This document shows positions 1-64,000 of a stretch of 64,000 nucleotides of DNA, in pieces. Numbering within the stretch: position 1 is the first letter of the stretch; each line of letters starts with the position of its first letter. The notes beneath the pieces were generated by a model. It searched no databases. It worked only from the letters and a program-made list of their open reading frames with translations, and was not told the DNA's origin. Source of the DNA: Rufibacter immobilis (GTDB taxonomy: Bacteria; Bacteroidota; Bacteroidia; Cytophagales; Hymenobacteraceae); contig NZ_RJJE01000017.1 of NCBI RefSeq assembly GCF_003721565.1, forward strand, positions 918,636 to 982,635, in the 5' to 3' direction. A program made the translations under genes and the position numbers.

Positions 1-596
1 CTTTTCTGCAGCAGCTCTTTGAGCAGGACACGCTTTACGTCATTCCTGAAGAATTCAAGGCGGCGGCACCGGCTGCTCAGGACTTTTCTAGTGCTCAGGA
101 GGCTCAGCCTGCCCAAGTTGCGGCAGCCGCTACCGCGGTGGCTCCTAAACTAACCGAACAGGCACCCGCACCATTGGCTGCTCCCGCTCCGGCAGAAAGA
201 GCCCCTATAGAATGGTTCGGCGAAGCCGTGAAAGGGACGTACTTGTTGTTTGGGGTTTCTGAACAGGAGTTTAAGCAGGCAGCGCAACATGTTTTCCTGC
301 AGAAAGTATTAGCAGCGGTAGGCCTCACCACCCAGCAGGTGAAGTTTGGGAATCTGTCGCCGACGATGGTGCATGATGTGAAGGAAATTGCGCAGCAGCA
401 ACAGGCCCAACACATCCTGTTATTCGGGCAGGGCTTGCCGGTGGCTAACCTGTCACGGCTGGAGTTCTACCGCATGTACAGGTTTGAGAACACCCGTTTT
501 GTACTGGTAGACGCGCTGGAAGACATTGAGAAAAGCGTAGAGCTTAAAAAGAAGCTCTGGGACGTGTTGCAGAAGATTTTCCTTCAGCAGAACTGA
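1..596 (+). CDS. Conserved hypothetical protein, 5' partial
   Basis: The open frame runs in from the left edge in frame 3 and stops at a TGA at 594-596, so the start lies outside the window. The visible part opens with a short folded piece, then an Ala/Gln/Pro-rich linker (roughly 60-180), then a compact C-terminal domain of about 120 residues containing the hydrophobic stretch HILLFGQGLP and ending KKKLWDVLQKIF. I do not recognise it with confidence. The ILLFG segment and the terminal K-x-x-LW-x-x-L pattern faintly recall the psi subunit (HolD) of DNA polymerase III, but that is only a guess. The gene ends just before a bidirectional terminator shared with the convergent thioredoxin gene. 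Confidence 0.75.
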   Translation, partial: FLQQLFEQDTLYVIPEEFKAAAPAAQDFSSAQEAQPAQVAAAATAVAPKLTEQAPAPLAAPAPAERAPIEWFGEAVKGTYLLFGVSEQEFKQAAQHVFLQKVLAAVGLTTQQVKFGNLSPTMVHDVKEIAQQQQAQHILLFGQGLPVANLSRLEFYRMYRFENTRFVLVDALEDIEKSVELKKKLWDVLQKIFLQQN

Positions 597-604
597 AAAA
601 AGAA

Positions 605-636
605 AGGCTGCCGTTCTACAACGGCAGCCTTTTTTA
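605..636. terminator. Bidirectional rho-independent terminator
   Basis: Perfect 11-bp stem AGGCTGCCGTT / AACGGCAGCCT with a 4-nt loop, T-tract on the right and A-rich flank on the left. It sits between two convergent stop codons, so it can serve both genes. Confidence 0.85.
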
Positions 637-651
637 TAAGCTTGAGCTAAA

Positions 652-1776
652 CTATTGCAGCAAAGAAGCCAGTTTCTCTTCCAGGGCAGTTCCCCGCAAG
701 TTTTTAGCGATGATCTTGCCTTCCTTGTCCAGCAGCACGGTTTGCGGGATGGCGGTTACGCCGTAAAGGGTGGCGGCGCTGCTTTCCCAACCTTTCAGGT
801 CAGAAACGTGCGGCCAGGTGAGTTTATCGTTCTCAATGGCTTTCAACCATTTGGCGCGGTCCTGGTCCAGACTCACCCCGAAAATTTCGAAACCTTTGTC
901 TTTGTACTTGTTGTACATGCGCACCACGTTGGGGTTCTCCTGGCGGCACGGTCCGCACCAGCTGGCCCAGAAATCAATGAGCACGTATTTGCCGCGCAAC
1001 GATGCCAGGGAAATCTCCGGCCCCTGAGGCGAAGGCAGTTTGATATCTGGGGCAGCGCTGCCCAGGGCGGTACTGCGCAACTGACCTAAACGCGCGTCTA
1101 AGGCTTTGGTGTATTTAGAATTAGGCAGCGCCTGCTTGAAAGCGACAGACATGCTGTCTACGAACGGGAAATGCTCCTCCAGGTTAAGGATGTTGCCCGC
1201 CGTGTACACAGACACCACTGACCCAGGATTGGCCTTTACTAAATCTTTCAGCTTGTTCTGGTTCGTGCGCTGGATGTCCATGAACTGGTCCTGCAGCTTG
1301 CGCATTTCCTCCTGGTTACCCGCCGAAGATGCCTGCTGAAACTGCTGGTTCAGGGCGGAAACGCCTTGCTGCATTTCCTGCATGATGCCGTTCAACTGCT
1401 GAATCAGCTCAGAATCTTTGGAGCCTTTCACGGTATAGGTTTGGGCTACTTTACCGGAGTCGGCGGTGATCTCAATGGACTGATTGTCTACCACCAGCAT
1501 AATGCCTTCTTTGTTCTCAAAGCCCAGTTTATAAATAGCTGGCTCGGCTACTGTACCTTCCATTACAAACGTGCCGTCTTTCTTGATTTCGGCGGTGTCT
1601 TTGGGTACGAAGGCTTGCTCTCCCAGCTCATCTAAGTAGACTTTGCCGGTGGTCATGTTGTTGATTTTACCCGAGATGCGGTAGGTTTTATCCGTGTCTC
1701 CGGTAGCTACTCCTTTTTTTTGGCAGGCTCCCAACACCGTTAAGGCGGTGGCTGCCAATAGAATCTGTTTCTTCAT
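652..1776 (-). CDS. TlpA-type thioredoxin lipoprotein with N-terminal DUF4369
   Basis: A 374-residue protein with a lipoprotein signal (lipobox LGAC, Cys18), so it is probably anchored on the periplasmic side of a membrane. Residues about 30-115 form a beta-rich DUF4369 domain. A Gln-rich helical segment (about 120-180) leads to an AhpC/TSA-Redoxin thioredoxin domain (about 240-374). The redox motif WCGPC is at 273-277 and a cis-Pro motif IPQT follows near 342. Proteins of this architecture in Bacteroidota are thiol-disulfide oxidoreductases of the ResA/TlpA type; the substrate is unknown. It lies 18 bp downstream of gatB on the same strand and may be co-transcribed with it. Confidence 0.9.
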   Translation of the reverse strand: MKKQILLAATALTVLGACQKKGVATGDTDKTYRISGKINNMTTGKVYLDELGEQAFVPKDTAEIKKDGTFVMEGTVAEPAIYKLGFENKEGIMLVVDNQSIEITADSGKVAQTYTVKGSKDSELIQQLNGIMQEMQQGVSALNQQFQQASSAGNQEEMRKLQDQFMDIQRTNQNKLKDLVKANPGSVVSVYTAGNILNLEEHFPFVDSMSVAFKQALPNSKYTKALDARLGQLRSTALGSAAPDIKLPSPQGPEISLASLRGKYVLIDFWASWCGPCRQENPNVVRMYNKYKDKGFEIFGVSLDQDRAKWLKAIENDKLTWPHVSDLKGWESSAATLYGVTAIPQTVLLDKEGKIIAKNLRGTALEEKLASLLQ

Positions 1777-1794
1777 ATTCTTCTGTAGATAAGC

Positions 1795-3252
1795 CTATCT
1801 ATCTAAGCTCTCTTTCAATAACTTATTTGCCAGTTTGGGGTCAGCTTTCCCTTTGGTCTGTTTCATGAGATCGCCCATGAACATGCCCAGCAGCGAAGCT
1901 TTGCCCGCCTTATACTCCGCTACCTTGGCAGGATTAGCCGCCAGCACGCTGTCAATGATGGACTGCAACGCGCCCTCGTCTGACTCCTGCACCAGGTTCT
2001 GCTCGGTAGCAACCTGCTGAGCGTCTTTCTGGGGGTGCTCCAATAGATACGGGAAGATCTGCTTGGCGGCTACGGTATGGCTCACTTTGTTGCTGTCTAC
2101 CAAGGCAATGATTCCGGCAATTTGCTCCGGCTTCAGCGGGAAAGCCGACATGGACAAGGTCAACTCGTTCAGGTATGACTTTACCGGACCGGTGATCCAG
2201 TTGGCAGCTGCTTTGTAGTTCTGGGTGTGCTGGCACAGTGCATCAAAATAGAGCGCTATTTCCTTGCTGTCTATGAGCACGTTGGCATCATAATCTGAAA
2301 GGCCGTACTCCTGGGTGAAGCGGTGGTACAGTTCCTGCGGCAGCGCGGGCATGCTTTCTTTCACGGAATTCAGCCACTCCTCAGAGATAATGACCGGCGG
2401 AAGGTCCGGCTCCGGGAAGTAGCGGTAGTCGTTCATGGTTTCTTTGGAGCGCATGCCGGTGGTGGTGCCGGTATTGGCATCAAAGTTACGCGTCTCAGAG
2501 TCAACCGTTCCGCCATTCTCCAGAAGCTCAATCTGCCTGTCAATCTCGTGCTCAATGGCGCGTTGAACGTTCCGGAAGGAGTTCATGTTCTTCACCTCCA
2601 CCTTGGTGCCCCACTTGCTGGCGCCTTTCTTCATCACCGAGATGTTGGCGTCGCAGCGCAAGGAACCTTCCTCCATGTTGCCATCGCAGATCTCCAGGTA
2701 CTGCACCAGTTTCTTGATCTGAGTCAGGTAGGCATACGCTTCCTCTGAGTCTCTGATATCGGGCTCCGACACAATCTCAATCAGCGGCGTTCCGGCGCGG
2801 TTCAAATCCACCAAGGTCTCGGTTTCCCCGGCCAAGTGCATGGATTTTCCGGCATCCTCTTCCATGTGGATGCGGGTGATGCCAATGCGCTTCTCACCGC
2901 CGTCCTTGGTTTTGATGTCCATGTAGCCCTTGGTGCAGATAGGCGTTTTGTCCTGCGTGATTTGATACCCTTTGGGAAGGTCTGGGTAGAAGTAGTTCTT
3001 GCGCGCGTAGAGGTTGTGGCGTCTGATCTCAGAATTGGTGGCCACTCCCATTTTCATGGCCATTTCCACCACTTTCTTGTTCACGCGGGGCAACGTACCC
3101 GGATGGCCCAGGGTAATCACGCTCAGGTTGGTGTTCGGCATCATGCCGTATTCGGTAGAGTCTGACGAATAGGCCTTGCTCTCGGTGAGCAACTGCGCGT
3201 GCACCTCCAAACCGATGATGGCTTGGTATTGGGAACGGATGTCTTCGTTCAT
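1795..3252 (-). CDS. gatB: Asp/Glu-tRNA(Asn/Gln) amidotransferase subunit B
   Basis: A 485-residue GatB, full family length. GatB is the tRNA-binding kinase subunit of GatCAB, which converts misacylated Glu-tRNA(Gln) or Asp-tRNA(Asn) to the amide form. The N-terminal signature GLEVHAQLLTESKAYS and the conserved NRAGTPLIEIVSEPDI segment are present, and the C-terminal GatB/YqeY tail ends LANKLLKESL. gatA and gatC are not in the window, as is common in Bacteroidota. The ATG is preceded by a 7-bp repeat array that ends exactly 10 nt upstream. Confidence 0.97.
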   Translation of the reverse strand: MNEDIRSQYQAIIGLEVHAQLLTESKAYSSDSTEYGMMPNTNLSVITLGHPGTLPRVNKKVVEMAMKMGVATNSEIRRHNLYARKNYFYPDLPKGYQITQDKTPICTKGYMDIKTKDGGEKRIGITRIHMEEDAGKSMHLAGETETLVDLNRAGTPLIEIVSEPDIRDSEEAYAYLTQIKKLVQYLEICDGNMEEGSLRCDANISVMKKGASKWGTKVEVKNMNSFRNVQRAIEHEIDRQIELLENGGTVDSETRNFDANTGTTTGMRSKETMNDYRYFPEPDLPPVIISEEWLNSVKESMPALPQELYHRFTQEYGLSDYDANVLIDSKEIALYFDALCQHTQNYKAAANWITGPVKSYLNELTLSMSAFPLKPEQIAGIIALVDSNKVSHTVAAKQIFPYLLEHPQKDAQQVATEQNLVQESDEGALQSIIDSVLAANPAKVAEYKAGKASLLGMFMGDLMKQTKGKADPKLANKLLKESLDR

Positions 3253-3262
3253 GTTTTGTTTC

Positions 3263-3290
3263 GTATCAAGTATCGCGTAGCAAGTAGCAG
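3263..3290 (-). repeat. Heptamer array D1 upstream of gatB
   Basis: Four tandem 7-bp units of the form GTAKCNN on the plus strand (GTATCAA, GTATCGC, GTAGCAA, GTAGCAG). On the gene strand the last unit ends 10 nt before the gatB ATG, the same spacing as the related array before the helicase gene at 55912. Confidence 0.85.
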
Positions 3291-3310
3291 GACTTTTCTG
3301 CGCGATTTCT

Positions 3311-3347
3311 GTTTTGGGTCTATTTTCTGAAAAACAGCCGCTAAACG
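3311..3347. repeat. Family A palindrome, copy 1 (degenerate left arm)
   Basis: The right arm ends GCCGCTAAACG; the left arm has decayed to GTTTTGGGTCT. Lies between gatB and the family B composite. Confidence 0.6.
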
Positions 3348-3383
3348 GCTATTGTTTCTATTTTTTATTTTCTGGCTTTTCCT

Positions 3384-3506
3384 GGCGCGAGTCTCTGACT
3401 CGTGCCGATGATGAATGGAGTCTCCAGACTCCCTTTGTTCTCTTTGTGGTTCCCGGCGAGTCTGGAGACTCGCTTCACCTTTAGTCACGAGTCAGAGACT
3501 CGCGCC
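3384..3506. repeat. Family B composite: four nested GAGTC palindromes
   Basis: Four GAGTC-N-GACTC palindromes at about 3384-3406, 3417-3432, 3455-3473 and 3486-3506. The outermost two are exact reverse complements over 21 bp, and the inner two also mirror each other. The same order of palindromes recurs, reverse-complemented, at 62625-62760. Confidence 0.85.
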
Positions 3507-3515
3507 AGATGTTTT

Positions 3516-3557
3516 CTGTTTTCCGGCTGTTTTCTGAAAAACAGCCCCTAAACGCAG
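3516..3557. repeat. Family A palindrome, copy 2
   Basis: Arms CTG-rich left and CAGCCCCTAAACGCAG right, around TTTTCTGAAAA. It ends 5 bp from the alaS stop codon and may act as a 3' hairpin of alaS mRNA. Confidence 0.75.
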
Positions 3558-3562
3558 AATGG

Positions 3563-6184
3563 TTATGACAACAAACCTTCCGCTTTGGCGAGGGCGGCAT
3601 CTAAACCAGCCACTTCCTTGCCGCCGGCCGTAGCGTAGAACGGTTGTCCGCCACCACCGCCTTTGATTTCCTTGGCCAGCTCTTTCACCATCTGCACGGC
3701 GTTAAGTCCTTTGCCTGAAACCACTTCGTCAGACAGCATAACGGCCAGCTGGGGTTTTCCGTCTACATCGGCAGCTAGAACCAGTACCAAGTTGTCAACC
3801 ACCGAGCGTAAATCAAACGCCAGTTTCTTGAGGTAATCTGCGTTGCTCACTTCTACTTTGGCCGACAAGAAGTTTACCCCGTTCACCACGCGTACTTGTG
3901 AAGCCAGCTTTTCTTTCTGGGCAGTCACCTGCTTCAGTTCAAAAGCTTCCAGTTGCTTGCGGAGGGCGGAGTTTTCGTCCTGCAGTTTCTCAATGGCTTT
4001 GCCGAAATCCTTCTGCACGCCCAACAGCTGCTTCACCTCCTCGAATTGTGAAATCTGCTCGTCCACATATTCCTCGGCAACATCGGCGGTGATGGCTTCA
4101 ATTCTTCTCACGCCCGCGGCTACCGAGCTTTCGTTCACAATCTTAAAGAAGCCGATGTTACCGGTGTTCTGCACGTGAATACCGCCGCAAAGTTCAATGG
4201 AGTAGTCTTTGTTAAAGGTAATAACCCGCACAAAATCGCCGTATTTCTCCCCGAACAGTGCGGTAGCACCCAATTGCTTCGCTTCTTCAATAGGCACATT
4301 ACGGCGCTCGTCTTTCTCAATGGATTCCCGGATGCGCTCGTTCACAATATGCTCCACCTCGCGCAGCTGCTCTTCGGTTACCTTAGTGAAGTGCGAAAAG
4401 TCAAAACGCAAGAGTTTATCACTCACCAAGGAGCCTTTCTGGTTCACGTGGTCGCCTAGAACTTGCTTCAACGCCGCATGTAATAAGTGCGTAGCCGAGT
4501 GGTTCTTCTTGATGAGGGCGCGGCGCTTGCTGTCCACTTTGGCTTTCAGCGGAGCCTCTAAATCTTTGGGCAATTCTGCGGTGATGTGCAGAATGAGGTC
4601 GTTCTCTTTTTTGGTGTCCAGCACCTTCACGTTGCCCGCCGCAGATTCCAACACACCAGTATCACCTACCTGTCCGCCGCTTTCAGCGTAGAACGGCGTG
4701 CGGTCCAGCACTACGTGGAATTCCTTTTTGTTTTTAGCGGTCACCTGACGGTAACGTACCACACGGGCTTCTACTTCTTCGGCGTCATAGGCCACCCACT
4801 CGGTCTCCACATCTGGTTGCAGCACCACCCAGTCGCCTTGCTCGGTGGCGGCGGCGTTGCGGGAGCGGTTTTTCTGCTGCTCCATCTCAGTGGTGAAACC
4901 AGCTTCGTCAATGGTAAAGCCATTTTCTTTGGCAATGAGCGCCGTTAAATCCAGCGGGAACCCGAAGGTGTCATACAATTCAAAAGCAGTTTTGCCGTCA
5001 ATGGTGTTGCCGTTCGCTTTGAAGGTTTCATTTAGTGACTCCAGACGTTTCAGGCCGTTTTCCAGCGTGCGTAGGAAAGCATTCTCCTCTTCCTCAATCA
5101 CGCGCTGCACAAAGGCCTGCTGAGCTTTGAGTTCAGGGAACGCAATCGCCAGTTGGTCGGCCAGAACGGGAACGATGGTGTTCAGGAACGGCTTCTTGAA
5201 GTTCAGGTAGGTGAAAGAATACCGCACCGCGCGGCGCAGAATTCTTCTAATCACATAACCCGCCTTGTTGTTGCTTGGCAATTGTCCGTCCGCAATAGTG
5301 AAGGAAATGGCTCTGATGTGGTCGGCGATAACGCGAATGGCAATGTCTGTCTTCTCGTTTTGGCCGTACACCACGCCTGCCTCCTGGGCAATAAATTGAA
5401 TGAGCGGCTGGAAAACGTCGGTGTCATAGTTAGACTGTTTGCCCTGGATGGCCATGCACAAACGCTCGAAGCCCATGCCCGTATCTACGTGCTGCGCAGG
5501 GAGTTTCACCAAAGAACTATCGGCTAAGCGGTTGAACTCCATGAACACGTTGTTCCAGATTTCCACCACCTGCGGGTGGTCATTGTTCACCAGAGATTTT
5601 CCATCCACTTGGGCGCGTTCTTCGTCAGAGCGTAGGTCCACGTGGATCTCTGAACAAGGTCCGCACGGGCCGGTATCGCCCATTTCCCAGAAGTTGTCCT
5701 TCTTGTTGCCCATCAAGATGCGGTCTTCGGCAATCATGGTCTTCCAGATATCATACGCTTCCTGGTCCATGGGCAGGTTCTCAGAAGCATCGCCCTGGAA
5801 AACGGAAACGTAGAGCCGGTCTTTGGGCAGCTTGTACACCTCGGTCAATAACTCCCACGACCATCTCAGCGCATCCTGCTTAAAGTAGTCCCCGAAAGAC
5901 CAGTTGCCCAGCATCTCAAACATGGTGTGGTGGTAGGTGTCATAGCCTACTTCTTCCAGGTCGTTGTGCTTGCCAGACACGCGCAGACATTTCTGCGTAT
6001 CGGCCACGCGGGCGTATGGTGCGGGTTTGTTGCCCAGAAAATAGTCTTTGAACGGCGCCATGCCCGAGTTGATGAACATGAGCGTAGGATCGTCTTTCAC
6101 CACAATGGGCGCCGATGGCACAATCTGGTGGCCTTTGGAGGCGAAGAAATCGAGGAACTGCTGGCGTATCTCGGCGGAGGTCAT
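3563..6184 (-). CDS. alaS: Alanyl-tRNA synthetase
   Basis: An 873-residue class II synthetase charging tRNA(Ala) in the cytosol. The N-terminus [19 protein letters not shown] and the following [19 protein letters not shown] are the usual catalytic-domain start. The editing domain carries the zinc-binding pair NHSATHLLH and CGGIHV, and the C-terminal DHHA1 domain has the glycine-rich [14 protein letters not shown]. Length and domain order are normal. It is transcribed toward gatB and diverges from the MerR-type gene. Confidence 0.98.
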
Positions 6185-6281
6185 GTATTTAAATAATAGC
6201 TTCTAAATAGGAGGCGCAAGGTATTGTAAATGCGAAAGAAAAAGCGAATTTTTGCCTTTTCAGCGCGCATTGCCTCCATTG

Positions 6282-6289
6282 CAAAAGTA
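6282..6289 (-). promoter_or_regulatory. Candidate -7 element for alaS
   Basis: On the minus strand the octamer TACTTTTG matches the Bacteroidota -7 consensus TAnnTTTG exactly. No TTTG lies at the right upstream distance, so only the -7 half is supported. It would give a leader of roughly 90 nt. The same octamer precedes leuS. Confidence 0.35.
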
Positions 6290-6320
6290 ATCTTTTTTGC
6301 CAAATTGCGGCGGTTGTGCC

Positions 6321-6360
6321 TGCGTTTTAAGCCTGTTTTTCAGAAAACAAGGCAAAAACA
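6321..6360. repeat. Family A palindrome, copy 3 (decayed)
   Basis: Starts TGCGTTTTAAGCCTGTTTTT and continues into an A-rich right arm with several mismatches. Recognisable by its layout rather than by exact match. Confidence 0.45.
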
Positions 6361-6363
6361 GAT

Positions 6364-6398
6364 GAGTTCTGAGTTCTGAGTCTTGAGTCCTGAGTCAG
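6364..6398 (+). repeat. Heptamer array C1, forward half
   Basis: Five tandem units GAGTYYT (GAGTTCT, GAGTTCT, GAGTCTT, GAGTCCT, GAGTCAG). It faces the opposite-strand array at 6416-6443, so the two can pair as a hairpin. Confidence 0.85.
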
Positions 6399-6415
6399 TC
6401 CAAGAAATTCCCAGT

Positions 6416-6443
6416 CTCAGAACTCAGAACTCAAGACTCAGAA
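6416..6443 (-). repeat. Heptamer array C1, reverse half, abutting the MerR-type gene
   Basis: Four tandem units CTCARRA, the reverse complement of the C unit. The last CTCAGAA ends 10 nt before the GTG start at 6454, leaving no room for a conventional Shine-Dalgarno sequence outside the repeat. Confidence 0.85.
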
Positions 6444-6453
6444 CTTTACAGCA

Positions 6454-6792
6454 GTGCCTTACAAAGAACGCGATATAGAAAAACAGTACTATAGCATTGG
6501 CGAAGTGGCCGCCATGTTTGACGTTGCCCCCTCCCTCATTCGGTTCTGGGAGACTGAATTTGACATTCTCAAGCCCAAGAAAAACAAGAAGGGCAACCGC
6601 CTCTTCTCCCCTAAAGACATTGATAACCTGCGCTTTGTGTACCACCTAGTAAAGGAACGTGGCTACACCATCCAAGGAGCCCGTGAAATGCTCAAAACCC
6701 GCGGGGTGCAGGCCCGCGAGAAGTTTGAGATGATCCAGAGCCTGGAGAAGGTAAAGGAATTCTTGATTAGCATTAAGTCACAACTGCCCTAA
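6454..6792 (+). CDS. MerR-family transcriptional regulator
   Basis: A 112-residue protein that is essentially one MerR DNA-binding domain: YYSIGEVAAMFDVAPSLIRF (helix-turn-helix), then FWETEF and NRLFSPKDIDNLRFVYHLVKERGYTIQGAREML. There is no C-terminal effector domain, as in short MerR proteins common in Bacteroidota. The start is GTG, supported by the conserved MPYKER opening. It lies divergent to alaS and directly upstream of dprA; the target genes are unknown. Confidence 0.88.
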   Translation: MPYKERDIEKQYYSIGEVAAMFDVAPSLIRFWETEFDILKPKKNKKGNRLFSPKDIDNLRFVYHLVKERGYTIQGAREMLKTRGVQAREKFEMIQSLEKVKEFLISIKSQLP

Positions 6793-6800
6793 AAAGCCCT

Positions 6801-6814
6801 GAGTTCTGAGTGTT
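6801..6814 (+). repeat. Heptamer array C2, forward half
   Basis: Two GAGTTCT/GAGTGTT units beginning 8 nt after the stop codon of the MerR-type gene. Confidence 0.65.
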
Positions 6815-6844
6815 AACTAGAATCTTATTTCCCGTATACTCCAA

Positions 6845-6872
6845 CTCAGGACTTAGAACTCAAGACTCAGAA
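6845..6872 (-). repeat. Heptamer array C2, reverse half, abutting dprA
   Basis: Four units CTCAGGA, CTTAGAA, CTCAAGA, CTCAGAA, ending 10 nt before the dprA GTG at 6883. This is the same spacing as in the preceding gene. Confidence 0.85.
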
Positions 6873-6882
6873 CTTACTTATT

Positions 6883-8001
6883 GTGTCGCAGGATCTTCTC
6901 TACCAGGTAGCTTTACCCATGATTCCCCAGGTGGGAGGCGGTACGGCGCGTATGTTGGTGAAGTACTTCGGCTCTGCCGAGAAAGTGTTCACGGCCCCCA
7001 AAGACGTGCTGGAGAAGGTGCCGCGCGTGGGTGATGCGCTGCTCAAGAAGATACTGGATCACCGGGCGGAAGCCTTGCGGCAGGCCGAGGAAGTAATCAG
7101 GCGGGCGGAGAAAGAGGAGGTACAGCTGCTGTATTACACCAACCCACTCTACCCAGACCGCCTGCGCGATTTACCAGATGCCCCGCTCCTGCTCTATTAT
7201 AAAGGAAACGCAGACCTTAATGCCTCTAAAGCCATTAGTGTGGTGGGCACGCGCAAAAGCACCGACTATGGCCGGGTGGTGACGGAGCAACTGATTGAGG
7301 GATTGGTGCAGCATGAAGCTTTGATCATCAGTGGTCTGGCCTTCGGGATTGACATTATGGCCCATAAAGCAGCCATGAAATTCGGATTGCCTACTGTAGG
7401 CGTCATGGCCAACAGCGTGGAGACGGTTTATCCCGCGGCCCACCAGCGCGACGCGGAGAAAATGCTACAGAACGGCGGTTTGCTTTCTGAGTTTCCATTT
7501 GGCACCAAGCCTGATGCCCCACGGTTTCCGGCCCGCAACCGCATCATTGCCGGCATGTCTGACTGCACCATTGTGGTGGAATCTACCAGCAAGGGCGGTT
7601 CCCTCATCTCCGCCGACATTGCCCATAGCTATGACCGGGAAGTAATGGCGGTCCCCGGCCCCATCACCGCCGAAACATCCCAAGGGTGCAACCAACTCAT
7701 CAGGAGCCTGAAGGCAGTGCCTTACACCAAACCCAAAGATTTAGAGGAACTTCTCAACTGGGATAAAGCGCTAACGCCAAACTCGGTACCCAAAGCCAGG
7801 GTGCCCGCTCTGGATTTAAGTGGATTTCCGGAGGAAGAACAGCGGGTACTGAGGGTTCTACACCAGGCCGGACCCACCCATATAGATGTGTTAAGTCGCC
7901 ATACCCAGTTCTCCATGGGGCAGCTTTCCTCGGTACTGTTTACGCTGGAGATGAGCGGGGTGGTGAAAGCAATGCCGGGGAAACTGTTTATGTTATTATA
8001 A
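6883..8001 (+). CDS. dprA: DNA-processing protein DprA
   Basis: A 372-residue DprA/Smf, the protein that loads RecA onto incoming single-stranded DNA during natural transformation. It has an N-terminal helical HhH-like region (MIPQVGGGTARMLVKYFG). The Rossmann-like core follows, with ISVVGTRKSTDYGR, SGLAFGIDIMAHKAAM and ARNRIIAGMSDCTIVVES, and then a C-terminal winged-helix segment (about 310-372). The GTG start is set by the usual MSQDLLYQVAL opening. No other competence gene lies nearby. It follows the MerR-type gene by 90 bp. Confidence 0.95.
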   Translation: MSQDLLYQVALPMIPQVGGGTARMLVKYFGSAEKVFTAPKDVLEKVPRVGDALLKKILDHRAEALRQAEEVIRRAEKEEVQLLYYTNPLYPDRLRDLPDAPLLLYYKGNADLNASKAISVVGTRKSTDYGRVVTEQLIEGLVQHEALIISGLAFGIDIMAHKAAMKFGLPTVGVMANSVETVYPAAHQRDAEKMLQNGGLLSEFPFGTKPDAPRFPARNRIIAGMSDCTIVVESTSKGGSLISADIAHSYDREVMAVPGPITAETSQGCNQLIRSLKAVPYTKPKDLEELLNWDKALTPNSVPKARVPALDLSGFPEEEQRVLRVLHQAGPTHIDVLSRHTQFSMGQLSSVLFTLEMSGVVKAMPGKLFMLL

Positions 8002-8010
8002 TCCTCTTTA

Positions 8011-8871
8011 ATGAAAAATGTGATTTTACTATTTCTGATTTTGGGGTTGCCTTACTTTGGTAAGGCTGAATCTTGTGATTTACCCCCGGTGGCCATAGAG
8101 TTTCTTCAGGCAAAGTATGTATTTTATGGAACCACAGGGAATAAGACATTTAATAAGGATTCAACCCAATATCTTTTAGATGTTACTGTCAAGCACCATT
8201 TAAAAAAAACTGCGCTAAGTCCTTCCCGTTTAACATTTGTATTTTCTACAGAAGTTTCTCCTGAATTTGCCCATCTTCCCTTCTTCAAAAGAGGCTATAC
8301 ATCAGGTGTCTCTTTTGTGATTTTTGCCCACCAATCCACTTCAGGCCTTATATTCTTTGAAAATTGTTCTAATACAGAGTCAGCTTCCTCGTTCTACAAT
8401 ATCAGGAAAGAACTTTTATACGAACTGGAAAGAGGAAATGAGGTAGAATTGGATAGTATTGTGTTCTCCGGTTTAACAGTAGGTAACCTTACGTCAAGCA
8501 TGACTTATCCTGTTCCAATTGGAAGTCTGGATTCTGTACTGGCACCAATGAAAAATTTTATATTCAAAGATTATCAAAAAGATCATTATGAACCATTCGT
8601 GCTTTATATAAATGAATTAGGTGAACTTGAAAAAATCATTGCAATAAGAAATTCTAAGTACATGTCTTTCTTATACCATGATATTATTATATCAACATAT
8701 GCTCCATTACCTAATATACCTACATTGTTACAAGAGGAAGTTATCAAAGCGCTGGCAAGGTATAGACACTGGAAGCCGGCTACCTTCTTAGGAAAACCGG
8801 TGAAATACCAAGCTTACTTTCAAGTTTTTCTAGAGAAAGATTACAAAGTTAAACCCTCTATAGTCCATTAA
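8011..8871 (+). CDS. Secreted protein of unknown function with TonB-C-like end
   Basis: A 286-residue protein with a clear signal peptide (MKNVILLFLILGLPYFGKAES) and cysteines soon after it. The last 45 residues, with RHWKPATFLGKPVKYQAYF, resemble the beta-strand pattern of a TonB C-terminal domain (W-x-PA-x-x-x-GKPV), which would place it in the periplasm; this is a motif-level resemblance only. The gene is strikingly AT-rich beside its neighbours (19 of 60 G/C at 8101-8160) and is packed tightly: 9 bp after dprA and 5 bp before the aminotransferase. That suggests either acquisition or relaxed composition of a lineage-specific gene. Confidence 0.8.
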   Translation: MKNVILLFLILGLPYFGKAESCDLPPVAIEFLQAKYVFYGTTGNKTFNKDSTQYLLDVTVKHHLKKTALSPSRLTFVFSTEVSPEFAHLPFFKRGYTSGVSFVIFAHQSTSGLIFFENCSNTESASSFYNIRKELLYELERGNEVELDSIVFSGLTVGNLTSSMTYPVPIGSLDSVLAPMKNFIFKDYQKDHYEPFVLYINELGELEKIIAIRNSKYMSFLYHDIIISTYAPLPNIPTLLQEEVIKALARYRHWKPATFLGKPVKYQAYFQVFLEKDYKVKPSIVH

Positions 8872-8876
8872 TTTAA

Positions 8877-9704
8877 ATGTTGTTATTAATCAACGGCCAA
8901 CTTCTTCAGGAAAAAAAAGTTTTTCTGCACCTGAATAACCGGGCATTCCAATATGGCGATGGGTTCTTTGAAACAATTCTTCTGGAAAAAGGCCAGGTAA
9001 GGTTGTGGGCCGAGCATTGGGCTAGAATAGAGGAAGCCGCCGCAGCCTTATACTTATCCCTGCCAGCGGGACTTTCTGAGCGGGAATTACCACAACAAAT
9101 CCTGGCCCTGGCGCAGCAGAACCAATGTACAGATTTAGCGAGGGTGAAACTTAAAATATGGCGGGCTGGAGAAGGCCTTTACACCCCGCAGACAGACACC
9201 GCCGAATGGTTGCTGACGGCCCAACCAACGTCCCCCCTTACGCAAACGCCCCTGCGGGTAGGCATCTGCCGAACGGTTCACACCATTCCCTCCCGTTTTT
9301 CATTCTTCAAAGGCATTAATTCTCCGGTGTATGTTTTGGCCAGTAGGGAGAAAACGAAACGCGGATTGGATGATCTCATCCTGCTGGACCCCAAAGATAA
9401 TCTGGCCGAACTGACCTCGTCCAACCTGTTCTGGATGAAGGGGAATGTCCTGTTTACCCCTTCCCTGGAAACAGGCTGCGTTCATGGGGTCATGAGAAGA
9501 TACCTCTTTGAGTGGGCCGCAGAAAATAATTGGGAAGTGCGGGAAGGATTATTCAGGCTGGAGGAACTGCAAAAGGCCGAGGCGCTCATGGCCGGCAACG
9601 TGACCGGTCTGCGAATCATTGAATATGTAGAGGATCAAATCCTTCCTTCGGCTACAGCAGCAGCTCGGCAACTAGTAGAGCAAATCAACCTTACCTTGGT
9701 CTGA
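8877..9704 (+). CDS. Class IV aminotransferase (aminodeoxychorismate lyase-like)
   Basis: A 275-residue fold-type IV PLP enzyme. The start FQYGDGFFETILLEKGQVRLW is the family signature. The PLP lysine is expected in FFKGINS (about residue 145), followed by NLAELTSSNLFW with the conserved glutamate and GVMRRYLFEWA. Short members with FFETI and no branched-chain transaminase features are usually 4-amino-4-deoxychorismate lyase (PabC, folate synthesis). A branched-chain or D-amino-acid aminotransferase cannot be excluded. No pabA/pabB is visible here. Confidence 0.82.
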   Translation: MLLLINGQLLQEKKVFLHLNNRAFQYGDGFFETILLEKGQVRLWAEHWARIEEAAAALYLSLPAGLSERELPQQILALAQQNQCTDLARVKLKIWRAGEGLYTPQTDTAEWLLTAQPTSPLTQTPLRVGICRTVHTIPSRFSFFKGINSPVYVLASREKTKRGLDDLILLDPKDNLAELTSSNLFWMKGNVLFTPSLETGCVHGVMRRYLFEWAAENNWEVREGLFRLEELQKAEALMAGNVTGLRIIEYVEDQILPSATAAARQLVEQINLTLV

Positions 9705-9750
9705 TTTCCGTTTAGGGGCTCTTTTTCCAAAAGCGGCCCCTAAACGGAAA
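9705..9750. repeat. Family A palindrome, copy 4
   Basis: Perfect 15-bp outer arms TTTCCGTTTAGGGGC / GCCCCTAAACGGAAA. It starts directly after the aminotransferase stop codon and lies between convergent genes. Confidence 0.9.
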
Positions 9751-9757
9751 TTACTGC

Positions 9758-10957
9758 TTAATTTCTGGCCACTGTGGCGGGAGTGTTGGCCTCCCATACC
9801 CTGATGAAGTTTCCACCCAGAATCTTCTCCACATCTTTCTTCTTGTAGCCACGCTCTAGGAGCGCTTTGGTAATCAACGGATAGGTACTTACATCTTCCA
9901 AACCAATGGGGGTTGAACCGATGCCGTCATAATCAGAGCCAAGGCCAACATGGTCAATCCCCGCAATTTTCACGATGTGGTCTAAATGGTCTATCAGCAG
10001 CGAAAGCGGCGGATTGATAGAGGCCGCCTCTTCCGGATATTTTTTGTATAAAGTATTCTGCAAGGCAGATCCATTTATTCCTTTCTGCCTTAACGCTTTA
10101 ATCTCAGCATCATGTTTCTGGATGAAGTCGTTCACGCGCTTGGGATATGCTCCATCCAGGAACTCTGAGAAGAAATTGAGGTGAATCACGCCCCCGTTTT
10201 TCCCTACGGCGGCAATCTGGGCATCAGAGAGGTTTCTGGAATGCGGGCTGAATTTAGCGGCGCAGCTATGGGAAACTAAGACTGGTTTGGTGGAGGTCTG
10301 AATGGCATCCCAGAACGTCTGTTCACCTACGTGCGACAAATCTACCAGCATCCCCAGCTCATTCATACGCCGTACCACCTGCTTCCCGAAGTCATTTAAC
10401 CCTTTCTTGCCGTTGAAGCCAGTGCCTTTGGTTTCATCGGCGGCCGAGGATGCCCAGGAGGTGCTGTTGTTCCAGGTAAGGGTGAGGTAGCGTACCCCGC
10501 GGTTGTACAGGTGGTTGAGGTTGTCCAGGTTGTCTTCCATCATGTGCCCCCCTTCCACACCGGTGAGGGCGGCAATTTTCCGTGCTTTGATGGCATCCCG
10601 CATCTGCGCAGGCGTGTATACCATCTGGAGTTGATCAGGATTGCGGCGCACAATGGCTTCCAGCGTGTCAATCTGCTGGTTCGCGAAGGCAAAGGCACGG
10701 CCGGGGCCATAAGTCTCATCACAGAAAACCGCGAATACCTGCACGTCTACCCCTCCCTTTTTCATCCGGGCCAAATCGGTATGGGCTTTCCCGGTTAGAT
10801 CCCGCTCCACTGAGTGCCCCTCCATGATAACCTGTGAGATAACATCATTGTGGGTGTCTACCAGAATAGCCTTTTGGTGCAGGCTTTGGTAAGATGTAGA
10901 ACAGGAAGCAAGGAGACTGCCCGCAACAACTGCGAACAACGGTGAAGATACTTTCAT
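9758..10957 (-). CDS. Membrane dipeptidase, peptidase M19, lipoprotein
   Basis: About 399 residues from the ATG at 10957. This start is preferred over one 11 codons upstream because it gives a clean lipoprotein signal with lipobox LLASC. The M19 zinc motifs are present: LVDTHNDV near the N-terminus, then GVEGGHMMEDNLDNL, DLSHVGEQTFWD, SHSCAAKF and the C-terminal HVGLGSDYDG. Family members hydrolyse dipeptides, including those with a D-residue, at the cell surface. It is convergent with the aminotransferase gene. Confidence 0.92.
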   Translation of the reverse strand: MKVSSPLFAVVAGSLLASCSTSYQSLHQKAILVDTHNDVISQVIMEGHSVERDLTGKAHTDLARMKKGGVDVQVFAVFCDETYGPGRAFAFANQQIDTLEAIVRRNPDQLQMVYTPAQMRDAIKARKIAALTGVEGGHMMEDNLDNLNHLYNRGVRYLTLTWNNSTSWASSAADETKGTGFNGKKGLNDFGKQVVRRMNELGMLVDLSHVGEQTFWDAIQTSTKPVLVSHSCAAKFSPHSRNLSDAQIAAVGKNGGVIHLNFFSEFLDGAYPKRVNDFIQKHDAEIKALRQKGINGSALQNTLYKKYPEEAASINPPLSLLIDHLDHIVKIAGIDHVGLGSDYDGIGSTPIGLEDVSTYPLITKALLERGYKKKDVEKILGGNFIRVWEANTPATVARN

Positions 10958-11065
10958 GGGTGCAATAATAGGTTTAGTTGGGTAGCGCACCTAAGTATAG
11001 GAAAAACCACCCACTCCACCAATAATGTCTGGACATACCTTCTTCCGGCTGAACGTTAACGGGTG

Positions 11066-12268
11066 CTAAGCCTTGTATCTGCCCGCAATGTTTTCAAGGT
11101 ATTTCTGACCAGAGCCGGTATTGAGCAGCAAAATCTTTTCTTCAGGCTTCAGCCAGCATTGGCGGAGTAATTTTCGGGCGCCCATCCAGACTGCGGCTCC
11201 TTCGGGGGCCACAAACAGGCCTTCCTTCTGCCCTAGTTCCCGCACGCCTTCCACCATCTCTTCCTCTGTGATGGCAATGGCAGTCCCTTCAGACTCCTGC
11301 AACACCTGTAACATAAGCGGTTCGCCTAGCGGACGAGGCACCGCCAGACCATTCGCCAGGGTGGGTAAGCCATTGTATTGCTGCGCATTTTCCTGGAGGC
11401 CCAGAAAGGTGTCTACCAGCGGTCTACAATTCTGGGCTTGTACAGCTACCATACGCGGCAGACGCACCTCCTGCGTTAGCCAGCCCAGCGCCCGCATTTC
11501 CTGAAACGCCTTCCAGATACCAATGAGACCGGTACCGCCCCCCGCCGGATACAAAATCACGTCCGGAAGCTCCCATTGCAACTGTTCGGCAATTTCATAG
11601 CCCATGGTTTTCTTTCCTTCCAACCGATAAGGTTCCTTGAGCGTGGAGACATCCAGCAACTGTCCGTCTTGGTTCATACTCCTGACCTTGGCGGCGCAGT
11701 CATGGATGAGCCCGTCCAGCAAGTGTACTTCGGCGCCGTACCAATAACATTCTTCCTTAAAGGCTTCAGGCGTGTGCCGGGGCATCACTACTACTGCCGG
11801 TAAATTGGCTTTTGCGCAATATGCCGCCATGGCTACGCCGGCGTTTCCTGCTGTGGGAATTATGCAGCCTTCGGCCCCAAGTTCCAGTGCTTTAGAGATA
11901 GCCATACTCAGCCCGCGGGCTTTAAAGGAGCCGGTGGGGTTCTGGCCTTCATCTTTCAGGAGCACATGCTCAAAGCCGTAAGCATTAGCCAGATTCTTCA
12001 CTTCTATGATTGGGGTGAATCCTTCGCCCAGAGAAACCTTGAACTTGCCTTCCAGTACAGGTAATACTTCTGCGTAGCGCCACATGGTGCCTTCACGCCC
12101 CGTCAGTACAGATTTAGGCATCGCTTTTGGCAAGTCATACTGTGCCAGAAGAGGCATCTGGCAGCAGACAGACACACGCTGCATTACCTCATGTGAGGCT
12201 TGGCTCCCGCACCTGGAGCAGGTTAAACCGGCAATTCTACTGGTACTGGTAAGATCAGTTGTTGTCAT
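11066..12268 (-). CDS. thrC: Threonine synthase
   Basis: A 400-residue PLP enzyme of fold type II. The N-terminus has a small zinc-ribbon-like segment (TCSRCGSQ ... CCQMP), then SLGEGFTPIIEVKNLA. The PLP lysine is in NPTGSFKARGLSMA, and IPTAGNAGVAMAAYCAK and LYPAGGGTGLIGIW complete the cofactor site. It converts O-phosphohomoserine to threonine. No thrA or thrB is adjacent, so a related PLP lyase with the same fold remains possible. A LysR gene lies 68 bp upstream on the same strand and could control it. Confidence 0.82.
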   Translation of the reverse strand: MTTTDLTSTSRIAGLTCSRCGSQASHEVMQRVSVCCQMPLLAQYDLPKAMPKSVLTGREGTMWRYAEVLPVLEGKFKVSLGEGFTPIIEVKNLANAYGFEHVLLKDEGQNPTGSFKARGLSMAISKALELGAEGCIIPTAGNAGVAMAAYCAKANLPAVVVMPRHTPEAFKEECYWYGAEVHLLDGLIHDCAAKVRSMNQDGQLLDVSTLKEPYRLEGKKTMGYEIAEQLQWELPDVILYPAGGGTGLIGIWKAFQEMRALGWLTQEVRLPRMVAVQAQNCRPLVDTFLGLQENAQQYNGLPTLANGLAVPRPLGEPLMLQVLQESEGTAIAITEEEMVEGVRELGQKEGLFVAPEGAAVWMGARKLLRQCWLKPEEKILLLNTGSGQKYLENIAGRYKA

Positions 12269-12336
12269 AGCCTTATGGTGTTGCCCTGCAAGTAGGACAT
12301 TGGTTATGACCTGATCAAATAGCGATTCGGGATAGC

Positions 12337-13242
12337 CTATTCCGTTTTGGAATATTGGCGCTTCATGAATTGAATGAAGTTTTTATAAGGCAGGTTATTT
12401 TCGGTACCTTTCCGTTGGATGAAGTTAAAGGTTCTGAATACTTCAAAGTCCTTGATCTTCACTTCCATCAACTCTCCGGAAGCCAGCTCATTTACCACTG
12501 CCTGTCTGGGCAAAAAGGCCATGCAGGTGTCTACCCGTACAAAGTTTTTGAGCGCCTCGGTACCGCCCAAACGTACCCGTACATTCAGGTGCGATAGCTT
12601 TACCCCGTGTTGCGCCAGCGCCTCCTCCAGTACTGCCAAGGTCCCGGAACCGGTTTCCCTGAGCGCGAGCGGAACCTGAAATAAGTCCTTCACTTCCAGT
12701 TCATGGCTGGTAAGCGGATTTCTGCGGGAGCAGACGGCAATCACTTCATCGGTGAGAAAAGGCGTATAGGTTACCTGACTTATTTTATTGATGCCTTCAA
12801 TAATGCCCAAGTCAATGTCGTGGTCCAGCAAAGCTTTGAGAATGTTCTCGCTGTTCCGGTTTTTGAGGCTCAGGACCACCTGCGGGTTTTGCTGAAGGTA
12901 TGCCGACAGCACCGGCGGTAGTACATACAGGGAGATGGTAGTGCTGGCTCCCAAGACCAGCGAAAACTGTGGCTGGTATCCATGGTTCATCAGGCGCAGT
13001 TCCTCATGCAGGTCGTTCTGGATGTGCTGAACCGCCTCCAGTTTCTGGAAAAGCAGTTTACCAGCCGGCGTGAGGCTCACGCTGTTACCATGTCTTTCAA
13101 ACAGTCCGGTTTTATAATGATCTTCCAGCGCCTTGATCTGTTTACTGATAGCTGACTGGCTGATGTAGAGTAATTGGCTGGCTTTGGTGAAGCTCAACTG
13201 CCTTGCCACCTCATAGAAGAGAATATGTCTGTGTGAGATCAT
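12337..13242 (-). CDS. LysR-family transcriptional regulator
   Basis: A 301-residue LysR protein. The N-terminal winged HTH is typical (FYEVARQLSFTKASQLLYIS ... SAISKQIKALE ... LFERHGNSVSLTPAGKLLF), followed by a two-lobe effector domain (SLVLGASTTISLYVLPPVL onwards). It lies between a cupin gene and thrC on the same strand. LysR proteins often regulate adjacent genes, but no operator can be assigned here. Confidence 0.92.
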   Translation of the reverse strand: MISHRHILFYEVARQLSFTKASQLLYISQSAISKQIKALEDHYKTGLFERHGNSVSLTPAGKLLFQKLEAVQHIQNDLHEELRLMNHGYQPQFSLVLGASTTISLYVLPPVLSAYLQQNPQVVLSLKNRNSENILKALLDHDIDLGIIEGINKISQVTYTPFLTDEVIAVCSRRNPLTSHELEVKDLFQVPLALRETGSGTLAVLEEALAQHGVKLSHLNVRVRLGGTEALKNFVRVDTCMAFLPRQAVVNELASGELMEVKIKDFEVFRTFNFIQRKGTENNLPYKNFIQFMKRQYSKTE

Positions 13243-13277
13243 ATAGGGGTATCAACGGGGAAGGGCATTCCAAGGCC

Positions 13278-13637
13278 TCAGATTTTGTGCAGAGTAGAAC
13301 GGGTCAATTGACTTGTAACATTTCCGGTATTCACGGTGGAGGCGGGCTCAAACAGGAGAACACTCACCTCCTCATCGGCCACAGGCCGATGCTCCACTCC
13401 TCTGGGTACGATCAGAAATTCGCCGGCCTGCAGATCTACGGTTTTATCCCTGAACTCCATCTTGAATTTTCCTTCCACCACCAGAAACAGTTCATCTTCC
13501 TGTTCATGCTGATGCCACACAAATTGGCCTTTGAATTTTGCCAGCTTCACGTGCTGCCCATTGAGTTCGCCTACAATTCTGGGGTTCCAGTGGTCTGAGA
13601 AGAGGGCTAGCTTCTCCTGCAAGGTTACTTTCTCCAT
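13278..13637 (-). CDS. Small cupin-domain protein
   Basis: A 119-residue single cupin barrel. Motif 1 is WHQHEQEDELFLVVEGKF and motif 2 is LQAGEFLIVPRGVEHRP, giving the expected His/His/Glu and His metal ligands. Proteins of this size serve as isomerases, dioxygenases or sensors, and the substrate cannot be read from sequence. It is 35 bp upstream of the LysR gene on the same strand, so the two may form a transcript. Confidence 0.88.
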   Translation of the reverse strand: MEKVTLQEKLALFSDHWNPRIVGELNGQHVKLAKFKGQFVWHQHEQEDELFLVVEGKFKMEFRDKTVDLQAGEFLIVPRGVEHRPVADEEVSVLLFEPASTVNTGNVTSQLTRSTLHKI

Positions 13638-13781
13638 GGTGTGGGTTTTAATTTTGTCCTCAAGTGAAGGTACAGGATAGTCCCCATTTTTCAGCCATCA
13701 GCGGTCAAGAACTTCTTTCAAGAGCTGCCTATCCCGTTGGGGAGTTAGCCAAGCTTTCCGCAACTGCCGCAGCTGAACATG

Positions 13782-13819
13782 CCGTTTAGCGCCTCTTTTT
13801 CCGAAATAAGCCCTAAAAC
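13782..13819. repeat. Family A palindrome, copy 5 (degenerate)
   Basis: Left arm CCGTTTAGCGCCTCTTTTTCC, right arm shortened to AAGCCCTAAAAC. Confidence 0.6.
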
Positions 13820-13849
13820 AGCTGCCTGCCCTAGCTCCCCTGAAAGCAA

Positions 13850-13876
13850 AAAGCCTCTCTGTACCAGAGAGGCTTT
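13850..13876 (-). terminator. Rho-independent terminator
   Basis: An 11-bp stem AAAGCCTCTCT / AGAGAGGCTTT with a 5-nt loop. On the minus strand it is followed by TTTTTGC, so it ends the small membrane protein gene that stops at 13913. Confidence 0.8.
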
Positions 13877-13912
13877 GCCTAATCTTTATACTTATTACTA
13901 CTGGAGCTCTAC

Positions 13913-14254
13913 CTATAGAGAAGCAGGTTTGCCGGTAACAGCGCTGCCTTCTTTCAGTTTCCGTTTCTTTTTCATCTGGTCGGCCAGCACGTATACATCA
14001 CCGTATTCCTGGGAGAATTTCTCGGCGTCATATAAGATGGTGTCAATCTTGGAAACACTCTGCTGGTTCTCCTCTTTCTGAGTACCCATGATCTTATCCC
14101 AGAAAATGGTAATCATAGAAAGGAAGCAACCCACTGCCAAGTAGGCCAATACCCGCATAGCGGCTATGTCACTGTCATTGGAGGTAAACGCTATCACAAA
14201 GGTGCCAGCGAAGAAGGCAATGGCAATTACGGATGATAACTGTTCTCTTTTCAT
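13913..14254 (-). CDS. Small membrane protein of unknown function
   Basis: A 113-residue protein with two predicted membrane segments (SVIAIAFFAGTFVIAF and MRVLAYLAVGCFLSMITIF) separated by a short acidic loop, then a charged, Lys-rich cytosolic C-terminal half. I do not recognise a family. It is a stand-alone gene with its own terminator, divergent from pncB. Confidence 0.7.
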   Translation of the reverse strand: MKREQLSSVIAIAFFAGTFVIAFTSNDSDIAAMRVLAYLAVGCFLSMITIFWDKIMGTQKEENQQSVSKIDTILYDAEKFSQEYGDVYVLADQMKKKRKLKEGSAVTGKPASL

Positions 14255-14600
14255 GGTTCCTAATGTTTATTGTTCCTGATTCTTTAAGACTTCGGATAAC
14301 GCTTACTGTTATAAATACGCTTATCTGTCAGGAAAGTTACTAAAAATTCTTATACTATTACTAAAACTGATAATAATTTTGAATAAAAATCGTTTTAAAT
14401 AGCCTTATTATAATATAGCAGGTTTTTAATAAATTCGATTCCAAGCCGCTGAGGCGGTTTCTATATACGCACTTGGGCTTGAGGTTCCTTGTATTGTTGT
14501 GCTCAAGTGAGAAAAAGACGTGAATATTTCTGGTTCGTTAGAAGATAGTTGCGTAGATAGCGGTAAAAATTACCCAATAACCTAGCAATAGACCACTCTC
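14255..14600. other. AT-rich divergent promoter region
   Basis: 346 bp between the small membrane protein gene and pncB. It is AT-rich with runs of A and T and a short GC hairpin (CCGC-TGA-GGCGG near 14446-14457). No gene, RNA or clear consensus promoter can be assigned. Confidence 0.5.
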
Positions 14601-16082
14601 ATGAATCTTACGCAGCGTTACCAGCTCTCTCTGGCCTTGCTCACCGACATGTACCAACTCACCATGGCCCAGGGCTACTGGAAAAAAGGAATGGCGGAGC
14701 AGGAAGCGGTGTTTCACCTGTACTTCCGGAAAAACCCTTTCAAAGGCGGCTATACTGTTAGTGCCGGACTGGCCGATGCCATTGATCTGCTCCGGCACTT
14801 CCAGTTTACTGCAACAGATCTGGACTACCTCCGCAGCCTCACCGGCAGCCAGGGACAGCCACTATTTGAGGAAGAATTTCTGGAGCACCTGCGCAAGCTC
14901 ACGTTCAGTTGTGACGTAGATGCCATTCCCGAGGGAACGGTAGTTTTCCCAGACGAGCCGCTGTTGCGCATCAAAGGCCCCATGTTACAGTGTCAGCTTC
15001 TGGAAACACCTTTACTTACCATTCTCAATTTCCAGACATTAATTGCCACCAAAGCCGCCCGCGTGGTAGATGCCGCCCAGGGCGATAACGTGCTGGAGTT
15101 TGGCATGCGCCGCGCCCAGGGACCGGACGGAGCTTTGTCGGCGGCCAGGGCGGCGTTTATAGGAGGGGTGGGCGCTACGTCTAACCTGCTGGCCGGCCAG
15201 TTGTTCAACATCCCGGTGAAGGGAACCCACGCGCACAGCTGGGTGATGTCGTTTGACGAAGAACAGGAAGCGTTCAGGGCGTACGCCGATGTGTTTCCCC
15301 ATGACTCCGTGTTCCTGGTAGACACTTACAACACGCTGGAGGGAATTAGAAAGGCCATTGACGTAGCTCAGAAAATGCGGGAGAACGGGCAGGAACTGAA
15401 AGGCATCCGGCTAGATTCCGGCGATTTAGCCTACCTCAGCATTGAAGGCCGGAAAATGCTGGATGAAGCGGGCTTCCCCGAAGTTTCTATTTTAGCCAGC
15501 AACGACCTGGACGAGCACCTCATCCAAAGCCTGAAACTGCAGGGCGCGAAGATTGACACCTGGGGCATCGGGACCAAAATGGTCACTGCCTATGACCAAC
15601 CGGCGCTGGGCGGTGTTTACAAACTGGCCGCTTTCCGGCAATCTGGCGGCGAGTGGGAATACAAGCTGAAGCTTTCTGAGCAATTGATCAAGGTGTCTAC
15701 GCCCGGCATCCTGCAGGTGCGCCGCTTTTACAAAGGCAACACCATTGTAGGTGACATGATTTACTCTGAGCCTTTGCAGATCAACGCCAGCGCCACCATG
15801 GTGCACCCCAATGACCCTACCCAACGCAAAAGCTTCTCTCAGGACTGCACCCACGAAGATCTGTTGGTGCCCATCTTCCGGACCGGAGAAGCCGTGTACT
15901 CCTCCCCTGACTTACCCGAGATCCAGAAGCGCACCAAGCAACAGCTCAGCCTACTGCACGAAACCTACCGCCGCTTCCTGAACCCCCACATCTACAAAGT
16001 AGGCCTGGAGGAACAATTGCACGAACTGAAAATGAACCTGGTGATTGAGCTGAGGAAAGGCGCGCAGAACGCGAAGGAATAA
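14601..16082 (+). CDS. pncB: Nicotinate phosphoribosyltransferase
   Basis: A 493-residue NAPRTase, the enzyme that joins nicotinate and PRPP in the Preiss-Handler route to NAD. It starts LALLTDMYQLTMAQGYWKKG and carries EFGMRRAQGPDGALSAARAA and PVKGTHAHSWVMSF with the catalytic histidine. IRLDSGDLAYLS and the substrate loop GIGTKMVTAYDQPALGGVYK follow. Full length. It converges on pncA, which makes its substrate. Confidence 0.96.
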   Translation: MNLTQRYQLSLALLTDMYQLTMAQGYWKKGMAEQEAVFHLYFRKNPFKGGYTVSAGLADAIDLLRHFQFTATDLDYLRSLTGSQGQPLFEEEFLEHLRKLTFSCDVDAIPEGTVVFPDEPLLRIKGPMLQCQLLETPLLTILNFQTLIATKAARVVDAAQGDNVLEFGMRRAQGPDGALSAARAAFIGGVGATSNLLAGQLFNIPVKGTHAHSWVMSFDEEQEAFRAYADVFPHDSVFLVDTYNTLEGIRKAIDVAQKMRENGQELKGIRLDSGDLAYLSIEGRKMLDEAGFPEVSILASNDLDEHLIQSLKLQGAKIDTWGIGTKMVTAYDQPALGGVYKLAAFRQSGGEWEYKLKLSEQLIKVSTPGILQVRRFYKGNTIVGDMIYSEPLQINASATMVHPNDPTQRKSFSQDCTHEDLLVPIFRTGEAVYSSPDLPEIQKRTKQQLSLLHETYRRFLNPHIYKVGLEEQLHELKMNLVIELRKGAQNAKE

Positions 16083-16091
16083 AGTAGTGGG

Positions 16092-16131
16092 CGTTTAGGG
16101 GCTGTTTTTGGAAAAAGAGCCCCTAAACGCA
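16092..16131. repeat. Family A palindrome, copy 6
   Basis: Near-perfect arms GCGTTTAGGGGCT and AGCCCCTAAACGC, between the convergent pncB and pncA stops. It is the only plausible terminator structure for either gene, although it lacks a T-tract. Confidence 0.9.
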
Positions 16132-16139
16132 ACAGGTAA

Positions 16140-16751
16140 TTATTTCAGGAGATCCTGGCTTTGGACAAAGTGCCCGCCTTTGGCTAAGAGATCAGCTTTG
16201 GCTTTGGCGAAACCTTCCTGGTCTATGGCACGGGTGGCATCTTCTATGTAGTAAACCGCAAAACCTTCCTGCAAGGCATCTAAGGCCGTAAAATACACGC
16301 AGAAATCGGCGGCCAGGCCTAACAGGTATACTTCTGTGATGCCTCTGCCCCGCAGGTATTCGGCCAGGGCCGTAGACTTGAGGTGCCCGTTGTCATAGAA
16401 TCCGCTGTAGGAATCTATCTTAGGGTTGGTGCCTTTCCGGAAGATGGCTTCTACCTGGTGCATCGCTAGAGCGGCGGAAAACTCGGCCCCAGCCGTCCCC
16501 TGCACGCAATGGTCTGGCCAGAGGACCTGATCCAGGCCGTGCAGCTGCGTCACCTCAAAAACCTTCTTGCCGGCATGCTGAGAGGCAAAGCTTTTATGGT
16601 TAGCCGGGTGCCAGTCCTGGGTTGCCACCACCAGATCAAACTGCGGTTGCAGCGCATTGGCCAGTGGGATAACCGCATCGCCCTGCGGCACCGCCAAAGC
16701 ACCGCCCGGAAGAAAATCGTTCTGTAGGTCTATCAGAAGAAGAGCTTTCAT
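16140..16751 (-). CDS. pncA: Nicotinamidase
   Basis: A 203-residue cysteine hydrolase that deamidates nicotinamide to nicotinate. The triad is visible as Asp8 (LIDLQNDF), Lys106 (FRKGTNP) and Cys151 (AADFCVYF). The metal ligands are Asp46, His48 and His81 (QDWHPANH, WPDHCV). It is convergent with pncB, so the window encodes two consecutive steps of NAD salvage. Confidence 0.96.
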   Translation of the reverse strand: MKALLLIDLQNDFLPGGALAVPQGDAVIPLANALQPQFDLVVATQDWHPANHKSFASQHAGKKVFEVTQLHGLDQVLWPDHCVQGTAGAEFSAALAMHQVEAIFRKGTNPKIDSYSGFYDNGHLKSTALAEYLRGRGITEVYLLGLAADFCVYFTALDALQEGFAVYYIEDATRAIDQEGFAKAKADLLAKGGHFVQSQDLLK

Positions 16752-16853
16752 AGCTGTAGTGGGTAAATCTGCTAGGTTCTGAATGCGTTAACGGGAAAAG
16801 GAATAGCTGGAGTTACCCTTCATGGTTTTCCTGACGGAAAAAAGGAGTGTATT

Positions 16854-17474
16854 CTACAATTTGCCGCTGTTCACCATGGCCCTGAGCTCCGGCAGCAGTT
16901 GGTACAGGTCTTCGCCGGGACAAGCGGTGGTGGCATTGTCTTTGTGCCCCGAAATATTGTCGCCGGAGATCTTCCAGCGTTTGGCAACCGCCAGCATGAG
17001 AGTTTTCAGGCTTTTGAGCTGCGCCTCGGTCACTTTCTCATTGTTGAAATTGCCCTCCAACACAATCAAAACGTGGCCCGAAGGATCATAAGGGGTGTTA
17101 GAGTCGCCCACATACTGCAACTGCCGACCTTCGCCAATGATACCGTCCACTGAAATGTAGAAATGGTAGGGCACATCGGCCCAGGGTTCTTTGATCCGAC
17201 CATCGGAAAGAGGGCTGCGCTCCACTGAAAACTTCTGCAGGGCCTTGAGCTTCTGTTCCAGGGTGCGGCTGGCGTTTTGTTTGGTAGCAGTGTGGTGGAT
17301 GGTGATTTTCTGCGGCACGTGCGTCTTCATGGGCAGTACAGGTTCCAAAGCTTCCCACTGGGCACGGGTTACCACAGGAACACCTTTGGGAATGGTAACA
17401 GTTTTGGCAGAACGGCAGGCGCCCAGGAGCAGCAACAGCGACAGGAAGCAGAGCGATTTTGTAGGTTTAAACAT
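16854..17474 (-). CDS. N-acetylmuramoyl-L-alanine amidase (Amidase_2/PGRP) lipoprotein
   Basis: About 206 residues from the ATG at 17474, chosen because the lipoprotein signal (LLLLLGACRS) then begins at the N-terminus; a start six codons upstream is possible. The zinc amidase fold is shown by KITIHHTATKQN (first His), GHVLIVLEGNFN, and SGHKDNATTACPG (second His and the Cys). It probably cleaves the stem peptide from muramic acid in the periplasm. It follows proA on the same strand by about 60 bp. Confidence 0.88.
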   Translation of the reverse strand: MFKPTKSLCFLSLLLLLGACRSAKTVTIPKGVPVVTRAQWEALEPVLPMKTHVPQKITIHHTATKQNASRTLEQKLKALQKFSVERSPLSDGRIKEPWADVPYHFYISVDGIIGEGRQLQYVGDSNTPYDPSGHVLIVLEGNFNNEKVTEAQLKSLKTLMLAVAKRWKISGDNISGHKDNATTACPGEDLYQLLPELRAMVNSGKL

Positions 17475-17534
17475 GGTTGGTGAAATGGTCAAGGTCTGTA
17501 AAAGTAGGCGAAAAAGCCGAAAGCAGTTGAAACG

Positions 17535-18800
17535 TTACCTCCTTACTTGCCCGTCTCCGCGCACAATCCATTTATAGCTGGTGAGTTCCTCTAGTCCCAT
17601 CGGCCCCCGGGCGTGCAGCTTCTGGGTACTGATGCCTATCTCCGCACCCAGGCCAAACTGGGCTCCGTCTGTAAAAGCGGTGGAGGCATTGGCATAAACG
17701 GCGGCGGCATCTACCCTATTCAGGAAGGTTTCCAGAGCAACCGGGTCTTCAGACAGAATGGCTTCGCTGTGCTTGGAGCTATACCTGGCAATGTGGTCCA
17801 GGGCGGCAGATACATCCGGCACCGTTTTCACGGCCATTCTCAGGGCCAGAAATTCAGTGCCGAAATGTTCTTCCTGCGCGGCAAAAAGCAAGCGAGCCGG
17901 ATAAGAGTCCTGCAAGCTTTGGTAAGCCAACGCATCTGCGAATAACTCAACCTGGGCCTGGGCCAAAGGTGCAACTAGGGCGGGAAGATCTGCCAGACGG
18001 CTTTGGTGTATCAACAGGCAATCCAGGGCATTGCAGACGCTCACCCGGCGGGTCTTGGCGTTGAAAATGATCTTTTTCCCTTTCTCCAGATCTGCCGCCG
18101 CATCAAAGTAGGTGTGCACAATTCCCGCTCCGGTTTCAATGACCGGTACTTTGGCGTTCTGCCGCACATAATCTATGAGAGCCTGGCTTCCTCTGGGAAT
18201 CAGTACGTCAACATAATCAGTGGCCTGCAGTAATGCCTCGGTAGCCAACCGATCAGCGGGCAGCAGAGTGGCCACTTGGGGTTCAATGCCGTGCCTTTCC
18301 AGCACCCTATGAATCACGGAGGCAATGGCCTGGTTAGAAACGTCTGCGTCACTGCCGCCTTTTAAAATACAGGCGTTTCCGGTTTTAAAGCAGAGCGAAA
18401 AGACATCATAGGTCACATTAGGGCGGGCCTCATAGATTACTCCTACCACTCCCAGAGGCACCCTTACTTTGCTGATGGCAAGTCCATTGGACAGGGTTTT
18501 CTGCAGCAGAACTTCGCCTAAGGGAGAGCGCAGTTGGGCTACATTCTCCAGATCTTGGGCAATGTCCTGCAGCCGGGCTTCGGTCAGTTTCAGGCGGTCA
18601 TATTTGGGGTCTTCCGGAGCCATGCGGTCCAGATCTTTGGCGTTTTCCGCCAGCAGAAACTCAGCCTGCTCGCGGGTAGCCGCCGCCACGTCTCTGAGCA
18701 CGGCGTTAACCAGATCAGGTGACAGTGAACTGAGGGATCGGCTTGCGGCTTGGGCTTGCTGGAGATAACCGGTATAACTTGAATTGTCTTCTTGTGACAT
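17535..18800 (-). CDS. proA: Glutamate-5-semialdehyde dehydrogenase
   Basis: A 421-residue gamma-glutamyl phosphate reductase, second step of proline synthesis. [16 protein letters not shown] and [13 protein letters not shown] are cofactor-binding signatures, [15 protein letters not shown] holds the catalytic Cys256, and [26 protein letters not shown] is the conserved C-terminal block. It is 33 bp downstream of proB in the usual order. Confidence 0.97.
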
Positions 18801-18833
18801 GTGGGTGACGAAAGCGGAACAATGGAGAATGGT

Positions 18834-19925
18834 TTAACTAATTTCAGGGTTCAGGAAGAGGTAATCATAGTGGACCAAGGGCTTCTGCTTTTGCTGGCCC
18901 ACCCGTTCGAGTGCTTTTTCTGAACCATATTCGGCAATCCCGAAGCCCAGTTCCCGTTGCTGCTCGTCTATCAGTTTCACGATGTCGCCTTTCTGGAAGT
19001 CTCCTTCAATATGGAGTACCCCCACCGGCAACAGGCTGATGGCCTTCCGGGAGGTACAGAGCGCCGCTCTGGCGCCTTCATTAATCTTGATCACTCCCTT
19101 CGCGAACGTACCGGAGTGCGCAATCCATTTCTTTTTGCCGGAGGCCGATTTATCAGGCACAAAGCGGGTATGCTCCACCTCTCCTTTCAGCAGCTCCAGC
19201 AGCACATTTTGTTTTTTCCCATTCGCGATATGCACCGGAATGCCCAGCTGCGCCACCTTGCGGGCCATGTGGCATTTGGTGATCATGCCGCCCCGGCCAA
19301 ACTGTGACCGCTGCGTAGACACAAAAGACGAAAAGCCGATGGTGGAGGCATCAATTTCCTGAATTACCTGGCTGGCGGGGTCTTTGGGATCACCGTTATA
19401 AATGCCGTTGACGTTGCTCAGGATCAGCAGCGCATCGGCATTCAGCATGGAAGCGATAAGGCCGGCCAGCTCGTCATTGTCGGTGAACATGAGCTCGGTG
19501 ACAGAGATAACGTCGTTCTCGTTCACGATGGGCACCACATTGTTCTGGAGCAGCACCTGAAAACAGTTCTTCATGTTGAGGTAATGGCCCCGGTCCCGGA
19601 AGTCCTCTTTGGTCACCAATACCTGAGCGCTCACCAAGCCGTGGGCACTGAAAAATTGGGAGTAGGTATTGATAAGCTTTACCTGCCCCACAGCGGCCAG
19701 CAACTGACGCGCGCTTACGGCATCGGTTCGGTTCGCAAGTTGGATCAGGCTTCGGCCCGAGGCCACCGCCCCGGAGGAAACTACAATGACTTCTTTGCCC
19801 TGCTGCTTTAACGCCGCCACCTGTTCCACCAGGTGCTGCATACGAGCCTCATCTGGCATTCCGTCTTGCTGCGTGAGCACATTGGAGCCAATCTTGACAA
19901 TGATACGCTTGTAATGAAATGACAT
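18834..19925 (-). CDS. proB: Glutamate 5-kinase
   Basis: A 363-residue protein with an N-terminal amino acid kinase domain (IIVKIGSNVLTQQDG, VVSSGAVASG, VPIVNENDVISV, GRGGMITK) and a C-terminal PUA domain (from about residue 270, GVIKINEGARAALC). It phosphorylates glutamate and is the classic feedback-inhibited step of proline synthesis. First gene of proBA. Confidence 0.97.
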   Translation of the reverse strand: MSFHYKRIIVKIGSNVLTQQDGMPDEARMQHLVEQVAALKQQGKEVIVVSSGAVASGRSLIQLANRTDAVSARQLLAAVGQVKLINTYSQFFSAHGLVSAQVLVTKEDFRDRGHYLNMKNCFQVLLQNNVVPIVNENDVISVTELMFTDNDELAGLIASMLNADALLILSNVNGIYNGDPKDPASQVIQEIDASTIGFSSFVSTQRSQFGRGGMITKCHMARKVAQLGIPVHIANGKKQNVLLELLKGEVEHTRFVPDKSASGKKKWIAHSGTFAKGVIKINEGARAALCTSRKAISLLPVGVLHIEGDFQKGDIVKLIDEQQRELGFGIAEYGSEKALERVGQQKQKPLVHYDYLFLNPEIS

Positions 19926-20406
19926 GCTACTCTTTCCTTCTACTGAAAAAGTAATTTTAAAGCTTTTACTTCATTTGGCCTACACTTTTGCAATAAAGTT
20001 GGTTATCCCGTATTAAAATATACACCATATACCCATGTATAGCAGCATCTTCATAACTGAGTTCCTTGGCGAACGCCTATGCTCTAATATGTTTTAAATA
20101 CAAACTTCCTTTGCGTTTAGGGGCTCTTTTTGGAAAAACAGGCTCTAAACGCAAAGGCCTTAAAATCAGCCGTTTTCATTAGAGCAACCACGTTCTAGTG
20201 CTTTAAAAATCAACTTCTTATATACTTTTATTAGTGCGTCTGTATGCTTTATAGCTAGGCAAAACTCTATTCCTGAACAATCTCCCGAAAAACTTTTTGT
20301 CTACTATTAATACAATTAGGTTTATCATCAACAGGAACTCTTTTCAGAATTATTTCATTGCACATTCAACTTATACAAGCTTTTAGGCCTTATATAGTTG
20401 AATTAG
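19926..20406. other. AT-rich divergent region between proB and the lyase gene
   Basis: 481 bp containing one family A palindrome (20111-20154) and otherwise AT-rich sequence holding both promoters. I see no gene or RNA. The region between 20200 and 20400 has several TATA-like runs but no full TTTG/TAnnTTTG pair. Confidence 0.5.
20111..20154. repeat. Family A palindrome, copy 7
   Basis: Arms TTGCGTTTAGGGGCT and GGCTCTAAACGCAA, around CTTTTTGGAAAAAC. Unusually for this family it lies between divergent genes. Confidence 0.85.
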
Positions 20407-23376
20407 ATGAAGATAAAGCTTTACCATCCTCTTGTTAAATTCATAATTTTTCTTTTAATTTGCACTTGCTATTCGTCTTCGATTAGTGCCCAAACCGGCA
20501 GCTGGGTTCCCGCTCAGGCAGATTTGAGCTATCCGCGTACGCTATTAAAAGCCGCGCAAGTACCTAATGTGCAGCAGGCAATCACCTCCGGAATTCGGTA
20601 CACACTTTATTCGGGGGTGTACAGCAATGTGACAGGTTCGGCAACGGCCAATAACACTTCTTCCAATGACCGGCGGGCGAGGGCCACTTTTGCCAAAAAC
20701 GCCGCCTTTGTAGCGCTCCTGAACCGGAAACCCAGCGGGGGCACCGTCATCCAGCTTTCAGAGGCTGAACGCGCCGCCTTCGTTTCCAAATCGAAAAAGC
20801 TGCTGGAGGGCATCAACACCGCTGTGGAGGTGTACGCCTCTTTCTCCGGGGCCACGTACACCGAGTGGCAATGGCGATCAAAGGAATTGATTGATTACAT
20901 GGTGGCCTATGACTTGCTGAGGGGCTCGGGTGAACCTATAGATTCTCTGGTTACCGCCCGGGCTAAGCTACAGGAATTTGCGGGGAACCTGTACAAACAG
21001 TCCATCACCCCCTTCTTCGGCACTACATTTTATGGGTCCATCAAGAACAACCACACCTTAATGACTGCCTCGGCCTTAGGCTTGGCAGCGGTGGTACTGA
21101 ACGATGTGGGCGGCACAGATGCCTGGATGCAGCCCACCAACTGGATCAACACCGGCCTCTACCACATGGACAACGTTCTCTGGCGCGATGCCAACCGCCA
21201 GTCTGACCCCAATGTGCTGACCGGCTACGCCGAAGGACCCTACTACTTCAAGTACGCTTTCCTCAACTGTCTGCCCTTCATCCGGTCCATGGGGAATTTC
21301 CTGCCCGATGTGGCCATGAATTACACCTACGGCACCACCACCCGCAGCATCCGGAACCCATACTTTGACCCCAGCTATGACCTGCTGTACGACTGGATTT
21401 CCGCCATTCAGATGCCAGACGGGCGTTTTCCGGCGCTGGAAGATTCCTATATTGACATGGGCATGCCCGAACTGGCCCTCACCGGCAAAAGCAAGTACGT
21501 GAACCCCATGGCCTTTTCCAATCTTTCTACCAAACAGCTGAACACTCTGGCAAAGCAGCTGAAAGATGCCACTGTAGACATGCGGGCGGCTTTTCTCGCC
21601 TCCAATGTGCCTTTCTCCACCCCTGCCCACCAACCGCTCACGGCGCTGCCGCAAAGCGGGAATCTGGTCTTCAGATCGGGCAATGACACGCTGGCCAGCT
21701 ACCTGCACGTGTACGGTAAAAACGGTTTGTCGCAGAAAGTCTCCGGCGGCCACAACCACGGCGATGCCAGTTCTTTTATTCTGCACGCCAAAGGGCAATT
21801 GCTAGCCCTGGACCCCGGTTATTTGAGCAGCACCAACCGAGGCGCGGTGGGCGAAGGAGTGCACCACAACCTGATATTAGTAGACGGGGCCGGTCCGGCC
21901 ATGGGCACGGCGGGAGCCACCAATGACGCCGAAGGCTTTATCCAGAATACTTTCAGCAACGGCCGCCTCAGCTACGGCGAAGTGAAAACCACCTACCGCG
22001 GCGCGGAGATCACCCGTAAAACCCTTCACGTCCGGAACAACTACTTCCTGATCGCCGATGCCGTGACCTCTACCAGTGCCCACACCTACACCTGGCAATT
22101 GCACGGCTATGGCTTAGAGGGAGGCACCGCCGTCACCGGCACGTTCACCGACAGCCTGGCGGCCCACGAAGGCATCTGGCAGAAAAACGGTGTAAACCTG
22201 AAAGCCCACGTCACGGCCACCGATGGCGCCTCTGGCTACGTAAAGGCAACCAACAGTCACGAGCTTACCTACAACACCACCGAAAACCACACCACTCTGC
22301 AAGTGCAGAAAACGGGGGTAGCGCAAACGCAGTTCTTGTCCCTCTTGCAGCCCTACACCACCACCTCGGCTGATGTGAAGACGGAAAGCACGCTTCAGGT
22401 GGCGGCCCTGTCCTCAGCGGAAACCGAGTATCAGGATCTGGCCTTCGCCCAAGGCGATACCAGCACCGTGACCCTGAACAAATTGGCCGAGCCCCTCACC
22501 TCAGATGCGCGCTTCACCTTCTTTTCGCTGAACAAGGCTGGCCATTTCTCCCAGGCGTTTCTGGAAAACGGACGGCAGCTGCAATACGGTTCTAAGGTGG
22601 TGCTGCAATCCAGCCAACGGGTGAACAGCCACTGGGAACGCCAGAGCGATCTCGCCTACGCAGGTTACGTCAGCGATGCCACCGTGCTCACCTTAGCCAT
22701 GGAGGCGGCTCCATCGTCGGTGACCGGAGACCAGGTGGCTTTTTCCCGCTATGATCCCATCAAAAAGAACCTGATCGTCTCTTTCACCGGTTCCTCAGCC
22801 TTTAGGGTGACGCTTGCAATGACCACCTTACCCGTAGAATTGACTCACTTCAGCGCGAAAAGGGTGCGGCAGCAGGTACAACTGAACTGGAGCACCGCTT
22901 CCGAAAAGCAGAACGCAGGGTTTGAGGTGTACCGGAAATCTGCCTCGGCCCCGGAATTCATGAGAATCGGGTTTGTGCCCGGCAGGGGGAACAGCACCAC
23001 AGCCTCACAATATGTTTTCCTTGATGAAACGGCCCCCTCTGAGACTGTCTATTACCAGCTCAAGCAGTTAGATGAAGACGGATCGTTTGAAATGTCTTCA
23101 ATGGTGGCGGTAAAAGGCTCTGAGGAACAAAAGGTTGAGATAACCGTGTTTCCGGTGCCCAGTAATGAAATGGTGCAGGTGCAGTGTGCTGGTGTGGCGG
23201 GTCAGGTAGAGGCTCGGTTGCTCAACAGCAAGGGACAGCTTCTGCTCCGTCAAAAGTTTACCGGCCAAACCCAACTCTCTACCCTGCCCTTAGCTCCGGG
23301 TATGTATTATTTGCAGGTACTGGACCTGAACGGAAAACCCGTTGCGGCCACTAAGAAAGTGCTGGTGCAACACTAA
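20407..23376 (+). CDS. Secreted heparinase II/III-like polysaccharide lyase with T9SS tail
   Basis: A 989-residue multidomain enzyme. A signal peptide covers about residues 1-28. An all-helical toroid follows to about 400, containing RSKELIDYMVAYDLL and the substrate-cleft segment NNHTLMTASALGLAA. The heparinase II/III-like beta domain contains SGGHNHGDASSFILH (His449, His451) and ALDPGYLSS. Residues about 808-905 are a fibronectin-like linker (LPVELTHFSAKR), and about 910-989 are a type IX secretion sorting domain (VFPVPSNEMVQV, LPLAPGMYYLQV). It probably cleaves a uronic-acid polysaccharide outside the cell; the substrate (alginate, heparin-like or other) cannot be read. No SusCD pair lies nearby. 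Confidence 0.88.
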   Translation: MKIKLYHPLVKFIIFLLICTCYSSSISAQTGSWVPAQADLSYPRTLLKAAQVPNVQQAITSGIRYTLYSGVYSNVTGSATANNTSSNDRRARATFAKNAAFVALLNRKPSGGTVIQLSEAERAAFVSKSKKLLEGINTAVEVYASFSGATYTEWQWRSKELIDYMVAYDLLRGSGEPIDSLVTARAKLQEFAGNLYKQSITPFFGTTFYGSIKNNHTLMTASALGLAAVVLNDVGGTDAWMQPTNWINTGLYHMDNVLWRDANRQSDPNVLTGYAEGPYYFKYAFLNCLPFIRSMGNFLPDVAMNYTYGTTTRSIRNPYFDPSYDLLYDWISAIQMPDGRFPALEDSYIDMGMPELALTGKSKYVNPMAFSNLSTKQLNTLAKQLKDATVDMRAAFLASNVPFSTPAHQPLTALPQSGNLVFRSGNDTLASYLHVYGKNGLSQKVSGGHNHGDASSFILHAKGQLLALDPGYLSSTNRGAVGEGVHHNLILVDGAGPAMGTAGATNDAEGFIQNTFSNGRLSYGEVKTTYRGAEITRKTLHVRNNYFLIADAVTSTSAHTYTWQLHGYGLEGGTAVTGTFTDSLAAHEGIWQKNGVNLKAHVTATDGASGYVKATNSHELTYNTTENHTTLQVQKTGVAQTQFLSLLQPYTTTSADVKTESTLQVAALSSAETEYQDLAFAQGDTSTVTLNKLAEPLTSDARFTFFSLNKAGHFSQAFLENGRQLQYGSKVVLQSSQRVNSHWERQSDLAYAGYVSDATVLTLAMEAAPSSVTGDQVAFSRYDPIKKNLIVSFTGSSAFRVTLAMTTLPVELTHFSAKRVRQQVQLNWSTASEKQNAGFEVYRKSASAPEFMRIGFVPGRGNSTTASQYVFLDETAPSETVYYQLKQLDEDGSFEMSSMVAVKGSEEQKVEITVFPVPSNEMVQVQCAGVAGQVEARLLNSKGQLLLRQKFTGQTQLSTLPLAPGMYYLQVLDLNGKPVAATKKVLVQH

Positions 23377-23380
23377 GCAA

Positions 23381-23438
23381 AGCCGTATGGCGTTTAGCGG
23401 CTCTTTTTCCAAAAAGAGCCGCTAAACGCCATACGGCT
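23381..23438. repeat. Family A palindrome, copy 8: 28-bp perfect arms
   Basis: The most perfect copy: two 28-bp arms that match exactly around a CC centre. The outer nine bases, AGCCGTATG and CATACGGCT, are unique to this copy yet still perfectly complementary. It begins 4 bp after the lyase stop codon. Confidence 0.95.
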
Positions 23439-23444
23439 TAATAT

Positions 23445-23493
23445 CCCAAACGAAAGCCCCGCTGGTGCAAGACAAGCGGGGCTTTCGTTTGGG
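23445..23493. terminator. Bidirectional terminator
   Basis: A perfect 19-bp inverted repeat with core AGCCCCGCT / AGCGGGGCT and flanking AAACGAA / TTCGTTT, between the convergent lyase and hydratase genes. Confidence 0.8.
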
Positions 23494-23501
23494 CACAAGC
23501 A

Positions 23502-24266
23502 CTACTTTTTCTTGAAGCCCTGAATGAAATTTCTGGTAAAATCTGACAGCACCAGCGTTCCGCTGATGCCGGCACGTTCCACCAGCAATTGGTCCCAGTG
23601 CTCCGTTCCCTGCCAGAACACCTGTTTCAGGGCGGTGAGGGCCTCCGGATTGTACGCGGCCAACTTAGCGGCGAAGGCCTGCACCGCGGCGTCCATTTCC
23701 TCTACGCTATCAAACACCTCGGCGTACAGGCCTTTCTCCTGAGCCCACTCGGCGCTTCTGAACTCAGTGGCATCTAAGGATAACTGTGAGAAAGCCGCCA
23801 ACCCAATCTTCCGCTCCACGGCCGGCCCCACCACAAACGGCCCGATGCCCACAGCTATTTCGCTCAATTTTACCGCCGCGTGCTGCGTGGCGAAGCAATA
23901 GTCTGTGGCGGCGGCCACGCCAACTCCTCCGCCAATGGCTTTGCCCTGCACCCGTCCAATCACAATCTTGGTGCAGGTGCGGCAAGCGTTGATCACCTTC
24001 GCGAAGCCGGAGAAAAACGCCAGCCCCTGCTCTTTGTCTTCAATGGAGATGAGTTCATCAAAAGAAGCGCCGGCGCAGAAGGTTCTCTCCCCCTCGCTTT
24101 TGAGCACAATGACCTTCACCCGCTCGTCTTGCCCTGCTTGTGTAATGGTATGGGCCAACTCATTTAAAATTGCGCCTGGCAATGAGTTATGCGAGGGATG
24201 GAAAAAGGAAATGATGCCAATTCCGGCTTCGTCTAGGGCAAGGGTTACGTGACCTGTGTCTGTCAT
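23502..24266 (-). CDS. Enoyl-CoA hydratase/isomerase family protein, paaF-like
   Basis: A 254-residue crotonase. The oxyanion-hole segments are GERTFCAGASFDEL and VQGKAIGGGVGVAAATDYCFA; the glutamate in LSEIAVGIGP is in the position of a catalytic acid. It ends the phenylacetate cluster, whose other crotonase (30268-31053) is a clear PaaG. That leaves the 2,3-dehydroadipyl-CoA hydratase step (PaaF) for this protein by elimination. The role is inferred from context, not from a specific motif. It is separated from paaZ by a 291-bp spacer full of repeats. Confidence 0.75.
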   Translation of the reverse strand: MTDTGHVTLALDEAGIGIISFFHPSHNSLPGAILNELAHTITQAGQDERVKVIVLKSEGERTFCAGASFDELISIEDKEQGLAFFSGFAKVINACRTCTKIVIGRVQGKAIGGGVGVAAATDYCFATQHAAVKLSEIAVGIGPFVVGPAVERKIGLAAFSQLSLDATEFRSAEWAQEKGLYAEVFDSVEEMDAAVQAFAAKLAAYNPEALTALKQVFWQGTEHWDQLLVERAGISGTLVLSDFTRNFIQGFKKK

Positions 24267-24300
24267 TTTTGCTTTATATTTCTAATCATTACTTAAAACT

Positions 24301-24459
24301 GGCGCGAGTCTCCAGACTCGTGCAAATGGGTAAAGGATAGTCTCTGTCTATCCTTGCTGCCCCAGCAGCAATCTCACGCATGGCGAAATGCACCTCCTTC
24401 CTTTCCGGCGAGTCTGGAGACTCGCAACATCCCATGTCACGAGACTGGAGTCTCGCGAC
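24301..24459. repeat. Family B composite between paaZ and the paaF-like gene
   Basis: GAGTC palindromes at 24301-24323, 24407-24425 and 24438-24459. A different small palindrome, GGATAG-N7-CTATCC (24335-24353), takes the place of the second unit. The same lead-in CCGGCGAGTCTGGAGACTCG occurs in the other composites. Confidence 0.8.
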
Positions 24460-24469
24460 AGAATCATTA

Positions 24470-24518
24470 TTTCCCGATTAGCGGCTCTTTTTCTAAAAAC
24501 AGCCGCTAATCAGGAAAT
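24470..24518. repeat. Family A palindrome, copy 9
   Basis: Arms TTTCCCGATTAGCGGCT and AGCCGCTAATCAGGAAA. The usual GTTTAG is GATTAG on the left and the matching change CTAATC appears on the right, which preserves pairing. Confidence 0.85.
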
Positions 24519-24531
24519 CTAATCCATCCAG

Positions 24532-24557
24532 AATTTTCAAATTCCCAAATCTCCAAA
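24532..24557 (-). repeat. Short tandem octamer tract at the paaZ 3' end
   Basis: On the minus strand, directly after the paaZ stop, three units of the form TTTGRNAA / TTTGGAGA repeat with an 8-bp period. Analogous to the heptamer arrays but with a different unit length. Confidence 0.5.
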
Positions 24558-26609
24558 TCACCCCTGGTCCAGTTTCTTCACCATGGTCATGATGGTGGCA
24601 ATGGCTACCGTTTCGCCGGTTTCGTCGGTTACGTCTACGAGCCATTTCACAATGCCTTTGGCTACGTCTTCCTCGCTGCGTTTCTCCTGGGCGATTTTCT
24701 CTTTCACCGTGAGCTTCACCCCGATGGTCATGCCGGGGTAAACTGGTTTGGTGAAACGGCAGTTTTCCAGTCCGTAGTTCAGGAGCACCGGGCCTTTCTT
24801 GGGGTCCACGAACATGCCGGCCGCCTTGGAGAGAATGTAATAGCCGTGGGCCACTCGGCCGGTGAACAAAGTCCCTTCAAGCGAGGTAGCATCTACGTGC
24901 GCGTAGAAATGGTCTCCGGAGACGTTGGCGAAGTTGGTGATATCGGCTTCGGTGACGGTGTGCCGGTGGGTGACCCAGGTTTCGGAGATTTCCAGCTCCT
25001 CAAAGTGTTTCCGGAACGGGTGTACGTCATTTTCTATCTGTTTGGCCCCCTGTTGGTACACGCCCGTAATGGCGGTGACCATGGTGGGCGAACCCTGTAT
25101 GGCCACGCGCTGCATGAAATGCTTCACGCCGCGCTTGCCGCCCATCTCCTCGCCGCCGCCCGCCCGGCCCGGACCGCCGTGGATGAGCATGGGCATGGGC
25201 GAACCGTGGCCGGTGCTTTCCTTGGCGCAGTCGTTGTTCAGGATTAAGATCCGTCCGTGGTGCGTGGCCGCGCCTAAGGCAAATTCCTGCGCAATGGCCG
25301 GGTCTGCCGTGGCGATGGAGGAGACCAACGAGCCTTTGCCCATCTTGGTGAGTTCAATGGCCTCGTCCAGGTTTTTATACGGCAGAAGGGTGGCCACCGG
25401 CCCGAAGGCCTCCACCTCATGCGTGTCTGTGAAACGGAACGGCTCCGGGTTGAGCATGACAATGGGCGAAATGAACGCGCCTTTCTGGGCATCGGCGCCA
25501 ATGACGTCCACCTTCTCCAGATCGCCGTAAATAATGGGCGTCTGGCGGGCCAATTCGGTCACCTGCTCCTTCAATTTCGCCAGCTGCTCCCGGCCCACCA
25601 AAGCGCCCATACGCACGCCTTCAGCCAGCGGGTTCCCGATGGCCGTTTTGGAAAGTTCGCGCCCCAGCGCAATTTGCACGTCCTCCACCAGTTTCTCCGG
25701 CACCAGCGCCCTCCTGATGGCGGTACATTTCTGCCCGGCTTTAGACGTGATTTCCTTCCGGATCTCCTTGATAAACAAATCAAACTCTGGGGTACCCGGT
25801 ACAGCGTCTTCGCCTAACACCGCGCTGTTAAGCGAATCGGCTTCCATGGTGAACGGCACCGCTTCCTGAATGAGCCGGGGGTGCGCCTTGAGTAATCGCC
25901 CCGTATGCGCCGAGCCGGTGAACGTGACCACATCCTGAAACGTCACGTGGTCCAGAATCCCTTCGCCGGTACCGGTTACTAATTGCAGTGCGCCTTCGGG
26001 CAGGAGCTTGGAGGCAATGATCTCGCGCACCACGGCCTCGGTCAGGAAAGCGGTGATGGGGGCCGGTTTCACAATGGCAGGCATTCCGGCCAGCAGGTTC
26101 ACGGCGATTTTCTCTAACATGCCCCACACCGGGAAGTTGTACGCATTGATGTGTACCGCCACGCCTTCCTTGGGTACCAGAATGTGATGCCCCATGAACG
26201 TGCCGCCCTTGGACAACCCGATGGGATCATCTTCCACGTAGTACGGTTTGTCTGGAAACTGCCGCCGCAACGAAGCATACGCAAACAGATTCCCAATGCC
26301 GCCTTCAATGTCTACCCAGCTGTCGGCACGGGTGGCACCGGTGCGGTAGCTGAGTTGGTAGAAGGCCTCTTTTTTTGACGTGAGGTGCAGCGCCAGGGCT
26401 TTGAGCATGCGGCCCCGCTCCTGGAACGTCATTTTCCGGAGGGCTCTGTTGCCTTTGGCGCGGGCGAACTCCATCATGGCGTTGAAGTCCAGTCCACCGC
26501 TATAACTGGTGTACAGGTGCTCCCCGGTTACGGCATCCAAAATCTCGCTTTCTTTTCCAGAACCCGGCGTCCATTCGCCCAAGGCGTAATTCTGCACTAC
26601 TGCGTTCAT
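24558..26609 (-). CDS. paaZ: Bifunctional oxepin-CoA hydrolase / semialdehyde dehydrogenase
   Basis: A 683-residue PaaZ, the ring-opening enzyme of aerobic phenylacetate degradation. The N-terminal aldehyde dehydrogenase domain (to about 520) has EADSLNSAVLGED and the catalytic Cys295 in AGQKCTAIRR. The C-terminal MaoC-type hydratase domain (about 540-683; HRHTVTEADITNFANVSGDH, GRVAHGYYILS) opens oxepin-CoA. Length and fusion match the E. coli enzyme. Confidence 0.96.
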   Translation of the reverse strand: MNAVVQNYALGEWTPGSGKESEILDAVTGEHLYTSYSGGLDFNAMMEFARAKGNRALRKMTFQERGRMLKALALHLTSKKEAFYQLSYRTGATRADSWVDIEGGIGNLFAYASLRRQFPDKPYYVEDDPIGLSKGGTFMGHHILVPKEGVAVHINAYNFPVWGMLEKIAVNLLAGMPAIVKPAPITAFLTEAVVREIIASKLLPEGALQLVTGTGEGILDHVTFQDVVTFTGSAHTGRLLKAHPRLIQEAVPFTMEADSLNSAVLGEDAVPGTPEFDLFIKEIRKEITSKAGQKCTAIRRALVPEKLVEDVQIALGRELSKTAIGNPLAEGVRMGALVGREQLAKLKEQVTELARQTPIIYGDLEKVDVIGADAQKGAFISPIVMLNPEPFRFTDTHEVEAFGPVATLLPYKNLDEAIELTKMGKGSLVSSIATADPAIAQEFALGAATHHGRILILNNDCAKESTGHGSPMPMLIHGGPGRAGGGEEMGGKRGVKHFMQRVAIQGSPTMVTAITGVYQQGAKQIENDVHPFRKHFEELEISETWVTHRHTVTEADITNFANVSGDHFYAHVDATSLEGTLFTGRVAHGYYILSKAAGMFVDPKKGPVLLNYGLENCRFTKPVYPGMTIGVKLTVKEKIAQEKRSEEDVAKGIVKWLVDVTDETGETVAIATIMTMVKKLDQG

Positions 26610-26718
26610 ATCTGTAGTTGTTAGTTGCTGGTGGTTAGTCTTTAGTTTCAGTTGTCCGGTTGGGCTCTTTCATCCGTCTTTGTCATCCTTTCTAATTAGC
26701 GAACCCTACCTCCTCTTT

Positions 26719-26805
26719 GTCATCCTGAAAGGACCTTGTGGGCGAACGGTAATTGTGTTTATTCAAAGCTTTTCTAGTTCGCCCACAAGGTCCTTTCAGG
26801 ATGAC
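26719..26805. repeat. Family H inverted pair (GTCATCC type)
   Basis: Two perfect 29-bp arms, 26719-26747 and 26777-26805, each beginning or ending with GTCATCCTGAAAGGACCTTG, separated by 29 bp. Repeats opening GTCATCCTGA are familiar in Bacteroidota genomes. A long hairpin would form in the paa transcript. Confidence 0.9.
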
Positions 26806-26871
26806 ATTACCCTTAATTCTATCACTATGCTTTGTTTGCAATATTTGCGTGCACCTGCCATTTCAGTTTCT

Positions 26872-26910
26872 GCGTTATGAAGCTGATTTCTGAAAAACAG
26901 GCTCTAAACG
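26872..26910. repeat. Family A palindrome, copy 10 (decayed)
   Basis: Only the right arm CAGGCTCTAAACG is well kept. It abuts the paaY stop codon at 26917. Confidence 0.5.
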
Positions 26911-26916
26911 TAATCC

Positions 26917-27513
26917 CTACTCGCCTTTCCTTTCGTTCCAGGTTTGGTAGTGGGCCTGCTGTTTCTGCCGGTTGGCGGGCACTTCACGCAGCGGTTCACA
27001 AGGCTTCAAAGTCGCGTAGCAATCAGCCGGAAGCTGCATGTAAATCTGGGTGCCTTCGGTTTTCCATTGCAGCATCTCATCGGTTACCTGCTTCACAATC
27101 TTGTGCGGGTTGCCTACCACCACGCTGCGCGGTGGAATCTGCTCATCGGCGCGTACAAAGCAGAGGGCTCCTACCACACTTTCATCACCGATTTCCACCC
27201 GGTCCATGATCACTGCGTTCATGCCCACCAGCACGTTCCGGCCAACGGTGGCCCCGTGGATGATGGCGCCGTGCCCAATGTGGGCCATTTCCTTCAGGTG
27301 TACGGTGGTGCCGGGGAACATATGGATGGTGCAGTTTTCCTGCACGTTGCAGTTGTCTTCAATGATGATCTCGCCCCAATCACCCCTGATGGCCGCGCCC
27401 GGACCCACGTACACGTTCTTCCCGATGATCACATTGCCCGTGACCGTGGCCTGCGGATGCACAAACGCGCTCTCATGCACCACCGGAACATAGCCGTTGA
27501 ACTCGTAGATCAT
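26917..27513 (-). CDS. paaY: PaaY-type left-handed beta-helix protein (thioesterase/gamma-CA fold)
   Basis: A 198-residue hexapeptide-repeat protein: GNVIIGKNVYVGPGAAIRGD, then HIGHGAIIHGATVGRNVLVGMNAV and ADEQIPPRSVVVGNPHKIVK. PaaY is a trimeric gamma-carbonic-anhydrase-like thioesterase that clears dead-end CoA esters in the phenylacetate pathway. The assignment rests on the fold and position. It overlaps paaJ by 4 bp (ATGA), so translation is coupled. Confidence 0.9.
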   Translation of the reverse strand: MIYEFNGYVPVVHESAFVHPQATVTGNVIIGKNVYVGPGAAIRGDWGEIIIEDNCNVQENCTIHMFPGTTVHLKEMAHIGHGAIIHGATVGRNVLVGMNAVIMDRVEIGDESVVGALCFVRADEQIPPRSVVVGNPHKIVKQVTDEMLQWKTEGTQIYMQLPADCYATLKPCEPLREVPANRQKQQAHYQTWNERKGE

Positions 27514-28715
27514 ACCCGTTCAATAATGGCGGCGTAGCCCTGCCCCACCCCCACGCACATGGTCACCAAGGCATAGCGCTTGTTCTGTTTGTGCAATTCA
27601 ATGGCCGCCGACTGTAGGATTCTGGCCCCGCTCATGCCCAGCGGATGTCCCAAAGCAATAGCGCCGCCGTTGGGGTTGATGCGCGGGTCCTGGTCCTCAA
27701 TGCCCAACCCACGCACGCACGCCAGCACCTGCGAGGCAAAGGCTTCGTTGATTTCAATCAGGTCGATGTCATTCAGGGTGAGTCCGGCTTTTTTCAGGGC
27801 TATCTGCGTGGCGGGCACCGGCCCGAACCCCATGTATTTAGGCTCTACACCGGCGGCCCCCATGGACACAAAGCGGGCTTTGGGAGTGAGGTTGTGCTGT
27901 TTAAGACCTTCTTCTGAGGCGAACAGCAAAGCCGCTGCGCCGTCGTTCAGGCCGGAGGCGTTGCCCGCCGTCACGGTGCCTTCTTTGTGGAAGGCCGGGC
28001 GAAGTTTGGCCAGCACTTCCAGGGTGGTGGTTGGCTTGATAAACTCATCCTGCGCGAACACTTTGGGTTCGCCTTTCTTCTGCGGAATGTTCACGGGCAC
28101 AATTTCCTCTGCGAATCTGCCGGCTTCCTGGGCCTTTGCCGCTTTCTGCTGCGACCATAGCGCAAAGGCATCCTGGTCTTCACGGGTGATGCCCTCGCGG
28201 CGGGCCAGGTTCTCGGCGGTTTCGCCCATGCCATCGGTCCCGAATACTTCATGTATCTTTGGGTTCACGAAACGCCACCCGAAGCTGGAGTCAAACATCT
28301 GGGCATCGCGGCCGAAGGGGGTGCTGGTTTTGGAGATCACCCAGGGACCGCGGGTCATGTTCTCCAGGCCGCCCGCGATGAGTAAGTCGCCGTCGCCGCA
28401 CTGGATGGCCCGCGCCGCCGCTACCGCCGCCGACAAGCCCGAGGCGCAGAGCCGGTTCACGGTTTCGCCGGGCACCGAGAACGGCAGCCCCGCCAGCAGC
28501 AAGGACATACGAGCCACGTTGCGGTTGTCTTCGCCGGCCTGGTTCGCGCAGCCCATGATCACCTCGGCAATGGCCGCCGGATCCGCCGAAGGGTTCCGTT
28601 TCATCAGTTCCTGCATCACCAAGGCCCCCAGGTCATCGGGCCGGACGGTGGCTAAGCTCCCGCCAAAATTCCCGATAGGAGTTCTAATGCCGTCTACTAT
28701 ATATGCTTGCTTCAT
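27510..28715 (-). CDS. paaJ: 3-oxoadipyl-CoA thiolase
   Basis: A 401-residue thiolase. The nucleophilic Cys lies in VNRLCASGLSAAVAAARAI, the His in GGAIALGHPLGMSGARI, and the second Cys in VTMCVGVGQGYA. In context it performs the terminal thiolysis, giving acetyl-CoA and succinyl-CoA. It overlaps paaY downstream. A 398-bp repeat-rich gap separates it from paaH upstream. Confidence 0.95.
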   Translation of the reverse strand: MKQAYIVDGIRTPIGNFGGSLATVRPDDLGALVMQELMKRNPSADPAAIAEVIMGCANQAGEDNRNVARMSLLLAGLPFSVPGETVNRLCASGLSAAVAAARAIQCGDGDLLIAGGLENMTRGPWVISKTSTPFGRDAQMFDSSFGWRFVNPKIHEVFGTDGMGETAENLARREGITREDQDAFALWSQQKAAKAQEAGRFAEEIVPVNIPQKKGEPKVFAQDEFIKPTTTLEVLAKLRPAFHKEGTVTAGNASGLNDGAAALLFASEEGLKQHNLTPKARFVSMGAAGVEPKYMGFGPVPATQIALKKAGLTLNDIDLIEINEAFASQVLACVRGLGIEDQDPRINPNGGAIALGHPLGMSGARILQSAAIELHKQNKRYALVTMCVGVGQGYAAIIERV

Positions 28716-28734
28716 TCTCTGTTATGTGGTTCAA

Positions 28735-28750
28735 CCTAAAATATTTTAGG
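28735..28750. promoter_or_regulatory. Perfect 16-bp palindrome upstream of paaJ, possible operator
   Basis: CCTAAAATATTTTAGG, 19 bp before the paaJ ATG. On the minus strand it contains TATTTTAG, one mismatch from the -7 consensus. It may be an operator overlapping an internal promoter, or simply a symmetric AT tract. Confidence 0.35.
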
Positions 28751-28776
28751 TATGATATTTTCATTGTTCAGTATCT

Positions 28777-28922
28777 GTCCCCCTTTGAAGGGGGTAGGGG
28801 GATTATTTCTCGTGCTGATTTTAACTACAGCCCATTCAATTTTTATGGCCATTTGCTTCGTGGCATCTGTTTTTCAGGCATTCCACTTACTTGTCATCCC
28901 CCTACCCCCTTCAAAGGGGGAC
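28777..28922. repeat. Family G inverted pair (CCCCCTTTGAAGGGGG type)
   Basis: Perfect 26-bp arms, 28777-28802 and 28897-28922, 94 bp apart. Each arm contains its own small palindrome CCCCCTTTGAAGGGGG. G-rich elements of this sort are widespread in Bacteroidota. Confidence 0.85.
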
Positions 28923-28957
28923 GGAATGCGTAGGCTCTGTACTTAACTTACTATTTT

Positions 28958-28996
28958 GCGTTTAGCGGCTCTTTTTCCAAAAACAGCCCTTAAACA
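28958..28996. repeat. Family A palindrome, copy 11
   Basis: Left arm GCGTTTAGCGGCTCTTTTT, right arm with one loss (CAGCCCTTAAAC). Confidence 0.75.
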
Positions 28997-29061
28997 CCAT
29001 TTGAAAAGAATATCATCAGTTATAGAAGTAAATCAGCTACTGAGTGGCTTATCTCACTCCT

Positions 29062-29105
29062 TTGCGTTTAGCGGCTCTTTTTCTGAAAACAGCCGCTAAA
29101 CGCAA
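29062..29105. repeat. Family A palindrome, copy 12
   Basis: Arms TTGCGTTTAGCGGCT and AGCCGCTAAACGCAA, perfect over 15 bp. It ends 8 bp from the paaH stop codon. Confidence 0.9.
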
Positions 29106-29113
29106 GGCTAGTG

Positions 29114-30271
29114 CTACGGGAAAAAGGTTCGGTTCTCTCGCACCATTCTGCGGAGCAAAGGGCTGGCGCGGTAGCGGTCCTCGTGGTACTCGTGGTAGAG
29201 ACTGTCCAGGGTTTCCAGCAAGGTGGACAGCCCCAGTTCATCGGCCCAGGCTAGGAGGCCTTTGGGGTAATTGACGCCTTTGGTCATGGCCAGCTCCAGG
29301 TCTTCTTTGGAAGCTACGTTCAGCGCCAGAGCGTCTACGGCTTCATTGATGAGCATGGCCAGCACGCGATGCAGAATGGTTTGTCCCAATGCTTCGTCTT
29401 TGGTAGGTTGCGGTTGCGAGGCTCCTTCGCGGTAATCATAGAACCCACGTTCAGACTTCCGGCCGTAATAGCCGGCTTCAAACAGACGCTTCTGGGTGAA
29501 GGAAGGCTTGTAGCGCGGGTCATAGAAGAAGGACGTGAACACCGACTCGGTGACGCGGTAGTTGACGTCGTGTCCAATGAAATCCATGAGCGTGAACGGC
29601 CCCATTTTGAAGCCGCCCAGTTCGGTCATAGCCCAGTCAATGGTGGCGATGTCTGCTATGCCTTCTTCCAGAATGCGCAAGGCTTCGCCGTAAAATGGCC
29701 GGGCCACCCGGTTCACGATAAAGCCGGGGGTATCTTTGGCCATCACCGGCACTTTGCCCCATTGCAGCACCAGTTGCTTGATCTCCTCGGCGAGCCCCGC
29801 ATCAGTTTGCACCGCGGGTATGACTTCTACCAACGGCATGAGCGGAGCCGGATTGAAAAAATGGATACCAATGCAGCGCTCCGGTTTCTGGCAGGCGGCC
29901 GCAATGGAGGCAATGGACAAAGAGGAAGTGTTGCTGGCCAGGATACAGTCCTGCGGCACAATCATTTCCACCTCTCTGAACAGATTCTGCTTTACCTGCA
30001 AGTCTTCCACCACCGCCTCAATGACCAGGTCACAATCCCCGAAATCCTGATAAGACTCCGTGAAATGGAGGCGGTCCGTGATGTCCATGACGGCTATTTC
30101 AGAGATCTTGCCTTTGGACGACAGTTTGCCCAGCGCTTTTTTGATCTGCTGCGCGGCCCGTTCCAGCGCCTGCGAGTTCTTGTCCAGAAGATGCACCTTA
30201 TGCCCCGCCGTCGCGATGACCTGGGCGATGCCCGCTCCCATGGCCCCGCTGCCAATAATGCCTACTATCAT
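29114..30271 (-). CDS. paaH: 3-hydroxyadipyl-CoA dehydrogenase
   Basis: A 385-residue 3-hydroxyacyl-CoA dehydrogenase. The NAD site is VGIIGSGAMGAGIAQVIATA at the N-terminus. The catalytic His is in CIGIHFFNPAPLMPLVEVIP, and PGFIVNRVARPFYGEALRIL begins the C-terminal domain. In this cluster it oxidises 3-hydroxyadipyl-CoA. It overlaps paaG by 4 bp. Confidence 0.94.
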   Translation of the reverse strand: MIVGIIGSGAMGAGIAQVIATAGHKVHLLDKNSQALERAAQQIKKALGKLSSKGKISEIAVMDITDRLHFTESYQDFGDCDLVIEAVVEDLQVKQNLFREVEMIVPQDCILASNTSSLSIASIAAACQKPERCIGIHFFNPAPLMPLVEVIPAVQTDAGLAEEIKQLVLQWGKVPVMAKDTPGFIVNRVARPFYGEALRILEEGIADIATIDWAMTELGGFKMGPFTLMDFIGHDVNYRVTESVFTSFFYDPRYKPSFTQKRLFEAGYYGRKSERGFYDYREGASQPQPTKDEALGQTILHRVLAMLINEAVDALALNVASKEDLELAMTKGVNYPKGLLAWADELGLSTLLETLDSLYHEYHEDRYRASPLLRRMVRENRTFFP

Positions 30272-31053
30272 TGCCCCGTGAAGTTTGGTTTACGTTTCTG
30301 AATGAAGGCCTCTACTCCTTCTTTGAAATCAGCGGTTTGTCCGGCATGTTGCTGGTAGACCGCCTCCTGCTGCAACTGTTCCTCCAGCGTGTGCTGAAAA
30401 GTCTTGTTGAGGAGTTGTTTGGTGAAGGCCAGCCCTTTGGTGGGCATTTGCGCCAAGCGCTCCGCCAGCGTTTTTACCTCGTTTTCGAAAATATCGTCTG
30501 GAAACGTCTTGTAGATCATGCCCATCTGCACGGCTTCCGGCGCGCTTACTTTATCGCCGGTCATCATGAGGGCCGAGGCGCGTTGCATGCCAATCAGGCG
30601 CGGCAGGAAGAACGTACCGGCGCTGTCTGGAATCAAGCCGATTTTGCTGAACGCCTGAATAAACGAAGCCGATTCTTTGGCAACTACAATATCACACGCC
30701 AACGCTAAATTGGCTCCCGCCCCGGCGGCCACTCCGTTCACGGCGGCTATCACAGGCTTGTTCAACTGGCGCAGCAACAGGATGATGGGGTTGTAATGCT
30801 GCACCACAATCTCAGAGATTTCCATGCTGCCGGGGCCGGTGGCTTCGGCTAAATCCTGTCCGGCGCAGAAAGCTTTCCCCTCGCCGGTGAGCAACACGGC
30901 CCGCACGGAATCATCAGAAGCGATGGCTCTGAGGTGGTCCTGCAAGGCCAGCGCCATCTCGCGGTTGAAGCTGTTGAAAACGTTGGGCCGGTTAAGCGTG
31001 AGCGTGGCCACGCCGTTTTCCAGAGAATATTTGATGAAATCAGTTTGGTTCAT
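30268..31053 (-). CDS. paaG: Epoxyphenylacetyl-CoA isomerase (oxepin-CoA forming)
   Basis: A 261-residue crotonase from the ATG at 31053, preferred over a start ten codons upstream that would overlap paaD. GEGKAFCAGQDLAEA and NGVAAGAGANLALACDIVVA form the oxyanion hole, and SFIQAFSKIGLIPDSAGTFFLPRLIG is typical of PaaG. It isomerises the ring epoxide to oxepin-CoA. Confidence 0.93.
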   Translation of the reverse strand: MNQTDFIKYSLENGVATLTLNRPNVFNSFNREMALALQDHLRAIASDDSVRAVLLTGEGKAFCAGQDLAEATGPGSMEISEIVVQHYNPIILLLRQLNKPVIAAVNGVAAGAGANLALACDIVVAKESASFIQAFSKIGLIPDSAGTFFLPRLIGMQRASALMMTGDKVSAPEAVQMGMIYKTFPDDIFENEVKTLAERLAQMPTKGLAFTKQLLNKTFQHTLEEQLQQEAVYQQHAGQTADFKEGVEAFIQKRKPNFTGQ

Positions 31054-31057
31054 AGGT

Positions 31058-31570
31058 TTATTTGAGGCACTTGAAGTAGTCAAAGGGCTCCAGGCAGGCC
31101 TCGCATTGGTAATGCGCCTTGCAGGAGGTGGAGCCGAACTGGCTGATCAATTTGGTATTTTCTGAGTGGCACCGGGGGCAGCGCACCACTGGGTCGCGCC
31201 CGAAGAGCGCGTGGATGTCGCCGTTGGGTTCTACGGGCGGCGCAATGCCGTATTCCTCCAGCTTCCGTTTACCTTCGGGCGTGAGCCAGTCGGTGGTCCA
31301 GGCGGGACTGAGTTGGAGATCCACGGCTACATTATTAAACCCTTTGGAGAGCAGCTTCAACTTCACATCGGCGGCGATGGTGTTCATGGCCGGGCAACCG
31401 GAATAGGTTGGCGTAATGGTCACCTGCACCCGGCCGTCTTCCTGCACCTGCACCTGGCGCAGCACGCCCAGGTCCAGAATGCTCAGGACCGGAATCTCGG
31501 GGTCAGAGACCTCTTCCAGCAGTTTCCATATTTTCTCTTCGGTGGTCAATTTTGGGGTAGTAAGTTGCAA
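31058..31570 (-). CDS. paaD: Phenylacetyl-CoA epoxidase assembly subunit PaaD
   Basis: A 170-residue protein with an N-terminal DUF59/MIP18-like domain (LLEEVSDPEIPVLSILDLGV, TPTYSGCPAMNTI) and a C-terminal zinc-binding tail (CPRC ... CKAHYQCEACLEPFDYFK). Such proteins are thought to help assemble metal or Fe-S centres of the epoxidase. It lies between paaC and paaG, 170 bp after paaC because repeats intervene. Confidence 0.94.
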   Translation of the reverse strand: MQLTTPKLTTEEKIWKLLEEVSDPEIPVLSILDLGVLRQVQVQEDGRVQVTITPTYSGCPAMNTIAADVKLKLLSKGFNNVAVDLQLSPAWTTDWLTPEGKRKLEEYGIAPPVEPNGDIHALFGRDPVVRCPRCHSENTKLISQFGSTSCKAHYQCEACLEPFDYFKCLK

Positions 31571-31623
31571 GTAAATGGGGTGCTTTATAGGGCATTGTTT
31601 TTCTTCACGGTGTCCTGCTAGTG

Positions 31624-31683
31624 GTTCCCGGCGAGTCTGGAGACTCGCTTCATCCCAAATCCCGAGACTTCAGTCTCGCGCCA
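31624..31683. repeat. Family B element, two-palindrome form, between paaC and paaD
   Basis: Contains only the last two units of the composite: GGCGAGTCTGGAGACTCGC (31630-31648) and CGAGACTTCAGTCTCGCG (31663-31680). The preceding TTCCC and intervening TTCATCCCA match the corresponding parts of the full elements. Confidence 0.8.
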
Positions 31684-31708
31684 GCAGGTCTCTTCTACTA
31701 TTATTAGA

Positions 31709-31736
31709 CTCAGGACTCAAGACTCAGGACTCAGGA
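31709..31736 (-). repeat. Heptamer array C3 after the paaC stop
   Basis: Four CTCARGA units. Read on the gene strand they begin GAGTCCT 8 nt after the paaC stop codon, the same distance as array C2 after the MerR-type gene. Confidence 0.8.
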
Positions 31737-31740
31737 TTCT

Positions 31741-32544
31741 TTACCACTCCAGCCCCGGGTAGGCCCGTTGCAGGTATTGCAGTTCTGTTAAGATGTAGCC
31801 CAGGTGCTCTGAGTGCCGACCGGTCTTGCCGCCTTTCTGCATGAATACGTTCTGCGGAACCTCCAGCGTGGCTTCCGCGAAAACTTTGGCAACGTGCGCT
31901 TCCCATTGCGGAAGGAGTGTGGCGTAGTCTGGGATGATTCCGGCTTGTGCCAGTTGCTGCTCCGTATCGGTCATCATAAAGAGCTCACCGGAGAACATCC
32001 ACAGATTGGCAATGGCTTTCTGGAGGCGGCGCTTGCTTTCCTCAGTTCCGTCGCCCAAGCGGATTACCCATTCTGAGCTCCATTTGAGGTGATAGCTGGC
32101 TTCTTTGAAAGCCTTGGCCGCAATGGCCGCCAGTCGCTGGTCAGGGCTGTTTTGGAGGTCTTTCAGCAAAAAGAAGTGAAAACCGTCAAAGAGAAACTGC
32201 CGCAGAATGGTGTGGGCGAAATCGCCGTTGGGTTGTTCCACCAGCAGCGGGTTCTTGTACTCCACGGCCTCGCGCAGGTAGGCTAGATCATCCTCAGAAC
32301 GGCCTTTGCCCTCCAGTTCGGCGGCGTATTGGTACAAGCTGCGGGTTTCGCCAATCAAATCCAAGGCGATGTTGGCCATGGCCAGGTCCTGCTCCAGAAT
32401 GGGCCCGTGGCCGCACCACTCAGACAGGCGGTGCCCCAGAATAAGACTGGTATCTGCCAGTTGCAGGGTGTAGTCCAGAAGCAGCGCCCGGAGCTCCGGG
32501 GTATAGTCCTGCACCGCAGGGCTTTGGGTATGTTGAAGGTCCAT
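31741..32544 (-). CDS. paaC: Phenylacetyl-CoA epoxidase structural subunit PaaC
   Basis: A 267-residue ferritin-like helical protein (LADTSLILGHRLSEWCGHGPILEQDLAMANIALDLIGE). PaaC pairs with PaaA as the non-catalytic scaffold of the oxygenase. The context paaA-paaB-paaC-paaD is canonical. Confidence 0.95.
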   Translation of the reverse strand: MDLQHTQSPAVQDYTPELRALLLDYTLQLADTSLILGHRLSEWCGHGPILEQDLAMANIALDLIGETRSLYQYAAELEGKGRSEDDLAYLREAVEYKNPLLVEQPNGDFAHTILRQFLFDGFHFFLLKDLQNSPDQRLAAIAAKAFKEASYHLKWSSEWVIRLGDGTEESKRRLQKAIANLWMFSGELFMMTDTEQQLAQAGIIPDYATLLPQWEAHVAKVFAEATLEVPQNVFMQKGGKTGRHSEHLGYILTELQYLQRAYPGLEW

Positions 32545-32549
32545 GGCGC

Positions 32550-32840
32550 TTACATGTTTTTGATTTCGGCGGGCACCTCGTAGAACGTGGGGTGGCGGTA
32601 CACTTTGTCGTTGGCCGGGTCAAAGAACGCCGCCGACTCGTCTGGGTTAGACGCGTGGATGTTCCTGGACTCCACCACCCAGATGCTCACCCCTTCCATG
32701 CGGCGGGTATAGACATCGCGGGCGTTCTGGATCGCCATCTCGGCATCGGCGGCGTGCAGGCTGCCTACGTGTTTATGGTCAAGGCCTTGTTTGCTCCGGA
32801 TGAAGACTTCCCAGAGCGGCCATTCTTTCTGATGACTCAT
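32550..32840 (-). CDS. paaB: Phenylacetyl-CoA epoxidase subunit PaaB
   Basis: A 96-residue PaaB (WPLWEVFIRSKQGLDHKHVGSLHAADAEMAIQNARDVYTRR), the small subunit bridging two PaaAC units. It ends 5 bp before the paaC start, so the two are likely translated together. Confidence 0.95.
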   Translation of the reverse strand: MSHQKEWPLWEVFIRSKQGLDHKHVGSLHAADAEMAIQNARDVYTRRMEGVSIWVVESRNIHASNPDESAAFFDPANDKVYRHPTFYEVPAEIKNM

Positions 32841-32884
32841 AGTGCGTGAATGTGTGATTGAGTGGATGTACTCCTCTTATAAAC

Positions 32885-33844
32885 TTACTTCGCTTGATCT
32901 GCGGCTTCGCGCTGGGCGCGTTTCTGGGCATGGGCAAGGGCGGCTTCGCGCACCCAGGCTCCTTCCTCGTGCGCTTTCACGCGGGCGTTGATGCGGTCTT
33001 TGTTGCAGGGACCGTTGCCTTTCACCACATTCCAGAATTCCTCCCAGTCCACGTCGCCGAAGTCGTAACCGTTTTTGGCTTCGTTCCACTTCAGGTCTTT
33101 ATCCGGCACGGTGAGGCCCAGGAACTCGGCCTGCGGCACCATCATGTCCACGAAGCGCTGGCGCAGCTCATCGTTGGTGAACCGCTTGATCTTCCAGCGC
33201 ATGGACTGCTCGGTGTTCGGCGATTCCTCGTCCTTGGGCCCGAACATCATGAGCGTAGGCCACCACCAGCGGTTGAAGGCTTCCTGCGCCATCTGCTTCT
33301 GCGCCGGGGCACCGTTGCACAAGCTCATCATGATCTCAAAGCCCTGCCGCTGGTGGAAGCTTTCCTCCTTGCACACCCGCACCATGGCCCGGGCGTAGGG
33401 CCCGTACGAGGTGCGGCACAGCGGTACCTGGTTCATGATGGCGGCCCCGTCCACGAGCCAGCCAATGGCCCCAATGTCGGCCCAGGAAAGGGTTGGATAG
33501 TTGAAGATGCTGGAATATTTGGCTTTGCCCGAATGCAGGTCATTAATCATCTGGTCGCGGGAAGTGCCCAGGGTTTCGGCGGCGCTGTAGAGGTAGAGTC
33601 CGTGGCCCGCCTCGTCCTGCACTTTGGAGAGCAGAATGGCTTTGCGCTTGAGCGAAGGGGCGCGGGTAATCCAGTTGCCCTCGGGCAACATGCCTACAAT
33701 CTCTGAGTGGGCGTGCTGCGAAATCTGGCGCACCAGCGTTTTGCGGTACTGCTCGGGCATCCAGTCTTTGGGTTCAATGCGGATCTCGTTCGCGATTTTC
33801 TCCTCAAACTGCTCTTCCAATGATTTTTCAACGATGGTTTCCAT
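32885..33844 (-). CDS. paaA: Phenylacetyl-CoA epoxidase catalytic subunit PaaA
   Basis: A 319-residue diiron oxygenase subunit. [22 protein letters not shown] and [19 protein letters not shown] carry E-x-x-H motifs for the diiron centre. It forms the ring epoxide of phenylacetyl-CoA using electrons from PaaE. Confidence 0.97.
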
Positions 33845-33881
33845 ACGCGTTCTTTTCTTTCTTTGCCTGTTCTTCTGCTTT

Positions 33882-33920
33882 AGGTTTAGGGCCTGTTTTT
33901 GGAAAAAGAGCCGCTAAACG
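33882..33920. repeat. Family A palindrome, copy 13, between paaE and paaA
   Basis: Left arm GTTTAGGGCCTGTTTTT, right arm AAAAAGAGCCGCTAAACG. Located inside the paa operon, in the 102-bp gap between paaE and paaA. Confidence 0.8.
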
Positions 33921-33946
33921 TCCGTCAATCGTTCTCCCGTAGGCTA

Positions 33947-35023
33947 CTATTGGTCAAAATCTACCACTACCCGCTCGGTCAATGGCCGGGCCTGGCAGGT
34001 GAGTACGTAGCCGGCGGCAATCTCATCGGGTTCCAAGGAGTAGTTTACGTCCATCTCCACCTGGCCTTCCAGCACTTTGGCGCGGCAGGTGCTGCACACG
34101 CCGCCCTTGCAGGAGTACGGCACATCGGCCCCGGTTTCGGCGGCGGCATCCAGAATGGTATTGCCGTAGTACGACATCTCCAGGTTGAGGTAGTGGCCGT
34201 CCAGTTTGATCTGCACCTTGCTCAGTTTGTCTTCCTCCCCGGCGGGACGCTCTTTGCGCTGCGCGGCGGCTTTCTCGCTTTCGCCGGTGGTGAACAGCTC
34301 AAAATGGATGTTCTCCCTGGGCACCCCGGCCTCTTCCAACGCCTCCTTCGCCCCGAAGATCATTTCCTCCGGTCCGCAGATAAAGCACTCGTCCACCTCC
34401 TCGGCCTTGATGATTTTCTCCAGGAACAGCTGCGTCTTCTGCTTGTCAATACGGCCGAAGAGCAGATCGGTGTCGCCGTGCTCGCGGCTCAGGATGTGGT
34501 AGAGGCTAAAACGCTCCAGAAACTTGTTCTTCAGGCCTTCAATCTCTTCTTTGAACATGATGGAGTTGCGCCCGCGGTTGCCATACAGCAGCAGCACCTG
34601 GCTCTTGGGCTCGGTGAGCAGAATGGTTTTGATGATGGACAGGATGGGCGTGATGCCGCTGCCCGCCGCCACCATGAGGTAACTTTTCTGCTGTTCTGGG
34701 TGCAACTCTGTATAGAACCGGCCCATGGGCGGCATTACCTCCAGCTCCTCACCGGGCCGCAGGGCCTCATTGGCGAAGGAGGAGAAACGCCCCTGCGGAA
34801 CTTTCTTGATGGCGACCTTCCACTCGTTCTCCAGCGGACTGGAGCAGATGGAATAGGAACGCCGCAGCTCCTCCCCTTCGTGCAGCCGCCGGAACGTGAG
34901 GTACTGCCCCTGGGTGTACCGGAAGGTATCCTGCAGGTCCTGGGGCACGTCTAAGGTCACGGTCACGCAGTCGTGGGTCTCGCGATGAACGCTTTTTATT
35001 CTGACTTTATGAAATCTGCTCAT
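33947..35023 (-). CDS. paaE: Phenylacetyl-CoA epoxidase reductase PaaE
   Basis: A 358-residue reductase from the ATG at 35023. The longer frame upstream has no family resemblance and overlaps the TetR gene. The domains are FAD-binding (RRSYSICSSPLE), NAD(P)-binding (GSGITPILSIIKTILL, CGPEEMIFG) and a C-terminal plant-type [2Fe-2S] ferredoxin (CKGGVCSTCRAKVLEG ... CQARPL). The start overlaps the TetR stop as ATGA, so regulator and reductase are translationally coupled. Confidence 0.95.
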   Translation of the reverse strand: MSRFHKVRIKSVHRETHDCVTVTLDVPQDLQDTFRYTQGQYLTFRRLHEGEELRRSYSICSSPLENEWKVAIKKVPQGRFSSFANEALRPGEELEVMPPMGRFYTELHPEQQKSYLMVAAGSGITPILSIIKTILLTEPKSQVLLLYGNRGRNSIMFKEEIEGLKNKFLERFSLYHILSREHGDTDLLFGRIDKQKTQLFLEKIIKAEEVDECFICGPEEMIFGAKEALEEAGVPRENIHFELFTTGESEKAAAQRKERPAGEEDKLSKVQIKLDGHYLNLEMSYYGNTILDAAAETGADVPYSCKGGVCSTCRAKVLEGQVEMDVNYSLEPDEIAAGYVLTCQARPLTERVVVDFDQ

Positions 35024-35610
35024 GGTTTCTCTTTCTCCAGACCATTGAATAAGATGGTGAGGATGGTGTTTTCTAATTCTTCCGGCGAAACACCCCGGTT
35101 GGGTTTCCACCACAGCTCTACCCACCGCACCGCCGACAGCAGCGTGAACAGCGCCACCGACGCATTCACTTCCTGCAACTCCCCGGCCTGCACCCCCTGC
35201 TCAATAAAAGAAGCCAGTTTTTTCTCATACCGGCTTCTCAGGTTCTTGAACTCCTGCAAAGGCTCCGGGGAGAGAAACTTCCAGTCATTATTAGCCACGG
35301 AAACGGCCGGTCCTTTGGTGGTCATGAGCCGGATGTGCAGCCCAATGAGCGCCTTCAGTTTCTGGGTGATGGGCTGCTGCGCCTGCTCAATCTCGGTGAG
35401 TTGGGTAATATAGGTGTGGGCGATGTCAAAACAGATGGTTTTCAGGATCTCGTCCTTGGAGCTGATGTAATGGTACATGGTGGCGGCATCCATCCCCACC
35501 TGCTCGGCCAGGTCGCGCATAGACGTGCCCCCAAAGCCTTTCTCCTTGAAAAGTTTGGCGGCTTCCTCTATGATAAACTCCCGGCGGATGTCCTTCTTTT
35601 TCTTGGCCAT
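35020..35610 (-). CDS. TetR-family regulator, probable paa repressor
   Basis: A 196-residue TetR protein. The HTH is GTSMRDLAEQVGMDAATMYHYISSKDEIL, followed by an all-helical ligand domain. It is the first gene of the phenylacetate cluster, sharing a 4-bp ATGA overlap with paaE, and has a strong promoter with an overlapping inverted repeat just upstream. Repression relieved by phenylacetyl-CoA is the expected mode by analogy with PaaR regulators; the ligand is not shown by sequence. Confidence 0.9.
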   Translation of the reverse strand: MAKKKKDIRREFIIEEAAKLFKEKGFGGTSMRDLAEQVGMDAATMYHYISSKDEILKTICFDIAHTYITQLTEIEQAQQPITQKLKALIGLHIRLMTTKGPAVSVANNDWKFLSPEPLQEFKNLRSRYEKKLASFIEQGVQAGELQEVNASVALFTLLSAVRWVELWWKPNRGVSPEELENTILTILFNGLEKEKP

Positions 35611-35691
35611 GTACGTTGTTCCGCTTCGGCGAAAGCTTCTAGCGCATCCTTATATGACACCTGCTGCCCTCACTGAAACTTCTTCCTTTAA

Positions 35692-35723
35692 CAAGTATAG
35701 AGAGATTATACTTAAAAGTCAAA
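35692..35723 (-). promoter_or_regulatory. Promoter of the TetR-paaE transcript
   Basis: On the minus strand TTTG (35723-35720), 20 nt spacing, then TATACTTG (35699-35692). This is a close match to the Bacteroidota sigma-A consensus TTTG-N19-21-TAnnTTTG, about 80 bp before the TetR start. Confidence 0.65.
35693..35713. promoter_or_regulatory. Candidate TetR operator overlapping the promoter
   Basis: Inverted repeat AAGTATA-N7-TATACTT covers the -7 element and part of the spacer of the promoter above. A 21-bp symmetric site in this position is what an autoregulating TetR repressor would bind. Confidence 0.5.
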
Positions 35724-35749
35724 TGTTTGTTTGAAAATATTAGTCTAAC

Positions 35750-35789
35750 AGAAAAGCCCCGCCAGTACTTCCACTGACGGGGCTTTTCT
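35750..35789 (-). terminator. Rho-independent terminator
   Basis: Stem GAAAAGCCCCG / CGGGGCTTTTC with T-rich flank on the minus strand. It ends the gene at 35830-36345 and insulates the TetR promoter. Confidence 0.8.
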
Positions 35790-35829
35790 ATTGCAACCAA
35801 TGCTTACCGGTCTCGCCAGAGGTACACAG

Positions 35830-36345
35830 TTAATCGTTCTTCACCAGGAATTCATAGCGTTTGTTTTCCTTCTCATCCAGGATGCAAACAAATTCGCCGG
35901 TTTTAAGGGGTTGGTCCAGCACCAATCTGCCAGAGTTCTTGTAACCGGAAACACCAGCCACAATGGCCGGAGAAACAATAGAAGCCTCTAACTTGGTCCT
36001 CAGGCGCTCCTGCCCGGTGGCATCCAGCACCAATACCGTGAACAATTTTGGGTCAACAGAAGCAGCCGTGTACCTTAGGATATCTATTAAAAGAATACCG
36101 CCGGTGGGCACCTTGGCCAGTTCTTCCTTCTTCAGAGCCTCGTTCCATTTTTTTGCTCGGGCATCTCGCTGCACTTTCGCCTTCAGTTCTTTGGGCGTGT
36201 CATAAACAACGGCGGTGGTACGGTTAAGCGTCACGTCCAGGATGTTCAAATCCTTGGTGGGCAACGGCTGCTCGTGCTTTTTTACGCCCTGCGCAGCCGC
36301 AATTACTGGAAGTAGTAGGACAATAGAAAGTAAAATTTTTCTCAT
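35830..36345 (-). CDS. Exported protein of unknown function
   Basis: A 171-residue protein with a signal peptide (MRKILLSIVLLLPVIAAAQG) and a mature part without cysteine pairs or recognisable motif; its middle is Lys/Glu-rich. It is monocistronic, with its own terminator and a long AT-rich upstream region shared with the cold-shock gene. I do not recognise the family. Confidence 0.75.
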   Translation of the reverse strand: MRKILLSIVLLLPVIAAAQGVKKHEQPLPTKDLNILDVTLNRTTAVVYDTPKELKAKVQRDARAKKWNEALKKEELAKVPTGGILLIDILRYTAASVDPKLFTVLVLDATGQERLRTKLEASIVSPAIVAGVSGYKNSGRLVLDQPLKTGEFVCILDEKENKRYEFLVKND

Positions 36346-36833
36346 ATTTAACTAAGTAGGTTTAACCATAACAAACTTAATTTTAAACAGCCACATCCGC
36401 AATTCCTCTAAAAAATAAACTGGTTAAAATTTAATCATAATCTTAGCTCCTCCACCTAACCGGCAAAGCTACTACTGCCTTCTAGATGCTTCATTGAACA
36501 TATTTATAGAGAATTATCTATATAAGCCTTTTTACCAAGCAAAGCACTGATGCAGATCAGTCTTCTTTAATTGGATTTAAGTAAATATCACTTTTTAAAC
36601 ATTATTTCATACATTAAATATAGGATTAATCATAAACTAACAAACGTTAATTTTATGATTGAGTAAAGACACAGGAAACCCTTTAGGTGAAAGGTGGGAG
36701 TTCAATGTTTAAGAGAAAGTAAGGGAAGTGAAAGAGCGGCGAGGGCAAGGCCGAAAATATTTTTAAGATTTTATGATAAAGTTGAACGTTTTTCTTCCGT
36801 TATTGGTAGTAACGATATAATTATTAAATCAAT
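36346..36833. other. AT-rich divergent region upstream of the cold-shock gene
   Basis: 488 bp without genes. It contains a 9-bp inverted repeat AATCATAAA / TTTATGATT (36628-36636 and 36652-36660) and a purine-rich stretch at about 36690-36760 that may be part of a long cold-shock leader. No exact promoter match. Confidence 0.45.
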
Positions 36834-37025
36834 ATGAACAACGGTAAAGTAAAATTCTTTAACACCGAAAAAGGCTTCGGCTTTATTAAAGACACCAATT
36901 CCAATCAGGAGTATTTCGTGCACGTATCTGGTCTGGTAGACGAAATCAGAGAGAATGACGAAGTTACTTTTGATCTTAAAGAAGGCAAAAAAGGACTAAA
37001 CGCGATCAATGTGAAGTTGGCTTAG
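36834..37025 (+). CDS. Cold-shock protein, CspA family
   Basis: A 63-residue single OB-fold RNA chaperone. RNP1-like KGFGFIKD and RNP2-like YFVHVSGL are both present. It binds single-stranded RNA and DNA and prevents secondary structure. Monocistronic, with a strong terminator. Confidence 0.95.
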   Translation: MNNGKVKFFNTEKGFGFIKDTNSNQEYFVHVSGLVDEIRENDEVTFDLKEGKKGLNAINVKLA

Positions 37026-37050
37026 TCCTTCGCTATAAAGACATTGAATT

Positions 37051-37080
37051 AAAGCCTTGCCTCCTGGCAAGGCTTTTTTT
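37051..37080 (+). terminator. Rho-independent terminator of the cold-shock gene
   Basis: Stem AAGCCTTGCC / GGCAAGGCTT, 4-nt loop, then a run of seven T. Confidence 0.92.
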
Positions 37081-37087
37081 GTGCCAG

Positions 37088-37139
37088 CTGCCGCCGTTTA
37101 GGGGCCGTTTTTCCAAAATAAAGCCTAAACCAGCGGCAG
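37088..37139. repeat. Family A palindrome, copy 14
   Basis: Core arms CCGTTTAGGGGCC and GCCTAAACC, extended by copy-specific outer arms CTGCCGC / GCGGCAG. Confidence 0.75.
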
Positions 37140-37214
37140 GAACAATTAGGAAAAACGTTGCATTGACAGCATTTTCAGGAGTATCTTGTACTACTGAACC
37201 ATACGTTTCTCATT

Positions 37215-37667
37215 GTGCAGCACCCCAAAGACAAAGAAGCCCTCTCCCACCTTTATAATAAAGTTCTTCCCCCACTGGCCGAACGCATCTACCAGCACCT
37301 TACCCAGATCACGCCCCTGTTCGATGACTTCGGGCTGGAGAAAATAGTAGACACTTGGACGAAGGACCCTAACGCCACCTCGGGCAAAGAAATCAGCCTG
37401 GAGAACGGCAATGTGCTGTACATGGGGCTGCGGTTGCAGCTCACCGGTTTTCAGGGGGGAAGTGTACCGCCCTTCGACCTGCGCAAAGACCTGCTGTTCA
37501 CGCTGGGCTACTCGTCTTACGAGGTAGGACCCGACAAAAACACTCCCTGGACAGAGAAGCCGTACTTGCAACCTTGGACCACCTCTGAGATGGAGGAACT
37601 GGCCGAACGCTGGTGCGGTGAATTAATTGATGACATCACGGCAAAACTACAGACGCCGGAGAGGTAA
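37215..37667 (+). CDS. Hypothetical protein
   Basis: A 150-residue soluble protein with a GTG start; no in-frame ATG upstream fits better. It is aromatic-rich (YNKVLPPLAERIYQHL, WTEKPYLQPWTTSEMEELAERW) and predicted mostly helical. I do not recognise the family. It lies 54 bp upstream of another unknown gene on the same strand; the two may be co-transcribed. Confidence 0.7.
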   Translation: MQHPKDKEALSHLYNKVLPPLAERIYQHLTQITPLFDDFGLEKIVDTWTKDPNATSGKEISLENGNVLYMGLRLQLTGFQGGSVPPFDLRKDLLFTLGYSSYEVGPDKNTPWTEKPYLQPWTTSEMEELAERWCGELIDDITAKLQTPER

Positions 37668-37721
37668 TTCAACCGCCACACGGGCTACTCCTTTTTCCGT
37701 TCACCAAAACCTGATTGCGCT

Positions 37722-38156
37722 ATGTTGCCTCCACCAGATGATGAAGACTTCGCCCTGCCAGACCAGTTGCCCCTCTACCAGAAAGGCCGCGAAATTTTTG
37801 CCGTGACCCAAAAGATTGTGGCGCTCATTGAGGACGACGAGGAAATACTGGTTTCCCTCAAAGACTGCATGCTCCAGGATGCGGCCCTGCTCACGGTGAA
37901 AGTGGCCGGCGCCGAGGCCGGGGACCTCTACGACCTGCGGATGGAGAACGCCACCCTCATCCGGAAAGCGGCCCGAGACCTACTCACCCACTGCACCAGC
38001 CTGGAAATGTTCGGGTACCAAGACGTGCATTACCTGCGCATTCTGCGGGAACTGGTGGAGGATTACCGCCTGTTTTTCCTGGATTGGGTGCAGGGCTTTG
38101 ATCCCTGGCATGCTGTTCTAGATCCCTGGGGCCTGTTCAATCCGCCGGGGGCTTAA
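37722..38156 (+). CDS. Hypothetical acidic protein
   Basis: A 144-residue protein with an acidic N-terminus (MLPPPDDEDFALPDQLPLY) and a predicted helical body ending LDWVQGFDPWHAVLDPWGLF. No known motif or export signal. Its neighbour upstream is also unknown. Confidence 0.7.
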   Translation: MLPPPDDEDFALPDQLPLYQKGREIFAVTQKIVALIEDDEEILVSLKDCMLQDAALLTVKVAGAEAGDLYDLRMENATLIRKAARDLLTHCTSLEMFGYQDVHYLRILRELVEDYRLFFLDWVQGFDPWHAVLDPWGLFNPPGA

Positions 38157-38167
38157 CTCATCTGGCT

Positions 38168-38208
38168 CTGGTTTGGGGCAGTTTTCAGAAAAAGAGCCGC
38201 TAAACGCC
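38168..38208. repeat. Family A palindrome, copy 15
   Basis: Right arm AAAAAGAGCCGCTAAACGCC intact; left arm altered (CTGGTTTGGGGCAGTTTT). Confidence 0.65.
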
Positions 38209-38349
38209 CATTCCCTTACCCTGCCGGAACTGCGCCCGCTGAATGGAGAAAAATAGAAGAGCAACTTATTTCAGAGGCGGAAGTAAAAGTGGCTAATGGC
38301 GTAAACAAGCACCTGATGCTATCCTGCCATTGCTCATCCCCCTTAGTAC

Positions 38350-39513
38350 ATGAAGGAAATACAGGACATAGTGCGGGCCTTCGCCCAACATGAGAAAGCC
38401 GGGAAACAAACGGCCTTGGCTACCGTGGTACACGTGGAAGGCTCCTCTTACCGCAGGCCCGGTGCCCGGATGCTGGTATCTGAAGACGGGCAGTTGACCG
38501 GGGCCATTAGTGGCGGCTGCCTGGAAGGTGATGCCCTCCGGAAGGCGCGGCTGGCCATGGCCCAGGGAAAACCCTCTCTGGTGAAATATGACACCATGGA
38601 CGATGACGACGCCAAACTGGGCGTGGGCCTGGGCTGCAACGGCATCATCCATATTCTCATAGAACCTATAGATACCACCCAACCTACCCATCCGCTGGCC
38701 CTGCTGCAAAAGGTGTTGGAACGGCGGCGAACGGCAGTGGTGGTAACGCTTTTTTCGTTGCAGGACCGCAAAGCCCCGCAACCGGGCACCTGTTTGCTTT
38801 ACCTACCGCATCATCAGAATTGCCAGCCATTCCAGCACTTTTTATCTCCTGCCCTGCTTGCGCAACTGGAGCCACACGTGCTGCAGGCCGCTGCGCAGGA
38901 AGAATCCCAAACCGTGGAGCTGGAAGAGCAGGGACAAACCTATACCGCCTTTGTGGAAGTGCTCAAACCGGCCCCGGCCCTGGTCATTTGCGGAGCGGGG
39001 AACGATGTGCTTCCGCTGGTACACCTGGCGCAGGTTTTAGGCTGGCACACCACCGTGGTAGATGGTCGGGCTAATTACGCCACGGCAGAACGTTTTCCCA
39101 CGGCTCAGCAGGTGATTGTCTCTAAACCCGAGCAAGTGCTTTCCCAGGTGGCAGTTGACCAACACACGGTGTTTCTGCTGCTCACGCACAACTATAACTA
39201 TGATATAGCCATGCTCCGGCAGCTGTTGCCGCTGCAACTGAAATATGTGGGGGTGCTAGGACCTAAGAAGAAGACCGAACGGCTTCTGGAAGAGCTGCAG
39301 CAGGAAGGAATGTACTTAGACAGTGAGCAAAGGCAATCGCTGTTTGGACCGGTGGGCTTAGACATAGGCGCCGAAACCTCAGAAGAGATCGCGCTCTCCA
39401 TCCTCGCCGAGATTAAAGCGGTATTCGCCCAACGGGGCGGCGGAAACCTTCGGGAAAAAGCGCTGCCCATCCATGCGGCGCAGGAAACATCAGCGGCACC
39501 TTTTCCCTCTTAG
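38350..39513 (+). CDS. XdhC/PaoD-type molybdenum hydroxylase chaperone
   Basis: A 387-residue XdhC/CoxI protein. The N-terminal domain has GSSYRRPGARMLVSEDGQLT and AISGGCLEGDALRKARLAM. The C-terminal Rossmann domain has LVICGAGNDVLPLVHLAQVL, KYVGVLGPKKKTERLL and GAETSEEIALSILAEIKAV. It binds the molybdenum cofactor, protects it during sulfuration and inserts it into the hydroxylase. It is 4 bp upstream of mocA and heads the operon of the three hydroxylase subunits. Confidence 0.93.
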   Translation: MKEIQDIVRAFAQHEKAGKQTALATVVHVEGSSYRRPGARMLVSEDGQLTGAISGGCLEGDALRKARLAMAQGKPSLVKYDTMDDDDAKLGVGLGCNGIIHILIEPIDTTQPTHPLALLQKVLERRRTAVVVTLFSLQDRKAPQPGTCLLYLPHHQNCQPFQHFLSPALLAQLEPHVLQAAAQEESQTVELEEQGQTYTAFVEVLKPAPALVICGAGNDVLPLVHLAQVLGWHTTVVDGRANYATAERFPTAQQVIVSKPEQVLSQVAVDQHTVFLLLTHNYNYDIAMLRQLLPLQLKYVGVLGPKKKTERLLEELQQEGMYLDSEQRQSLFGPVGLDIGAETSEEIALSILAEIKAVFAQRGGGNLREKALPIHAAQETSAAPFPS

Positions 39514-39517
39514 CCTT

Positions 39518-40120
39518 ATGACCAAGACCGGCATTGTGATTCTTGCGGCGGGTGCCTCCACCAGACTAGGCCAGGCGAAACAGAGTCTTCTGTACCAGGG
39601 GCAGACCTTGTTGCAACGGACGCTAGATGTAGCTTTGTCCTTAGGCGATGCCCGCGTAGTGGTGGTGCTGGGAGCCAACGCCGCTACTATCCATCCGCAG
39701 CTTAAGACCGCTGAAGCCGAAGTGATCATCAACCCTGATTGGCCCGAGGGCATGGCCTCTTCCATCCGTACGGGCCTGAGCGCCCTGGTACATCTTGCCC
39801 CCGAGACTTCCTCGGCCCTGTTCCTGCTCTGCGATCAACCCTTTGTGACAACTTCGCTGCTTCAGCAGATGACAACGGCGCTGGAAAAAACCGAAAAAGG
39901 AATTGTGGCCTGTTCCTACCAAAACACCCTTGGGGCTCCGGTGCTCTTCAGCCAAAAATTCTTTCCCCAGCTGATGCAACTGAAAGGCCAGGAAGGTGCT
40001 AAAAAGCTACTACACAAACATCCGGAACAGATTGAAACCATTGCCTTTCCGCAGGGCGCCATTGACATTGACACCCCCTCAGACTACGCCGCGTTGCAGC
40101 GGCAGAAAACTAATTCTTAA
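39518..40120 (+). CDS. mocA: Molybdenum cofactor cytidylyltransferase
   Basis: A 200-residue nucleotidyltransferase from the ATG at 39518; a start 15 codons upstream lies inside the preceding gene. VILAAGASTRLGQAKQSLLY is the NTP-binding loop, and LFLLCDQPFVTTSLLQQM holds the metal-binding Asp. It makes molybdopterin cytosine dinucleotide, the cofactor form used by PaoABC-like enzymes, which fits its position in this operon. Confidence 0.9.
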   Translation: MTKTGIVILAAGASTRLGQAKQSLLYQGQTLLQRTLDVALSLGDARVVVVLGANAATIHPQLKTAEAEVIINPDWPEGMASSIRTGLSALVHLAPETSSALFLLCDQPFVTTSLLQQMTTALEKTEKGIVACSYQNTLGAPVLFSQKFFPQLMQLKGQEGAKKLLHKHPEQIETIAFPQGAIDIDTPSDYAALQRQKTNS

Positions 40121-40161
40121 GCTCTTCCCTCATCACTCCTATTACCCAATCTCCTCCACCA

Positions 40162-40209
40162 GCCGTTTAGCGGCTCTTTTTCCTAAATCGGGCCAAAACT
40201 GGAAACGGC
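40162..40209. repeat. Family A palindrome, copy 16 (right arm decayed)
   Basis: Left arm GCCGTTTAGCGGCTCTTTTT is good; the right arm is interrupted (GGCCAAAACTGGAAACGGC). Lies within the operon between mocA and the Fe-S subunit gene. Confidence 0.6.
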
Positions 40210-40413
40210 ACATGCAGCCGGTTAGAATTCTTCTATTCTACCGTAAACAGAACCCAGACCTACGCGTAAAGGAATAGAGTCTGGTTGAGTTATACCTCAG
40301 CCAGCAGGGATGGGATAGGCGTGTGCACATGCCTGTGCGGAAGGAATTGCGGGTCGCTGAGAGAGAAAGCGGCTTTTCTAAACAGGATGTTTCACCCGTT
40401 CAACCGGAATTTC

Positions 40414-40941
40414 ATGAACTCAGAAAACGAACCGGGCAACGCCGTCTCCCAACGGCCCACCCTGCCCGACTCCCGGCCCGTCACCCTCCGGGTCAACGGG
40501 ACCACCCACCACTTGCAGCTCGCCCCCTGGACCTCCTTGCTGGATGCCCTGCGCGAACACCTCCACCTCACCGGCACCAAGAAAGGCTGCGACCACGGCC
40601 AATGCGGCGCCTGCACCCTGCTGGTAGACGGCAAACGCATCAACTCCTGCCTCACTTTGGCCGTGATGCAGCAAGACAAAGCCATTACCACCGTGGAGGG
40701 CCTGGCCCAGGGCGATGAATTACACCCCGTACAGCAGGCGTTCATAGACCATGATGCTTTCCAGTGTGGGTACTGTACCCCAGGCCAGATCTGCTCCGTC
40801 ATAGGTTTAGTGAACGAAGGGCAGGCTAAAACGCTGGACGACATCAAAGATCTTATGAGCGGAAACGTGTGTAGATGCGGGGCTTATGCCAACATTATTC
40901 AAGTAGCGCGTGAGGCGCTGGAAAGGAACACCGGCCTATGA
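40414..40941 (+). CDS. Molybdenum hydroxylase [2Fe-2S] subunit (PaoA/YagT-like)
   Basis: A 175-residue protein from the ATG at 40414. ATGs farther upstream are in frame, but the sequence before this point is not family-like. Cys59, 64, 67 and 79 (CDHGQCGACTLLVDGKRINSC) form the plant-type cluster, and Cys118, 121, 153 and 155 (CGYC ... CRC) the second. There is no twin-arginine signal, so the enzyme is probably cytosolic, unlike E. coli PaoABC. It overlaps the FAD subunit gene by 4 bp. Confidence 0.93.
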   Translation: MNSENEPGNAVSQRPTLPDSRPVTLRVNGTTHHLQLAPWTSLLDALREHLHLTGTKKGCDHGQCGACTLLVDGKRINSCLTLAVMQQDKAITTVEGLAQGDELHPVQQAFIDHDAFQCGYCTPGQICSVIGLVNEGQAKTLDDIKDLMSGNVCRCGAYANIIQVAREALERNTGL

Positions 40942-41930
40942 GACCTTTTTCATACACCCAATCTCCAGATGTGACCACCGCCGTTCAGGAAGTCTCTGCC
41001 CAGGGAGCCAAATTCATTGCGGGCGGTACCAACCTGCTGGACCTCATGAAGATTGATGTCATGAGCCCCAGCCATTTGGTAGACATCACGCAACTGGCCC
41101 TGAACACTATTGAAGAAACTCCTGACGGAGGACTTCGGTTAGGGGCTCTGGCCAAGAACGCTGACACCGCCTACCATGAACTGGTGCAGACCCGGTACCC
41201 TTTGCTCGCGCACGCCATTCTGGCGGGAGCCACGGCCCAACTCCGCAACATGGCCACTGACGGTGGAAATCTTTTGCAGCGCACCCGCTGCTATTACTTC
41301 TATGACACCCACACGCCCTGCAACAAGCGGGAACCGGGCTCCGGTTGTTCGGCCATTAAGGGGTATAACCGTGACCTGGCCATTCTGGGCACCAGTGAAC
41401 ATTGCATCGCTACCCATCCATCAGACATGTGCGTGGCCCTGGCCGCCCTGGAAGCCACGGTGCATGTAAAAAGCAGCCAGGGCGAAAGAGCCATCCCCTT
41501 CGCGGAGTTCCACCGCCTGCCCGGCGACACGCCCCACCTGGACACCAACCTGCATCCCACTGAGATCATCACCGCCATTGAGTTACCGGCCAAAGGCTTC
41601 GCCCAGCACTACGCGTATCTAAAGTTGCGGGACCGGGCTTCGTATGCGTTTGCGCTGGTGTCAGTGGCGGCGGCTTTGGAACTGGAAGGCGATACGGTGA
41701 AAGAAGCGCGCATTGCCTTGGGCGGCGTGGCCCACAAACCTTGGCGGGTACCGGAGGCTGAGGCGCTGCTTCAGGGCAAACCCGCTTCCAAAGAAAACTT
41801 TAGAGCAGTAGCCGAAGCGTATCTGGCAGGTGCAAAAGGGTACGGAGACAACACATTCAAAATTGAGCTGGCCAAACGTGCCATTGTACGTGCACTGGAG
41901 CAAGCCATTAGTATGGAGGGCAAGTCATGA
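40938..41930 (+). CDS. Molybdenum hydroxylase FAD/[4Fe-4S] subunit (PaoB/YagS-like)
   Basis: A 330-residue FAD-binding subunit (AGGTNLLDLMKIDVMSP, RNMATDGGNLLQRTRC). Cys118, 128, 137 and 156 are spaced as in the extra [4Fe-4S] insertion known in E. coli PaoB and 4-hydroxybenzoyl-CoA reductase-type subunits and absent from ordinary xanthine dehydrogenases. It overlaps both neighbours by 4 bp. Confidence 0.93.
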   Translation: MRPFSYTQSPDVTTAVQEVSAQGAKFIAGGTNLLDLMKIDVMSPSHLVDITQLALNTIEETPDGGLRLGALAKNADTAYHELVQTRYPLLAHAILAGATAQLRNMATDGGNLLQRTRCYYFYDTHTPCNKREPGSGCSAIKGYNRDLAILGTSEHCIATHPSDMCVALAALEATVHVKSSQGERAIPFAEFHRLPGDTPHLDTNLHPTEIITAIELPAKGFAQHYAYLKLRDRASYAFALVSVAAALELEGDTVKEARIALGGVAHKPWRVPEAEALLQGKPASKENFRAVAEAYLAGAKGYGDNTFKIELAKRAIVRALEQAISMEGKS

Positions 41931-44146
41931 AAGAGAACTATACAGGTGCTCCCGCCAATCGGGTAGACGGGCGGGCCAAGGTAACCGGAGAAGCCAAATA
42001 CACCGCCGAGTTTGACATCCCGGAGGTGGCCTACGGCGTTGTGGTGAACAGCAGCATCGCCAAAGGGAAAATCAAACGCATAGACACCTCCGCAGCCCTG
42101 GCTTTACCGGGCGTGTTGCAGGTGTTCACCCATGAGAACCGCCCCGGCTACACCTGGCTGGACAGCCACTACCAGGACGAAGATTCGCCGCCCGGTTCTC
42201 CGTTCCGGCCACTGTACAGCAAGGAAATCATGTTCAGCATGCAGCCCATTGCCCTGGTAGTAGCCGAAACCTTTGAACTGGCCCGGTACGCCGCCCTGCT
42301 GGTACAGGTAGACTATGAAATGCAGCCCCACGAAACAGACTTCAAGGCAAATTTGAAGGATGCCTACCGGCCGAAGAAGTACAAATCCACCAAGCCCCCG
42401 GAACCGCGCGGCGATGCCGAAGGCGCATATGACCAGGCGGCTCTGAAACTGAAGGAAACCTACATCCATCCGCCCCAGCACCACAACCCCATGGAAATGC
42501 ACGCGGCCATTGCCAAATGGGATGAAGACGGAAAGCTGACGGTTTATGACAAGATTCAGGGAGTGCAGAACAGCCAGAAATACCTTTCCAACGCGTTCGG
42601 GCTTAAGCCGGATGACGTGCACGTGATCTCGCCATTTGTGGGCGGGGCATTCGGGTCTGGCCTACGGCCGCAGTACCAACTGTTTCTGGCGGTGCTGGCG
42701 GCGCGCGAACTCAAGAGAGCCGTGAAAGTGGTACTGACCCGGCAGCAGATGTTCTCCTTCGGCCACCGGCCCAACACCTTGCAGGAGATTTCCATTGGCG
42801 CCTCCACCGAAGGCAAACTGGAATCCGTTCAGCACCATGCCTACGGCGAGACCTCCCGCTTTGAAGACTACCACGAGGATGTGGTGATCTGGCCCGGGGT
42901 ACTCTACCACTGCGACAACATGAAGGTAAGCCACCAGCTGGTGGGGCTGGACGTGTACACCCCATTGGACATGCGCGCGCCCGGCGGCTCTACCGGTATT
43001 TTCGCGCTGGAGATTGCCATAGACGAAATGGCCTACAAGACCGGGATTGATCCCCTGGAGTTCAGGCTCCGGAATTATACTACCACTGACCAGAGCAAAG
43101 GCCTGCCCCACTCCAGCAAGGAACTGAAGGAATGTTACCGGCAGGGCGCCGAACGGTTTGGCTGGGACAAGCGCTCCATGGCCCCACGGTCCATGAAAGA
43201 AGGCAACCAGCTTATAGGCTGGGGCATGGCGCACGGGGCCTGGGAAGCCAAACAGCAGGAAGCCTCGGCCAAAGTGGTCCTGAGCCCCGAAGGGAAACTG
43301 ACCGTAAGCAGCGCCACCGCCGACATTGGCACCGGTACCTACACCGTCATGAGCCAGATTGCCGCCGAGACCATGGGCCTGCCGCTGGAAAACGTCACCT
43401 TTTTGTTGGGTGATTCCACCTTGCCCAAGTCGCCGCTGGAGGGCGGGTCCTGGACGGTGGCCTCGGTGGGTTCTGCCGTGAAGCTGGTGTGCCAGAAACT
43501 ACAGGAAGACCTCCTGAAACTAGCCCAGAAAATGGAGAACTCGCCTTTCAAGGATGCCCAACCGGAGGAAGTGTCCTTTGCCAACGGGCAGATGTTCCTG
43601 ACGCAGGCCCCCGCCAGCTCTATTTCGCTGCTCGCGCTGCTGCAACAGAACGAAGGAAAACCAGTGGAAGCCGAAGCCACCCAGAAACCGGAGAAAGAGC
43701 AGAAGAAATACTCCAGCTACTCCCACTCGGCCACGTTTGTGGAGGTACAGGTAGACGAAGACCTGGGCACCATCAAAGTCACCCGGGTGGTGAGCGCCAT
43801 TGCCGCCGGACGCATCATCAACCCCAAAACGGGCCGCAGCCAGATTCTGGGCGGCACCGTGTGGGGCATCGGTTTCGCGTTGCAGGAGCATACCGTCATG
43901 GACAATCACCTGGGCCGCTTCATGAACCACGACCTGGACAAGTACCACCTGCCCGTGAACGCCGATACCCCCGCCACCGACATTATTTTTGTGGAGGAGA
44001 AAGACGAGGTGGTCAACCCGCTGGGCGTGAAAGGTCTGGGCGAGATAGGTATTGTGAGCGTTACCCCTGCCATTGCCAACGCTGTCTTCCATGCCACCGG
44101 CAAGCGCATCAGGGAGTTGCCCATCACCTTAGATAAGTTACTATAA
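41927..44146 (+). CDS. Molybdenum hydroxylase catalytic subunit (PaoC/YagR-like)
   Basis: A 739-residue molybdopterin-binding subunit. VGGAFGSGLRPQYQ and MRAPGGSTGIFALEIAIDEMA contact the cofactor, and the catalytic glutamate is Glu706 in KGLGEIGIVSV. The four-cysteine FAD subunit, MocA and the XdhC-like chaperone together point to an aldehyde oxidoreductase using MCD rather than xanthine dehydrogenase. The physiological aldehyde is unknown. Confidence 0.94.
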   Translation: MKENYTGAPANRVDGRAKVTGEAKYTAEFDIPEVAYGVVVNSSIAKGKIKRIDTSAALALPGVLQVFTHENRPGYTWLDSHYQDEDSPPGSPFRPLYSKEIMFSMQPIALVVAETFELARYAALLVQVDYEMQPHETDFKANLKDAYRPKKYKSTKPPEPRGDAEGAYDQAALKLKETYIHPPQHHNPMEMHAAIAKWDEDGKLTVYDKIQGVQNSQKYLSNAFGLKPDDVHVISPFVGGAFGSGLRPQYQLFLAVLAARELKRAVKVVLTRQQMFSFGHRPNTLQEISIGASTEGKLESVQHHAYGETSRFEDYHEDVVIWPGVLYHCDNMKVSHQLVGLDVYTPLDMRAPGGSTGIFALEIAIDEMAYKTGIDPLEFRLRNYTTTDQSKGLPHSSKELKECYRQGAERFGWDKRSMAPRSMKEGNQLIGWGMAHGAWEAKQQEASAKVVLSPEGKLTVSSATADIGTGTYTVMSQIAAETMGLPLENVTFLLGDSTLPKSPLEGGSWTVASVGSAVKLVCQKLQEDLLKLAQKMENSPFKDAQPEEVSFANGQMFLTQAPASSISLLALLQQNEGKPVEAEATQKPEKEQKKYSSYSHSATFVEVQVDEDLGTIKVTRVVSAIAAGRIINPKTGRSQILGGTVWGIGFALQEHTVMDNHLGRFMNHDLDKYHLPVNADTPATDIIFVEEKDEVVNPLGVKGLGEIGIVSVTPAIANAVFHATGKRIRELPITLDKLL

Positions 44147-44153
44147 TTGCTTT

Positions 44154-44193
44154 GCGTTTAGGGGCTGTTTTTCAAAAAACAGCCCCTAAACGC
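44154..44193. repeat. Family A palindrome, copy 17: 19-bp perfect arms
   Basis: GCGTTTAGGGGCTGTTTTT and its exact reverse complement around CA, starting 7 bp after the hydroxylase operon. Effectively the family consensus. Confidence 0.95.
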
Positions 44194-44335
44194 TTTTATA
44201 CCCTTGGTTTCAGTTTAGTACTCACCGCCTGCACGGCAAATCCTGTCTCCTCTTCACCGCAGGCTTCTTTCCATAGAATCCTCCCAGCCAGTTCATCGCT
44301 TCCCAAAGAACTGCAGAGCACCAATGAATTTCCTT

Positions 44336-44372
44336 TTGTCCTGATTTTGGAAAAAGAGCCGCTAAACGCAAA
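44336..44372. repeat. Family A palindrome, copy 18 (left arm decayed)
   Basis: Right arm AAAAAGAGCCGCTAAACGC intact, next to the stop codon at 44375. The left side is degenerate. Confidence 0.6.
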
Positions 44373-44374
44373 GC

Positions 44375-44629
44375 CTAGTGCCTGGCTGCTTTCTCAGCTT
44401 CCTGCAAACCGTCTGGAGTGAAGCGGCAGAAGATGGACATGTCTGGCGCGTGGTCCAGCTCCACCAGATTCTTGTAGTGCAGGTCCCTGATTTCCTGCTC
44501 AATTTCGCCCAGTGACAAGCCCGGGGTCTGCGCCGAGATGGCCACCGGATCAAGAGGCCAGCTGGTTTGATCTTCCCGGTCTTTCACCAGGGCATACATT
44601 GCTTTCAATATTCTGCTTTCTTTCGCCAT
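44375..44629 (-). CDS. Small winged-helix-like protein of unknown function
   Basis: An 84-residue protein from the ATG at 44629; a TTG two codons upstream is less likely. The sequence (LKAMYALVKDREDQTS, LSLGEIEQEIRDLHYKNLVEL, FTPDGLQEAEK) reads like a winged helix in which a recognition helix leads to a T-x-x-G wing. It could be a small DNA-binding regulator. No close family recognised. Confidence 0.65.
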   Translation of the reverse strand: MAKESRILKAMYALVKDREDQTSWPLDPVAISAQTPGLSLGEIEQEIRDLHYKNLVELDHAPDMSIFCRFTPDGLQEAEKAARH

Positions 44630-44768
44630 AGCCAATAGATTTTGTCGCGTTCGTTCTTATTGTCTGGTAAGGGAGTTCCAAAAAACGGCCCCTGCTGATG
44701 TACGCAAAAACTCCCCCCATGGCCAAACAGCGCGTTATGCCGCGCATGAACGGCAAAATTGCAAGCCA

Positions 44769-44808
44769 GGGTTTAGGGGCTCTTTTTCCAAAAACAGGCC
44801 CAAAACGC
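44769..44808. repeat. Family A palindrome, copy 19
   Basis: Left arm GGTTTAGGGGCTCTTTTT, right arm AAAAACAGGCCCAAAACGC with two mismatches. Just downstream of the antiporter stop. Confidence 0.75.
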
Positions 44809-44826
44809 AGGCCCTTCGCCCGCTCC

Positions 44827-46110
44827 TTACGGTGTCTCCTGCTCCAGCTCCACAGATGGCAAGGGCTGCTTTCGGTTGAGCTTCTGGACTACCTTGCCTA
44901 AACTCAACCCCTGCACAATGATGGAGAAAAGCACCACTATGTACGTGATGGAGACAATGAAATTGCGTTCCATCCCCTGGGTTAAGGAGAGGGCCAGCGC
45001 AATGGAAATACCGCCCCTGAGTCCGCCCCAGGTCATGATGAGGAGCGTACGGCCGGGGAACTGGTGCTTGAACCGGAACAGCAGCGCCGGCAGGAACAGA
45101 GACACCAACCGAGCCAGCAACAGCAGCGCGATAGCGGCAATCCCCACATACACGAAGGCATGGTGGATGGGAATAACAATGAGTTCCAACCCAATAAGCA
45201 CAAACAACAGGGCGTTCATGATTTCATCCGTCAGCTCCCAGAACTTGTGCACGTAATCAGTGGTGGTGGCAGACATGGCGTATTCAGTGCCGCGGTTGCC
45301 AATGAACAGGCCCGCCACCACCATGGCCAAAGGGCCCGAAAAGTGCAGCAGGGGGGCCAGAGCAATACCGCCCATCACCAGCGCCAGCGTAATCAGGACC
45401 TCGGTTTGGTAATGGTCAATGGATTTCATCATGCGGTAAGCCAAGTAGCCCAGTACCACGCCCAGCAGAATTCCGCCGCCCACTTCTTCCAAGACCAGCA
45501 GCCCAATCTCTGAAGTTTCAATCTCGGAGGCGCCCTCTCGGGCGATGTTAAAAATGGTCAGGAACACGACTACCCCCACGCCATCGTTGAAAAGCGACTC
45601 CCCGGTAATGTTGGTTTCCACGGCTTCAGACACGCCCGTCTTCTTCAGGATAGACAAGACTGCAATGGGGTCTGTGGGCGAGATGAGCGCCCCAAACAGC
45701 AGGCAATGGATGAAAGGAACCGGCTGGTACAGAAACGGCACCAGGTAGTACAGCATGGCCCCCACCGCAAAAGTGGAGATAAGCGTGCCCACCGTTGCGA
45801 ACGCCAGAATAGGCACCATAGACTGCCGGAGCTTCTTCACGTCTGTGTGCAGCGCCCCGGCAAACAGCAGGAAACCCAGCATGAAATCCAGGAGGAAATC
45901 TGAGAAATCCAGTTGCGTGAGCAAAGCCCGCAGGAAATGCACCAGCGGCGAAGTTATACTTCCCGCTAAAAGAATCACCAGCGACAAAAGCAGCGACAGC
46001 ACCATTAAACCAATGGTGGCGGGTAGTTTTATAAACTTAATATTGATGAACGCCAGCACCGCAGACAGCGCGATGATGAGTGAGAACAGTTGCAGTGGCT
46101 CCACAGGCAC
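44827..46110 (-). CDS. Cation:proton antiporter, CPA1 (NhaP-like)
   Basis: A 427-residue membrane protein with about 12 hydrophobic segments. The ion-binding motifs are GALISPTDPIAVLSILKK and GESLFNDGVGVVVFL (the ND pair typical of electroneutral Na+/H+ antiporters), followed by MTWGGLRGGISIALALSL. It exchanges Na+ or K+ for protons across the inner membrane. Confidence 0.93.
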   Translation of the reverse strand: MPVEPLQLFSLIIALSAVLAFINIKFIKLPATIGLMVLSLLLSLVILLAGSITSPLVHFLRALLTQLDFSDFLLDFMLGFLLFAGALHTDVKKLRQSMVPILAFATVGTLISTFAVGAMLYYLVPFLYQPVPFIHCLLFGALISPTDPIAVLSILKKTGVSEAVETNITGESLFNDGVGVVVFLTIFNIAREGASEIETSEIGLLVLEEVGGGILLGVVLGYLAYRMMKSIDHYQTEVLITLALVMGGIALAPLLHFSGPLAMVVAGLFIGNRGTEYAMSATTTDYVHKFWELTDEIMNALLFVLIGLELIVIPIHHAFVYVGIAAIALLLLARLVSLFLPALLFRFKHQFPGRTLLIMTWGGLRGGISIALALSLTQGMERNFIVSITYIVVLFSIIVQGLSLGKVVQKLNRKQPLPSVELEQETP

Positions 46111-46206
46111 GTTGGTTTAGGTACATCTTTCCCCTCACGTACGAAAAATCTGGGTGCAATGCGGGAGATTCAGGCTAAAACCACTCCTGAATCTCACGCA
46201 CTTGTA

Positions 46207-47619
46207 CTAGTCCAGCTTCGGCTCAGGACCTCTGAACGCGTCTTTCCTGGCCACCGCCGGCAGCTTCACGGGCCGGTTTTCTTTAGCCGATTGGTAGATG
46301 GCTTCCATGATGCGGTGGTCCTGCAAACCTTCCTGCCCGGGGGTGAACGGCTCCAGGTCTTTGAGAATACACTCAGAGAAATGGTCTATCTCGGTGGCGA
46401 ACTGGTTTTTGTGCTCCATCTCTATGTCCTCCTTTTTGCCCAGCTTACCTTCGGCGCGGGAGGTTTTGAGTTGCTGGCCGGTGTAGGAAAAGGCGGGGTC
46501 CATATTGAGCCAGCCGCGTTCGCAGAGCACCCGGTAGCGGCGGCTCTCGTGGGTGTTGTAGTGGGTGGCGCAGTTGGCCACCACCCCGCTGGGGAACCGC
46601 ATCTGCCAGCTCATGAGCTCCTCCACTTCCTTGAACAGCGGGTTACCGGGCGTGCTGTACTGGTAGGCGAACACCTCCGTAGGCTCCTCACCCAGCAGAA
46701 ACCGGATGGTGTTGAGGCAGTACAGCCCAATATCGGGCAGGGCCCCGCCCCCGGCCAGCGCTTTCTTGTGCCGCCAGTGCTGCGGATTGGCAGAACTCTG
46801 GCAGTTGAACGCCTCTATGAACTTAGTTTCCCCGAATTTCTTGTCGCGCAGCAGCGTGCGGGCGTGGCGGTTAAAGGGCTCGTACTGGATGCGGTAGGCC
46901 ACCATGAGCTTGCGGTTGGCTTTCTGGCAGGCGTCAATCATGGCCTGGCACTCGGCCGAGGAATTGGCCATAGGTTTCTCGCAGAGGATGTGCTTGCCCG
47001 CCTGCGCGCCCCTAATGGTGTACTCGGCGTGCATGGAGTTGGGCAGCACAATGTAAATGGCCTGCACCTCGGGGTTGTCTTTGAGTTGGTCGTAGGTCTG
47101 GTAGCTGTAGCAGTTCTCGGGTTTGATGCCGTATTGCTGCGCCACTTTCCGCATTTTCTCGGGGCTGCCGCTCACCAGCGCCACCGGCTTGGATTTCTTG
47201 CATTGCCCGAAGGCCGGCAACAGTTCCTCCAGCGTGAGGTGCCCCAGCCCCACTAGGGCATAACCAATCCGCCGGTCGGGCGGCAAAGGCGTGGGCGTGG
47301 GTCCCGACTGGCGGTCGGCGTCTGATTTCCAGGGTTCCAGTTTGATGGGCTCTTCCAGTCCCGCCGGAATCTGCGCCGGGGGCGAAGTGGGCGGCGTTTT
47401 GGGCACGGTCTGTCCGTTGGGGGCGTTCATGGCACCTCCGGTAGTGGCGGCGGAAGCACCTGTTTCGGCTCCGGTTTCGGTGGTTTTGCAGGAGGCTACC
47501 AGCGTGCCTACCACCCCGGCGGCTACGCCTTTACCGGCCAGTTGCAGAAAACTCTTTCGGCTCAGGGGCTCGGTGAACGCATCGGGAAGAAGTTGAACGA
47601 TTCTGTCTAAAGGAAGCAT
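46207..47619 (-). CDS. Gfo/Idh/MocA-family oxidoreductase, exported
   Basis: A 470-residue NAD(P)-dependent oxidoreductase. The N-terminus SRKSFLQLAGKG followed by VVGTLVASC is a Tat-like (RK variant) lipoprotein signal. A Pro/Gly/Ala-rich linker (about 45-95) precedes the Rossmann domain (IGYALVGLGHLTLEELLPAF, CEKPMANSSAECQAMIDAC) and the C-terminal beta-sheet domain. Exported family members in Bacteroidota act on sugars or cyclitols; the substrate is unknown. Confidence 0.9.
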   Translation of the reverse strand: MLPLDRIVQLLPDAFTEPLSRKSFLQLAGKGVAAGVVGTLVASCKTTETGAETGASAATTGGAMNAPNGQTVPKTPPTSPPAQIPAGLEEPIKLEPWKSDADRQSGPTPTPLPPDRRIGYALVGLGHLTLEELLPAFGQCKKSKPVALVSGSPEKMRKVAQQYGIKPENCYSYQTYDQLKDNPEVQAIYIVLPNSMHAEYTIRGAQAGKHILCEKPMANSSAECQAMIDACQKANRKLMVAYRIQYEPFNRHARTLLRDKKFGETKFIEAFNCQSSANPQHWRHKKALAGGGALPDIGLYCLNTIRFLLGEEPTEVFAYQYSTPGNPLFKEVEELMSWQMRFPSGVVANCATHYNTHESRRYRVLCERGWLNMDPAFSYTGQQLKTSRAEGKLGKKEDIEMEHKNQFATEIDHFSECILKDLEPFTPGQEGLQDHRIMEAIYQSAKENRPVKLPAVARKDAFRGPEPKLD

Positions 47620-47783
47620 AGCGGCAGGCTAAAGGTGAAACATGCGGGCAGGCAATGGCCTTTGTCCCTTTGTTTTAACCTTCCTTCGCCAGAAAAGTTA
47701 TGTCTGCTCTTTTATAGTAGTGACCTGGCTACAGCCTTGTTCTATTTAACCCAAGTTGCGCTTTATGAAAGCAGTTGGCCCAT

Positions 47784-47870
47784 TACCCACCCCTAACCCC
47801 TCCGAGGAGGGGAATCCTCTACAAAGTTGGCGGGAAAAAGTCCCCTCCTTGGAGGGGTTAGGGGTGGGTA
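47784..47870. repeat. Family G inverted pair (GGAGGGGTTAGGGGTGGG type)
   Basis: Perfect 20-bp arms 47784-47803 and 47851-47870, each next to a smaller CCCCTCC/GGAGGGG palindrome. A one-armed relative lies at 62883-62912. Confidence 0.85.
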
Positions 47871-47974
47871 TCACAGTCAGGGGGAAACATTGCAACTTAA
47901 GTAAAGCGGAAACATCGGCTGCTGTCCGAATGGCTAGACCAGCAGAGGCAGGTGCCGTGCTCCCAAATAAACGC

Positions 47975-48020
47975 GGTGCGTTTAGGGGCTGTTTTTGGAA
48001 AAAGAGCCCCTAAACACACC
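47975..48020. repeat. Family A palindrome, copy 20
   Basis: Arms GGTGCGTTTAGGGGCT and AGCCCCTAAACACACC. It lies 20 bp beyond the MFS stop codon. Confidence 0.88.
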
Positions 48021-48040
48021 GGAAAAGAAGAAAGGAGAAA

Positions 48041-49204
48041 TTACGCTTTCCGGAGCAGGCGGCGCATGGCCCAAAGCCCCAGCAGCGGCCCCAGCGCCAG
48101 AAACAGAAACCGCCGCTCGGCCCCTGCGTAGGCCTCCACCCACTGTAAAAACTGGATGCTCACAATGGTAATGGCAAACCCGATGGAGTTGACGATGGTT
48201 AAGGCGGTGCCCTTCACGCTGCCCTCCGCCGACTGCGCCACCAGCGTAGAGAACTGCGGCGAATCCATGACCACGGCCAGCCCCCATACCACCAGCACGC
48301 CCAGAAACCACGGGAAAGGCAACTGAAAGATAACCGGCGCTACCAGGCAACACCCCAATGAAACGGCCAGTGCCACCGCCGCCGTACGGGCACTGCCCAC
48401 TTTCTCTGACAGATACCCGCCCGCCACGCAGGCCAGCGCCCCCACCGCAATAATGCTGAAAGACAGCAATGACACCGGCACCGGCGCTTCTGGATGTTGT
48501 TGCGCGTACAAGGCCAGCAGCACCGGCACCAAGGCCCAGAACGTGTACAGCTCCCACATGTGCCCGAAGTACCCGAACGCCGCCGCCCTAAAGTCTTTCT
48601 GCCGGAAAATCTGGAAAAAGGCCGAAAAGTTAGGCTGCGTGCTCCGGCTCCGGAACGGACCATCGGGTACCAGCGCAAAGACGCTTAGCCCGCCCAGCAC
48701 CGCCAGCCCGGATGTGCCCCAGATCACGTACCGCCACGGCAAGCCCTGCGTGAGCGCCTTGAGCAAATGCGGAAAGGCCGTGCCCAGCACCAGCGCCCCC
48801 ACTAGAAACCCCAGCGCTTTGCCCAGGCCGCGTTGGTGGTAATCTGCGGCTATCTTCATGCCCACGGGGTAAATGCCCGCCAGACAGAAGCCCGTCAGAA
48901 ACCGGCTCCCCAGCAAGGTAGCCAAGCCACTGGCCCCCAAGAGGCTCAGGTTGCAGCCCGCCCCCAACAACGCGCACACCAGAAACACTTTAGACGGCGA
49001 GAATCTATCTGAAATGGTAAACACCGCAAACACCAACGTGCCCAGAATAAACCCCAACTGCACAGAAGACGTGAGGTGGCTGAGTGTGCTTGCTTCTAAA
49101 TGAAACTGCGTAATAAGGTTAGGCAGCACCGCATTGCCCGCGAACCAAAGAGAGGTGCAGGCAAATTGGGCCAGGACGATGGTGGGGAGGGTGTGTTTAT
49201 CCAA
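48041..49204 (-). CDS. Major facilitator superfamily transporter
   Basis: A 387-residue 12-helix carrier (FACTSLWFAGNAVLPNLITQ, LLGSRFLTGFCLAGIYPVG, GFLVGALVLGTAFPHLL). The substrate is unknown. The start is a TTG whose first base immediately follows the stop codon of the AT-rich ATPase gene, with no upstream space of its own. This suggests that its original start or promoter was displaced, or that the two are now translated as a coupled pair. Confidence 0.88.
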   Translation of the reverse strand: MDKHTLPTIVLAQFACTSLWFAGNAVLPNLITQFHLEASTLSHLTSSVQLGFILGTLVFAVFTISDRFSPSKVFLVCALLGAGCNLSLLGASGLATLLGSRFLTGFCLAGIYPVGMKIAADYHQRGLGKALGFLVGALVLGTAFPHLLKALTQGLPWRYVIWGTSGLAVLGGLSVFALVPDGPFRSRSTQPNFSAFFQIFRQKDFRAAAFGYFGHMWELYTFWALVPVLLALYAQQHPEAPVPVSLLSFSIIAVGALACVAGGYLSEKVGSARTAAVALAVSLGCCLVAPVIFQLPFPWFLGVLVVWGLAVVMDSPQFSTLVAQSAEGSVKGTALTIVNSIGFAITIVSIQFLQWVEAYAGAERRFLFLALGPLLGLWAMRRLLRKA

Positions 49205-50455
49205 TTATAACTTAATTGCCCATCTTAAATAGAAAGCAAAGAAAGGATCTGAGATAAATAAACGTGTATCTTTTTTATCCCAATCTAATACCGGCTCACC
49301 TGTTATTTCAGATTTTGCTATCTCATCCATTTTGGTAAGAACTCGTGTGATTTCATGGCCCTGTGGAGCGTTTTCTGCCAAAACTTTCTTCAACGAACCT
49401 CTTAATTCCTCATAACTAATTTCTGTTTTCGGTCCTGTATCTGCAATTCCATGTAAAATAGCCGCATAAATATCAACTTGACTGCCGTCATGTAACTGGC
49501 GTTGTAACCTATCTGCTCTTTGCCTTGGCCCTCTTGCTAATCTTTCAAAAGCTGACTTAGAACTTATTGTTTCAACAATTTCACTAAAAAAATCTTTATA
49601 AGAAGATATTGAAAGCTTTTCAGGATTACCTAATACAGTTTCTTTTTTTCCATTGTTTTTACAAAGTCTAAGACAAAATTCCTGCATCAAATGAGGACTT
49701 CTGAAGCTTTCCTTAATCAAAGTATCAATGATTGTCGGATCACATTCAAGATTTAGTTCTTTAAATCCTTTATTAGCAATTTCAGCGAGTTCATCATCAC
49801 CCCATAGTGGTATTGATAATTGAACAACGCGCCCCGTCATTTCTGCCTCAACCTTTATTGCATCGTATGCTCTATGTGGAACAGCAAGTATAATTACTCT
49901 TAAACCATTAAATATAGGTTGTTTTAGCGATCTGATTATAGACTGTTGAATATCAGGTTTAACATAATGAAAATCATCTATTAGTAAAATAATTCCTTGC
50001 TGCTGAAGATTTTTTAAAGCTGTAACTTTAAGATTCCTAACTTTGTATGATGATTTAGATATCTCGCTTAAGTTAGTCTCTTTATCTCCTGATTTCGCTC
50101 CAAGGCTGAAAGGGCCTATATTTATTCCCCCATTAAATTCTCCAGACTCTTCAACTGAGTTCGTCTTTTTTTTTGCTGTAGAATCTTCAATATCAATATT
50201 AAGTTCTTCAAGTATATATTCCCAAAAATCAGACTCTTTTTCAATTGTTCCACCAGAAATAAATATACTAGACTCTAAAGGTAATAATCTGTTACATAAA
50301 ACAGTTTTCCCCGATTTAGTAGGTCCAGTTATAGAAATTAATTTATAACCTGTTTCAATATAGTCATTCAATTTTTCTTCTAAGGATAAGTTAAGTCTTG
50401 GATTATATGTTACAGCTGGAAATCCACCAGCAACAAACACCTCAGTAGCTTTCAT
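49205..50455 (-). CDS. AT-rich P-loop ATPase of unknown role
   Basis: A 416-residue ATPase from the ATG at 50455; an upstream extension overlaps thyA and is not family-like. Walker A is GPTKSGKT (44-51) and Walker B is IILLIDD (155-161). A sensor-like AVPHR follows (191-195), and a C-terminal winged-helix-like region ends RLFISDPFFAFYLRW. This layout matches STAND/archaeal-type ATPases with a trailing winged helix. The gene is far more AT-rich than its neighbours (14 of 60 G/C at 50161-50220, against 36 of 60 in thyA at 50941-51000), so it is probably acquired. A role as a lone defence or regulatory ATPase is speculation. Confidence 0.85.
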   Translation of the reverse strand: MKATEVFVAGGFPAVTYNPRLNLSLEEKLNDYIETGYKLISITGPTKSGKTVLCNRLLPLESSIFISGGTIEKESDFWEYILEELNIDIEDSTAKKKTNSVEESGEFNGGINIGPFSLGAKSGDKETNLSEISKSSYKVRNLKVTALKNLQQQGIILLIDDFHYVKPDIQQSIIRSLKQPIFNGLRVIILAVPHRAYDAIKVEAEMTGRVVQLSIPLWGDDELAEIANKGFKELNLECDPTIIDTLIKESFRSPHLMQEFCLRLCKNNGKKETVLGNPEKLSISSYKDFFSEIVETISSKSAFERLARGPRQRADRLQRQLHDGSQVDIYAAILHGIADTGPKTEISYEELRGSLKKVLAENAPQGHEITRVLTKMDEIAKSEITGEPVLDWDKKDTRLFISDPFFAFYLRWAIKL

Positions 50456-50495
50456 ATTTTTTAAAGTAAGTTTTAAATCAAGAAAAATAATTATC

Positions 50496-51290
50496 CTACA
50501 CCGCCACCGGCGCCTTAATCCCCGGCCACGGCTGATACTCCTCCAGCGTGAAATCCTCAAAATCAAATCCGAAAATATCCTTCACCTCGGGGTTCAGTTT
50601 CATTTTGGGTAGCGGGCGCGGTTCGCGGGTGAGTTGGAGTTGGGTTTGCTCCAGGTGGTTCGTGTAGAGGTGCGTATCGCCGCCGGTCCAGATGAACTCG
50701 CCGGGTTGCAGGTCGCAGACCTGGGCTACCATCATGGTGAGCAGCGCGTAGGAGGCAATGTTGAAGGGCACGCCTAAGAACACGTCGGCGGAGCGCTGGT
50801 AGAGCTGGCAGCTTAGTTTGCCCTCGGCTACGTAGAACTGGAAGAACGCGTGGCAGGGCGGCAGTTTCATGTTGTTGACCTCGGCCACGTTCCAGGCGCT
50901 CACAATGAGGCGTCTGCTGTCGGGGTTGCGCTTGATCTGGTCAATCACTTGGGTTATCTGGTCAATGTGGTCGCCGTCGGGCGTGGGCCAGGAACGCCAC
51001 TGGGAGCCGTACACCGGACCCAGATCGCCGTTGGCATCGGCCCATTCGTCCCAGATGCTCACGCCCCGCTCCTGCAACCACTTCACATTGGTCTCGCCGC
51101 GCAGAAACCACAGCAGTTCATAGATAATAGACTTGAGGTGCACCTTCTTGGTGGTCACCAGCGGGAAGCCTTCCTGCAAATTAAACCGCATCTGGTAACC
51201 GAACACACTCAACGTACCGGTGCCGGTACGGTCTGCTTTCTTCACGCCGTTGTCCAGAATGTGGCGCATCAAATCTAAGTAAGCCTGCAT
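50496..51290 (-). CDS. thyA: Thymidylate synthase
   Basis: A 264-residue ThyA from the ATG at 51290, the standard length. It contains [40 protein letters not shown] with the nucleophilic Cys, [23 protein letters not shown] and the C-terminal [11 protein letters not shown]. It methylates dUMP using methylenetetrahydrofolate. A dihydrofolate reductase gene, its common partner, is not adjacent; the AT-rich ATPase lies downstream instead. Confidence 0.98.
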
Positions 51291-51300
51291 TGTATTAATT

Positions 51301-51330
51301 GAGAATTGGGAATTATGAATTAGGAATGGG
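51301..51330 (-). repeat. Heptamer array E1 upstream of thyA
   Basis: About four GAATTRR-type units (GAATTGG, GAATTAT, GAATTAG, GAATGGG on the plus strand). It lies 10 nt upstream of the thyA ATG. Confidence 0.7.
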
Positions 51331-51452
51331 TGCGTACCCATTGGAGCCTTGAAGATAGGAAAAACCGCTGCTGGTTGGCTTTCTGGAGACGGGAAATTAT
51401 CAACAGCACTGGAAGAAGCGTGCCACGCTGGGTTTAACGATGCAGGCAGATG

Positions 51453-51498
51453 TTTCCGTTTTGGGTCCGTTTTAGGAAAAAGAGCCCCTAAACGGAAA
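51453..51498. repeat. Family A palindrome, copy 21
   Basis: Outer arms TTTCCGTTT and AAACGGAAA; the left inner arm is altered (TGGGTCCGTTTT). Confidence 0.75.
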
Positions 51499-51656
51499 AA
51501 GCATGGCAGGGGCCACCTCTCCTTGCGGTTGCCTTAACAGAGGAGAACACAAAGGGCAACCCCAAGGGATTGCCCCAACTTTAAATACCGTTAAAAAGGA
51601 AAACTACACAGCCGCCCCGCCCTCGCCAAAGGCGACCGAGTAAAACGGTGTTTTCT

Positions 51657-51698
51657 AATTCCTAATTCCTAATTCTTAATTCCCAATTCTTAATTCTT
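51657..51698 (+). repeat. Heptamer array E2 after the GNAT gene
   Basis: Six tandem AATTCNN units (CCT, CCT, CTT, CCC, CTT, CTT endings) running up to the GNAT stop codon. Opposite in orientation to E1. Confidence 0.85.
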
Positions 51699-51699
51699 C

Positions 51700-52137
51700 C
51701 TACTCTTCTGGCTCCACGTGTTGCCGTTCCTGTTTCTCGCTGAGGGGCCAGATAAAGGAGCTGGACTGTTTTTTCCAGCCGATGGCGCGGTAGAAATCAT
51801 CTTTGCCCGGAGCCGCGGTGAGCGTGATGAAATGGTAGTCGTCGGCTTCCAGTTTCTCGCGCAGGGTTTCCACAATGAAAGAACCAACCCCCTCACCCTG
51901 AAAATCGGGGTCCACCACAATATCGGCCAGCATGGCGTAATACCTGCCGTCGTCCACCGTGCGGCCAAAGGCCACCACCTCGTCGTCATCGTTGTAAATG
52001 AAAATAGAATAAGCGCTTTTCTCAAAGGAAGCTTTAATGTCCTCGGGCTCCCGCACTGACCACCCCACCTTCCCAAAAATATCGTCCATCTTCTTCCAGT
52101 CTATGGTAGTTAAGTCGGGGTTGAGTCTATGTTTCAT
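51700..52137 (-). CDS. GNAT-family N-acetyltransferase
   Basis: A 145-residue acetyltransferase. The acetyl-CoA site is LADIVVDPDFQGEGVGSFIVETLREKL (the Q-x-x-G-x-G/A-like loop QGEGVG), and PGKDDFYRAIGWKK is the usual C-terminal strand. The substrate is unknown. Confidence 0.9.
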   Translation of the reverse strand: MKHRLNPDLTTIDWKKMDDIFGKVGWSVREPEDIKASFEKSAYSIFIYNDDDEVVAFGRTVDDGRYYAMLADIVVDPDFQGEGVGSFIVETLREKLEADDYHFITLTAAPGKDDFYRAIGWKKQSSSFIWPLSEKQERQHVEPEE

Positions 52138-52494
52138 GGTTTTGTTTGGTTAGAGGTAGCGTACAAAACGAGCCGTACCGAGGGCGCGCCAGGGGCATTC
52201 AAACTTTCTTTGCCAGAAGGAAATCAGAAGCTGGTAGAGGCAGCTTCCGGCACCCCTTCAATGACATTTCTGGTACGGTCTTCCAAAAAAAGAGGTTATT
52301 GCGTGCAGCCCGCGGCAATGGCATGGGGTACAGGCAAGTGCCTACACCGGCTCCCAGGCGGGTTTTGCGGCGTGGCAACCCAGAAAAAGCAGTATTTAAA
52401 CCGTAAACCGATGGTTTCCCTTCCCGTTTTAGAGAAGGCTACAGATGTTCCGTTTTCTGGATATCTTCATGCCTTCACACTGTAGGTAAATTCT
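52138..52494. other. Unassigned 357-bp intergenic region
   Basis: A divergent gap between the GNAT and DUF885 genes. A 118-codon open frame crosses it, but its protein has no recognisable pattern, so I do not call a gene. No dispersed repeat is seen. Both promoters presumably lie here. Confidence 0.45.
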
Positions 52495-54285
52495 ATGAAG
52501 AAAATTTTGATGATGGCGCTTCTGGTCGGTACCATGCTGTCCTGCCAGAAGAAAGCCGATTCTGGCGCGGCGGCCAACGTGGCGGCCAATGCCCAGCTCA
52601 ACACCATGTTTGAGAACTACTGGGACCAGTTCTTACGCTATTTCCCGCTGGAGGCCACCGCCCAGGGCGACAACCGCTACAACCACCTGCTGCCCAACGA
52701 CAACACCAAATCTTTCCGCGACAGCCTCCAGACTTTCTACCAGCAGCACCTGGACAAACTGCGCCAGTATGACCGCGCCAGCCTCAACGCCAACGACCAG
52801 ATCAGCTATGACATCTTTGAGTATGAGCTGGAAACCCGGCTGGAGGGCCTTAAGCTGAACACCTGGATGATGCCGTTCCAGCAGTTCTGGGGCTTGCCAT
52901 TAACCATGGGCCAACTGGGGTCCGGCACCGGAAACCAACCCTTCAAGACCACCAAAGACTATGACAACTGGCTGGGCCGCGTGAAAGGCTTCACCGTTTG
53001 GGCCGACAGCGCCATTGCCAATTTCCGGCAGGGCATGGCCGCGGGCGTGGTATTGCCCAAACCGCTGGTGATTAAGATGATTCCGCAGTTGCAGAGCATG
53101 GTGGTCACAGACCCTACCAAGAGCCTCTTCTACGGCCCGGTACAGAACTTCCCCGCCGAGGTGCCCGCCCCCGACCGTGCGCGCCTGACGCAGGCGTACC
53201 GGGAGGCCATCATGACCCAGTTGGTGCCTACCTACCAGAAACTGGCAACGTTCCTGCAACAGGAGTACCTGCCCAAAGCCCGCACCAGCACCGGCATCAA
53301 AGATATTCCCGGCGGGGCCGATATTTACAAGTACCTCGTGAAGAACTGGACCACCACCGACCAGACCGCGAACGAGATTTACAAAACTGGCCAGCAGGAA
53401 GTAAAGCGCATCAACGGCGAAATGCTGAAAGTGAAAGACCAGGTAGACTTCAAAGGCAATCTGGCCGAGTTCTTCACCTACCTCCGCAGTGACCCCAAAT
53501 TCACGCCGTACAAAACGCCGGAAGAAGTGCTCAACGCCTTCAGGGCTATTCAAGCCAAGATAGAGCCTAATCTGAATAAGATGTTTGGGAACAGACCCAA
53601 AACCCCGTTTGAGATCAGGCAAACCGAAGCCTACCGGGCCGCCTCCGCCTCCGCCGAATATAACCCTGGCTCACCAGACGGTTCCCGCCCCGGTATCTTC
53701 TATGTGCCCATCTTAGATGCCAGCACGTTCAACACCACCTCCGGCATGGAGTCGCTGTTCTTGCATGAAGCTATTCCCGGGCACCACTACCAGGTCTCGC
53801 TGCAACAGGAAAACCAGAACCTGCCCAAGTTCCGCCGCTTCAGCTGGTACGGTGCCTACGGCGAAGGCTGGGCCCTCTACACCGAATCTTTGGGCAAGGA
53901 GCTGGGCCTCTACACCGACCCTTACCAGTACATGGGCGCCCTGGGCGATGAGATGCACCGGGCCGTGCGGCTGGTGGTAGACGTGGGCATGCACACCAAA
54001 GACATGACCCGCGAGCAGGCCATTGAGTACATGATGTCTAACATGGCTATTTCTGAAGAAGGCGCCACTGCCGAGATTGAGCGCTACATGGCCATTCCCA
54101 GTCAGGCCCTCTCCTACAAGATTGGCCAGCTCAAAATAAGAGAGCTGCGCGAAAAGTATGAGAAAGACCTGGGCGATCAGTTCAAACTGGCCGCATTCCA
54201 TGATGAGTACCTGAAGGACGGAAACATGCCCCTCCGAATTGTGGAGCGTAAAATGGAAACCTGGGCGCAGCAGCAAAAGAAATAA
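52495..54285 (+). CDS. DUF885-family lipoprotein, putative metallopeptidase
   Basis: A 596-residue DUF885 protein with a lipoprotein signal (MMALLVGTMLSC). The conserved FLHEAIPGHHYQVSL and YGEGWALYTESLGKELGLY blocks contain an H-E-x5-H arrangement expected to bind zinc. RQTEAYR and FYVPILDAS are also typical of the family. It is probably a periplasmic or surface peptidase; no substrate is established for this protein. Confidence 0.92.
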   Translation: MKKILMMALLVGTMLSCQKKADSGAAANVAANAQLNTMFENYWDQFLRYFPLEATAQGDNRYNHLLPNDNTKSFRDSLQTFYQQHLDKLRQYDRASLNANDQISYDIFEYELETRLEGLKLNTWMMPFQQFWGLPLTMGQLGSGTGNQPFKTTKDYDNWLGRVKGFTVWADSAIANFRQGMAAGVVLPKPLVIKMIPQLQSMVVTDPTKSLFYGPVQNFPAEVPAPDRARLTQAYREAIMTQLVPTYQKLATFLQQEYLPKARTSTGIKDIPGGADIYKYLVKNWTTTDQTANEIYKTGQQEVKRINGEMLKVKDQVDFKGNLAEFFTYLRSDPKFTPYKTPEEVLNAFRAIQAKIEPNLNKMFGNRPKTPFEIRQTEAYRAASASAEYNPGSPDGSRPGIFYVPILDASTFNTTSGMESLFLHEAIPGHHYQVSLQQENQNLPKFRRFSWYGAYGEGWALYTESLGKELGLYTDPYQYMGALGDEMHRAVRLVVDVGMHTKDMTREQAIEYMMSNMAISEEGATAEIERYMAIPSQALSYKIGQLKIRELREKYEKDLGDQFKLAAFHDEYLKDGNMPLRIVERKMETWAQQQKK

Positions 54286-54306
54286 CGCTGTTTTCCAAAG
54301 GCAGAT

Positions 54307-54350
54307 AAAAAAGGCTTGTCGCTCCCTGGGCGGCGGGCCTTTTCTTTTTT
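54307..54350 (+). terminator. Probable terminator of the DUF885 gene
   Basis: Imperfect stem AAAAGGC ... GCCTTTT with a long arm and a trailing TTTCTTTTTT. Confidence 0.65.
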
Positions 54351-54388
54351 AGGCCAACGGGCAGTAGGAATTCTTGCGGCAGCCATTC

Positions 54389-54431
54389 CCGTTTAGGGGC
54401 TCTTTTTCCAAAAACAGGCGCTAAACAGCGG
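54389..54431. repeat. Family A palindrome, copy 22
   Basis: Arms CCGTTTAGGGGCTCTTTTT and AAAAACAGGCGCTAAACAG, with flanking CCG / CGG. Confidence 0.8.
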
Positions 54432-54644
54432 CATACTTTTTTTAAGTAACCACTAAGTACGTTGGCAGCTGCTTCATTTTCGCGGGCATCTAGTTACCTC
54501 TACGCCTGGGCATTTATGGCAAAAAGGGCAAGGGCTGCGGCAATCTGTGCTTTTTGGCTTATTTTTACCTCAGCAAAAGAAATACAGGAGGTGTGGCCCG
54601 TTCTGGCTTCCTTTTTGAAGGTGTTTAGTTGAGAGATAAGAATT

Positions 54645-55448
54645 ATGAAAAGAGTATTTCCTACCCTAATGGCATGTGGTCTGTTGTTTTCCGGTATGGC
54701 CACCCAGGCCCAAACCCTGGCCACACCAGCCGCCAAGGAGCAATCTTCTGCCACCGCCAAACCACAGGACGCTAAATTGGGAGCCAAGATAAACGCCCTC
54801 ATTAAAAAGCAAGCCCCGGCACCCGCCACGGCGCAGGCCAAACCCGCCACTCCCGCGACACCGGCTGCCGCCGCCGCAAGTTCCTCAGAAGACACGGCTG
54901 CCCCTAAAACGGCCCCTATCACGGCCAAGGAGTCCAGGGTAGACCAACTGATTACCGAGCGCGAGCAACTGGTGCTCAAATACGATTACCTCAAAACGCA
55001 GAGCAACAACTTCTGGGGCAAAGCCTCTAAAGAAGACATGCGCGCCGTGATTGAGGCCCTCAAAGAAGTGCTCCAGAAAGACGAGCAGATCATCCATGCC
55101 GTAGAGCAGGCCAACCTGGAAACCCGTAGAAACGTGGCTAAACGCGCAGCCGAGCTGGAAGCCGAAGCCAGAAAACTGAACACCCAGGTACTGGGCGACA
55201 AACGGGTAGTCACAGACAATATCTACGACCTTAAAAGCTCCCTTACCAACGCCCAAAACCTGATTAAACGCAGAGACCGCGAGATCAAAGACCTGGAGGA
55301 ACAACTGCAAAGCTCCAAAGACGCTAAATTTGAGCATGATGCCATTGCCGCTTTCTTTGCCATGCTGGCGCTGGTATTGGTAGGGTATATTGTAAGGCTT
55401 AGAAACAAACTCACCGGTCTGCGGCAGGAAAAACACGTGAAAGCGTGA
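54645..55448 (+). CDS. Coiled-coil membrane protein of unknown function
   Basis: A 267-residue protein. The signal peptide (to about 24, ATQAQ) is followed by an Ala/Pro-rich low-complexity stretch (about 25-90). Next is a long charged coiled coil (about 100-225: AVEQANLETRRNVAKRAAEL, IKRRDREIKDLEEQLQSSKD), then one membrane helix (AAFFAMLALVLVGYIV) and a basic tail. It overlaps the next gene by 4 bp (GTGA). Function unknown; a cell-envelope spacer role is possible. Confidence 0.82.
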   Translation: MKRVFPTLMACGLLFSGMATQAQTLATPAAKEQSSATAKPQDAKLGAKINALIKKQAPAPATAQAKPATPATPAAAAASSSEDTAAPKTAPITAKESRVDQLITEREQLVLKYDYLKTQSNNFWGKASKEDMRAVIEALKEVLQKDEQIIHAVEQANLETRRNVAKRAAELEAEARKLNTQVLGDKRVVTDNIYDLKSSLTNAQNLIKRRDREIKDLEEQLQSSKDAKFEHDAIAAFFAMLALVLVGYIVRLRNKLTGLRQEKHVKA

Positions 55449-55810
55449 GTGAGCGCCTGGTTCCTGCGGCCAAATACCTCACCTATACAGAGGCCATCGG
55501 TTTGTACAACGCGCTTGAGCAAGTGGGCGTGGTGGCTCTGGTGAAATCCTGCGGCCCGCCCAGCCTGCCCTTCGGGGATGGACTGTATTACCAGCTTCAG
55601 CTTCAGGAGAAAGACCTAATTACCGCTCAACCGGTCCTGGACGAGTTCACCCAGCAACAGGCTAACATAAGCCAGGAGACTAAAACCTGCCCCAACTGCG
55701 GCTCCTTACAGGTATGGCCCCAACGGAATTTATCCTGGTGGAAAAAGGTTCTCTATGCTGGCACCACCGTGTACCAATGCACCGGTTGCAGCCATTCATT
55801 TTTTGCTTAA
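55445..55810 (+). CDS. Small protein with DUF2007-like domain and zinc ribbon
   Basis: A 121-residue protein with a GTG start inside the previous gene's stop. The N-terminal part (YLTYTEAIGLYNALEQVGVVALVKS ... LQEKDLITAQPVLDEF) resembles the DUF2007 putative signal-transducing fold. The C-terminal half is a zinc ribbon (CPNCGSLQVW ... YQCTGCSHSFFA). The role is unknown. Confidence 0.8.
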   Translation: MSERLVPAAKYLTYTEAIGLYNALEQVGVVALVKSCGPPSLPFGDGLYYQLQLQEKDLITAQPVLDEFTQQQANISQETKTCPNCGSLQVWPQRNLSWWKKVLYAGTTVYQCTGCSHSFFA

Positions 55811-55818
55811 AGACGCTC

Positions 55819-55846
55819 GTAGCAAGTAGCGAGTAGCACGTATCAT
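55819..55846 (+). repeat. Heptamer array D2, forward half
   Basis: Units GTAGCAA, GTAGCGA, GTAGCAC, GTATCAT, beginning 8 nt after the zinc-ribbon gene's stop codon. Confidence 0.8.
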
Positions 55847-55873
55847 GACCAGGTAACTGGTTTCACTTAAATC

Positions 55874-55901
55874 GTGATACCTGATACGCGCTACGTGATA
55901 C
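55874..55901 (-). repeat. Heptamer array D2, reverse half, abutting the helicase gene
   Basis: Units GTGATAC, CTGATAC, GCGCTAC, GTGATAC; the last ends 10 nt before the helicase ATG, matching the array before gatB in unit and spacing. Confidence 0.8.
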
Positions 55902-55911
55902 CATATTTAGA

Positions 55912-57876
55912 ATGGACAAAATCTTAAACGAACTATTAGACGTGCGGGCCCTGCTTAAACTGGAGCAGGAGGAAGACCGCAGGCAATACCAACTCAAAAA
56001 CGCCCAAACCAGCATCACAGAACGAAAACGCCTGGGTATCTGCTGGTATCCGGTGAATGTGATCAAACAGGAAGTAGGCTTTGGAAACAAGATGGTGGTG
56101 GAACTGGAGCGCATCTCCGGCCGCGACCAGCTGCACATGTTCCAGGCGGGCTCCTCGGCGGCCCTGTTCACCAACGGAGAAGGCGGTACCCTCAATGGGG
56201 TGGTACTGGAAGTGAAGCGCAACAAGCTGAGGCTGGCCACCACCAAAGAAGACCTCCCCGACTGGCTGGAAGGCGGAGCCCGCTTAGGAGTGGAACTCAC
56301 CTTTGATGAAGTAAGCTACCGCGAGATGGAGATTGCGCTCATGAAAGTAATGGAGGCCGAGAAAAGCCGTCTGGCCCAGCTGCGCGATATTTTATTAGGC
56401 GTTGAGCCTGCCATCTTCCGCCGTGAGCGCCCTTTCACGCCCATTGCTGCCCTCAATGATTCCCAGAATGATGCCGTACGCAACATAGTGCAGGCCAAAG
56501 ACGTGGCCATCATCCATGGTCCGCCGGGCACCGGTAAAACCACTACCTTGGTGCAGGCCATTTTGCAGACCTTACAGACCGGTGAGCAGAAACTATTGGT
56601 GACGGCGCCCAGCAACACGGCCGTGGATCTGCTCACGGAGAAACTGGCTGAGCAGGGCGTGAACGTAATCCGCATCGGGAATCCGTCCCGGGTATCTGAA
56701 GTACTGCTGGAACATACCCTGGATGCCCAGATCATGCACCACCGCGAGTACCGGCAACTGAAGAAACTCCGGAAGTCTGCCCAGGAATACAAAGCCATGG
56801 CCAGTCAGTACAAGCGCAGTTTCGGTCCGCAGGAACGGGCGCAGCGTCAGTTCATGAAAGAGGAAAGCAAACGCGTTTTGGCTCAGGCCGATGACGTGGA
56901 AGAATACATCACCGAAGATCTCTTGGACCGCGTTCAGGTGATTACCTGTACCTTAGTGGGCTCAGCCAACCGCACCATCCGGCACCTGCAGTATGACACG
57001 GTATTCATAGATGAGGCTGCCCAGGCCCTGGAGCCCGCCTGCTGGATTCCCATTACCCGCGCCAACCGCGTAGTCTTAGCCGGCGACCATCACCAGTTGC
57101 CCCCTACCGTGAAATCTATGGCGGCAGAACGCGGCGGTCTGGCAAGAACCCTGTTTGAGAAGTGCATTGAGCGCCAACCGGAGACGGCCGTCATGCTCAC
57201 TACCCAATACCGCATGCACGAGCACATCATGGGTTTCTCCAACCAACAGTTCTACCGCGGCGAGCTGCAGGCCCACGAGAGTGTGCGCACGGCTACCCTT
57301 TCTGAGGTACATCCTGTTTTTGAGACCGGTCTCATTGTGGAATTCATTGACACCGCCGGCTGCGGTTTCAACGACCAAACCATTGGCGAAGGCAGCAGCA
57401 CCGCCAACCCAGAGGAAGCTGATGTGCTCCTGAAACACCTGCTCAACCTGCTCACGCCGTATGAACCGGCTGAGGCGTCTGAGGCCCAAACGGAACCGCG
57501 TCTGCGCATCGGTATCATCTCACCCTACCGGGCACAGATCAACTACCTCACCGACCAGGTGGAGCATGAACCTAAACTGGCTCAGCTACTAAGCAGAAGG
57601 CAGTTGAGTGTGGGTACGGTAGATTCCTTTCAGGGGCAGGAACGGGACATTATGTACATCAGTATGGTGCGCAGCAACCCAGAGGGGGAAATAGGCTTCC
57701 TCGCCGACATCCGGAGGATGAACGTAGCCATGACCCGGGCAAAGAAAAAGATGGTCATAGTAGGCGACAGCGCCACCCTGGGCCAGCATCCGTTCTACCA
57801 GCAGTTCATGAACTACGCTGAGAGCATTGGCGCTTACCGCAGTGCCTGGGAGCTGCTCTCCACTGACCCGGAATAA
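55912..57876 (+). CDS. Superfamily 1 DNA/RNA helicase (IGHMBP2/SMUBP-like)
   Basis: A 654-residue Upf1-like helicase. Motif I is GPPGTGKTTT (from residue 203), Walker B is DTVFIDEAAQALEP, motif III is LAGDHHQLPPTV, motif V is TVDSFQGQERDIMYISMVRS, and motif VI is NVAMTRAKKKMVIVGD. The N-terminal 200 residues form a beta-barrel-like stalk region. It probably unwinds RNA or DNA 5'-3'; the cellular role in bacteria is not defined. Confidence 0.92.
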   Translation: MDKILNELLDVRALLKLEQEEDRRQYQLKNAQTSITERKRLGICWYPVNVIKQEVGFGNKMVVELERISGRDQLHMFQAGSSAALFTNGEGGTLNGVVLEVKRNKLRLATTKEDLPDWLEGGARLGVELTFDEVSYREMEIALMKVMEAEKSRLAQLRDILLGVEPAIFRRERPFTPIAALNDSQNDAVRNIVQAKDVAIIHGPPGTGKTTTLVQAILQTLQTGEQKLLVTAPSNTAVDLLTEKLAEQGVNVIRIGNPSRVSEVLLEHTLDAQIMHHREYRQLKKLRKSAQEYKAMASQYKRSFGPQERAQRQFMKEESKRVLAQADDVEEYITEDLLDRVQVITCTLVGSANRTIRHLQYDTVFIDEAAQALEPACWIPITRANRVVLAGDHHQLPPTVKSMAAERGGLARTLFEKCIERQPETAVMLTTQYRMHEHIMGFSNQQFYRGELQAHESVRTATLSEVHPVFETGLIVEFIDTAGCGFNDQTIGEGSSTANPEEADVLLKHLLNLLTPYEPAEASEAQTEPRLRIGIISPYRAQINYLTDQVEHEPKLAQLLSRRQLSVGTVDSFQGQERDIMYISMVRSNPEGEIGFLADIRRMNVAMTRAKKKMVIVGDSATLGQHPFYQQFMNYAESIGAYRSAWELLSTDPE

Positions 57877-57900
57877 ATCCTTTCCCATAAATTCACCGTT

Positions 57901-57938
57901 AGAGGCACTGTAGACTATAAAAACGCTACAGTGCCTCT
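57901..57938 (+). terminator. Hairpin downstream of the helicase gene
   Basis: A perfect 13-bp stem AGAGGCACTGTAG / CTACAGTGCCTCT with a 12-nt loop and a short T-rich tail. Likely the 3' end of the helicase transcript. Confidence 0.6.
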
Positions 57939-58114
57939 GCTCTTTCAGCGGGGATCCTTTATGTAACACAACTGGAGACAGCACAGCTTTTATAGAACTA
58001 CTTAAAAAGCAGAGCTACCGGAAAGCCTATAGAAGCAGATTAAAATTCTTTTCTCATACAGAACGAATTACAAAACCAAGTATAGAAAAACACGAATAGT
58101 TACCATTCATTTTT

Positions 58115-58122
58115 TATCTTTA
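58115..58122 (+). promoter_or_regulatory. Candidate -7 element for slyD
   Basis: TATCTTTA, one mismatch from TAnnTTTG, about 29 bp before the ATG in an AT-rich stretch. No clear -33 partner. Confidence 0.35.
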
Positions 58123-58150
58123 TAACAAGATCACCAAAACCTGTCACCAA

Positions 58151-58663
58151 ATGAAAATAGAAGAGAACAAAGTGGTGTCGCTCACCTACGAGCTGCGCGT
58201 AACAGACGAAGAAGGCGAAGACACCCTGGTGGAGACCGCCGACGAAGAAAACCCAATGGTCTTTTTGTTTGGTGTAAGCGGCCTGCCTGAGAAATTTGAG
58301 CAGGAACTGGAAGGGAAAGCAGCGGGCGATTCTTTCAAATTCACCGTGTCTTCTGAAGACGGCTACGGCGATTTAGACGAGTCTGCCGTTGTACCGGTGC
58401 CTAAAAACGTGTTTGAGGTTGATGGCAAAATTGACGAGGAAATGGTGCAGGTAGGCAACTACATCCCCATGTCTGACAACGAAGGCAACCACATGCAGGG
58501 CCGTATTGTGAGCGTGGAATCTGACCACGTACTCATGGACTTCAACCACCCGCTGGCAGGCATGGACATGCACTTTGAAGGCAAAGTGATTGACGTGCGC
58601 GAGGCCACTCAGGAGGAAATTGCCCATGGTCACGTTCACGGCGCTGGCGGACACCACCATTAA
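58151..58663 (+). CDS. slyD: FKBP-type peptidyl-prolyl isomerase, SlyD-like
   Basis: A 170-residue protein with an N-terminal FKBP half-barrel (VVSLTYELRVTDEEGEDTLVET, LFGVSGLPEKFEQELEGKAAGD, EDGYGDLDE). An inserted IF chaperone domain (FEVDGKIDEEMVQVGNYIPM) follows. The C-terminal FNHPLAGMDMHFEGKVIDVREAT leads into a His-rich tail (HGHVHGAGGHHH). It is a cytosolic proline isomerase and chaperone; the tail may bind nickel or zinc. Confidence 0.95.
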   Translation: MKIEENKVVSLTYELRVTDEEGEDTLVETADEENPMVFLFGVSGLPEKFEQELEGKAAGDSFKFTVSSEDGYGDLDESAVVPVPKNVFEVDGKIDEEMVQVGNYIPMSDNEGNHMQGRIVSVESDHVLMDFNHPLAGMDMHFEGKVIDVREATQEEIAHGHVHGAGGHHH

Positions 58664-58704
58664 AAGAAAGCTCTGAGTCTTGATAAGGCTCAGTTTGAAT
58701 AACA

Positions 58705-58740
58705 GAAGAAGGCCAACCTGCATAAGGTTGGCCTTCTTCC
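58705..58740 (+). terminator. Terminator of slyD
   Basis: A perfect 15-bp stem GAAGAAGGCCAACCT / AGGTTGGCCTTCTTC with a 5-nt loop. It runs directly into family A copy 23. Confidence 0.8.
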
Positions 58741-58780
58741 GTTTCGGGGCCGTTTATAGAAAAACGGCCCCGAAACGGAA
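58737..58780. repeat. Family A palindrome, copy 23, with compensatory changes
   Basis: TTCCGTTTCGGGGCCGTTT and AAACGGCCCCGAAACGGAA: the usual TAGGGGCT has become TCGGGGCC, and the other arm changed to match. This covariation supports selection for, or mechanistic copying of, the paired stem. Confidence 0.9.
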
Positions 58781-58840
58781 AGTTGTAGGAAAAATCCCAT
58801 GTGGTTGTCCTTTACTTTTGCTCCCTTAAAGGCAATAGTT

Positions 58841-60322
58841 CTATTTCGCCTGTAGTATTTCTAATTGTCTTTTGGCACCCGCATTGTTGGGGGAAAGCGC
58901 TAGTGCCTGTTTGTAGTTCTTGATGGCTAATTCTTTTTCTCCGTTGCTCATCAAGGCTTCGGCGTAGCTGTCAAAGGTATTCCCGCTGTTGGGGTACAGG
59001 ATGGTATTGAGTTTAAAAGCGGCCAGTGCCTTCTCTAAGGAACCTTGTTTCCAGAGAAGATACCCCCAATCATTTAAGTCATTTTCTGGGATAGTAAACG
59101 AAGGGTTTTTCTTCTTCTGGTCTCTGACCGTCTGCTCCAGCCCTTTAAAGCCTTTCTGTTTGAATGCTTGGTGCAGCACCCGTATTTCTGGTGGCAAACC
59201 GAACCCAGTGGCAGGTTTCATGGAGGGAACATAGAAACCCGCCAGTTCATCTATGAAGGTTTCTGGGGCACAGCCAATCCTGTTGGTGAGAACCACAATG
59301 GTTAAGTCATCTTCGGGATAAATAAAGAAAGCTGAACGTCCGCCCCCAACGCCGCCAACCGCCCGATGCTCTGCCCGGTTCATGGTGGGCCAGCCCATGG
59401 CATACCCATTCAGTAGCCTGGTGAAACCACTGAAGGTGCCATTGTTCAAAGGAACAGGAGACCAAAGGGTGGAGACGCTGTTTTTCTCTTTCAGCAGTTG
59501 CCCCTTCTGAAGCGCAATGGCCCACTGCGCCAGTTCCTCAGCGGTACCGTACATGCCCGCCGCCGTTCTGCTTGGCGCTGGAAACGCTTCGGCTACGTTA
59601 CTGTACTTCCTGTTTCTGTAGCTGTATGATTTGGCCATGTTGGGAACCACATCATAGAAATCCCCGAACCCACTTTGCGGCATGCCTACTGCTGCCAATT
59701 GGTTTTCTTTGATAAAGTCCTGGAAAGGTTTGCCTGTTAACTTCTCCAGCACTAGCCCCAGCAAGACAAAACCTGTTTGGTTATAACTGAACTTTTCGCC
59801 TGCCTTAAACTCCAAAGGCTTGCCCAGCACACTTTTCCATTGGTCATCCCCCACCTTTTGGAACAGCCAATCGCCCGTGGCAGGATCAATCACATCTGGC
59901 AGGCCTGAGGTGTTGGAGACCATTTGTCTAATGGTCACGCCGCGCCAGGTCTCTGGAAGATTATCTAAATAAGTAGAAACTGGAGCGTTCATATCCAGCT
60001 TCCCTTGTTCTATCAGTTGCATGAGAGCTACCCCTGTAAAGACCTTGGTAATGGAATTGAAGGTGAAGACTGTTTTAGAAGTCACTGGCGTGGCAAATTC
60101 CAGATTAGACACGCCGTAGGCCCCTGACTTGATGATTTTTCCCTGACGAACTACCGCCACCTGAAGACCCGGAATAGCGCGTTCTTTCATAGTCTTCTGC
60201 AGAAACAGATCCACACTATCTGTTTGGGCAAACGCGCTTTGGTAGTAGAAGAGCATCATGATCATTGCGAAAGCTAAACCTAGTGGGCGCAATGCAGGTG
60301 AAAGTTTTTGTTGTGGTTCCAT
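58841..60322 (-). CDS. Serine beta-lactamase-fold hydrolase with C-terminal TPR
   Basis: A 493-residue exported protein (membrane segment AFAMIMMLFYYQSAFAQ). Class C-like motifs: SITK (Ser90-Lys93) and YNQTG (from Tyr180; the usual Y-x-N is Y-N-Q). In place of the third motif's H-x-G it has VGGVGGGRSAFF. The last 90 residues are two to three TPR units (GYLLWKQGSLEKALAAFKLN ... AIKNYKQALALSPNN). It is probably a periplasmic esterase or peptidase rather than a resistance enzyme. Confidence 0.88.
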   Translation of the reverse strand: MEPQQKLSPALRPLGLAFAMIMMLFYYQSAFAQTDSVDLFLQKTMKERAIPGLQVAVVRQGKIIKSGAYGVSNLEFATPVTSKTVFTFNSITKVFTGVALMQLIEQGKLDMNAPVSTYLDNLPETWRGVTIRQMVSNTSGLPDVIDPATGDWLFQKVGDDQWKSVLGKPLEFKAGEKFSYNQTGFVLLGLVLEKLTGKPFQDFIKENQLAAVGMPQSGFGDFYDVVPNMAKSYSYRNRKYSNVAEAFPAPSRTAAGMYGTAEELAQWAIALQKGQLLKEKNSVSTLWSPVPLNNGTFSGFTRLLNGYAMGWPTMNRAEHRAVGGVGGGRSAFFIYPEDDLTIVVLTNRIGCAPETFIDELAGFYVPSMKPATGFGLPPEIRVLHQAFKQKGFKGLEQTVRDQKKKNPSFTIPENDLNDWGYLLWKQGSLEKALAAFKLNTILYPNSGNTFDSYAEALMSNGEKELAIKNYKQALALSPNNAGAKRQLEILQAK

Positions 60323-60477
60323 CTTATAGCTCGACCAGGGGTTACAAAGCGTTTACTACTTTGGCCTGGTCTCTACACAGCAGATGCAACAAGAGCAAAA
60401 ACAGTTGCTTCAAAGAACAAAAATGAAATAGGAACCTTAAAGGAACTCCATTTCAGGGTATTTCAAGTTTAGAAATA

Positions 60478-61062
60478 TTATAGAAGCTGAACCTGCTGGG
60501 CAACGTATTGCTGCAATTCCGGGAAGAACCTACTGAACTCTTCTTTGTATGATTCATAATTCTCCAGTAACTCCTCTCCTGCCGTCTCCATGCCAGAAGC
60601 AAAAGTCGCCCTTCGGCTGAGGCCGCGAAGGGCTTGCGTGATGCCTTCCACCTGCGCGTATGACACTAACCAATTGTGCTGTACCATGTAGGGCAGAAAA
60701 CGCTGTACGCGTGCTGGCAGAAGCGCATAATTTGCTTGCACATGGGCGTAGGCTTCTGTCGCGAAGGTTTCCAAAGGTTGGGAGCAGTACCGTGAGAAAT
60801 CAGCGGCCAGGAAATGGTCATAATAGATATCGGTGATCACGCTGGCGTACTTGCGGTACTTCGGCCGAAGGCGTTCTTTTGATTCATGCACCACGGCGTG
60901 GGTGTCGGTGAAGCGGTCTATGAGGTGGTGCAGACGAATACCCTGTTGTACCCGCGCAGGATACTGCTGGAGCTGGTTGGCCCGCACGCCATCGGCAATG
61001 AAGTTGCCCAGTTGCAGCGCCGGGTCGTTGTCAGACAGGAAAAGGTGGGCCAGGTAGTTCAA
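60478..61062 (-). CDS. acpH: Acyl carrier protein phosphodiesterase (DUF479)
   Basis: About 194 residues if started at the TTG at 61062, giving the conserved NYLAHLFLSDNDPALQLGNF opening. A TTG seven codons farther up would sit inside the -7 promoter element. HD-like metal residues occur in LHHLIDRFTDTH and ITDIYYDHFLAADF. AcpH removes the phosphopantetheine arm from ACP; orthologues in Bacteroidota are annotated by homology. Confidence 0.85.
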   Translation of the reverse strand: MNYLAHLFLSDNDPALQLGNFIADGVRANQLQQYPARVQQGIRLHHLIDRFTDTHAVVHESKERLRPKYRKYASVITDIYYDHFLAADFSRYCSQPLETFATEAYAHVQANYALLPARVQRFLPYMVQHNWLVSYAQVEGITQALRGLSRRATFASGMETAGEELLENYESYKEEFSRFFPELQQYVAQQVQLL

Positions 61063-61080
61063 CAGGAAAGTCTTGAAAAC

Positions 61081-61088
61081 CAAAGGTA
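61081..61088 (-). promoter_or_regulatory. Candidate -7 element for acpH
   Basis: TACCTTTG on the minus strand, an exact TAnnTTTG match. Transcription would begin near 61074, supporting translation from 61062. Confidence 0.4.
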
Positions 61089-61177
61089 CGTTTTCTGGTT
61101 AAAGAAGTAGGCACCTGCGCAACAGGAACCCTTGCCGCAGTTGTTCGTATTCTTTCACAAAGTACAAGACCTAAACT

Positions 61178-61681
61178 ATGGAAAACGCACAAAACCAAAA
61201 CCGGGGCGATGTGAAGGCCCTGATAGAGAAAATCAACGATATCAATACCGCCATGCTCAGCACCGTGGAACCAGACGGAACTATCCGCTCGCGTCCCATG
61301 CGCCATCTGAAAGTGGATGAGAGCGGCGCCATCTATTTCTTCACCGGCCACAATTCCGGCAAAGCCGATGAAATCAAGAACGAAAGCCATGTGAACCTGA
61401 GCTACGCCAAACCCGGCGACCAACTGTACGTGTCAGTATCCGGCACAGCCAGCGTGTACCGCGACCAGCAGCAGATTGACGACCTCTGGAACCCGTTCAT
61501 GAAAGCCTGGTTCCCCGAAGGAAAGGAAGACCCGAACATCGCTATCCTGAAAGTGACCATCGACCAAGCCGAGTATTGGGATTCGCCGAGCAGCGCGGTG
61601 GTACATTTATACGGCGTGGTGAAAGCCGCCATTACCGGTGAGCCGCCCCACCCCGGCGAAAACAAAAAGATCAATCTGTAG
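61178..61681 (+). CDS. Pyridoxamine-phosphate-oxidase-fold protein (general stress type)
   Basis: A 167-residue FMN-binding split-barrel protein (IEKINDINTAMLSTVEPDG, SRPMRHLKVDESGAIYFFTG, VNLSYAKPGDQLYVSVSGTASV). This is the general stress protein 26 subgroup, which binds flavin but has no proven vitamin B6 activity. Its promoter region is shared with acpH. Confidence 0.9.
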   Translation: MENAQNQNRGDVKALIEKINDINTAMLSTVEPDGTIRSRPMRHLKVDESGAIYFFTGHNSGKADEIKNESHVNLSYAKPGDQLYVSVSGTASVYRDQQQIDDLWNPFMKAWFPEGKEDPNIAILKVTIDQAEYWDSPSSAVVHLYGVVKAAITGEPPHPGENKKINL

Positions 61682-61690
61682 TTATACAGG

Positions 61691-61718
61691 AGAAAGGGAG
61701 TTCACACTCCCTTTTTTC
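61691..61718 (+). terminator. Rho-independent terminator
   Basis: Stem AAAGGGAGT / ACTCCCTTT, 4-nt loop, followed by TTTCTT, 10 bp after the PPOX-fold gene. Confidence 0.88.
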
Positions 61719-61748
61719 TTGCCCTTACCTCGGCACAATTTGTTTCAT

Positions 61749-61789
61749 GCTGTTTAGGGGCTATTTTTATGAAATAAGGCCCAAAACAG
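61749..61789. repeat. Family A palindrome, copy 24
   Basis: Left arm CTGTTTAGGGGCTATTTTT, right arm AAATAAGGCCCAAAACAG with mismatches. Confidence 0.7.
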
Positions 61790-61804
61790 AAACTACAATT
61801 CACA

Positions 61805-62524
61805 TTGGCTACTCCCCTTTCCCCTGTGCATACCACGCTTACCTTGTTCGGAATCAAACCTGGTCACTGGCGCTGGGGCTTGGCGCAGATGGGTACCTCG
61901 CAGCGGCCGTTGCAGAAGGTAAAAGGCTTGAACTTCTTCAAACTGTTGGGCAGTGGCCAGGGCCGAGGGTTCAGCCTCAAACCCAACTGGTACCGCTACG
62001 GCCTCATGGCCACCTGGTCCTCCCCCGCCGCCGCCGAAGATTTTTTCAAAGGCCACCCGCTTTTAGAGGAATACCGCCAGCACACCTTTGAGCAGTACCA
62101 CCTTGACTTGCAACCGTTGCAGGCGCACGGCCTCTGGAGCGGCCAAAATCCGTTCACATCAGAAACCCTTCCGGCTCCCGCCGATAAACCCATTGCCGTA
62201 CTCACCCGCGCCTCCATCAGACTCACCAAAGCCTTGGATTTCTGGAAACACGTGCCCCAAGCCAGCGCCAGCCTGGATCATGCGAACGGTTTATTAGCAT
62301 CCATTGGCTTAGGCGAAGCTCCTTTTTTGAGGCAAGCCACCTTCAGCCTCTGGAAAGACGAAGCCAGCATGAAGGAATACGCCTATCGCATGGCCGCCCA
62401 CCGCGAAGTCATCAAAAACACCCGCACCCGCGGCTGGTACTCTGAGGAGTTGTTCGCCCGGTTCACCCCGCTGCACAGTGAAGGCACCTGGAATAGCGTG
62501 GATCCTTTGCAGGGGCTGGTGTAA
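61805..62524 (+). CDS. CrtA-like (spheroidene monooxygenase-related) protein
   Basis: A 239-residue protein from a TTG start. TTLTLFGIKPGHWRWGLAQMGT, GLNFFKLLGSGQGRGFSLKPNWYRYGLMATW, LTRASIRLTKALDFWKHVP and MKEYAYRMAAHREVIKNTRTRGWYSEELFARF are characteristic of the CrtA family. True CrtA adds a keto group to carotenoids. No carotenoid gene is nearby, so this may be a heme-binding relative with another substrate. Confidence 0.82.
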   Translation: MATPLSPVHTTLTLFGIKPGHWRWGLAQMGTSQRPLQKVKGLNFFKLLGSGQGRGFSLKPNWYRYGLMATWSSPAAAEDFFKGHPLLEEYRQHTFEQYHLDLQPLQAHGLWSGQNPFTSETLPAPADKPIAVLTRASIRLTKALDFWKHVPQASASLDHANGLLASIGLGEAPFLRQATFSLWKDEASMKEYAYRMAAHREVIKNTRTRGWYSEELFARFTPLHSEGTWNSVDPLQGLV

Positions 62525-62570
62525 TTGGCGCAGACGCTCGCAGGTCCTCCGGACGCTACGAGGTCTTTGG

Positions 62571-62598
62571 GAGTCCTGAGTTCTGAGTCTTGAGTCCA
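62571..62598 (+). repeat. Heptamer array C4
   Basis: Four units GAGTCCT, GAGTTCT, GAGTCTT, GAGTCCA; a fifth degenerate unit follows. Confidence 0.8.
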
Positions 62599-62624
62599 GA
62601 GTTTATAAAGTAAGCTGAGGTAAG

Positions 62625-62760
62625 CTGGCGCGAGACTAAAGTCTCGTGACAAAGGATGATGCGAGTCTCCAGACTCGCCGGGAACCAAGAGCTGTTTTTA
62701 CACACAGGAGTCTGGAGACTCCACCCACCGCAAGGCACGAGTCTGGAGACTTGCGCCAGT
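62625..62760. repeat. Family B composite, four palindromes, inverted relative to 3384-3506
   Basis: Palindromes at 62625-62650, 62661-62682, 62705-62723 and 62736-62760. Reverse-complemented, their order and linkers match the element between alaS and gatB. Confidence 0.85.
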
Positions 62761-62776
62761 ATCTGGGAAAATGAAA

Positions 62777-62820
62777 TTCCGTTTCTGGCCTCTTTCCTTC
62801 AAAACAGCCCGAAAACGGAA
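62777..62820. repeat. Family A palindrome, copy 25 (diverged)
   Basis: Outer arms ATTCCGTTT and AAACGGAA; inner parts altered (CTGGCCTCTTT / AAAACAGCCCG). Confidence 0.6.
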
Positions 62821-62882
62821 AAACAGAATTCCGTCTCAGGTGAGGGCGAACGTTTACACAGAAGAACACGCATACCAAATAA

Positions 62883-62912
62883 TTCCCCTCCTCGGAGGGG
62901 CAGGGGTGGGTT
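62883..62912 (+). repeat. Single-armed family G element
   Basis: CCCCTCCTCGGAGGGG followed by CAGGGGTGGG; same type as the pair at 47784-47870 but without a partner. Confidence 0.7.
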
Positions 62913-62990
62913 CTACCCGTTTACCACCGTAATACCGCCCACTCAAAAGACCTCGTAGCGTGCGCAGCACCTGCGAGCGTCTGCGCCAAT

Positions 62991-63030
62991 GCGTTTAGAG
63001 CTTCTTTTTCTGAAATCAGGCCAAAAACAG
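62991..63030. repeat. Family A palindrome, copy 26 (decayed right arm)
   Basis: Left arm GCGTTTAGAGCTTCTTTTT, right arm ATCAGGCCAAAAACAG. Confidence 0.6.
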
Positions 63031-63087
63031 CCACAGAAACCACGCTCCTGTACGCGGTGAGACTCCTCCTTTTTGCAGAATTTCCCT

Positions 63088-63095
63088 TACTTTTG
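63088..63095 (+). promoter_or_regulatory. Candidate -7 element for leuS
   Basis: TACTTTTG, exact TAnnTTTG match, 53 bp before the leuS ATG. The same octamer precedes alaS. Confidence 0.4.
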
Positions 63096-63148
63096 CCTTC
63101 GGCCTAGTTCGGCCCCTTGAAAAGCACATTCCAACTGAAACCATACCC

Positions 63149-64000
63149 ATGTCAGAGTACGACTACCGATCCATTGAGCAGAAGTGGCAGCGCTTCTGGA
63201 GTGAGAACAAGACGTTCAAGACCGAGATTGACCCTAGCAAACCCAAGTTCTATTCGCTGGACATGTTCCCGTATCCGAGCGGGGCGGGTCTGCACGTGGG
63301 GCACCCGCTGGGCTACATCGCCTCTGACATTGTGAGCCGGTACAAGCGCCTCAAAGGTTTCAACGTGCTGCACCCCATGGGCTTTGACTCCTTCGGCTTG
63401 CCGGCCGAGCAATATGCTATTCAGACCGGGCAGCACCCGGCCGTGACCACCAAGCAGAACATTGAGCGCTACATTGAACAGCTGAACAACCTGGGCTTCT
63501 CCTTCGACTGGGACCGCGAGGTACGCACCTCAGACCCCAGCTACTACAAATGGACCCAGTGGATTTTCATGCAGCTCTTCAACAGCTGGTACAACTACAA
63601 TACAGAAAAAGCCGAGCCTATTGACACGCTGGTGGCCGAGTTCACCATGCGTGGCAACACGCACGTGAATGCCGCCTGCGACGAGGACACGCCGCACGTG
63701 ACCGCCGATGCCTGGGCCCGCCTTTCTGAGAAAGAGCAGCAAGACCTGTTGCTGAAATACCGCCTTACCTTCCTGTCGGAAGCTGTGGTGAACTGGTGTC
63801 CGCAATTAGGAACCGTTCTGGCGAATGACGAGGTAAAAGATGGCGTATCGGAGCGCGGTGGTTATCCGGTGGAGCGTAAACTTATGAAGCAGTGGATGAT
63901 GCGCATCACGGCCTACGCCGAAAGACTGTTGCAGGGCCTTGACACCATTGACTGGCCTGAGCCGGTGAAGGAGATGCAGCGCAACTGGATCGGGAAATCT
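63149..64000 (+). CDS. leuS: Leucyl-tRNA synthetase, 3' partial
   Basis: The first 284 codons are in the window and the frame is open to the right edge. The class I HIGH motif appears in [39 protein letters not shown] and [15 protein letters not shown] are conserved LeuS blocks, and the zinc/editing insertion begins after [15 protein letters not shown]. Cytosolic enzyme charging tRNA(Leu). Confidence 0.98.

Follow-up and report, generated by a model that had tools for sequence, protein, structure and literature searches.

The perfect hairpin that separates two convergent genes of Rufibacter immobilis appears to be a two-way copy of a directional motif that is dispersed, genus-specific and evolving in place. 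Its outer arms, which carry private sequence, are best accounted for by template-switch copying in place together with retention of the hairpins as terminators at gene ends, an explanation that we consider probable though far from assured. Replication-associated template switching at symmetric hairpins would copy one arm to the other side and would sometimes take in adjoining DNA, yielding perfect arms that extend outward with private sequence. Hairpins near stop codons would be retained, and the long outer arms in convergent spacers, judging by their A..T ends, may provide the base for intrinsic terminators that act in both directions. The in-place, two-way motif would be a more surprising finding than this account of the outer arms.

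An inverted-repeat search of the window, the whole 64-kb stretch of DNA that was analysed, places the arms of this hairpin (copy 8) at 23380–23408 and 23411–23439. They are 29 nt each, 100% complementary, and enclose a 2-nt loop (CC, 23409–23410). Each arm is composed of a family core (23390–23408 and 23411–23429) and a private outer part (23380–23389 and 23430–23439). The initial annotation had reported nine extra complementary bases per side and arms of 28 bp; the extra bases are confirmed, and pairing extends one pair further. Their uniqueness in the window holds as well: AGCCGTATG is present in the two arms alone, at 23381 (+) and 23430 (−), against a chance expectation of 0.35, and AAGCCGTATGG occurs once per strand across 1.26 Mb of the R. 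immobilis genome. The directional motif described below scores 42.9 on the plus strand and 49.9 on the minus strand of copy 8. The stop codon of the upstream gene (20407–23376, +; 989 aa, heparinase II/III-like) lies 3 nt before copy 8, and the downstream convergent gene (23502–24266, −) belongs to the enoyl-CoA hydratase family. The T tract of copy 8 itself is weak; a separate, ordinary terminator-like hairpin (23445–23493) adjoins it, starting 5 nt past its end. Rfam returned nothing at the gathering threshold anywhere in the window.

Three further copies for which private extensions had been proposed (9705–9750, 24470–24518 and 37088–37139) are weaker cases than copy 8. The symmetric copy at 9702–9753, in a convergent spacer, is 87% paired over 9704–9751, but its core is mismatched, and its TTTCCG end is no private sequence, being widespread among family members. 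The copy at 24469–24518 is symmetric but only 92% paired, and the same copy is found in R. sediminis with nearly identical outer arms. The region 37088–37139 holds an asymmetric copy (37096–37130, −; strands of asymmetric copies denote where the motif consensus reads) whose core forms 12 of 22 pairs, and it is not among the 25 inverted repeats listed out of 28 in the window; by eye, 7 bp pair again past a mismatch. Elsewhere in the window, symmetric copies occupy convergent spacers at 16091–16130 and 44154–44193 and a divergent spacer at 20108–20157, and are also found at 28956–28999, 29060–29107 and 47974–48021; the copy at 58737–58780 has a paired core variant, GTTTCGGGG/CCCCGAAAC. Asymmetric copies lie at 3309–3348 (+), 13785–13817 (−), 38170–38205 (+), 40163–40201 (−) and 51449–51502 (+).

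The same DNA contains other inverted repeats. A second dispersed family, GAGTCTCCAGACTC / GGCGCGAGTCTC, is present in spacers at 3412–3477 and 62625–62759 of the window and in spacers of the relatives G010 and G009 (L015, L012, L285). A 30-nt perfect inverted repeat with a 29-nt loop, TGTCATCCTGAAAGGACCTTGTGGGCGAAC, is found at 26718–26806; similar pieces occur in spacers of R. sediminis and R. glacialis, and a form TGTCATTTCGAAC in Pontibacter (L046). Another 30-nt inverted repeat, TACCCACCCCTAACCCCTCC, 97% paired, lies at 47784–47870, and the divergent spacer at own2 139865 contains one like it. A further spacer palindrome family, CTATGGCGCGGAAGTTACTTCCG, is seen at G002 and G011 loci (L014, L044) and in the G010 stretch.

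To define the family, we searched 1.264 Mb of the 4.77-Mb R. immobilis genome for matches to a 16-nt arm, allowing up to two mismatches and using a home-made gene caller. Among the 497 strict copies, 249 have a strict arm on both sides (symmetric) and 248 on one side (asymmetric), or roughly one copy per 2.5 kb of the sequence sampled. About 95% lie outside called genes; of the 23 inside, at least two precede the likely true start (own1 336582, 729258). Core pairing is bimodal, with peaks at about 11 and about 21 of the 22 positions. The motif consensus, CTGTTTT.GGCCTgATTTcGGAAAAAGAGCCGCTAAACG, is directional and about 40 nt long, and a matrix built from 226 asymmetric intergenic copies reads CTGTTTT.GGCCTgATTTcGGAAAAAGAGCCGCTAAACGcAA. 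On the weaker strand, 248 of the 249 symmetric copies score at least 16 (mean 41), in part by definition because they were selected for a strict arm on each side, compared with 63 of the 248 asymmetric copies (mean 4.5). One-way copies are imperfect palindromes, whereas in symmetric copies both strands bear the motif and hairpins can form; a palindrome like copy 8 is therefore the motif overlapped in both orientations.

A covariance model built from 40 copies has matches in all 16 same-genus genomes, a set that includes G011 (NCBI name Sabulibacter ruber), at least 120–150 in each, as counted from at most 150 candidates scored per genome and with palindromes matching on both strands. Under stricter filters, 28 of 33 genomes of other Hymenobacteraceae have no match and five have one or two. 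In the same 40 paralogous copies, 69 cells changed on both sides as compared to 30.2 after shuffling, and the count of covarying pairs (10 vs 8.7) is not above shuffles. Among the matches listed from the open-licence PMC literature, no paper deals with this repeat family.

The motif is also present inside genes. In R. immobilis, 28 positions at least 45 nt from gene ends score at least 16; the corresponding numbers are 14 in the G010 stretch, 2 in G015, 23 in G002 and 10 in G011, and a control matrix, reversed or complemented without reversing, gave zero in-gene positions in any of the five genomes. Comparison with orthologs at these positions revealed ungapped alignments in 144 of 151 cases and gaps within a 50-nt window in seven; the 151 hit-by-ortholog comparisons are not independent, and 34 of the 144 ungapped alignments were inspected. 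In the ungapped set, the relative's window scores at least 16 in 72 comparisons, 8–16 in 33 and below 8 in 39, and identity is 0.77 in the window vs 0.73 in the flanks. Histidinol-phosphate aminotransferase (HisC) is only one residue longer at the motif than 1fg3, which we take to be E. coli HisC, and thus contains no 13-residue insertion there. These alignments suggest that the motif evolves in place and that the unit is not simply an inserted 40-mer. Insertion of a fixed 40-mer at a site, considered in the initial annotation, is unsupported, given that in-gene alignments are mostly ungapped and that the corresponding spacer of R. sediminis is occupied. The early idea that all strict arms are insertions was abandoned on the same mostly ungapped in-gene alignments.

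Comparison of orthologous spacers, proposed in the initial annotation for strains, was carried out across species. R. sediminis has the same convergent gene pair (the 989-aa gene is 88% identical), and its spacer holds an imperfect copy whose flanks are unpaired in register. By eye, TGCTTA and TAAGCA can pair outside this copy across a 4-nt offset, so that the flanks are not wholly unpaired. In G005, where the gene is 65% identical, the arms are different: they are 31 nt long with 29 of 31 positions paired, the outer 13 perfectly, and AAAATACATCCTG..CAGGATGTATTTT lies outside a core with two mismatches. The spacer thus already holds a copy in these relatives, and the symmetry of the copy 8 flanks is confined to its own lineage; its symmetric arms seem, as far as these spacers tell, to have arisen with the motif already in place. 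An empty site that already contains the symmetric flanks, the observation named at the outset as contrary to such growth, was not encountered at copy 8; other spacers were read by eye only. At own.fa 308734, a hairpin follows the orthologous gene in 12 of 16 species, with arms that mostly differ in their letters yet are paired; the left-arm letters are common to G010 and G014, and no hairpin was detected at the threshold used in G001, G004, G007 and G013. At own2 395310, the outer arms lie in or beside the last codons of the gene, and the other arm follows in at least 8 of 16 species (by eye). At own2 395310 (L228:15310), own1 830005 and own1 372781, the upstream gene takes its stop codon from a family copy (GTT TAG).

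Private paired outer arms are more frequent than chance and are tied to perfect cores. The short ends TTTGCG and TTTCCG belong to the family, and private sequence therefore begins about 24 nt from the centre. In the 131 copies with perfect cores, outer positions 23–34 form 5.11 of 12 pairs, compared to 3.25 in shuffled controls (sd 0.13). The values are 3.60 vs 3.15 for intermediate cores (n = 106) and 3.18 vs 3.08 for weak cores (n = 140), and pairing is at the null rate for poor cores (2.88 vs 3.01, n = 120). In twenty of the 497 copies, no fewer than nine of the 12 outer positions are paired, whereas 0.46 such copies are expected; for 18 of these 20, the outer 12-mers occur at most twice over both strands, as the copy's own two arms. 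Past the first mismatch, the pairing frequency is at once 0.19–0.30 (n = 114), and 0.20–0.35 for arms of at least 26 nt (n = 46). Arms that end abruptly, with null pairing beyond, would be expected if a block had been copied up to a hard end.

Templated inverted copying, one of two processes originally offered for the symmetric flanks, draws support from these abrupt ends and from a block change, inverted loops and a mirrored gene end, and such events are few: a single clean block change plus two clear inversions of a loop, one of them part of that block change. The block event was found in the closest pair compared, G002 and G011, a mosaic of 74–95% identity with six hairpins at a flank identity of at least 0.82, two of which belong outside the family. 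In a 94.6% identical block, the hairpin at g2 170952 reads TACCTGTTTTGCTG in one genome and AGCCTGTTTTCAGC in the other, with the loop inverted. Mirroring the right arm together with the loop reproduces the second form, so that a single inverted copy accounts for six of the differences but not for one more in the arm; the change is unpolarised. Another hairpin of this pair, at 174936, differs by five substitutions in 22 bp, also unpolarised. The loop of the ordinary terminator beside copy 8, GTGCAAGACA, is exactly inverted in R. sediminis (TGTCTTGCAC), again an unpolarised change. Among 12 ortholog pairs with well-kept loops (score at least 4), ten loops are direct and two inverted, one of the latter being the G002/G011 block event; all 173 ortholog-pair loops, mostly noise, comprise 70 direct, 45 inverted, 33 ties and 25 loops shorter than 4 nt. 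The right arm of a G010 hairpin, the 15-nt ACGGTGATTATTCTC, is the mirror image of the final bases of the preceding gene and takes in its stop codon. This case is unpolarised too: R. immobilis, 96% identical over the last 249 aa, has a different right flank, and G001, also 96% identical there, has no copy directly after that stop.

Blocks of 93–95% identity in a 74–88% background are seen between G002:C23 and G011:C111 (L169–L188) and between R. immobilis and G010 near own.fa 295–298 kb; they look as if homologous recombination between species were frequent. By eye, where an ordinary terminator adjoins a family copy, a mirrored version of the family arm lengthens the terminator's own arms, giving inside-out hairpins (own.fa 32508, 60760, 212444, 296559, 374752 and 455258), a possible further trace of inverted copying.

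Selection on the stem, the other process originally offered, is supported in part, by the context and the ends of long arms. Cores are perfect in 35% of convergent copies, 33% of tandem copies at most 90 nt after a stop, 16% of divergent copies, 12% of far tandem copies and none of the 23 copies inside called genes. Arms of at least 25 nt are most frequent in convergent spacers (32), followed by tandem spacers near a stop (19), tandem spacers far from one (4) and divergent spacers (2). The outermost four left-arm nucleotides of the 32 long-armed convergent copies have an A:T ratio of 71:12 (p 2e-11), and these arms therefore look like the bases of two-way terminators. No significant A excess was found in other contexts (21:15 in tandem long-armed copies), and short-armed tandem copies near a stop have the reverse bias (13:64). 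In an earlier test with 173 copies, core pairing was higher near gene ends (p 6e-5), and the relation of outer pairing to gene context was not significant (p 0.25). Sense-strand mismatches in tandem spacers are 36 G-U and 29 A-C in the family, and 45 and 14 in ordinary hairpins (Fisher p 0.023). The family thus has no bias of G-U over A-C in tandem spacers, counter to RNA-level constraint; this counts against an RNA explanation of the whole family, with a difference at only p 0.023.

These observations bear on three other explanations of the outer arms. If selection acted alone, on RNA terminators or 3′-end stems, point mutation and compensation would keep and lengthen the arms. The prevalence of long arms in convergent spacers, their A..T ends there and the perfect cores near stops are in line with this view, as are ordinary hairpins in the same genomes, which also have long private stems and a G-U bias. 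We consider it possible but doubtful, because the family lacks that bias in tandem spacers, its arms end abruptly, loop inversions and the six-difference block exist, and divergent spacers also hold copies (49 of 497, eight with a perfect core). If the core had entered at the tip of terminator hairpins that already existed, the outer arms would be older than the core; this would explain why the outer arms at own.fa 177650, AGGAACCG/CGGTTCCT, are common to R. glacialis while the core is different, and why long convergent arms resemble terminator bases. At other loci, however, the core position is common and the arms are different, and the spacers compared at copy 8 showed no empty hairpin bearing its outer arms; removal of the core would, we reason, leave loopless palindromes. 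We regard this order of events as highly improbable.

A mobile palindromic element, REP- or MITE-like and inserted with or into symmetric flanks, would account for a copy number that is high and nearly confined to one genus, and presence or absence does vary at some spacers (own.fa 219955; G001 at locus 1). A single Y1_Tnp gene (G000:C1:452724, L039) has, by eye, two degenerate family copies within about 400 bp. This origin is nevertheless unlikely: gaps occur in just seven of the 151 in-gene comparisons, HisC lacks an insertion of that size, and the relative's copy 8 site is occupied and lacks symmetry in register. By eye, the matrix of 226 asymmetric copies has no conserved GTAG or CGTC tetranucleotide at either end, and the lone transposase is preceded by palindromes of a different kind, which contain GGGATT. 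A RAYT/REP origin of the family is disfavoured by the single Y1 transposase and these other palindromes; the transposase and its GGGATT palindromes are possibly a REP/RAYT unit of their own.

The sampled quarter, approximately, of the genome contains 131 perfect-core hairpins, and some arms mirror unique neighbouring DNA. With hundreds of natural hairpins, strain resequencing would allow a direct count of the contribution that template switching makes to terminators and RNA stems. In the portions of the sources that were available (PMC8794818; PMC8604942), template switching is described as yielding arm homogenisation, stem extension and loop inversion. The Rufibacter family shares the perfection and extension of arms by inverted copying, the inversion of loops and linked multi-base changes. 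The cases in these portions concern rRNA, microRNA and yeast genes, whereas here the substrate is a dispersed DNA motif of one bacterial genus, and its arms, unlike those cases, grow into unique flanking and even coding DNA. REP elements, extragenic palindromes of 20–40 bp at high copy number according to an excerpt of PMC3733652, resemble the family in both respects; unlike the REP/RAYT systems outlined there, the family has no GTAG/CGTC tag, is mostly ungapped in genes and has no demonstrated cognate transposase. Intrinsic bidirectional terminators share the A..T ends of the long-armed convergent copies, whereas in the family the T tract of the core lies within the stem and a G-U bias is lacking.

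The closest likeness of the motif would be to DNA uptake sequences (DUS/USS), without assignment to them: a role in uptake is only putative, the motif exceeds them in length and is almost entirely intergenic, and a type IV pilus ATPase was not found. The search for the type IV pilus ATPase (PF00437) in this genome gave one sub-threshold match, an AAA helicase; ComEC (PF03772) is present, but also in 10 of 14 control genomes. Among the matches listed from the open-licence PMC literature, no paper describes an uptake sequence of Rufibacter or Hymenobacteraceae. A tentative and rather unlikely reading would give Rufibacter a system of the uptake-signal type, for which the matches listed contain no report from Bacteroidota: the long directional motif, strict in R. 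immobilis and looser in the four relatives sampled, would be recognised by a putative receptor, spread through recombination of imported DNA and be fused head to head at gene ends, where template switching and selection for termination would lengthen it into private hairpins. The motif may instead be bound by a DNA-organising protein. Should cells read it, the motif would be a dispersed self-marking signal in a phylum with a reported preference for own DNA: Riemerella columbina prefers its own DNA, and the part of that paper available to us leaves the motif open (PMC7965970).

Uptake sequences, in the sections of PMC2397512 and PMC1852404 that were accessible, are many strict short motifs with inverted pairs that form terminator hairpins, and their origin is discussed there as point mutation or recombination, not transposition. 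Set against the DUS/USS of Neisseriaceae and Pasteurellaceae as they appear in those sections, the Rufibacter motif is alike in its hundreds of strict copies (497 in 1.264 Mb), in its presence within conserved genes, mostly ungapped, and in inverted pairs that form terminator-type hairpins, with A..T ends in long-armed convergent copies only. In contrast to them, it is about 40 nt long, and about 95% of its strict copies lie outside called genes.
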